From contig JAGAWH010000003.1 in NCBI GenBank assembly GCA_017941505.1, positions 1 through 35,578 on the forward strand: a stretch of DNA of 35,578 nucleotides, given 5' to 3'. Under the pieces are notes generated by a model. It was not told the DNA's origin. It worked only from the letters and a program-made list of their open reading frames with translations, and ran no database searches. Position 1 is the stretch's first letter; every line of letters starts with the position of its first letter. This DNA comes from Faecalicoccus sp. (GTDB taxonomy: Bacteria; Bacillota_I; Bacilli_A; Erysipelotrichales; Erysipelotrichaceae). The position numbers were made by a program, and so were the translations under genes. Shown one piece after another: positions 1-35,578 of the stretch.

Positions 1-17
1 GAAGGGGTAAAAAATAA

Positions 18-55
18 CCTCTCTCAAACGCTTTATAAAGCGGGATTGAGAGAGG
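18..55 (-). terminator. Large hairpin, minus-strand terminator or attenuator
   Basis: A perfect 10-bp outer stem (18-27 with 46-55) encloses a second inverted repeat (29-42, CGCTT/AAGCG). Read on the minus strand it is followed by TTATTTTTT, as in a Rho-independent terminator. It lies past the rpiB terminator, so it probably belongs to a leader or unit extending off the left edge. Nothing else is readable in positions 1-186 apart from the rpiB terminator. Confidence 0.5.
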
Positions 56-150
56 GCAAATTCTATAAAATTTTTTCTAAAATGTGGAAAAACCCTATTG
101 ACAAGATTTTTCAACATTTATCGGTGAATAGTAACGATTTTTTAACTAAA

Positions 151-179
151 ATTATCCTGCAGATGATCTGCAGGATAAT
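151..179 (-). terminator. rpiB/amylase operon terminator
   Basis: A perfect 13-bp inverted repeat with a 3-nt loop lies just after the rpiB stop codon in the minus direction. It is followed by TTTTAGTT on the minus strand, so it should end the amylase-rpiB transcript. Confidence 0.75.
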
Positions 180-186
180 CACTTTG

Positions 187-623
187 TCACTTCTCTAATT
201 CAGCAATTTTGCGAATTCGATTTTTATGTCTTTCTCCTTCGCTGAATTTAGTGTTCAAGAATACTTCTACGATATCTTTTGCCGTTTCAATTCCTGTTGT
301 TCGCTGCCCCATTGCCAGCATGTTAGCATCATTGTGCTCACGTGTAAGTCTTGCCATAGTTGTATCTGTACAAAGTGCGCAGCGAATTCCTTTTATTTTA
401 TTTGCGGAAATAGAAATACCGATTCCGGTCCCGCACATAACAATACCGGTATCCACTTCTTTGGATGCAACCATTCTGGCAGCTGCCGAACCATAATCCG
501 GATAATCAACGCTGGCAGTAGAATCACATCCGCAATCTATCACCTGATGTCCCTGCTCCTCCAACATCTTTCTAATTTCGACTTTGTAGTCGTATGCTCC
601 ATGGTCACATGCTATAGCGATTT

Positions 624-627
<4 letters not shown>
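187..627 (-). CDS. rpiB: Ribose-5-phosphate isomerase B
   Basis: This 146-residue protein should interconvert ribose 5-phosphate and ribulose 5-phosphate in the non-oxidative pentose phosphate pathway, in the cytoplasm. It is full length for the RpiB/LacAB family. It shows the N-terminal CDHGA phosphate-binding motif, the catalytic cysteine in VMCGTGIG and the catalytic histidine in REHNDAN. The single complete RpiB chain, with no LacA/LacB pair or tagatose genes nearby, favours RpiB over galactose-6-phosphate isomerase. The start is set by AAGGAGGA (637-644) inside the end of the upstream amylase gene. The two genes overlap by ATGA, so they are probably translationally coupled. A strong terminator follows. 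Confidence 0.92.
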
Positions 628-3653
<3,026 letters not shown>

Positions 3654-3673
3654 TATTTAAACCCTTGAATTAT

Positions 3674-3715
3674 AAAAGAGGAAATCTCTGAGCCAGGATT
3701 TCCTCTTTTCTTTTT
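3674..3715. terminator. gdhA terminator, possibly bidirectional
   Basis: A perfect 13-bp stem (3674-3686 with 3697-3709) with a 10-nt loop is followed by TTTTCTTTTTA on the plus strand. On the minus strand it is followed by TTTTATAATT just after the convergent phosphatase gene, so it may serve both. Confidence 0.85.
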
Positions 3716-4292
3716 ACTCTGTAGAAGGCTTTTGTTTTAATATAAATTGATTTCCATCATAGGAAATAATAGAAACTGAGCAGTTTGGCACTAGTACAAA
3801 GGTCGATTCTTTACTGTCGTGAATCTCTGAATCAAGATTGCTTAACACCTCACGAATAATGGACCCATGCGAAACAACCAGAATGTCTCCTGATTGTTCT
3901 TTTGCATAAATCTTTTTTAATTCCGTGAAAAACCGTTGTGCAGCTGTATCCCGCTTTTCCCCTCCGTATTCATAATATAGAGTCGGCTCGGTTTTCCCAT
4001 CCTTGAATACATCCGCGATTTTCTCGCCTTCCAGTCGCCCAAAGCTAACCTCTTTGAATCCTTTGGATGAATGAATCCTTAATTCTCTTCCATCAAGGAT
4101 CGCATCCAATGTGTCTCTTGCTCTTTCGCTGGTAGAACAATACGCTGCTTTAAAACGTGCAGTATCTAATCTTTTTCCCAAAGACTTAGCCTGTTCAATT
4201 CCTAAAACAGTCAGAGGTGAATCACTCCATCCCTGAATTCTTTTTTTTACATTAAATAATGTCTGTCCATGTCTAACAATATAAAAATCCAT
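3714..4292 (-). CDS. Histidine phosphatase family protein (PGM-like)
   Basis: A 192-residue member of the histidine phosphatase superfamily (phosphoglycerate mutase-like). The phospho-accepting histidine is in the N-terminal RHGQT motif, the conserved STSERARDT segment follows, and the second catalytic histidine is in VVSHGSIIREVL. Small members of this type act as phosphatases on sugar phosphates, nucleotides or cofactor precursors, and the sequence alone does not tell which. It lies between the rpoC terminator and the convergent gdhA. The ribosome binding site (GTGGGG region) is weak and no convincing promoter is visible in the 67-bp gap, so expression may rely on readthrough from rpoBC. 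Confidence 0.8.
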   Translation of the reverse strand: MDFYIVRHGQTLFNVKKRIQGWSDSPLTVLGIEQAKSLGKRLDTARFKAAYCSTSERARDTLDAILDGRELRIHSSKGFKEVSFGRLEGEKIADVFKDGKTEPTLYYEYGGEKRDTAAQRFFTELKKIYAKEQSGDILVVSHGSIIREVLSNLDSEIHDSKESTFVLVPNCSVSIISYDGNQFILKQKPSTE

Positions 4293-4330
4293 TTATATTT
4301 ACCCCACATGACGTATTCTATCATAAGCAA

Positions 4331-4354
4331 AAAGACAAGCAAATGCTTGTCTTT
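4331..4354 (-). terminator. rpoBC terminator
   Basis: A perfect 10-bp stem (AAAGACAAGC and its complement) with a 4-nt loop is followed on the minus strand by TTTTTGC, 6 bp after the rpoC stop codon. Confidence 0.85.
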
Positions 4355-4359
4355 AGCGT

Positions 4360-7300
4360 TTATTCTTCAACTACGGTATTTTCCGTTACTTCTTCTACAG
4401 TGCTTTCAGGATTCTGTACTGCAGGAGCCTCTTCTACATTGGCGCTGACGATTTTATCAAACTGGTCATCCTGAACTTCTTTCATACGTGCAATACGTTT
4501 GTCACGAAGTTCTTTTGCCTTGGCTGCAACGATCGCATTCTGAGGACGTTCGCCGACACATCCGGTTCCGGCAGGAATTAACTTACCAATGATAACGTTC
4601 TCTTTCAAGCCAACCAGATAGTCAACTTTACCCTTAATAGTCGCATCTGTTAATACCTTTGTTGTTTCCTGGAAGGAAGCAGCAGATAAGAAGGAATCTG
4701 TTTCAACAGAAGCTTTAGAAATACCTAATAATACCGGTTTGAAAGTCGCAGGTGTTTTACCTGACAACAGAGCATCACGGTTGATGCGGGTCATTTCATT
4801 CAAGGATAACTGAACACCTACATTCAAGTCTGTATCGCCCTTATCGATGATAATAACTTTCTTCATCATCTGTTTGATCATAACTTCCAGATGCTTATCG
4901 GAAATTTCGATACCCTGAGACTGATAAACCTTCTTAACTTCCTTTAAGATGTAATCCTGCACTTCACTGACACCGGCAACCTTCAATAATTCCTTCGGAT
5001 CTAAAGGTCCTTCAGTTAATGCTTTACCGGCTTCAATCTGTTCACCGACTTCAACCCAGCTTCTTAATGTCTGGTTACCGTTGATCTTATGAACATGACT
5101 TTCCTGCTCGTTGGTAATCACAACTTCCTGACGAGGTGTACCTTCAATCTTATTAATGGCAGTAATTGTACCGGAAATCTGAGCGATAACCGCAACACCC
5201 TTCGGGCAGCGCGCTTCGAACAATTCTTCTACACGAGGAAGACCCTGTGTAATATCGCCGGCACCGGCAACACCACCGGTATGGAAGGTACGCATTGTTA
5301 ACTGAGTACCCGGTTCACCGATACTCTGGGCAGCCATAACGCCGACTGCTTCACCGATTTCAACATCTTTACCGGTAGCCATATTTCTACCATAACACAT
5401 ACGGCAGATACCATTACGTGATTTACATGTAAATACCGAACGAATTAACATCTTAGTGATGCCGGCATCTACAATACGCTTTGCGATGGCATCAGAAATA
5501 TATTCATCCGATGCGATAATCAATTCACCGGTCTTCGGATCAAATACATCCTGCTTAGAATAACGACCGTTAATACGATCGATGAAAGACTCAATCTTCG
5601 TATTTGTCTTACGGTCAATCAAATCACTGACCATATATCCCTTATCGGTACCGCAGTCATCATCCTTGATAATAACGTTTTGAGCAACGTCAACAAGACG
5701 ACGAGTTAAGTATCCGGATTCAGCGGTCTTTAAGGCAGTATCTGTTAAACCTTTACGTACACCGTGAGTGGATGTAAAGAACTCAGACACATTCAATCCT
5801 TCACGGAAGCATGAATAAATCGGAACTTCGATATAAGGCAGAATGTATTCACTGCTGCCTGCTTTCGAACCATGACCAGGCTTAGCCATCAATCCACGCA
5901 TACCGGCCAGCTGTGTAAAGTTAGAACGGTTACCACGGGCACCGGAACGGCTCATCATGTTGATTGGATTTTTACGAGGCATCGTTGCCATCAATCCATC
6001 AGTGATATCATTTTGAACACCATCCCACATTTCTTTTAACAGGGTACCCCACTCTTCTGTTGTCAGCATACCTTTGCGTAAGAAATATTTTAGTTTTTCT
6101 GCCTGTCCACGTCCAAAGTTCACGAACTGCTCCTTATTCGGAGCGACCTCAATGTCACTTAAGGATACCGTAATACCGGCTACTGTAGAATATTTGAATC
6201 CCATGTCCTTGATCTGGTCCATGATTTCAGATGTTTCATCTACGCTGAAACGGTTAAATACTTCGGCAATAACTTTACCTAAGTCTTTTTTCTTCACAGC
6301 AGATGTAATAGGCAATTGTGCAATATATTCCTTAATATTTTCACCAGGAGAAATAAAGTATTTATCCGGTGTTTTGTCAAAGTTCTCTTTTGTTACCTCA
6401 TTTAAATAAGGGAACTCAGATGGGAACATGTTATTAAAGATGATCTTACCAACTGTTGTGACAAGATAATCATTCGCATGAATCGGATCAAAAGAAGTCT
6501 TGTGCATACCTTTGACAGGAACCGCAATTCTGGAGTGCAGATGAACCTGACCGGTCTGATATGCCATCATTACTTCTTCAATATTGGCATATAAATGACC
6601 TTCATTGGCTGCATAAGTACGCCAGAGAGCTGCTTCCTTCGGACAGTCAGCTGCATCGAAACGCGCTGCTTCTTCTTCCAATTCAGCTTTGGTTTCTTCC
6701 ATAGTCAAATAGAAGTTACCCATAACCATATCCTGACCAGGAGTGACGATTGGCTTACCATCTTTCGGACCCAGAATGTTATGAGAGCCTAACATCATAA
6801 CTAATGCTTCGGCACGGGCTTCTTCACTCAAAGGTACGTGGATTGCCATCTGGTCACCATCGAAGTCCGCATTAAATGCAGTACATACAAGTGGATGCAG
6901 ACGCATTGCACGTCCTTCTACCAATTTTGGTAAGAACGCCTGGATACCTAAACGGTGAAGTGTCGGTGCACGGTTCATCAGTACAGGATATCCATCAATT
7001 ACCTTTTCTACAACATCCCAGATTCTCGGATCTCTTCTTTCGATTAACTTCTCGGCATTCTTAGGATTTGGTGCCAGTTTCTGGTTTACAATCTCGTTGA
7101 TGACAAACGGCTTAAATAAATTAATTGCCATTTCACGAGGAATACCGCACTGGTACATCTTCAAATCCGGTCCTACCGCGATAACGGAACGTCCGGAGAA
7201 GTCAACACGCTTACCTAACAGGTTCTGACGGAAACGTCCCTGCTTACCCTTCAAGGAATGAGAAAGTGACTTTAATGCACGTCCTCCGGCACCGGTAATC

Positions 7301-8229
7301 GGTTTTGAACGACGTCCGTTATCAATCAGGGCATCAACTGCTTCCTGCAGCATACGCTTTTCATTCTGAACGATAATATTAGGTGTACTTAAATCCAATA
7401 ATCTTTTTAAACGTGTATTACGAGTAATAACACGACGATATAAATCATTCAAATCACTGGTGGCAAAACGACCGCCATCCAGCTGTAACATAGGTCTTAA
7501 ATCAGGCGGAATAACCGGAATATGCTGCAGAATCATCCAGGAAGGATCGTTATCGCTGTTTCTAAACGCATTGACGGTATCCAAACGCTTGATTAATTTC
7601 TTGCGCTTTTCGCCACTGGCCTTTTCCAGCTGTTCCTGAATATCTTTATATTCTTCTTCTAAATCCACTGCCTGTAATAAACGAAGTACAGCTTCAGCAC
7701 CTGTCTGGGCTTCAAATCCATGGTTAGTAATCGGATCATACTTACCATAAATCGCAAGATTCTCACGATATTCGGATTCTGATAAAACCTGTTTATATGC
7801 AAGCTTAGAATCTCCGGCATTGGTAACAATGTAGCTGACAAAGTATACGACTTCTTCCAATTCCTTCGGTGTTACTCCTAAAAGTAATGCCATGCGGCTT
7901 GGAATACCGCGTAAATACCAAATATGTGCTACCGGTGCTGCTAAACGGATATGACCCATACGTTCACGACGTACGCTGGCTTTTGTGATTTCAACACCAC
8001 ATTTGTCGCAGACTACGCCTTTAAACCGAACCTTTTTGTATTTTCCACAGGCACATTCCCAGTCCTTTGTCGGGCCAAAGATCTTTTCGCAATACAAACC
8101 ATCTTTTTCTGCTTTTTGAGAACGATAGTTAATAGTCTCCGGTTTTAATACTTCTCCGTGAGACCATTCCAAAATAGTTTCCGGGCTCGCCAGACGAACC
8201 TGGATTGAGGCAAAGTTATTTATACTCAT
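4360..8229 (-). CDS. rpoC: RNA polymerase subunit beta-prime
   Basis: A 1,289-residue beta-prime subunit, longer than the roughly 1,200 residues of Bacillus. It carries the catalytic magnesium motif NADFDGD (453-459), the N-terminal zinc cysteines C59, C61, C74 and C77, the bridge-helix/trigger-loop blocks ([19 protein letters not shown]), and the second metal site around [13 protein letters not shown]. The C-terminus is a low-complexity Glu/Val tail. It starts 5 bp after the rpoB stop; its ribosome binding site (GAGGAGG) lies in the last codons of rpoB, so translation is probably coupled. A terminator follows directly, with no rplGB-rpsL-rpsG-fusA block behind it. Confidence 0.98.
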
Positions 8230-8234
8230 CTATA

Positions 8235-11200
8235 TTAAGCCTCCTCTTCTTCTACGATCTGCATGGAATCTTCCATAGAATCATCCATATCGTTAACCAG
8301 CTCTTCTTTGTGTTCAACGACTACATCCTCATCAGAAGCTGCCGCATCATCATCCATCTTTAAATCCACTTCGTTGTGGTTTTCATCAAACAAGCGGATA
8401 TCGATAGCTAGACCCTGCAACTCGTGAACAAGTACTCTGAATGATTCCGGAATACCTGCTTCCGGGATATCCTTTCCTTTGATAATAGCTTCATAAGTCT
8501 TAATACGACCCTGAATATCATCGGACTTAATTGTCAAAATTTCCTGCAATGTATGAGCTGCACCATATGCTTCTAATGCCCATACTTCCATTTCACCGAA
8601 ACGCTGACCACCATTCTGGGCTTTACCACCTAATGGCTGCTGAGTAACAAGTGAGTACGGACCTGTTGCACGGGCGTGCAGTTTATCGTCAACCATGTGG
8701 GCAAGTTTGATCATATACATGACACCGACACTGATTCTTTCATCAAATGCCTTACCTGTCTGTCCATCATACAATACCTGCTTACCATCTTTGGTCATAT
8801 TTGCTTCACGCATTACATCAGCCAAATCTTCATTGGATAATCCATCGAATACCGGAGTTGCGAATTTAACGCCTAATTTCTTAGCTGCATATCCTAAGTG
8901 GATTTCGAGAATCTGACCGATATTCATACGAGAAGGCACACCAAATGGGTTCAAGATAATATCAATCGGTGTTCCATCTGCAGTAAACGGCATATCTTCA
9001 ATTGGCAGGATCTTTGAGATGACACCCTTGTTTCCGTGACGTCCGGACATCTTGTCACCTTCAGAAATCTTACGTTTTTGAACGATGTAAACCTTAACAC
9101 GTGTATTTACTCCAGGAGGAAGATCCGATCCATCTCCTCTTCTGAAGATACGAACGGAATGAACAATTCCGGCACCACCGTGTGGTACTTTTAAGGAATT
9201 GTCACGAACCTCACGTGATCTCTCACCGAAGATTGCGAGCAATAGCTTTTCTTCCGGAGACACTTCACTCTGGCCCTTCGGAGTTACTTTACCTACCAGG
9301 ATATCGCCTTCCTTAACTTCAGCGCCTTCCATGATAATACCGTTTTCATCCAAATGACGAAGCGCTGCTTCACCTACGTTTGGAATATCGCGGGTAATTT
9401 CTTCAGGTCCTAATTTAGTCTCACGGCAGTCAATATCATACTGTTCAATATGAATAGAAGTATATACATCATCGCTGACCATACGTTCAGACATGATGAT
9501 CGCATCTTCATAGTTATATCCATACCATGTCATATAGGCAATGGTTACGTTCTGACCTAAGGCCAATTCACCATTTTGCATACTAGGACCATCGGCAAGG
9601 ATATCACCCTTTTCAACACGTTCGTTTACATCAACGATTGGTCTCTGGTTGATGCAGGTACTTGCGTTAGAACGGGCAAATTTACGTAATTGATATGTGT
9701 GATCTACACCATTGTCATCAGTTACGACAATACGTAAAGAATCAACATAAGAAACTACGCCATCTTCTTTGGCAACGATGCCGACACCGGAATCCTTGGC
9801 AATCTTATACTCGATACCGGTTCCGACATATGGTGAATGCGGCACTAACAAAGGCACAGCCTGACGCTGCATGTTGGCGCCCATCAACGCACGGGAAGCA
9901 TCATCGTTTTCTAAGAACGGAACGCAGGCAGTCGCAACCGATACAATCTGTTTCGGGCTGACGTCGGCCAGCTCTACATCTTCACGGTTGGCGATGATGG
10001 TATCACCGCTCTTACGGGCAACGACCTGATCGTTAACCAAGCGGCCGTCACGTACTTCGTTTGCCTGAGCAATTACGAAATCCGCTTCTTCATCCGCTGA
10101 TAAATAAACAGTATTGTTGTCATCTACCGTTCCGTCTTTATTTACAACACGATACGGAGTCTGAATAAATCCGTATTCATTAATTTTCGCATAAGTAGTT
10201 AAGTTTGAAATCAAACCAATGTTTGGACCTTCCGGTGTCTCGATTGGACAGATTCTTCCGTAGTGAGATGTATGTACGTCACGTACTTCAAATCCAGCAC
10301 GGTCTCGAGTTAATCCACCTGGACCTAATGCAGAAATACGACGCTTGTTGGTCAATTCTGCAAGCGGGTTTTGCTGGTCCATAAACTGAGATAGCTGAGA
10401 GCTTGAGAAGAACTCTTTAATAGCTGCTGTCAAAGGACGAATATTGGTTAACTTTCTCGGTGTTAAGTTATCAATTTCCTGAATGGACATACGTTCTTTA
10501 ACAACTCTTTCCATACGGGATAAACCGATACGGAACTGGTTCTGGATCAATTCACCGACAGAACGGATACGACGGTTACCCAGCATATCGATATCATCAG
10601 TTGTTCCGATTCCATCCATAACATTTAAGTTATAGGCAAAGAATGCGTACATATCAGACATTGTGATTGTATGCATATTTGCGTATGGGTCATTACCGAT
10701 GATTTTGATGGTGTTACCGTCTTTATCTTCAACATAGATTTCCTGTACACAGGCACCGATTAACCATGCAGTTAACGGACTTGAAGCAGCACGCTGCTTA
10801 ATGGCAAGCACTTTACCTGCATCCAGTTTGTCCCAATGTTCGTGTACTACATATGGTTTCACAAACATTTCGTATTCTTCATCAGTGATATCCTGTCCTT
10901 CAGCATTTGTTAAGCGGCCAAGGGCATATAAACGCTGACCGTAGTTCATTACGGCATCAAAGTTTTCTTCTGTAAGTTCGATTGGTTTTGCGATAAGTCC
11001 GCCGTAAACCGGAATTTCTTCCATAGTTGCTCTTAATACGTCAACATCCTGACGTGTTAAAACTGTACCTTTCGCAAAGAAATGATCATCATCCGGAGTA
11101 ATATCAGCAGCTGCGATACGTCCAATCAATCCGGCATTGTTGGAAGTCGGTACAGATACAACATCCTCTTCATGGAATTCAGAGCGGAATGGGAAAGGTG

Positions 11201-12347
11201 TGCAGTATAAACCTTTTGCCAATTCTTCTCTTAAGAGATTACGCTCATCACGATGAATCAGTGTTCCCTTTTTCATGAAGACATTGCCGTCAACATCCAT
11301 GATGTCATCTTTCAGAATCGTACCGTCCATACGACCGATCGCATTCAGCTTTTTGCGAAGCTTATAACGTCCGGCTTTTGTTAAGTCATAGCGGCGGTGA
11401 TCGAAGAATTTAGCCTGCATCAAAGAGATGGATCCGTTTAATGTCGGAATTTCATCACTTCTCTGGTTTTCATAAAATGACAATAAAGCTTCCTGAGTCG
11501 TCTTTACTTTATCGTTCATCAATGTCTGTTCGATTTCTTCGTATTTTCCAAAGAATGCAGTATACAATAATAAGTTGACATTCTTATAATCGCCGTCTTC
11601 TACATCTTTTGCGACATCATCCCAAGTTCTTTCCATCGCATGTAAAAAGACTTCCATAGCTGCAGTATCGCGTGTATCTTCATTGACATTAATGTCTAAA
11701 GACATACCGATAGCCTTAAATAAGATAGTGAAAAGAACCTTACGGCGGCGGTCAATAGAAACATTAATCGTACGTCCGGCAGAGGTTTTCTTTTGCTCTG
11801 TAATAAATTCAAGCCATGTTCCACGGCTCGGAATCAGTTCGCATGCATAATTTTCTTTACCTGTTTTATCATCGTAACTTTCCGAAAAATAAGCACCCGG
11901 TGAACGCACGATCTGCGATACGATTACACGTTCTGCACCATTGATGATGAAAGTTCCGGTTTCTGTCATTAACGGGAAATCACCTAAGAATACTTCTTCG
12001 GATTTCTGTTCCACTTCACCGGTATTCGGATCTGTGACTTCTAATACCATATCTGCATATAACGGAGCCACATATGTACATTCTCTGTACATGGATTCCT
12101 CAGCATTATATTTTGGTTCTACAAAATGATAATCGATAAAATTCAGTTTGATATTTTTACCATAGTTTTCAATAGGATAGATCTCATCGAATACTTCCCG
12201 GATACCTTGTTTCTTGAACCAGTCAAAAGAGTCTGTCTGAATCTCAACAAGATTTGGTAATTCCAGGTTTCCACTCACCTTTGAGTAATCCCTACGGATT
12301 GACTTTTTTCCGCAGGAGACAATGTGATACGCGTTGTTTTTGTCCAT
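8235..12347 (-). CDS. rpoB: RNA polymerase subunit beta
   Basis: A beta subunit of about 1,370 residues, clearly longer than the roughly 1,190 of Bacillus. Most extra length falls between RYKLRKKL (near 331) and [12 protein letters not shown] (near 592). The rifampicin-pocket block is intact ([18 protein letters not shown]), but the residue after LT, equivalent to E. coli H526, is asparagine (codon 10347-10349). Two ATGs are possible. The one at 12356 abuts the AAAGG ribosome binding site with no spacing. The one at 12347 has 9 nt spacing and gives MDKNNAY, so I prefer it. The acidic C-terminal tail carries the rpoC ribosome binding site. Transcription starts from a strong promoter about 80 bp upstream. 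Confidence 0.97.
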
Positions 12348-12428
12348 GCATGCCATCCTTTCGTTTATATTGAAGTCGCAAAAAATCTAAGGATTTTTAA
12401 TTGTCCGCAGACTATTATGCAATTTATT

Positions 12429-12457
12429 ATATTATCTAATTGATGTCTATATGTCAA
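12429..12457 (-). promoter_or_regulatory. rpoBC promoter, near consensus
   Basis: On the minus strand TTGACA (12452-12457), a 17-bp spacer and TAATAT (12429-12434) form a near-perfect sigma-A promoter. It lies just after the GntR-gene terminator and leaves a 5' leader of roughly 70 nt before rpoB. Confidence 0.85.
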
Positions 12458-12468
12458 TATATAAAATT

Positions 12469-12496
12469 AAAAAAAGAGCATATTTTAAATATGCTC
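12469..12496 (-). terminator. Terminator of the GntR-regulator gene
   Basis: The self-complementary stretch GAGCATATTT/AAATATGCTC (12476-12496) is followed on the minus strand by seven Ts, 9 bp after the regulator stop codon. It separates the regulator from rpoBC. Confidence 0.8.
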
Positions 12497-12505
12497 ACTT
12501 GGTTA

Positions 12506-13231
12506 CTATAATTCTTCAGAAATTGTGTATGTATATAAATCGCCGCGGTAATAACATTTCGTAAATTCAACAATTTCGCCCTTATCATTAAATGAAATAA
12601 CTTGCTTGAATAGAACCGGTTGTTTTTTCTCTATTTTCAATGCCTTGATAATATCGTCATCCGGAAGCATCGCCTTGATTTTCTCCATCGACTTTACAGG
12701 GCGTCCTATACCGCTTTCTTCCATTGTTTCATACAGTGATCTCATCTGGATGGTTTCTTTCATATCATCCTTCCATCCCGGGATATAAGATACAAAATAG
12801 GCAAGTCTCACATCATCAGCTGTACGAACTCTGCGAAGGCAGAATATTGGTGAGCCTTCGGAAACACCGCATATTGAAGATACCAAACTATCCGCTTTTT
12901 CTATAGATGCATAGCTTAACAAAACGCCCGGAGTTCTTCCTACTGATTCCATTTCCTGTGTAAAGCTCAATATTTTTCCTAAATGAACTTCAACGCCCGG
13001 CTGCCAGATTACGAAGGTTCCCTTTCCTCGATGCCGCTTTACCATGCCTTCCTTTTCCAAATCCATCACAGCCTGCCTTGCGGTGATACGAGACACATCA
13101 TATATTTGCTGGATTTCGTTTTCGCTTTCAATTCTGTCTCCCAGCTTATATTCACCGGAAACAATCTTGTCGCGATAGATATCCTTTATCTGCACATATA
13201 ATGGTTTTGATCCTTTACTATTATCTAACAT
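12506..13231 (-). CDS. GntR-family regulator with UTRA effector domain
   Basis: A 241-residue HutC-subfamily GntR regulator. Residues about 10-75 form the winged helix-turn-helix (PLYVQIKDIY, then SRITARQAVMDLEKEGMV, then RGKGTFV). The remainder is a UTRA ligand-binding domain ending in TKCYYRGDLYTY. Such proteins usually sense sugar phosphates or other small metabolites and repress catabolic genes; the ligand cannot be read here. The ATG at 13246 has no ribosome binding site, whereas the in-frame ATG at 13231 is preceded by GAGGGAAAG, so I chose the latter. Two copies of a 14-bp operator-like sequence lie directly upstream, suggesting autoregulation. Confidence 0.88.
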   Translation of the reverse strand: MLDNSKGSKPLYVQIKDIYRDKIVSGEYKLGDRIESENEIQQIYDVSRITARQAVMDLEKEGMVKRHRGKGTFVIWQPGVEVHLGKILSFTQEMESVGRTPGVLLSYASIEKADSLVSSICGVSEGSPIFCLRRVRTADDVRLAYFVSYIPGWKDDMKETIQMRSLYETMEESGIGRPVKSMEKIKAMLPDDDIIKALKIEKKQPVLFKQVISFNDKGEIVEFTKCYYRGDLYTYTISEEL

Positions 13232-13257
13232 AATACTTTCCCTCATTTGTTTAAATT

Positions 13258-13296
13258 TTATAACATTATATCACTTGAAACATTATAACATTATAT
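13258..13296. promoter_or_regulatory. Duplicated 14-bp operator-like site
   Basis: TTATAACATTATAT occurs at 13258-13271 and again, identical, at 13283-13296, 25 bp apart. Each copy is a near-palindrome (TATAA..TTATA). They fill the gap between the phosphoesterase stop codon and the GntR start and contain TATAAT on the minus strand. That fits an autoregulatory operator over the promoter; binding itself is inference. Confidence 0.5.
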
Positions 13297-13914
13297 TCAA
13301 AGAGTTTCTCGTCTTTTTTTATCAATCTCTATCCATTCATCCAAAGTCATCGGCTTATAATCGGAATACATGCAGAAACAGTTAATCATTTGCATCGGAA
13401 TCGGCTCTATAGAACCGTCGATGCATGTATGCATCTGGGATGCTACGTATGCCTGATAATGATCCAGAAGCTCTTGATCGTGTGTTTGATGAATGTGACC
13501 GTGCAGCATATAGGTAGAAGGATTCCCGTTTATATCTTTGCGGTACTGTCCGTTATAACAGACAATCGGATAATGGCACAAAACTACTTTGCGCTTATTT
13601 TCATGAAGCTCCGCATAATCCTTGATCCAGATAAAGCGGGATAAGTCCATTTTTTTATCCTTGATAAACCGGTCATGGTTTCCTGTAATAAGATAAAGTC
13701 TTCCGTTCAGCTGTTCAAGAACACTCATCGTTTCTTCTGCATTCCCCCATGAAAAATCACCCAGAATCACAACCTCATCGTTTTTCCTTACCTTTGAATT
13801 CCATTGATGAATTATATATTCATTCATCTCATATACATCCGCAAAACCGCGGCAGTCCATCTTCGTGTTTAACGCCTTATGAAAAAAATGTGTATCCGCT
13901 ATATAGTAACGCAT
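13297..13914 (-). CDS. Calcineurin-like metallophosphoesterase
   Basis: A 205-residue cytoplasmic metallophosphoesterase with the full two-metal signature in order: DTH near the N-terminus (D7, H9), GDFSWG, GNHD, CHYP and GHIH. Proteins of this size and layout are often annotated as phosphoesterase or phosphohydrolase of unknown substrate. GGAGGG sits 6 nt before the ATG and overlaps the T-tract of the upstream terminator, so transcription may depend on partial readthrough. The stop codon touches the first operator copy of the downstream GntR gene. Confidence 0.85.
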   Translation of the reverse strand: MRYYIADTHFFHKALNTKMDCRGFADVYEMNEYIIHQWNSKVRKNDEVVILGDFSWGNAEETMSVLEQLNGRLYLITGNHDRFIKDKKMDLSRFIWIKDYAELHENKRKVVLCHYPIVCYNGQYRKDINGNPSTYMLHGHIHQTHDQELLDHYQAYVASQMHTCIDGSIEPIPMQMINCFCMYSDYKPMTLDEWIEIDKKRRETL

Positions 13915-13924
13915 CGTAATCCCT

Positions 13925-13952
13925 CCAAAAAAAAGAGCGGTTTTCCGCTCTT
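13925..13952 (-). terminator. Terminator after the lipoprotein gene
   Basis: The stem AAGAGCGG/CCGCTCTT (8 bp, AAAA loop on the minus strand) is followed by a run of eight Ts running into the ribosome binding site of the phosphoesterase gene. Confidence 0.85.
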
Positions 13953-13954
13953 AT

Positions 13955-14440
13955 CTACTGTATTTCACAACCGTAAGCTCCATCCTGTTCCAATCCGCTT
14001 TTCAATGATTCCAGTGAAATGGCACCTGCGCCTTCTTCACCGTTCTCCAGAATTCCGAATTCAACCAGTTTTTCAATATTCGCTTTTGTGCAGTCAATGG
14101 TCATCACAATTTTTGCACGACCTTCTTCTGAGACCACATCAAAAGTTACGCCTCCGATTTCTTCGTATTTTTGAGCAAGCCCTGAGCTTATTTTTTCATT
14201 GATCTGTGCCGGATCCATCTGTTCGGTCACACCCAATTCCTCATAGCTTTGAAAAAACGTTTCCGTTATTTCCGTAACATCATCGTTTTCCGCTTTGAAC
14301 TCGATGATATTTCCACCTTCATTGGTGCATACTACATGCTGTGCGACTTTTTCTTCCGGTTTTTCTTCCTCAACAACATCGGATATCCGGGTACATCCAA
14401 TCAGGCATAAGCCTAACAATACGAATAACAATCGTTTCAT
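13955..14440 (-). CDS. DUF1307-like (YehR-type) lipoprotein
   Basis: A 161-residue predicted lipoprotein. The signal sequence MKRLLFVLLGLCLIGC ends in a lipobox with C16, followed by an acidic linker. The body resembles DUF1307/YehR lipoproteins in pattern: VTEITE, then YEELGV, AQKYEEIGGV, DCTKANI and SLESLKSGL. The family has no assigned function. It lies 42 bp after the aminotransferase gene in the same direction without an obvious terminator between them, so it may be the last gene of the T-box operon. The start is supported by GAGG before the ATG. The family call is by remembered pattern, not alignment. Confidence 0.7.
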   Translation of the reverse strand: MKRLLFVLLGLCLIGCTRISDVVEEEKPEEKVAQHVVCTNEGGNIIEFKAENDDVTEITETFFQSYEELGVTEQMDPAQINEKISSGLAQKYEEIGGVTFDVVSEEGRAKIVMTIDCTKANIEKLVEFGILENGEEGAGAISLESLKSGLEQDGAYGCEIQ

Positions 14441-14482
14441 ACATTATCCTCACTTAATGGTGATAGTGTATCATAAATGGAA

Positions 14483-15577
14483 TTATTTTGCCAATCGGTT
14501 GGTTGTCCACTTGGGCAGAGCATTCAAGCCTGCCGCAAACATCTTCTCGCTCTGGCCTAAGCCAAGACGGAAATGGTTTTCATAATCAAAGCAGGCACCG
14601 GGTACAAAGAATACGCCGATTTCATCTAAAAGCTGATTGGCCAGCTCAACACTGTCAAACTCAAAGTTATATTTCAAAAAACATACCGTTCCGTATTTTG
14701 GGATCACAACATCAAAATACGGATTATCCTTGACCCACGTCGATAAAAACTGCTTATTTCTTTCAATAATATCATTTGCTCGTTTCAGAATCGGTTCTCG
14801 ATTGGACAAAACTGCAGCTCCGATGGCATCTTTCATCGGTCCTGTTGATACCATTGTGTAATCACGACGCGAGTTAATTCTTTCAATCAGGGAAGGCTCT
14901 GCCTTGATCCAGCCTAATCGAATTCCGGCAAGACCATACAGTTTTGATATGGAACCGGTAGATATTCCCTTATCATAAAGATCACTGATGGATGGGCAGT
15001 TATCCAAATCCAGATATACTTCATCCGCAAAGATCCAGATATCGTGCTCTTTGCAGATTTCAACCAATCCCAGCAGAAGTTCTTCATCATAATAAGTACC
15101 GGTAGGATTGTTTGGATTATTGAGAATCAGCAGAGTCGTTTCCGGCCTAATCGCCTTTTTTACCAAATCCAAATCAGGAATCCAATTCTGTTCTTCCTTT
15201 AATTCAATCTTAGTTACTTCACATCCAAAAGACTCCGGATAATCATAAAACTGCTGATATCCCGGAACAAAACAGATCACATGATCATCTTTTTCCAACA
15301 GCGTTTCCAAAACCAGGGCATTGGCTTCCAGACATCCGTTTGCGGTAGTGATATGGCTGATATCTCCTGTTTTATACAGTGATAAAATGGCTTCTTTTAA
15401 TGGTAAGGAACCCGTAATTTCTCCATAATCCAGACAGATGGAACTTAAATCAATGTGTGTAAAATCATTTAATTCATTCCAAGTCAACGGCTGCACACAG
15501 GTATCTGTCAAATTGTATCTGGCTGACTGTTCATGTTCAGTCATCCATTCCTCTACCCCAAAGTGTTTCAAGATCAT
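14483..15577 (-). CDS. PLP-dependent aminotransferase, class I/II
   Basis: A 364-residue fold-type I aminotransferase. It shows NNPNNPTG for cofactor and substrate binding, FADEVY with the PLP-ring aspartate, the Schiff-base lysine in [12 protein letters not shown], and the carboxylate-binding arginine region RLGLG near the C-terminus. The amino donor cannot be read from sequence. It overlaps the ABC-transporter ATPase gene by ATGA, so the enzyme very likely works on the amino acid the transporter imports. The operon is under a T-box whose specifier reads GUG; if that is right, valine or a related branched-chain acid is a candidate substrate. Confidence 0.88.
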
Positions 15578-16326
15578 TCGTAGAACACCTTACTTAAGAA
15601 ATCTTTAGCTCGGTCTGACTGTGGATTTGAGAAAAATTCTTCGCTTGTTGTATCCTCGATGATTTCTCCGCCATCTAAGAAGATGACACGGTTTCCCACC
15701 TTGCGGGCAAAGCCCATTTCATGTGTTACCACAACCATGGTCATTCCCTGACGGCCGAGATCTTTCATTACTTCCAATACTTCTTTGATCATTTCCGGGT
15801 CCAATGCGCTGGTAGGTTCATCAAACAACATTAAATCCGGAGACATGCATAAGGCTCTTGCAATCGCAACACGCTGCTTCTGACCACCTGATAATTTATT
15901 CGGATATTCATCACGCTTTTCCGCCAGACCAACCTTTGTAAGATAATCCATAGAAGTAGCCTCTGCTTCTTCCTGCGATTTTCCCAATACCTCAATCTGT
16001 GCTAAGTTGCAGTTTTCAATGACGGTCTTGTTTGGCCATAAGTTAAAGTGCTGGAACACGAATCCCATATGGTTTCGCTGGGCACGATACTTTGCCTCAT
16101 CTTTTGGATTCATCTCTTCCCCTTCAAGGAAGATCTTTCCGCCATCGTGCTTTTCTAAACCGTGAATACAGCGGCATAGTGTACTTTTACCGGAACCGGA
16201 AGGTCCGATCAGAGATACGATATCCCCTTTATATACTTCTAGATTAATATCTTTAAGCGCATGAAGAGCTCCGAAGTGTTTCTCCATATGCTCAATTTTA
16301 ATCATAGGCATTGCTTCGTTAATCAC
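15574..16326 (-). CDS. Polar amino acid ABC transporter ATPase
   Basis: A 250-residue ATPase of the GlnQ/ArtM type that energises amino-acid uptake. Visible parts are Walker [11 protein letters not shown]-loop FQHFN, signature [15 protein letters not shown], Walker [14 protein letters not shown] and H-loop VVTHEMG. The upstream permease gene overlaps its start by 8 bp. The furthest start is a GTG at 16326 with AGAGG about 10 nt upstream. ATGs at 16311 and 16305 ([12 protein letters not shown], the usual family start) are alternatives, so the true N-terminus may be 5 or 7 residues shorter. Confidence 0.95.
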
Positions 16327-17002
16327 TGACTGCCAACCTCTTTTCTACATAGCTTCCAATCATGGAAATGGTTACGGTCATAATCAAATAATATACAGCC
16401 GCAATACAATACGGTGACATAACATCAAAATATTTTGCCCCTAAGACCTGTGCACCCTTCAAAAGTTCTACGGCACCGATGGATGCGATCAATGAAGAGT
16501 CTTTGATCAAGGTAATAAATTCACTGATAATTGGTGGAACAATGCGCTTAAATGCCTGCGGCAGGATAATAAGCTGCATGGTCTTACGGTAATTCAATCC
16601 CAGTGTTTCACAGGCTTCCCACTGGCCTTTATCCACACCGTTGATACCGCTTCGAATCAATTCAACCTGATAAGCACCTGAGTTGATACTTAAGGCAATA
16701 ATACCGATTAAATATACATTAATACGCATTACTTTTCCCGTAAATGCCGTATAGATAGAAGGAATTACTGAGAAAATAATTAAGATCTGCAGCATCAACG
16801 GCGTACCGCGGATCACTTCAACATAGAAATTGGCAATCCAGCGCGGAATACGATGCTTAGACCTTTTTCCGATTGTACCTAGTATTCCGAGCAATAAGCC
16901 GAAAATAAGAGATAACGCTGCTATCCCAAGAGATAACAGCGCTCCTTTCAATAGGTACATCAGATTTTCCAGCGTAAATACTTTCCAAAACGCAAGAAAC
17001 AT
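16319..17002 (-). CDS. Polar amino acid ABC transporter permease
   Basis: A 227-residue inner-membrane subunit of the HisM/ArtQ type. Hydrophobic segments lie near residues 15-45, 65-90, 95-110 and 195-215. The cytoplasmic EAA loop that docks to the ATPase is readable as [19 protein letters not shown] followed by [10 protein letters not shown]. It is the only permease gene in the operon, so it probably forms a homodimer. The gene lies 18 bp after the binding-protein gene; its ribosome binding site (AAAGAGTGAG) is weak, suggesting coupling. Confidence 0.94.
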
Positions 17003-17020
17003 AACTGACTCACTCTTTCT

Positions 17021-17812
17021 TTATTCTGCTTCCAAAGGAACTAAATCGTATTTCTCGCACATTGGCAAATAATCTTCACTGGCGAGGAATTTCTCGATAG
17101 CTTTATTAACCTTTTCAATTAATTCAGTGTTGCCTTTTTTCGCAATAATGAAGTTCTGCTCATCCATTAAGGACTCCTCTAACATTGTGAAGCTTCCGTT
17201 AGCTACATAGTTTTTCGCAACACCTAAGTCAATGATAGCTGCATCGTACTGGTTAGCAGACAGAGCATTCATGATATCCTGTACGTTCTTAAGTCCGGTA
17301 ACAGTAGCGCCTTCTACTTCATTAGCTGCAAGTTCACCGGTTGCTCCGGATTGTGCTACTAAGGATTTACCCTTTAAATCATCGACAGACTTGATATCAG
17401 ACCCTTCAGGAAGAACAGCAACCTGCTTTGTTCCTAAATAAGGTACAGACCATTCAACTTCACGGTCTTCAGAATATGTAAATCCGGAGATACCTAAATC
17501 AATCTGGTCGCCCTGAATCTGAGTGATGATATTATCGAAGTCCATCTGCTTGAACTCTAATTCAACGGTCTTACCTTCTTCTTCAGACATGTAACCTTCT
17601 AAAAGATTAACCATATCGATATCAAAACCGATCATTTCACCGTTTGTATCCAAAGATTCATACGGCTGATAATCCGGAGATACACCAACTGTGTATGTAA
17701 CTACATCAGAAGCGTCTTCCTTTCCGGCTGATCCTCCATTTGAACTGGAACATCCTGCAAGTGTTCCTACTGCCAATAATGCGGCCATTCCTGCTTTCAA
17801 TAATTTGTTCAT
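17021..17812 (-). CDS. Amino acid-binding lipoprotein of ABC transporter
   Basis: A 263-residue family 3 solute-binding protein. The signal sequence ends in a lipobox LAGC, followed by a Ser/Gly-rich linker, so it should be tethered outside the membrane. Family features are the start of lobe one (YTVGVSPDYQPYE), GFDIDMVNLL, DLGISGFTYSEDREVEWSVPY, and the hinge return near YDAAIIDLGVAKNYV. It is the first gene of the operon and is preceded by AAGGGAG and the T-box terminator. The ligand is not readable; the T-box suggests an amino acid matching codon GUG. Confidence 0.94.
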   Translation of the reverse strand: MNKLLKAGMAALLAVGTLAGCSSSNGGSAGKEDASDVVTYTVGVSPDYQPYESLDTNGEMIGFDIDMVNLLEGYMSEEEGKTVELEFKQMDFDNIITQIQGDQIDLGISGFTYSEDREVEWSVPYLGTKQVAVLPEGSDIKSVDDLKGKSLVAQSGATGELAANEVEGATVTGLKNVQDIMNALSANQYDAAIIDLGVAKNYVANGSFTMLEESLMDEQNFIIAKKGNTELIEKVNKAIEKFLASEDYLPMCEKYDLVPLEAE

Positions 17813-17837
17813 ATGTTTTTACTCCCTTCCAACACAT

Positions 17838-18069
17838 AAAAAAAGCGTCCTAAAACCAAACAAAGGACGACATAGCGCGGTACCACCTTACTTCCATCCG
17901 TTTTATACCGGATGACACCTCATTCTTAACGCGAATTCACGGTAACCGCCTCAAAAGTCGACAGTTCAGCTCCAAGCCACGTTCAGAAGCTTCTCATGAC
18001 AATTTTCACCAGCCATTGCCTCTCTACAACAAGAAATACTTCCTACTACTTCTCTTCATAGCCTTTACA
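17838..18069 (-). promoter_or_regulatory. T-box riboswitch of the amino acid ABC operon
   Basis: The minus strand carries the conserved T-box AAGGTGGTACCGCG (17876-17889). It is followed by the competing terminator CGTCCT/AGGACG (17846-17851 with 17864-17869) and seven Ts. Stem I is recognisable: AGTA at 18044-18047, the distal helix GGAAGT (18038-18043) with GCTTCT (17985-17990), an AGAGAG bulge and a GGCTGGTGAAA apical loop. On the 3' side GAA (17982-17984) completes the loop-E motif, and after one base the specifier reads GUG (17978-17980), followed by a purine. That predicts binding of uncharged tRNA-Val. The T-box call is firm; the specifier reading is moderately sure. Confidence 0.92.
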
Positions 18070-18075
18070 TGTTAG

Positions 18076-18103
18076 ATTATACAATCGTTGCGAAATTTTG
18101 CAA
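18076..18103 (-). promoter_or_regulatory. Promoter of the T-box operon
   Basis: TTGCAA (18098-18103), a 16-bp spacer and a perfect TATAAT (18076-18081) on the minus strand place transcription start near 18069, just ahead of T-box stem I. Confidence 0.7.
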
Positions 18104-18154
18104 GAAAAAGATATACTCTTTGAAAACAGTTTCATTGAAACAAAAAGAAAAGGA

Positions 18155-18165
18155 CCGCATAACGA
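18155..18165. repeat. Left 11-bp target-site duplication of the IS
   Basis: CCGCATAACGA directly abuts the left inverted repeat and is repeated exactly at the right end (19800-19810). Confidence 0.93.
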
Positions 18166-18182
18166 CAATGTCATTAAGTTAA
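18166..18182 (+). repeat. IS left terminal inverted repeat
   Basis: A 17-bp exact match to the complement of 19783-19799; similarity stops after this point. Confidence 0.93.
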
Positions 18183-18198
18183 GAGCTTGCTGATGACC

Positions 18199-18232
18199 GA
18201 GGACACTAAGAAATTAGTGCCCTCTTTTTTTT
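18199..18232 (+). terminator. IS left-end terminator, facing into the transposase
   Basis: An 11-bp stem with one A/C mismatch (18199-18209 with 18214-18224) and a GAAA tetraloop is followed by eight Ts. It should stop outside plus-strand transcription before it reaches the transposase gene. Confidence 0.85.
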
Positions 18233-18275
18233 CGCAAATTTTGAATAAAAGTGTTGACAAGAAACATGAGGTGTG

Positions 18276-18313
18276 GGGCTTATTATCCATTTTCTCCAAT
18301 GGATAATAAGCCC
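18276..18313 (+). other. Long hairpin upstream of the transposase
   Basis: A perfect 16-bp stem (18276-18291 with 18298-18313) with a 6-nt loop is followed by TTTGTTT, 33 bp before the transposase ATG. TTGACA at 18254-18259 lies just upstream, but no -10 at normal spacing is visible. The hairpin may act as an attenuator limiting transposase made from external transcripts, as known for several insertion sequences; that role is inference. Confidence 0.6.
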
Positions 18314-18346
18314 TTTGTTTATAGGTATACATTTTTGGAGGTACTT

Positions 18347-19663
18347 ATGAACAACTTTAAACATCTTAAAAAGACTTTGTTCAATACTATTAAAATGTTG
18401 AACGACTCGCGTGCCCTGTTTGTCGAAAATCAGAAAACTGATTTCACCCGTAACAGAAAGCTCCCTTTCGATGCGGTTCTCAAAAGTGTCATCTGCTTTG
18501 AAGGAGGTGCCATGAATGATGAACTTCTCAAGTTTTCTGATTATTCGGTTAACACACCTACCGTCTCCGCAATGATACAGGCAAGAGATAAAATTAAGGT
18601 AGACGCATTTAAAGCTCTTTTTGACCGATTCAATGAAAAGACCGGGAAAAGAAAACTATATAAAGGCTACAGGCTTCTGGCTATTGATGGCTGTGAAGTT
18701 CCCATTGATAACACAGTCTATGATAAGGAGACTACTTTGATACGTCATGGCGGTACCAACAAGCCGTATTCTGCTTTTCATCTGAACCCGGTATATGATC
18801 TGCTGGAGTGCACGTTCGAAGACCTTATCATACAGGGAGAAGCCATGAATGATGAATGTAAGGCATTCTGCGAACTTGTGGACCGGTATAAAGGGGCCGG
18901 GGCCATATTTATCGCCGACAGGGGCTACGAGTCATATAACGGCTTTGAACATGTGGTTCATTCTGGCAACAAATATCTGATCAGGGTAAAGGACATTGAA
19001 TCGAAAACCAGTATCACGAAATCGCTGGGTCCTTTCCCGGGTAACGGCGAATTTGACGTGGATGTTTGTAAAACGTTAACGATTCGTCAGACAAATGAAA
19101 TCAAGAAAAATCCTCAAAAATATAAATTCTGCCCCAGTAATCTCCATTTTGACTATATGGACAAGATGCATCCGTTCTATGAATTTCGATGCAGGATCGT
19201 GCGTTTCAGAATCTCAGAGGAGTCCTACGAGACGGTCATTACCAATCTGGATAAAGAAGAATTTACGATAGAGGAGCTCAAGAATCTCTATAATTTGCGA
19301 TGGGGCATAGAAACTTCATTCCGACTTGTAAAATATGCAGTTGATATGAATGCATTCCATTCAAAAAAGAGAAAGCTGATCAAGCAGGAAATATATGCAA
19401 GGCTTCTTTTATATAACTTCTGTCAGCGGATGGTACATGACATAAATATCCCAAAGAAAAAGAAGAATAAATACTGGTATCAGATAAATTTTACGGAATC
19501 GTGTCACATCATAAGGACATTCCTAAAAAAGAAAAAGGGTGGAGCGGATCCACCCGTGGAATATCTGATAGCTAAATATATTCTTCCGATTCGCCCTGGA
19601 AGAAAAGAGCCACGGTACTCATCAGCTAAAAAAGCCGTGTGCTTTAACTACAGATACAACTAA
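18347..19663 (+). CDS. IS4-family transposase (DDE)
   Basis: A 438-residue DDE transposase. Catalytic residues are D114 (AIDGCE), D191 (IADRGYES) and E322 in the IS4 signature Y315-x2-R318-x3-E322-x6-K329. The C-terminus is rich in lysine and arginine. The frame is open further upstream (to 18251), but that part would run through the hairpin; the ATG at 18347 has TTGGAGGT at the right distance, so I chose it. No frameshift or stop interrupts it, so the element may be active. Confidence 0.94.
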   Translation: MNNFKHLKKTLFNTIKMLNDSRALFVENQKTDFTRNRKLPFDAVLKSVICFEGGAMNDELLKFSDYSVNTPTVSAMIQARDKIKVDAFKALFDRFNEKTGKRKLYKGYRLLAIDGCEVPIDNTVYDKETTLIRHGGTNKPYSAFHLNPVYDLLECTFEDLIIQGEAMNDECKAFCELVDRYKGAGAIFIADRGYESYNGFEHVVHSGNKYLIRVKDIESKTSITKSLGPFPGNGEFDVDVCKTLTIRQTNEIKKNPQKYKFCPSNLHFDYMDKMHPFYEFRCRIVRFRISEESYETVITNLDKEEFTIEELKNLYNLRWGIETSFRLVKYAVDMNAFHSKKRKLIKQEIYARLLLYNFCQRMVHDINIPKKKKNKYWYQINFTESCHIIRTFLKKKKGGADPPVEYLIAKYILPIRPGRKEPRYSSAKKAVCFNYRYN

Positions 19664-19721
19664 CGAAGATATTATATACTCTCAAAAAGGATGTGGCAAC
19701 ACATCTCCTTTCGTGCTGCCT

Positions 19722-19769
19722 GAAAAAGAAAAGCAGAAGATTATATAGCCTGGAGATAATCTTCTGCTT
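19722..19769 (-). terminator. IS right-end terminator, minus strand
   Basis: A perfect 14-bp stem (19731-19744 with 19756-19769) is followed on the minus strand by TTCTTTTTC. It would stop transcription entering the element from the DUF711 operon, replacing the host terminator that the insertion broke. Confidence 0.7.
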
Positions 19770-19782
19770 AGAATCAATCAAA

Positions 19783-19799
19783 TTAACTTAATGACATTG
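19783..19799 (-). repeat. IS right terminal inverted repeat
   Basis: An exact inverted copy of 18166-18182, immediately followed by the duplicated target. Confidence 0.93.
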
Positions 19800-19810
19800 C
19801 CGCATAACGA
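19800..19810. repeat. Right 11-bp target-site duplication of the IS
   Basis: CCGCATAACGA, identical to 18155-18165. It ends 4 bp short of the DUF711 gene stop codon (19815-19817) and formed the loop region of that gene's terminator before insertion. Confidence 0.93.
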
Positions 19811-19814
19811 TCCT

Positions 19815-21170
19815 CTAATTCTTCAATGCCTGAATCGGTGCCGGGATTCTTCCTCCGCGGTTGATCATCACATCGTTGGCACACTGCTGGATCGGCATAA
19901 CCGGACCAAATCCCAAAAGTCCGCCAAAATCCAGCCTGTCTCCTACATCCTTACCGATGGCAGGAATCACACGTACAGCCGTTGTCTTTGAGTTTACCAT
20001 ACCAATAGCTGCTTCATCGGCAATCATTCCCGAAATAACAGAAGCTGATGTATATCCCGGAACGACGATCATATCTAATCCTACCGAACATACAGCTGTC
20101 ATAGCTTCTAGTTTTTCTAATGTTAATACCTGTTTGACGGCAGCATCGATCATACCGGCATCTTCACTGACCGGAATAAATGCACCCGACAAGCCGCCTA
20201 CATTGCTGGTAGCCATAACGCCGCCTTTTTTGACTGCATCATTTAACATCGCAAGGCAGGCTGTTGTACCATAAGCCCCACACGTTTCCAAGCCCATCTC
20301 TTCCAAGATATGAGCAACGCTGTCTCCAACTGCCGGAGTTGGTGCAAGGGATAAATCCACAATCCCAAACGGTACACCCAGCTTTTCACTGGCAACTGTT
20401 CCTACCAACTGTCCCATGCGGGTAATCTTAAATGCAGTGCGTTTAATTAAATCGGCAATCTTATCCATCGGAAGGGTTTTATCCGCCTTCGCTAAAGTAG
20501 CACGTACGACACCCGGACCGGATACACCTACGTTAATCACACAATCAGCTTCACCGACACCATGGAAGGCACCGGCCATAAATGGGTTATCTTCCGGAGC
20601 ATTACAGAATACGACCAATTTGGCAGCTCCTAAACAATTGTTGTCTTTAGTGAGTTCCGAGCACTCCTTTACGATATGACCCATCATCTTAACCGCATCC
20701 ATATTGATACCGGCCTTTGTAGAGCCAACATTCACACTGGCACAAACATGTTCCGTGCGGGCAAGAGCCTCCGGGATAGACTCAATTAATTCCTTATCTC
20801 CATGGGCAAAACCTTTCTGCACCAATGCAGAATAACCGCCGATAAAGTTAACCCCTAATTTCTGAGCACATTTTTCTAATGTCAAGGCATATTCTACAGG
20901 GTTGCCGCCGGATACTGCTACTAACATCGATATCGGTGTAACGCTGATCCGCTTATTGACAACAGGAATTCCATATGTCTTTTCGATTTCCTCGCCGACA
21001 GACACCAAGTCTTTGGCAAGGGTACATATTTTCTTTTCTATCTTTTCACATGATTTATGAATGTCAGAATCGGCACAATCCAAAAGGCTGATTCCCACTG
21101 TGATGGTACGAATGTCTAGACATTCCTCATCAATCATCTTTATCGTTTCCTGGATATCACTTATCTGCAT
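19815..21170 (-). CDS. DUF711 / UPF0210 (PFL-like) protein
   Basis: A 451-residue full-length DUF711 (UPF0210) protein, a family of unknown function with a glycyl-radical-enzyme-like architecture. Recognisable family stretches include [12 protein letters not shown] at the start, [38 protein letters not shown] and [13 protein letters not shown]. It begins 8 bp after the ACT-domain gene, with AGGTGAT as ribosome binding site. The ACT-DUF711 pairing is widely conserved in Firmicutes, which implies a shared job, perhaps ligand-dependent regulation by the ACT partner. Its natural terminator has been split by the IS element starting 5 bp after the stop codon. Confidence 0.93.
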
Positions 21171-21178
21171 ATCATCAC

Positions 21179-21448
21179 CTAAATTCTATGCATGCTGTCA
21201 AAAATATCCTGGTGCATCACACGGACAACCAGATTCATCGCAGCACCCAGCTTTTCCAGATTTTCACCGAATTGAGATACAGATAAATCAGGATTCAATA
21301 CATCTACACTCATCGTCATGGTAAAAATACCGTCTACGATTGTCTGATTTACATCCAGGATATTGACATTGGCTGCGGCGCATTCCGATGCAACCATAGC
21401 TAGAATACCAACCTGGTCTTTACCAATTACACTTACAATTGCCTTCAT
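21179..21448 (-). CDS. ACT-domain protein (UPF0237)
   Basis: An 89-residue stand-alone ACT domain of the UPF0237 type (GcvR-like). It starts [17 protein letters not shown], the typical beta-alpha entry with the ligand-loop glycine, and continues [19 protein letters not shown] domains bind amino acids or related small molecules and usually act as dimers. It sits between an unknown gene and the DUF711 gene, with AGGAGGTAATT giving a clear start, and is very probably co-transcribed and functionally paired with the DUF711 protein. Confidence 0.93.
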
Positions 21449-21457
21449 AATTACCTC

Positions 21458-21943
21458 CTATATCTGTACTTCAAATTTGGAAAATTTTATTAACTCAAAA
21501 GGCTCATAGGCACTTTGCATGCCTTCTACATTCACATCATATTCGCCCGGCATAAATTCAACTTTCGCCTGTTTTTCTAAACAGTCGTGAATGATTTGAC
21601 TCTGTTCCAAAGTTAAGGTCTTACGTTTTTTCCAGCAGATATCATTTTTCCCATCCACAAGGAGCAATTCAATATCCAGAAGTTCTCGTTTCAATAAGTC
21701 ATCCTTCCAATCGCATTCCTGAATATTAAAATAAAAATCACTGGAATCAATATCCCCGCCTTCAACCACAAAGATCGCAAGATCCTGTGTATAACAGAAA
21801 TTCAATGTTAATCCGGATTTGAGAAGTTCCAACTCTTCATCCGACCACTCATCATCTTTAATCACCAGCATAAAATGATCCTCGACATAGTCCATAACGG
21901 CACCTATCTCGATATCATATGCAAATTTCTCTCTTTTTTTCAT
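21458..21943 (-). CDS. Hypothetical protein, first gene of the ACT-DUF711 operon
   Basis: A 161-residue acidic protein I do not recognise. It has no signal sequence, membrane segment or known motif; Trp, Cys and Asp/Glu are frequent (DEWSDEELELL, QECDWKDDLL). The pattern of alternating beta strands suggests a small cytoplasmic mixed fold. It ends 9 bp before the ACT gene and starts about 55 bp after the pta terminator, so it probably leads this operon. The start is unsure: the ATG at 21943 has only a distant AAGGG, while an in-frame ATG at 21895 (MDYVEDHF) is preceded by AGGTG and may be the true one. Confidence 0.65.
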   Translation of the reverse strand: MKKREKFAYDIEIGAVMDYVEDHFMLVIKDDEWSDEELELLKSGLTLNFCYTQDLAIFVVEGGDIDSSDFYFNIQECDWKDDLLKRELLDIELLLVDGKNDICWKKRKTLTLEQSQIIHDCLEKQAKVEFMPGEYDVNVEGMQSAYEPFELIKFSKFEVQI

Positions 21944-21991
21944 GGCAATAGTATAACCCTTACGTATTTTAATTTCTACTGTCTACCCAAA

Positions 21992-22015
21992 AGAAAAAAG
22001 GCTCCAAAGAGCCTT
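21992..22015 (-). terminator. pta terminator
   Basis: The stem AAGGCTC/GAGCCTT (21998-22004 with 22009-22015) with a 4-nt loop is followed on the minus strand by TTTTC. It starts 6 bp after the pta stop codon. Confidence 0.85.
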
Positions 22016-22021
22016 CAATCA

Positions 22022-22996
22022 TTAAATATCCATGAATTTCTGAGCAGCTGTAACAATGGCCATCTTATAGATTTCCTGAGCTGTACAACCGCGGGATAAG
22101 TCGTTGATCGGAGCATTCAAGCCCTGAAGAACCGGTCCGACAGCTTCCCATCCACCAAGTCTTGCAGCAATCTTATAACCGATATTACCACTGGAAAGGT
22201 TCGGGAAGATAAATGTATTGGCATGTCCGGCAACCTTGGAATCCGGTGCTTTTAATTTCGCAACTTCCGGAACGATTGCACAGTCAAACTGCATTTCGCC
22301 ATCAACCGCAAAGTCAATCGGCATACGTTTTAAACGAAGTGTAGCTTCTGTCATCTTCGCAACGCAATCACCCTTTGCGCTTCCCATAGTAGAGTAAGAC
22401 AATAAGGCAACTTTCGGTTCTACGCCAAACTGTTTTGCAGTATGAGCAGTCTGTAATGTGATTTCAACTAAGTCATCTGCATTCGGATTGATATTGATGG
22501 AGCAGTCTCCCATGATATATAAGTCATCGCCCTTGATCAACAAGAAACATGAGCTGACAAGCGCATTGCCCGGAGCTGCTTTGATCAACTGAAGTGCAGG
22601 ACGAACAGTATCAGCTGTAGAATAAGTAGCACCACCGAGTAAGCCATCAGCCATACCCATTTCAACTAACATCGTTCCAAAATAGTTGGTTGCAGATAAT
22701 GCCTTTTCACACTGTTCAATATCCATACGTCCACGACGTAATCCAACCATACGCATTGCCATTTCCGGAATACGGTCAAATGCCTTCGGATCCATCTGTT
22801 CAATATCAGATACATCAAAACCATTCTCATCGGCACATGCCTGGATCTGTTCAGGACTTCCTAATAAGATAGGATGAATCACATTATCCTTTTTTAATTG
22901 GATTGCGGCTTCCTGTACACGTGGATCCCAGCCTTCTGTAAATACAATGCGAATTCCTTTTCCTTGTATTTTTTCTTTCAAGTTATCGATAATCAT
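22022..22996 (-). CDS. pta: Phosphate acetyltransferase
   Basis: A 324-residue single-domain phosphotransacetylase converting acetyl-CoA and phosphate to acetyl phosphate, the step before ATP-yielding acetate formation. Family signatures are ADGLLGGATYSTADTVRPAL and, near the C-terminus, ANTFIFPNLSSGNIGYK followed by GPVLQGLNAPINDLSRG. There is no N-terminal regulatory DRTGG extension, as is usual in Firmicutes. An acetate kinase gene is not in the window. It is monocistronic, with a promoter upstream and a terminator directly after it; GAAGG precedes the ATG. Confidence 0.96.
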   Translation of the reverse strand: MIIDNLKEKIQGKGIRIVFTEGWDPRVQEAAIQLKKDNVIHPILLGSPEQIQACADENGFDVSDIEQMDPKAFDRIPEMAMRMVGLRRGRMDIEQCEKALSATNYFGTMLVEMGMADGLLGGATYSTADTVRPALQLIKAAPGNALVSSCFLLIKGDDLYIMGDCSININPNADDLVEITLQTAHTAKQFGVEPKVALLSYSTMGSAKGDCVAKMTEATLRLKRMPIDFAVDGEMQFDCAIVPEVAKLKAPDSKVAGHANTFIFPNLSSGNIGYKIAARLGGWEAVGPVLQGLNAPINDLSRGCTAQEIYKMAIVTAAQKFMDI

Positions 22997-23020
22997 CTTT
23001 TATACCTTCTTTCATCTTTA

Positions 23021-23049
23021 AGTATAAATAAAATAAAAATACTTAACAA
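23021..23049 (-). promoter_or_regulatory. pta promoter
   Basis: TTGTTA (23044-23049), a 17-bp spacer and TATACT (23021-23026) on the minus strand, about 25 bp upstream of the pta start. Confidence 0.6.
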
Positions 23050-23078
23050 CCGAAAGCTTGTGAACTTTTTAACATAGG

Positions 23079-24296
23079 TTAATAAAATATACATTTAAAC
23101 GTTGTCCCTTCCTCTTTAGAGCTGGAAGGAATAATTTGAATGTTGTACATATCCGCAATCTGTTTGGCAATAGCTAAGCCAAGTCCATAACCGCCTTCAA
23201 AGGCACGTGCCTTATCCACCCGATAAAAGCGGTCAAAAATATGCTCTAAATCTTCTTTTTCAATATAAGAACCTGTATTATGAACCACTAAGACAGGATG
23301 TCCGTTTTCCCGACATAATTTAAAATCGATCTTTTCCTTAGCCGGAGTATATTTGACGGCATTATCTAAGAAAATCATGATCAAGCGGTGAAGTTGTTTT
23401 TCATCACCCTTTACCAGAATGTCCTCTTCAACATCGGTTTCCATTTCGATACCTTTCTCCCATGCGATTGCCTCTACCGGCAGAACACAGGATAAGGCAA
23501 TCTGGGAAAGATCGCATTCCTGGAGAATCTTTTCCTGCTTCTGGACATCGTTTTTTGCCAGAAACAACATATCCTCAATCAGTCCCTTCATCCGGACTCC
23601 CTCATTTTTTATCGACTGAAGCCATTCTGATTTAGAACCGATCGTATCGTTTGGTGTTCTTGACATAATATCAGCATCAGCCAGAATAACCGTTAATGGT
23701 GTTTTCAGTTCATGCGAAGCGTTAGCGATAAATTCTTTCTGTTTACGCCATGATTCTTCTACCGGCTTTAACATCCATCCGGCAAGAACATAGGAAAGAA
23801 CCAAGAATGCCAGAAAAGCACCGATTCCTGTAATAAGCGATGTCTTAACAAGCGATTGAAACATCTGCATCATGCGGCTGAAATCCACAACCGCAATACG
23901 GGTTCCGGATTCTATATCTTCTTTTCGATATGCCAGATTGTATTCTTCTATTTTTCCATTACTTTCATTCATTAACGGAAGTAATTGGTCAACGCTTTGT
24001 GAATCTACATCCCATGTGCGGGATTCAATATTTACTACATTTCCTTCATCATCTAATTCAATCAAAAAGGAATTAAAGTTCATACCATCATCGGGCATGT
24101 TTCCGTAATCATCTTTTCGGATAAAAGATGGCTTCTGTTCCATTTCCATATGCAGTGTTCGATCCAGCGATTGGTCAATTTCTCTTTCCATACGGGAGTA
24201 ATCGGAATAGCACAATACCGAAAATACGACTATGAGGATAATGCTCACAAAAGACATGGTCACCAGAATAAATTTCTTCTTTAATCCATCAATCAT
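23079..24296 (-). CDS. Sensor histidine kinase
   Basis: A 405-residue membrane kinase. TM1 is at about residues 9-30 and TM2 at about 154-176, enclosing an extracytoplasmic sensor of roughly 120 residues. The H-box is ANASHELKTPL with phosphorylated H195, followed by the N-box LDNAVKYTP, the F-region FDRFYRVDK and the G-box GYGLGLAIAK. No clear HAMP domain lies between TM2 and the H-box. The start at 24296 is set by GGAGG 6 nt upstream, inside the response-regulator gene, which it overlaps by 8 bp. The frame extends further upstream without a ribosome binding site. The stimulus is unknown. Confidence 0.92.
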   Translation of the reverse strand: MIDGLKKKFILVTMSFVSIILIVVFSVLCYSDYSRMEREIDQSLDRTLHMEMEQKPSFIRKDDYGNMPDDGMNFNSFLIELDDEGNVVNIESRTWDVDSQSVDQLLPLMNESNGKIEEYNLAYRKEDIESGTRIAVVDFSRMMQMFQSLVKTSLITGIGAFLAFLVLSYVLAGWMLKPVEESWRKQKEFIANASHELKTPLTVILADADIMSRTPNDTIGSKSEWLQSIKNEGVRMKGLIEDMLFLAKNDVQKQEKILQECDLSQIALSCVLPVEAIAWEKGIEMETDVEEDILVKGDEKQLHRLIMIFLDNAVKYTPAKEKIDFKLCRENGHPVLVVHNTGSYIEKEDLEHIFDRFYRVDKARAFEGGYGLGLAIAKQIADMYNIQIIPSSSKEEGTTFKCIFY

Positions 24297-24966
24297 CCTG
24301 TACCTCCAGGCGGTAACCGACCTTGCGAATGGATTTGATGGAGACACGTGATTTCAAAAAAGATAATTTTTTACGGATAAAGGAAATATATACCTCAACA
24401 TTATTATCAATGGCTTCACTGTCATTTCCCCATACCTGGTTGATCAGTTCATCCTTTGAAAACAACATGGCAGGATGCATCATAAACAGACGCATGATTT
24501 CAAATTCCTTATAACTTAAATGTACATTGCGATTATTACATTTCAGTTCATTTTGATCCAAATCCAAAACCAAATCCTCATATTCCAATTGATTTAAGAC
24601 AATTTCCCCTCTTCGTCTTGTTAAGGCGCGAATGCGCGCGATCAACTCATCGGGTGAAAACGGTTTGGCCATATAGTCATCGGCTCCGCTTGTCAGCCCG
24701 GTAACCTTATCGGGTACTTCTGAGAGCGCCGACAACATCAATACCGGTGTTTCAATCTTATTTTGGCGCATGATCCGAACTATCTCATTGCCGTTCATTC
24801 CCGGTAACATCACATCTAAAATAACCATATCAAAGGGTTGTGAACATGCCATCTGGCAACCTTCGTTTCCATCATAAACGGCTGTTGCCTGCCATTTCTG
24901 CTCTTTTATAATCTGTACAAGGGCATTCGCCAGATTCTTTTCATCTTCTACTATCAATATCTGCAT
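24289..24966 (-). CDS. OmpR-family response regulator
   Basis: A 225-residue two-domain regulator. The receiver shows acidic residues E7/D8, the phospho-acceptor D51 (ILDVMLPG) and K101 (MAKPFSP). The C-terminal winged helix ends with VYISFIRKKL and SIRKVGYRLE, typical of OmpR/PhoB DNA-binding domains. It is the first gene of the pair, with AGGAGAAGG before the ATG. A TTGGAA/TAAAAT promoter-like pair lies shortly upstream. It will be phosphorylated by the overlapping kinase; targets are unknown. Confidence 0.94.
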   Translation of the reverse strand: MQILIVEDEKNLANALVQIIKEQKWQATAVYDGNEGCQMACSQPFDMVILDVMLPGMNGNEIVRIMRQNKIETPVLMLSALSEVPDKVTGLTSGADDYMAKPFSPDELIARIRALTRRRGEIVLNQLEYEDLVLDLDQNELKCNNRNVHLSYKEFEIMRLFMMHPAMLFSKDELINQVWGNDSEAIDNNVEVYISFIRKKLSFLKSRVSIKSIRKVGYRLEVQDD

Positions 24967-25108
24967 AGGCCTTCTCCTGTTCCCTTTTTATTTTATATCT
25001 TTCTCATTATTTTCCAATTATAAATTCTTTCAGCTTATTTTAAGGTTCGTCCAAATGATTTTGGTCTAAGCTTTTATATTCTAATAATTACTTCAAATCA
25101 TGGATATC

Positions 25109-25138
25109 TTTACAACAAATTATCCTGCATTATATAAT
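25109..25138 (+). promoter_or_regulatory. Promoter of the candidate structured RNA
   Basis: TTTACA (25109-25114), an 18-bp spacer and a perfect TATAAT (25133-25138) on the plus strand. Transcription would start near 25145, exactly where the closing helix of the candidate RNA begins. Confidence 0.6.
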
Positions 25139-25144
25139 ACCGCC

Positions 25145-25305
25145 AAGAGAGGGGTGCGATTTCGATCGTATTCTCAGTGTATGGGACAGGCTTGCATCAA
25201 AAAGTTTTGAGAATAAACGCAAACCAAAGCTCATAAGGTATCAGTTGTACTTGAAAATTTCCCTTCTCTTTTATTATTGGATTGTGCAGACCGGTTCTGT
25301 TTTTT
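25145..25305 (+). ncRNA. Candidate structured RNA, family unknown
   Basis: The predicted 5' end AAGAGAGGGG (25145-25154) pairs over ten positions, one of them G-U, with CCCTTCTCTT at 25261-25270. Inside are TATTCTCA/TGAGAATA (25169-25176 with 25208-25215) and a small CGAT-TTCG-ATCG hairpin at 25157-25168. A short GCAGA/TCTGT hairpin followed by Ts at 25286-25305 could terminate it. A promoter is placed correctly. Closing of both ends into one helix recalls 6S RNA, but I see no decisive family motif. Pairing is by eye; folding energy and conservation are untested. Confidence 0.4.
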
Positions 25306-25316
25306 ATTGAAATGGC

Positions 25317-25371
25317 ATTTATTGGCGACATCCGGGAGGGGTATAAATACACCCGGCATGTGCAAATAAAT
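25317..25371. other. Long imperfect hairpin before tRNA-Glu
   Basis: ATTTATTG, ACAT and CCGGG on the left pair with CCCGG, ATGT and CAAATAAAT on the right, with small bulges and a 15-nt loop. It lies about 30 bp before the tRNA -10 element. No T-tract follows in the usual form, so its role is unclear. Confidence 0.4.
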
Positions 25372-25418
25372 TTCCTCTTCCTTTTAAATTCAATTGATGA
25401 TACAATACTTACGCACAT

Positions 25419-25493
25419 GGCGCGTTCGGCAAGCGGTTAAGCCACAGCCCTCTCAAGGCTGTATCACGGGTTCGAATCCCGTACGCGCTACCA
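25419..25493 (+). tRNA. tRNA-Glu (CUC)
   Basis: A 75-nt cloverleaf with encoded CCA. The acceptor stem GGCGCGT/ACGCGCT opens with a G-U pair. The D arm holds GGC..GCC, the anticodon stem CAGCC/GGCTG carries loop CTCTCAA (anticodon CUC, reading GAG), and the T arm is ACGGG-TTCGAAT-CCCGT. The body closely resembles Firmicute tRNA-Glu. A TACAAT -10 element lies at 25401-25406 with only a weak -35. A weak GAGC/GCTC hairpin with a T-tract follows at 25503-25522. Confidence 0.95.
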
Positions 25494-25581
25494 TTTTTTT
25501 TGGAGCTTGTGCTCTTTTTTTTCGCTTAAAAAGATGATATTCTACATATATCTGTTGAAAAGAAGGGATTTTGGGAAATCT

Positions 25582-26016
25582 ATGAAAAAAATCACAAAAA
25601 TATTCACCAGCTTACTCTTAATGATAAGCCTGGCAGGATGCGGCAGTATGCATAATTTAGGACTTCAAAGCGGCGTTATACTGGATAAACCAAAGAGCTA
25701 TATGTTTGCGGTTGATTACAGCTATTATGGCTATGATAACTGGCAGACCGGTGTTTATGACTGTAAAAATATCGATATCGATACATCCAACGGACAGATC
25801 ATGAATGACTGGTATATCTATATGTCAGATACCTACTATCAAAGACCGAAAGATCTTCCAAAAGAAGCTCTGGCATGTCATGTCGGAGGTCCGGATAATG
25901 AAACTTGTACTTTGGAGTTTAAGAAGGAAACCTATGTTTATGTCATTTATGACAAAAAAGATACGACCAATTTAACAGGATCCTTACAGATCATCAAAAC
26001 AGGTGAATTGAAATAA
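25582..26016 (+). CDS. Small lipoprotein of unknown function
   Basis: A 144-residue predicted lipoprotein. The signal MKKITKIFTSLLLMISLAGC has its lipobox cysteine at position 20. The mature part is rich in Tyr and Asp (SYYGYDNWQ, YIYMSDTYYQRP) and contains three further cysteines; I do not recognise a family. The open frame reaches back to 25507, but only the ATG at 25582, with GGGAAA upstream, gives a sensible signal peptide. It follows tRNA-Glu and a weak terminator and ends in a strong one, so it is probably a single-gene unit. Confidence 0.75.
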   Translation: MKKITKIFTSLLLMISLAGCGSMHNLGLQSGVILDKPKSYMFAVDYSYYGYDNWQTGVYDCKNIDIDTSNGQIMNDWYIYMSDTYYQRPKDLPKEALACHVGGPDNETCTLEFKKETYVYVIYDKKDTTNLTGSLQIIKTGELK

Positions 26017-26040
26017 AAGCTGGAAACAGCTTTTTTTTTT
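26015..26040 (+). terminator. Lipoprotein gene terminator
   Basis: The 8-bp stem AAAAGCTG/CAGCTTTT with a GAAA tetraloop runs straight into a ten-T tract and overlaps the stop codon. Confidence 0.9.
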
Positions 26041-26046
26041 ACGCAC

Positions 26047-26074
26047 TCAAAAAGCCTCTTTCGAGGCTTTTTGA
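26047..26074. terminator. Strong bidirectional terminator
   Basis: A perfect 12-bp stem (TCAAAAAGCCTC with its complement) and a 4-nt loop, with T-runs in the stem arms on both strands. On the minus strand it would end transcription from the ROK-kinase side, 150 bp after that gene, or end a short transcript starting near 26179. Confidence 0.75.
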
Positions 26075-26185
26075 AAATAACCAATAATGGTCTGTGTAAG
26101 CTTGAATTGCGTCAGTTTAGTTTTATGTAGTATTATATACAATCCAAGTAAATCTATGAAGGCTCTTCCCTTCTGCTCTGGGTGT

Positions 26186-26194
26186 ATTATATCA
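26186..26194 (-). promoter_or_regulatory. Extended -10 element in the gap after the ROK gene
   Basis: On the minus strand TGA-TATAAT is a perfect extended -10. No good -35 is visible. A second TATAAT (26132-26137) with TTCATA 17 bp upstream lies further on. No gene follows before the terminator at 26047, so a transcript would be a non-coding RNA of roughly 140 nt. Confidence 0.3.
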
Positions 26195-26223
26195 CAAATC
26201 GTCTGTTAATTCAGTTAAATTTG

Positions 26224-27129
26224 TTAAAAGGTTGTATCACTTTTACTAAAGGCTAAGCAGGCAGCTCCTAATAAGCCACTGTCTTCATTTAATGTAGATT
26301 TGCGAATCTTCAATGTAGGAATTAATACATCAAAAATCTTTTCTTTAACTAAAGCTTCAACTTCTTCTACAAAGCCATCAATCTTTAAGGCAACTGAGCC
26401 GCCTAAAATAACGATATCCGGATCTGCGAACGCTAAGATAAAGCTGATAAAGTTAGCAAGATAAATCTTAGCTTCATCCATGATCTTTTTCGCAACTAAA
26501 TTTCCGGCTTTTGCCAAATCATTAACTTCACCGGCATGTGCTACATCCAGTCCGGCCTTTTGAGCACGTACGGTAATTGCGGTACCGGAAGAAATAGCTT
26601 CGATTCCGCCCGGCTTAATAGAACCGTGGCTTGGTCCGTTATTTACCATACATACATGAGCTACTTCATTGGCAAAACCATGAGCTCCCTGGAAAATCTT
26701 CTTATCGATGATAAAGCCTGCACCTAATCCGGTAGAAACGGTTAAGAACTGTACATAGCGGTAGTTTTTACCTTCACCTACAACAGCTTCGGCAAGAGCT
26801 GCAAGGTTAGCATCGTTTTCTAAGTAAACAGGAAGACCTGTACGTTTTGACAATTCTGTTTCAACAGATAATCCATGCCATGCTTTTCCAAGGTTTGGTG
26901 TAGTTAAGATCTTACCATTGATTAAATCCAACGGTCCCGGGCAGGACATACCAATACCGCATACAGGAACATCAAAGTCCTGAATTCTTTTAGCTAATTC
27001 ATCAAAAGTAACACTTGGATTTTCAACATCTGTACGGAATTGTTCACGACGAAGAATTTTGTAAGTTTCATCTACTAAAGCGACACGGCTGTTTGTTCCA
27101 CCGATATCAATCGCAACTGCATATTTCAT
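26224..27129 (-). CDS. ROK-family sugar kinase, probably beta-glucoside kinase
   Basis: A 301-residue ROK kinase. ATP-binding DIGGT is at 8-12, the catalytic base is D106 in ENDAN, and STGLGAGF is the second phosphate loop. The sugar-site E155 and H158 (NEVAH) are kept, but the usual Cys-rich zinc motif that follows is absent: residues 164-177 hold no cysteine. It lies 18 bp after a phospho-beta-glucosidase gene and is surely co-transcribed. That context suggests it phosphorylates imported beta-glucosides such as cellobiose (BglK role), making the substrate for its neighbour; glucokinase is the alternative. AGAGGT precedes the ATG. Confidence 0.85.
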   Translation of the reverse strand: MKYAVAIDIGGTNSRVALVDETYKILRREQFRTDVENPSVTFDELAKRIQDFDVPVCGIGMSCPGPLDLINGKILTTPNLGKAWHGLSVETELSKRTGLPVYLENDANLAALAEAVVGEGKNYRYVQFLTVSTGLGAGFIIDKKIFQGAHGFANEVAHVCMVNNGPSHGSIKPGGIEAISSGTAITVRAQKAGLDVAHAGEVNDLAKAGNLVAKKIMDEAKIYLANFISFILAFADPDIVILGGSVALKIDGFVEEVEALVKEKIFDVLIPTLKIRKSTLNEDSGLLGAACLAFSKSDTTF

Positions 27130-27147
27130 TTTGTACCTCTTTCTTTT

Positions 27148-28560
27148 TTAATCTAAATCTTTTCCATTGGATCCGCATACCTTCTGATACCAGAAGAAAG
27201 AATCCTTACGATAGCGTTTCATTTCTTTCAGGTCGAATTCATCACGGTCTACATAAATCATACCGTAGCGCTTGGTGATACCCTGATGTGTTGAAATCAA
27301 GTCGAATGCCGACCAAGGAGAATAACCGAATAATTTTACTCCATCGGTAATAGCTTCCTGGCATGCCTTGATGTGACGGCGCAGATAATCGATACGATAA
27401 TCATCATGAATCGTTCCATCTGCTTCTAATACATCCGGAACACCGCATCCGTTTTCCGTAATCAACAAAGGAAGCTGATATCTCTCCCAAAGCTGACGTA
27501 AAGTGACCTGAAGACCGATTGGGTCAATACCCATGCCATAGCTGGTGTGTTCCTGCAGTGGATTTTTCACAGCAGCACACATGCCCGGATAAGTCATAAG
27601 ACCTGTCATGAAATCCTTTTTCTCTGTTGCTTCGGCAATCATCTTCTGCCCTTCTTCAACAGATACATATTTCACAGTTCCGGCACCGTAATAGTTAAAT
27701 GCGATAAAATCCGGATGACCGTTCTTTAAGATCTCCATATCTTGATCAGTGATATCCGGGAAGATACCCTGATCTTTCCACCAGTTTGCCAATGCTTCCG
27801 GATATTTTCCAAATACTGCTGTATCCAAGAATAAACGGTTTCTCAACTGGTCAAAATCCATGGCCGCACGATTATCCTCAGGTGAGCTGGATGCCGGATA
27901 GATGGCAGTGATATTCGGCGCAGGACCGATCAGCACACCCGGCAGCATATTATGACAATCGATCATTGCCTGAGATTGTGCCACTAACATATGATGGTTT
28001 GCCTGCCATTGATTTTTTGCGGAACCATATTGTGAGCCCTGGTACAAAGCCATCATGTTCTGTTCATTAATTGTCAAGAAATACTTTACCTTGGATCCAT
28101 ATTCTTTGAAGCATACGCGGCAATAACGGGTAAACGCATCAATGCATCGGCGGTCTAACCAGCCCATATATTTGTCCTGTAATGCCTGCGGTAAGTCAAA
28201 ATGATACAAGGTAACAACCGGTGTAATGCCCTTCTCCAAACAGTAATCAATAACTTCATGATAATGTTGAACACCTAGCTTATTGATTTCTCCGTCACCA
28301 TCAGGAATAATACGCGGCCATGCGATAGAAAAACGGAATTCGTTAAAATTCATTTCCGCCATTAAATCAATATCTTCTTTAAAGCGGTGATAATGATCAA
28401 TTCCATCGTTAAAATTGGTCGTTCCTTCCGGTACGGGAGCAGTGTCGGATACAGAAAGAGCTTTGCCATCTTCCAGATAAGCGCCTTCGCATTGATAAGC
28501 GCTACTGGAAGCACCCCATAAAAATCCTTCCGGGAAAGGTTTCAAAGTTTTATAATCCAT
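27148..28560 (-). CDS. GH1 6-phospho-beta-glucosidase
   Basis: A 470-residue GH1 enzyme. The N-terminus [19 protein letters not shown] is typical. The acid/base is E166 (TINEQN) and the nucleophile E369 (ITENG). S423, K430 and Y432 (S-x6-K-R-Y) match the phosphate-binding triad of 6-phospho-glycosidases such as LacG, so the substrate should be phosphorylated at C6. It is a cytoplasmic enzyme releasing glucose 6-phosphate. No PTS genes accompany it; the downstream ROK kinase may supply the phosphate instead. AGGAGG gives a clear start, and the promoter carries a cre site. Confidence 0.93.
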   Translation of the reverse strand: MDYKTLKPFPEGFLWGASSSAYQCEGAYLEDGKALSVSDTAPVPEGTTNFNDGIDHYHRFKEDIDLMAEMNFNEFRFSIAWPRIIPDGDGEINKLGVQHYHEVIDYCLEKGITPVVTLYHFDLPQALQDKYMGWLDRRCIDAFTRYCRVCFKEYGSKVKYFLTINEQNMMALYQGSQYGSAKNQWQANHHMLVAQSQAMIDCHNMLPGVLIGPAPNITAIYPASSSPEDNRAAMDFDQLRNRLFLDTAVFGKYPEALANWWKDQGIFPDITDQDMEILKNGHPDFIAFNYYGAGTVKYVSVEEGQKMIAEATEKKDFMTGLMTYPGMCAAVKNPLQEHTSYGMGIDPIGLQVTLRQLWERYQLPLLITENGCGVPDVLEADGTIHDDYRIDYLRRHIKACQEAITDGVKLFGYSPWSAFDLISTHQGITKRYGMIYVDRDEFDLKEMKRYRKDSFFWYQKVCGSNGKDLD

Positions 28561-28578
28561 TTTTTCCTCCTGTAGTAA

Positions 28579-28592
28579 TGTAAACGCTTTCT
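28579..28592. promoter_or_regulatory. cre site of the beta-glucoside operon
   Basis: On the minus strand AGAAAGCGTTTACA matches the CcpA consensus TGWNANCGNTNWCA at every fixed position except the first. It lies about 8-20 bp downstream of the -10 element, where CcpA binding would block transcription during growth on preferred sugars. Confidence 0.7.
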
Positions 28593-28599
28593 ATACTTT

Positions 28600-28628
28600 A
28601 TTTAATCACCTGTTAGTTGACTAGTCAA
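28600..28628 (-). promoter_or_regulatory. Promoter and palindrome of the beta-glucoside operon
   Basis: TTGACT (28623-28628), a 17-bp spacer ending in TGA, and TTAAAT (28600-28605) form an extended -10 promoter. The -35 is one half of a perfect 12-bp palindrome, TTGACTAGTCAA (28617-28628), which could be a repressor operator. Confidence 0.65.
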
Positions 28629-28635
28629 ATTGAAA

Positions 28636-28656
28636 GGAAGGCTATTTAAGCCTTCC
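28636..28656 (-). terminator. Terminator of the hydrolase-DUF956 unit
   Basis: The stem GGAAGGCT/AGCCTTCC (28636-28643 with 28649-28656) has the stop codon of the DUF956-like gene in its loop. TTTCAATTT follows on the minus strand. Confidence 0.7.
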
Positions 28657-28966
28657 CTGTTAACTTTTGAATAAATGTTTTATCCTTTATAAATTGTTCT
28701 CTTTTGAGATAACGGCGCATCGCTTTTAATAAAGAAATATTGTCTTTGGAAGTAAAGGCAAGCACCTTTCCATCATATTCGATATAGATTCCTTCAATCA
28801 AATCTGAGAGCACTTTTATACGTACCCTTTGAATCCTGTTCCACTTTATCTCAATACAGCCATTATTGTCATCATGAAATTCAAAAGCATCATTTCCAAT
28901 TTGAATTTCACCTTTTTTCCCATGGATCAGCTGTCCAATGGTTTTAAAGTCTATATATGAATTCAT
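28646..28966 (-). CDS. DUF956-like (ManO-type) small protein
   Basis: A 106-residue cytoplasmic protein whose pattern recalls DUF956 (ManO, found in mannose-PTS operons): GEIQIGNDAFEFHDD, then a beta-rich core with IEIKWNRIQRVRI, then FTSKDNISLLKAMRRYL and a C-terminal helix. If the family is right, the usual partners (mannose PTS subunits) are missing here. Its start overlaps the end of the alpha/beta-hydrolase gene by ATGA, so the two are translationally coupled. The family call is by remembered pattern; a generic PH-like fold is the alternative. Confidence 0.6.
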   Translation of the reverse strand: MNSYIDFKTIGQLIHGKKGEIQIGNDAFEFHDDNNGCIEIKWNRIQRVRIKVLSDLIEGIYIEYDGKVLAFTSKDNISLLKAMRRYLKREQFIKDKTFIQKLTGKA

Positions 28967-29877
28967 TCTTTATTTAAAAAATCCAGAACTGTATCAAACA
29001 CTTTCTGCTTATTGGTTTCCTGAAGGATTTCATGACGCATTCCATCAAACAGTACACCCTTAACATCGGTGTAGCCGATCTCGCGCATACGTTCCTGGGC
29101 TTTTTCCCATTTTTCTTTGGACCCGATACATGGATCAAATTCACCGGCAATAAATAAGATCGGCATATCTTTATTGTTTACTTCCCATCCCTTTGGATCA
29201 TACGCATCGATCATTAAAGTAAATAGATTTCTAAATCCATTGGTAGTAAAAACATATCCATCATCTTCGCAGGCATCATAGGCTTCTACATTATCCTGGT
29301 TGGAAGAAAGCCAATTGTTTGGACTCGGTTCATCAAAGCCCTTACGGTAGGCACTGAATGCCATATTATTAATTAAATTAGAACGATGATGATCACCCTT
29401 CACCTTGCCGATGAGCTTAGCAAGATTTAATGCGACAGATGATGCCGGGTTTTCACTTGGAGATCCGCATACGATTAGCTTATCAATGGTGTCATCATAA
29501 AATTTGGCATATTTACGAACAACTAAAGAGCCCATGGAATGACCAAATAAAGTAAGCGGAATACCCGGGAATTCATTTCGGATATATTGGTTGATTTCAT
29601 ACAGGTCTTTTACGATAAAGCCGGCATGCTCTTCATAGAAATAGCCACGGTCATCCTTGGACTTTAAACTTTTTCCATGTCCTCGATGGTCATTGATAAT
29701 GCTGACATATCCGTTTTCACCGAGAAATTTCATAAACGGCAGATAACGTTCTTTATGTTCTGCCATACCATGAGAGATTTGAACAATTCCCTTAGGTTCT
29801 CCATCCGGAATGACTTTGATGAGATCTAACATCAATCCATCGCTTCCCGATTTTAATTGAAAATTAATTGTTTCCAT
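28963..29877 (-). CDS. Alpha/beta hydrolase (monoacylglycerol lipase / lysophospholipase type)
   Basis: A 304-residue serine hydrolase of the Hydrolase_4 (PldB/monoglyceride lipase-like) group. The oxyanion region is SHGMAEH, the nucleophile elbow GHSMGS, the catalytic aspartate is in GEFDPC and the histidine in DGMRHEIL near the C-terminus. No signal peptide is present, so it acts in the cytoplasm, probably on lipid or small acyl esters. GAGG precedes the ATG. It is coupled to the DUF956-like gene by a 4-bp overlap, an unusual pairing. Confidence 0.88.
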   Translation of the reverse strand: METINFQLKSGSDGLMLDLIKVIPDGEPKGIVQISHGMAEHKERYLPFMKFLGENGYVSIINDHRGHGKSLKSKDDRGYFYEEHAGFIVKDLYEINQYIRNEFPGIPLTLFGHSMGSLVVRKYAKFYDDTIDKLIVCGSPSENPASSVALNLAKLIGKVKGDHHRSNLINNMAFSAYRKGFDEPSPNNWLSSNQDNVEAYDACEDDGYVFTTNGFRNLFTLMIDAYDPKGWEVNNKDMPILFIAGEFDPCIGSKEKWEKAQERMREIGYTDVKGVLFDGMRHEILQETNKQKVFDTVLDFLNKE

Positions 29878-29927
29878 ATTATGTACCTCGATTTTTATCT
29901 AACCTTATTTTAGCACCCTTCTCACAG

Positions 29928-29952
29928 AAAAAAAGAGTTGTAAGAACAACCC
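29928..29952 (-). terminator. AEC-transporter terminator
   Basis: The stem GGGTTGT/ACAACTC (one G-U pair) with a 4-nt loop abuts the stop codon and is followed by seven Ts on the minus strand. Confidence 0.8.
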
Positions 29953-30876
29953 TTATAAAAACAACACCGCTACAATGGGAATTGTTAAAAGTGAAGCTAA
30001 TGTTGTGATAAATACTGATTTTGCGGCAAGTTCCTGGTGTACTTTGTATTGGTTGGCAAGAAGTACTGTCATATTTCCTACAGGAAGGGCAATAATCATA
30101 AGTATACAGGCTTTAATCACAGGATCCATAGTAAATGGCATTAAGCATAAATACGCAATAGCCGGAAGTATCAGCATCTTCACAAAGGAAAAGATCAGTA
30201 ACTGTACATCCCCAAACAGCTCCTTTACATTCATTTTTGATAACGATGCTCCGATCAATATCATCGCTAAAGGAGTTGTCATAGAACCTACGGAAGAAGC
30301 TACATTTAAAATCGGAGAAGGCATACCGATCTCAAAGATAAATAAGAAAATACCAATCACAGACATGATAATGGCAGGTGTCATTAATGACTTCATATTG
30401 AATGCTTTTCCTGTGTCCTGTCCCTTTGTCATCAAATAAATTCCATAGGTAAATACCGATACGTTAAACAACATATTGATCATTGCCATACAGAATACGC
30501 CAAATGCTCCATATAAGGCATTCATGACCGGAAAGCCCATAAATCCCGTATTGGCATAGATGGTCATAAAGCGATAGATTCCCTGTTTTTCCGGTTCTAT
30601 GCGAAGTATTTTAACTACAACCAAAGACAATACAGGAAGAACAGCCAAATACAGAAGAATACCAATCCCAATCAATAGAAATACAATCGATTTATCATCC
30701 GGTTTCTGTGAATATACCGAATTTAAAATCAAGAACGGTGTTGTGACATTTAACACCATAAAATTCAATTTTGAAGTAAAGGCATCATCAATCCATTGTT
30801 TCTTCATCAAGATATAGCCGATGGCCATCATGATGAATAATTCCAGCATGGTATTAATAATCACACTTATATCCAT
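29953..30876 (-). CDS. AEC-family transporter
   Basis: A 307-residue membrane protein of the auxin efflux carrier family, with about ten hydrophobic segments in two halves. The conserved YANTGFMGFPV in the first half and LPVGNMTVLLANQY in the second match bacterial AEC permeases, some of which move malate or other carboxylates; the substrate is unknown here. The frame is open to 30927 inside the MATE gene, but the ATG at 30876, with GGAG about 10 nt upstream, lies 1 bp after the MATE stop and is the likely start. It is co-transcribed with the MATE gene. Confidence 0.85.
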   Translation of the reverse strand: MDISVIINTMLELFIMMAIGYILMKKQWIDDAFTSKLNFMVLNVTTPFLILNSVYSQKPDDKSIVFLLIGIGILLYLAVLPVLSLVVVKILRIEPEKQGIYRFMTIYANTGFMGFPVMNALYGAFGVFCMAMINMLFNVSVFTYGIYLMTKGQDTGKAFNMKSLMTPAIIMSVIGIFLFIFEIGMPSPILNVASSVGSMTTPLAMILIGASLSKMNVKELFGDVQLLIFSFVKMLILPAIAYLCLMPFTMDPVIKACILMIIALPVGNMTVLLANQYKVHQELAAKSVFITTLASLLTIPIVAVLFL

Positions 30877-30877
30877 A

Positions 30878-32227
30878 TTAAGCGTTCTCCATTCTAATCT
30901 TGCGAAGGATAATAAAATAAGCACCAATCACAAGAATACCGGTAATAACCCATGAAATCGGATATACCATCAATACCATCAAAAAATCATGATAATAACG
31001 ATTCACAATAGTAACCCATCCGATTCGAACGATACAGGTTCCAAATACCGTAAGTAAGGCAGGCGTTAAAGAATAACCATATCCTCGTAAGCAGGAACCG
31101 GTAATTTCATAGGTTGCGATCAACCAATGGACAATTAATACATGCGTAGCACGCATAGATGCATATTCCACAACCTGCGGATCGGATGTAAATAAATGAA
31201 TCAAAGGAATACGACAGAACACAAAGGTAAAGTCGATCAAGGCAGAAAAGATTAAGCCGCACGCCAGTGATATCTTCCAGATATCGTGACAGCGATCCAG
31301 CTGTTTTGCGCCATAATTCTGTCCCAAAAAGGTAACCGCTGCCTGAGAGAATCCATTGACCACAAAGAATCCAATAATCTCAAAGTTAGCTGCCACAGAA
31401 GATCCGGCAACAACCGCTGATCCAAAGGTATTGAGTGCTGATTGAATCACTACATTCGACAAGGAGAATACCGTTCCCTGAAGTCCTGCCGGAACACCCA
31501 CTTTTAAGATTTGACGAAGTTCCTGGCCGGCTATCCCCAATTTTTTAAAGGAGAATTGCAGCTCTCCTTTTTCCTTCATCAAAAAGCGAAGAACCATACC
31601 GGAAGCAACAATATTCGATACTACGGTTGCGATTGCAACACCATCCACGCTTCTTTTAAATCCGACAACTAAGATTAAGTTCAATACCGCATTGATCACA
31701 CCGGCAATTACTAATGAATATACGGGACGTTTGGAGTCCCCAACGCTTCGCAAGATCGCAGAGCCAAAATTATAAAGCAAAATAAACGGCATTCCTAAGG
31801 CATAGATTCTAAGATATAAAACACCTAAGTCCATGATATTTTCCGGAATGGACATTAATACAAGTAATGGTTTTCCGACAAATTGAACCAATATCGCAAG
31901 AAAGATACCGCAAATCAAAGATACGGTAACGGAAGTATGCACCGCATTACTAAGACGGTCTTTCCGTCCGCTTCCGATATATCCGGCCACAAGTACAGAA
32001 CTTCCGGCAGATAACCCCACAAAGAAATTCACAAATAATGAGACTACCGGACCGTTGGCACCAACGGCAGCTAAAGCCTCCGAACTCGCAAAACGGCCGA
32101 CAACAGCCGTATCTACCATATTAAACAGCTGCTGCAAGACACTTCCTATTGCGATGGGAATCGCAAATAAAATGATCTTTTTTAATAACGGCCCACTTAA
32201 TAAATCCATTTTATTCGTATCGTCCAT
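30878..32227 (-). CDS. MATE-family efflux transporter
   Basis: A 449-residue transporter with twelve predicted membrane segments. It begins LLSGPLLKKIILFAIPIAIG and has the two MATE half-repeats, including QQLFNMVDTAVVGRF in the first and FGSAVVAGSSVAANFEIIGFFVVNGFSQA in the second. Such proteins export cationic compounds or drugs using sodium or proton gradients. The start at 32227 follows AGAGGAGAGG; the upstream frame extension to 32299 has no ribosome binding site. A possible promoter (TTGAAA, 17 bp, TATAGG) overlaps an 11-bp tandem repeat upstream. Confidence 0.93.
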   Translation of the reverse strand: MDDTNKMDLLSGPLLKKIILFAIPIAIGSVLQQLFNMVDTAVVGRFASSEALAAVGANGPVVSLFVNFFVGLSAGSSVLVAGYIGSGRKDRLSNAVHTSVTVSLICGIFLAILVQFVGKPLLVLMSIPENIMDLGVLYLRIYALGMPFILLYNFGSAILRSVGDSKRPVYSLVIAGVINAVLNLILVVGFKRSVDGVAIATVVSNIVASGMVLRFLMKEKGELQFSFKKLGIAGQELRQILKVGVPAGLQGTVFSLSNVVIQSALNTFGSAVVAGSSVAANFEIIGFFVVNGFSQAAVTFLGQNYGAKQLDRCHDIWKISLACGLIFSALIDFTFVFCRIPLIHLFTSDPQVVEYASMRATHVLIVHWLIATYEITGSCLRGYGYSLTPALLTVFGTCIVRIGWVTIVNRYYHDFLMVLMVYPISWVITGILVIGAYFIILRKIRMENA

Positions 32228-32265
32228 AATCCTCTCCTCTTTTCCCTCATCAAGTTTAACATATC

Positions 32266-32287
32266 TTTTCCCTATATTTTCCCTATA
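32266..32287. repeat. Two tandem 11-bp repeats upstream of the MATE gene
   Basis: TTTTCCCTATA occurs twice without a gap (32266-32276, 32277-32287). The period equals one helical turn and it overlaps the likely promoter, so it may be a regulator-binding site. Confidence 0.5.
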
Positions 32288-32410
32288 TTTGTATTTCAAG
32301 CACTTATACTCCTTATAACAATTTCTTATACCTCAAAAAAATATAAGCGGGATAGAGTTTCAAAGTTGTTCATTGTACAATAAAAGTACTTTGTAGAGAA
32401 AGGATCCCCT

Positions 32411-33838
32411 ATGAAAGAATACAAAAAGAATGGTAAGTTGCTTCACAAATTTCATACAGATTATGTGGTATGTGATACAGAAACAACAGGAAAAGGATAT
32501 CGTTATGACAGAATGACCGAAATCGGCTTGATTCGGGTACGCGACCATCAAATTGTGGATGAATTTCGAACATTCATCAATCCTCACCAAAAAATCAATC
32601 CTTTTGTGGTTAAATTAACCGGTATTCGTGATGATATGTTAGTAGATGCTCCTGATATCGATGATGTAAGAGATCAAATCATCGACTTTATCGGTGATGA
32701 TATCATCTTAGGTCATAACACAACCTTTGATTTAAACGTTCTGGCCGGTAATTTAAAGATGGATATTGAAAACGATTATATGGATACTGTATGGTTTGCC
32801 CGTCATGCCGACCTTCCTACTCCCAACAATAAATTAGAGACCTTGAAAGAGTTCTTTCAGATTCCCAATATTTCCCATCGGGCTCTTGATGACTGCTCTA
32901 CCACAAAGCAGGTTTACGATCATTTAAGAGGCATTATGGAAAAGGACCCGGTTGAGCAAGGTACTGTATTAAAGGATTTTATTCAAAGAATGCAGGATAA
33001 AGGTGTGGTAATCAATTATGCCCAAACCATACAAAACAGAACCTTGATTGAGGAATACTGCCGTTTAAAGAAAAAGACAAGGCTCAATACCTATTCGGTA
33101 TCCAAGACCATTACCTCGTTAGCAGCAGGGATTGCCTTAGAAGAGAATTTATTTCATTTGGATGATCTTATCATAGATTACTTTGATTTGGATTTTGAAG
33201 CGGACCCTTATGTATCGATGATCACGATTGAACATCTTCTCACAATGACTAGCGGTCTGGATAAAGCTTTATTCTTTATGGATGATTCCAAACGTTATAC
33301 AGAAAAGGATTGGGTACGCTACTTCTTTAAACAGAAATTCCCGCATATACCGGGTACTCATTTTCAATATTCCAATTTCAATACGTATATTTTAGGATGC
33401 ATCATAGAAAAAGTATCCGGAATGACTTTGGGACAGTATGTTCATGATAAATTGTATCAACCTTTAGGTATCAACAACATTGACTGGCTAAGCTGCCCGA
33501 TGGGACATACGGCAGCTGCCAATTCTTTCTTTATGACCATTGATGAAATGTCAAAGATCGGCCTTTTGATCTTAAATAAAGGAAGATGGAATAATAAACA
33601 GATTGTTCCGGAATGGTATCTAGATAAGGCGGTAAAACCATATATCCAGAATTATGGATACTCTTTCTGGATTGACGAAGATTATCAATGTTTTAGAGCC
33701 GAGGGTAATTACGGACAGTTCATTATCGTAGTTCCAAGTCATCAGCTTGTGATCACCATGCAGTCATTAGATAATAAGTCTTTGTATAAAGACATACAAA
33801 AATACCTATTAAAACCAATTATAAAGGCGAACCAATAA
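32411..33838 (+). CDS. DEDDh exonuclease fused to a serine beta-lactamase-like hydrolase
   Basis: An unbroken 475-residue frame holding two unrelated enzyme domains. Residues about 15-175 form a DEDDh 3'-5' exonuclease (DnaQ/epsilon-like): D22 and E24 in CDTETTG, D107 in GHNTTFDLNVL, H156 and D161 in HRALDD. Residues about 185-470 form a class C/serine beta-lactamase-type hydrolase: S229-x-x-K232 (YSVSKTITS), Y320-S-N322, and AEGNYGQ at 430-436 where the third KTG/HxG-like motif belongs. There is no signal peptide, so both halves should be cytoplasmic, unlike most beta-lactamase relatives. AAAGGAT lies 7 nt before the ATG. It is transcribed divergently from the MATE gene and has its own terminator. 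The joint role is unknown. Confidence 0.88.
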   Translation: MKEYKKNGKLLHKFHTDYVVCDTETTGKGYRYDRMTEIGLIRVRDHQIVDEFRTFINPHQKINPFVVKLTGIRDDMLVDAPDIDDVRDQIIDFIGDDIILGHNTTFDLNVLAGNLKMDIENDYMDTVWFARHADLPTPNNKLETLKEFFQIPNISHRALDDCSTTKQVYDHLRGIMEKDPVEQGTVLKDFIQRMQDKGVVINYAQTIQNRTLIEEYCRLKKKTRLNTYSVSKTITSLAAGIALEENLFHLDDLIIDYFDLDFEADPYVSMITIEHLLTMTSGLDKALFFMDDSKRYTEKDWVRYFFKQKFPHIPGTHFQYSNFNTYILGCIIEKVSGMTLGQYVHDKLYQPLGINNIDWLSCPMGHTAAANSFFMTIDEMSKIGLLILNKGRWNNKQIVPEWYLDKAVKPYIQNYGYSFWIDEDYQCFRAEGNYGQFIIVVPSHQLVITMQSLDNKSLYKDIQKYLLKPIIKANQ

Positions 33839-33850
33839 CGATTCGCCTTT
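33823..33850. terminator. Terminator after the fusion gene
   Basis: The 9-bp stem AAAGGCGAA/TTCGCCTTT, with a loop that contains the stop codon, is followed by TTGTCTCTTT on the plus strand. It may also end the convergent GH1 gene. Confidence 0.8.
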
Positions 33851-33877
33851 TTGTCTCTTTGGAAAAAGAAATTGTAT

Positions 33878-35362
<1,485 letters not shown>

Positions 35363-35389
35363 TTATTTGTCTCCTTTTCTGTTACTAAC

Positions 35390-35418
35390 ATCTTATCAAA
35401 CCTATTACCTATAGCCAA
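35390..35418 (-). promoter_or_regulatory. Promoter of the second GH1 gene
   Basis: TTGGCT (35413-35418), a 17-bp spacer ending in TGA, and TAAGAT (35390-35395) form an extended -10 promoter on the minus strand. Confidence 0.5.
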
Positions 35419-35445
35419 ATAAAAAGCCTGTTATTTGACCAATGT

Positions 35446-35477
35446 CATTCAGTTAAGCCAAGGCTATGTACTGAATG
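35446..35477. repeat. Inverted repeat upstream of the second GH1 gene
   Basis: CATTCAGT (35446-35453) and ACTGAATG (35470-35477) flank a small AGCC/GGCT inverted repeat. It lies upstream of the promoter and could be an operator or a folded leader of something further right. Confidence 0.35.
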
Positions 35478-35497
35478 TCTACTGAAATCTCTCAAAG

Positions 35498-35550
35498 AAA
35501 GAGCGAACTTCAATTGAGATAGTTTGAAGTCCGCTCTTTTCTAATTTTTG
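35498..35550. terminator. Terminator-like hairpin at the right edge
   Basis: A 15-position stem with one mismatch (35498-35512 with 35525-35539) is followed by TCTAATTTTT on the plus strand and by TTTCTTTG on the minus strand. It probably ends a minus-strand unit lying beyond the right edge. Confidence 0.6.
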
Positions 35551-35578
35551 AACACGACAAAAAGACCATTTTTCAAAC

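What the first reader, a model, noticed from the sequence alone, without database searches (positions are those of the whole stretch)
32411..33838. Exonuclease fused to a beta-lactamase-fold hydrolase in one protein
Seen: one uninterrupted frame with the complete DEDDh set (D22, E24, D107, H156, D161) and then an SxxK/YxN serine-hydrolase set (S229, K232, Y320, N322) with a GxxGQ third motif. Known: DnaQ-like nucleases degrade or proofread DNA or RNA, while SxxK hydrolases usually act outside the cell on peptidoglycan, beta-lactams or esters. Both here would be cytoplasmic. I know of no described role for this pairing. Possible ideas: removal of an acyl or peptidyl group from a nucleic acid or nucleotide conjugate, or a defence or repair enzyme. 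The divergent MATE exporter may be related or just a neighbour.
Basis: partly seen in the sequence, partly recalled or inferred. Interest (0 to 1): 0.78.

Follow-up and report, generated by a model that had tools for sequence, protein, structure and literature searches.

The report
Exonuclease fused to a serine hydrolase
A bacterium makes one protein that joins a complete DNA/RNA-trimming enzyme to a complete acyl-cleaving enzyme of the penicillin-binding fold; the joint gene is real and kept in a few close relatives, but nothing yet shows that the two halves work together.

Summary
Window 32411-33838 (+) is one open frame of 475 codons: a complete DEDDh 3'-5' exonuclease (about residues 16-177), a short linker, and a complete class-C-type serine hydrolase (185-475). 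All residues named are present. It is not an assembly error: the same end-to-end fusion is in three further sequences (98, 90 and 81% identical), and both halves show purifying selection. It is narrow: 1 of 272 genomes of the family carries it, and my searches found no fusion outside this one clade. Elsewhere the halves are separate genes, not neighbours in the 24 loci checked, and free hydrolases already lack a signal peptide (0 of 58), so the 'cytoplasmic SxxK' puzzle predates the fusion. The predicted structure has two confident domains on a loose linker without a defined arrangement. Best reading: a single, recent gene fusion whose halves probably keep the jobs of their free relatives: 3'-end nuclease and small-molecule esterase, amidase or acyltransferase. 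A joint pathway (nucleotide conjugates, defence) is possible but unsupported. The architecture appears undescribed; the parts are ordinary.

The parts
32411..33838 (+). fusion gene, 475 codons plus stop
32399..32404 (+). AAAGGA, ribosome-binding-site-like, 6 nt before the ATG
   Evidence: read by eye; not tested
32456..32941 (+). DEDDh 3'-5' exonuclease domain, residues 16-177; DEDDh residues D22, E24, D107, H156, D161
32936..32938 (+). internal ATG (M176) with AAGAGG upstream, kept in both DNA sequences; initiation here would give a 300-aa hydrolase alone
   Evidence: speculative, two DNA sequences only
32942..32962 (+). linker, residues 178-184; residues 178-183 have pLDDT under 50
   Evidence: the second residue of free hydrolases falls at fusion residue 184-185 in 10 of 12 rows
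32963..33835 (+). class-C beta-lactamase-like serine hydrolase domain (PF00144), residues 185-475; S229, K232, Y320, N322, G432, Q436
33823..33852 (+). 9-bp inverted repeat (AAAGGCGAA/TTCGCCTTT) overlapping the stop codon, then T-run: possible terminator
   Evidence: read by eye; the consensus scan found none (its loop limit is 8, this loop is 10)
30878..32299 (-). divergent MATE-family exporter (likely start at 32227)
33878..35359 (-). convergent GH1 glycosidase, neighbour only

Best explanation
This is a recent, single-origin, end-to-end fusion of two ordinary cytoplasmic enzymes. The N-terminal half is a stand-alone-type DEDDh exonuclease, which should remove nucleotides from 3' ends of DNA or RNA by two-metal catalysis. 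The C-terminal half is a cytoplasmic serine hydrolase of the family VIII esterase / 6-aminohexanoate-dimer hydrolase / Lsa45 group, which should form an acyl-enzyme at S229 with K232 and Y320 as base, and hydrolyse (or transfer) a small-molecule ester or amide. The stop and start between two genes were lost so that about 7-8 residues now join the proteins. Shown by sequence: the fusion, its conservation in four sequences, intact active-site residues in both halves. Shown by prediction: confident domain folds and a loose linker. Inferred: that both are active, that each keeps the role of its free relatives, and that the link is one of expression, not of shared substrate.
Against: The gene has persisted long enough for dS 0.78 and an 81%-identical member, longer than a useless fusion would be expected to last, so some benefit of linkage is plausible. 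The MATE exporter lies beside the fusion in both genomes seen. pTM 0.62 does not exclude a contact that forms with ligand. I found no measured activity for any fusion or close free relative, and did not search for one beyond the calls named.
Confidence: 0.62

Rival explanations
1. Transport-linked detoxification or metabolism unit: the hydrolase half modifies a small acylated compound, the adjacent MATE protein exports it or its product, and the exonuclease is a passenger or deals with damaged nucleic acid ends caused by the same compound.
For: A MATE gene is divergent and adjacent in the window and in L001, where a second MATE copy (82.6% identical to the window's) lies next to the fusion. 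Among free hydrolases, the one chosen neighbour is an MFS transporter in 6 of 10 loci; these fall into three sets of MFS proteins with little similarity. Of three further neighbours scanned, one is a ZIP and one an ABC transporter (L080, L085). MFS matches number 3-23 per genome in ten of those genomes, so adjacency is not expected often.
Against: The neighbours were chosen, mostly the gene of about 400 aa, so the count is not blind; 2 of 10 were M48 proteases, 1 GcpE, 1 without a family, and the third further neighbour (L088) had no family. Several loci are from close relatives. MATE and MFS are different families. MATE and fusion are divergent, not an operon. No free-hydrolase locus holds a relative of the window's MATE at E 1e-5.
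Confidence: 0.16
2. True two-step enzyme: the hydrolase removes an acyl or peptidyl group from a nucleic acid or nucleotide conjugate and the exonuclease degrades or trims the exposed nucleic acid.
For: Physical fusion conserved in four sequences with both active sites intact.
Against: No neighbourhood link of the halves in the 24 loci checked; no fixed domain arrangement; the hydrolase also occurs as a free protein next to transporters or a protease; the same PF00144 domain is also combined with other enzymes, e.g. 12 of 120 listed hits carry PF04794.
Confidence: 0.08
3. Near-neutral accident: the two genes merged, each half still does its separate job, and the fusion is kept only because separating it is unlikely. 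The hydrolase may also be made alone from an internal start.
For: Found in one clade only. M176 with AAGAGG upstream is kept in both DNA sequences and would give a 300-aa product, the length of free hydrolases (median 303 of 58).
Against: dN/dS about 0.08 over dS 0.78 suggests both halves are needed. The AAGAGG spacing (4 nt) is short, and only two DNA sequences are available.
Confidence: 0.1
4. Antiphage or repair effector.
For: DEDDh nucleases occur in CRISPR and other defence systems (family knowledge); PADLOC gives matches to DEDDh and to the exonuclease part of candidate PDC-S48.
Against: The PADLOC matches cover only the generic exonuclease domain (residues 16-179). The window genes scanned are mostly metabolic, transport, regulatory or transcription genes, with one transposase. 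The fusion was not found in viral, plasmid or phage records.
Confidence: 0.03
5. Assembly artefact joining two contigs or genes.
For: The window's own assembly is not held, so it could not be examined; reads were not available.
Against: Four different sequences with the same junction: the window, the MAG contig L001, and database proteins P0001 and P0002 from two different source collections.
Confidence: 0.01

Closest known systems
PolC-type, DinG-type and epsilon-type DEDDh exonuclease domains (PDB 2p1j, 9ii8/8zef, 2gui)
   Different: No polymerase, helicase or clamp-binding part; instead a serine hydrolase follows.
Lsa45 of Leptospira (PDB 8dc1), titled a penicillin-binding protein with esterase activity
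   Different: A separate protein; I saw only its PDB title, not its paper (one search gave two other papers, listing only).
6-aminohexanoate-dimer hydrolase NylB, macrolactin acyltransferase, family VIII esterases
   Different: 17-21% identity; no nuclease domain.
3-succinylated cholic acid synthase BAS-suc (NCBIfam NF045925)
   Same: Best NCBIfam match of the hydrolase half, E 1.5e-42 over 228 residues; described as a beta-lactamase homologue that acylates bile acids (PMC11749272, a commentary, and PMC13275213, a review; passages only).
   Different: 145.7 bits against a cut-off of 800, so not a member; the model is 498 positions long.
Free serine hydrolases of about 300 aa (P0003 unnamed, P0007 of Clostridium nigeriense, P0017 of Liquorilactobacillus vini)
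   Same: 56, 52 and 48% identical to the hydrolase half.
   Different: Encoded alone.
Free DEDDh exonucleases in the same order (L006, L007, L044)
   Same: 42, 41 and 45% identical to the exonuclease half.
   Different: Encoded alone, 181-195 aa.

Membership tests
RNase_T / DEDDh exonuclease superfamily | PF00929 over curated cut-off, full profile | tested here: met
   98.4 bits, cut-off 24, profile 1-164 of 164
RNase_T / DEDDh exonuclease superfamily | D, E, D, H, D catalytic residues | tested here: met
   D22 E24 D107 H156 D161, invariant in 25 of 25 rows
RNase_T / DEDDh exonuclease superfamily | exonuclease fold | tested here: met
RNase_T / DEDDh exonuclease superfamily | metal-dependent 3'-5' nuclease activity | not testable with these tools
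   needs an assay
Replicative DnaQ / PolC proofreading subunit | NCBIfam equivalogs over cut-off | tested here: not met
   TIGR01406 71.3 of 222.7; PRK05711 72.3 of 196; PolC 114.1 of 873 bits; of the 25 families listed of 63, only the broad subfamily_domain TIGR00573 is over cut-off (90.5 of 71.5)
PF00144 serine beta-lactamase-like / PBP-like | PF00144 over curated cut-off | tested here: met
   115.7 bits, cut-off 27
PF00144 serine beta-lactamase-like / PBP-like | SxxK and YxN motifs | tested here: met
   S229-K232, Y320-N322; kept in 55-57 of 58 free relatives
Class C beta-lactamase (AmpC, NF033085) | curated cut-off 415 bits of NF033085 | tested here: not met
   not among the 25 listed of 63 families, the last of which has 39.4 bits; close member P0002 scores 47.7
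Class C beta-lactamase (AmpC, NF033085) | KTG third motif (recalled) | tested here: not met
   the place holds E431-G432-N-Y-G-Q436
3-succinylated cholic acid synthase (NF045925) | curated cut-off 800 bits | tested here: not met
   145.7 bits
Lsa45-like esterase | fold resemblance | tested here: met
Lsa45-like esterase | esterase activity | not testable with these tools
   needs an assay
Metallo-beta-lactamase-fold nucleases (RNase J, SNM1; recalled) | metallo-beta-lactamase Pfam domain | tested here: not met
   only PF00144 and PF00929 matched at E up to 0.001
Candidate defence system PDC-S48 | full-length PADLOC model match | tested here: not met
   matches cover profile 4-173 of 411 and 18-176 of 512, the exonuclease part only

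The most novel reading that the evidence does not exclude
A dedicated bifunctional enzyme for acyl- or peptidyl-modified nucleic acids or nucleotide conjugates: the serine hydrolase strips the acyl or peptidyl group, the DEDDh nuclease degrades the freed 3' end, and the neighbouring MATE protein exports the released group. As far as I know (recalled, not searched), this would be the first serine beta-lactamase-fold enzyme acting on nucleic acids.
Probability: 0.06. Interest if true: 0.8.

Novelty: new variant of a known kind. Interest (0 to 1): 0.36.

Why it matters
The domain pairing was not found described in the text searches made and could serve as a natural test of whether a gene fusion implies a shared pathway. 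It also draws attention to a subfamily of apparently cytoplasmic class-C-type serine hydrolases (0 of 58 with a hydrophobic N-terminus) whose best NCBIfam match is an enzyme that acylates bile acids. If the two activities do share a substrate, serine beta-lactamase-fold chemistry would extend to nucleic acids.

Tried and rejected
Searches for the fusion elsewhere gave nothing beyond the one clade. Whole-protein search: 2 of the 120 listed of 366 hits carry both Pfam domains, P0001 and P0002. Exonuclease region only: the same 2 of 8. Profile of 40 rows: the same 2 of 120 listed of 340. Genome-contig scan for close relatives: 3 loci, 1 of them over the whole length, L001. Held genomes with a match over the whole protein: 1 of 60, 1 of 272, 1 of 392 and 1 of 315, always G001 (sets overlap; only a few candidates per genome were scored, and stricter E limits hid weak matches in 17, 20, 21). 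Viral contigs: one exonuclease-only hit. Plasmids: 0 of 510 matched records with 80% coverage. Phages: 0 of 63. These searches need shared words or similarity, so a very diverged fusion could be missed; genomes outside the phylum of G001 were not scanned with the genome search.

Alignment trouble: a first 86-row alignment (A2) put all 24 exonuclease rows on the hydrolase half. I tested row sets in scripts. The set used for the model (A3) was the only success among 40 random draws of hydrolase rows; sets of the nearest 6 and 12 hydrolases also aligned, sets of 20, 30 and 58 and all the spread sets did not. The hydrolase columns of A2 were used for conservation counts and its sequences for hydropathy.

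One search read loci on the wrong strand for many minus-strand hits; its ORF list was discarded and redone. In one search the hydrolase ORF of L083 was lost to a longer overlapping frame, so L083 is not counted; L102, a different G001 exonuclease locus, is not counted either. Neighbours were family-scanned in 11 of 13 hydrolase loci (not L083, L089) and 10 of 12 exonuclease loci (not L095, L098).

Rejected: the metallo-beta-lactamase nuclease idea, the AmpC-type beta-lactamase idea, the artefact idea; the defence idea is kept at low odds. Exonuclease chains were crowded out of the structure list, hence the separate model. The promoter and terminator scan gave no more than shuffles.

Full report
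Observation. The frame at 32411-33838 (+) is open, starts with ATG and encodes 475 aa. Pfam finds the whole RNase_T profile at residues 19-169 (8.4e-28) and the Beta-lactamase profile PF00144 at 208-452 (3.4e-33).

Is it real? Three other sequences have the same 475-aa protein without gaps: P0001 (98%, 19 member sequences), L001 (90%, a contig of a MAG deposited as Erysipelothrix rhusiopathiae RUG11795; G001:C49 has the same length and match position) and P0002 (81%, 2 member sequences). The junction is the same in all. Window versus L001 gives dN 0.050 / dS 0.89 for the exonuclease half and dN 0.065 / dS 0.67 for the hydrolase half (NG86), so both halves are under purifying selection. I did not test the organism name of that MAG.

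How widespread? In the family of G001, 1 of 272 genomes has the fusion; in the order 1 of 315; in a phylum sample 1 of 392; each time it is G001, and the sets overlap. In the protein database only P0001 and P0002 carry both domains: 2 of 120 listed of 366 hits for the whole protein, 2 of 8 for the exonuclease region, 2 of 120 listed of 340 for a 40-row profile. No plasmid (0 of 510 matched records) or phage record (0 of 63) has a match covering 80%. In both trees the four fusions are one clade (exonuclease 100/100; hydrolase SH-aLRT 100). The exonuclease tree carries long-branch warnings, so I rely on that clade only. This points to a single fusion event in one lineage. G001 (85% complete) shows no other exonuclease of this close kind: its other PF00929 matches are two PolC-sized frames and one 305-aa frame of 43.8 bits.

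What were the halves before? Free hydrolases of about 300 aa (289-343 in the 58 aligned; median 303) have their second residue at fusion residue 184-185 in 10 of 12 aligned rows; the first letter is misplaced by the aligner, and the other two rows are off by more letters. The nearest is 56% identical. The 24 free exonucleases aligned are 170-234 aa and 36-45% identical. So two complete proteins were joined by about 7-8 residues. None of 58 free hydrolases shows a hydrophobic stretch (15-residue mean over 1.6) in its first 45 residues: the subfamily looks cytoplasmic already as a free protein, so the fusion did not move it.

Context. In 12 hydrolase loci and 12 exonuclease loci (4.8-12.5 kb each) no relative of the other half was found among closed ORFs of 70 aa or more. 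For 10 of 13 hydrolase loci I ran Pfam on one chosen neighbour, mostly the gene of about 400 aa: MFS transporter in 6, M48 protease in 2, GcpE in 1, nothing in 1. Three more hydrolase neighbours gave a ZIP transporter (L080), an ABC transporter (L085) and nothing (L088). The six MFS proteins form three sets with little similarity between them, and MFS matches are 3-23 per genome there, so the adjacency is suggestive, but the choice was not blind. Exonuclease neighbours or near-neighbours include a HAD phosphatase in three loci, a Na+/H+ antiporter in two, and a cyclase-like gene, nucleoside hydrolase, DUF3737 or EF-G-like gene in one each, besides genes without a family. In the window the fusion is divergent from a MATE exporter and convergent to a GH1 glycosidase, so neither neighbour can share its transcript in an operon.

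A divergent allele. The window and G001 are 97% identical over 10.8 kb of nearby DNA and over GH1, and 94% over the MATE region; GH1 has dS 0.15 and MATE dS 0.18 against G001's first MATE copy, but the fusion has dS 0.78. G001 carries a second MATE copy next to its fusion and after it an extra gene that I take by eye for an alpha/beta hydrolase (no family search). Identical-codon fractions vary along the gene from 0.50 (residues 176-200) to 1.00 (351-375). So the locus has been exchanged, or duplicated and sorted; MATE may travel with it. Only two genomes are available, so this stays a lead.

Mechanism. By established knowledge of these families (recalled), the N-terminal half should bind two metal ions through D22, E24, D107 and D161 with H156 as general base and release nucleotides from 3' ends. 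The C-terminal half should acylate S229, assisted by K232 and Y320, and pass the acyl group to water or another acceptor. Its substrate is unknown: of the 25 NCBIfam families listed of 63, none that matches the hydrolase half is over its cut-off, the nearest being 3-succinylated cholic acid synthase at 145.7 of 800 bits, an acyltransferase on bile acids according to a commentary and a review of which I saw passages (PMC11749272, PMC13275213). I judge independent function of the two halves most likely (0.62). An internal ATG (M176) that would release a 300-aa hydrolase is kept in both DNA sequences; it would fit that reading but is not evidence of use.

Novelty. Text searches with several term sets found no paper describing the pairing (none; two papers, seen only as listing, whose titles concern polyadenylation and DNA maintenance proteins). 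The library omits most subscription papers, so this is weak evidence of absence. Each half belongs to a large known kind; what is new is the combination, in a narrow clade.

Noticed in passing
L001 217-3009 against window 30878-32299: Two tandem MATE genes in L001 where the window has one; the window copy is the partner of the first (97.6%), the second is 82.6% identical.
   Followed up: partly
window 32411-33838 against L001 3181-4608: The fusion is far more diverged (dS 0.78) than flanking genes (dS 0.15-0.18), with a near-identical codon stretch at residues 351-400: recombination or paralogue sorting.
   Followed up: partly
P0081, P0082, P0084, P0087-P0090, P0093-P0095, P0103, P0105: 12 of 120 listed hydrolase relatives carry PF04794 as well as PF00144; another enzyme combination with this serine hydrolase domain.
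   Followed up: no
window 35420-35526 and 19713-19803: Interspersed repeats: the first stretch recurs at 90-95% identity in 8 G001 contigs, in 7 of them from base 1 of the contig; the second at 98-100% in 3.
   Followed up: no
window 17860-18068 (-): T-box leader (RF00230, 112.8 bits) just upstream of the minus-strand ORF 17021-17812.
   Followed up: no
window 4360-12356 (-): rpoC and rpoB genes; in the 1373-aa rpoB frame the first domain match is stretched over residues 35-643, so it may hold an insertion.
   Followed up: no
window 18251-19663 (+): DDE transposase (PF01609).
   Followed up: no
G001 C113 and C274: Two PolC-sized frames (1448 and 1451 aa) in one genome bin; may reflect contamination (6%) or a second polymerase.
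   Followed up: no
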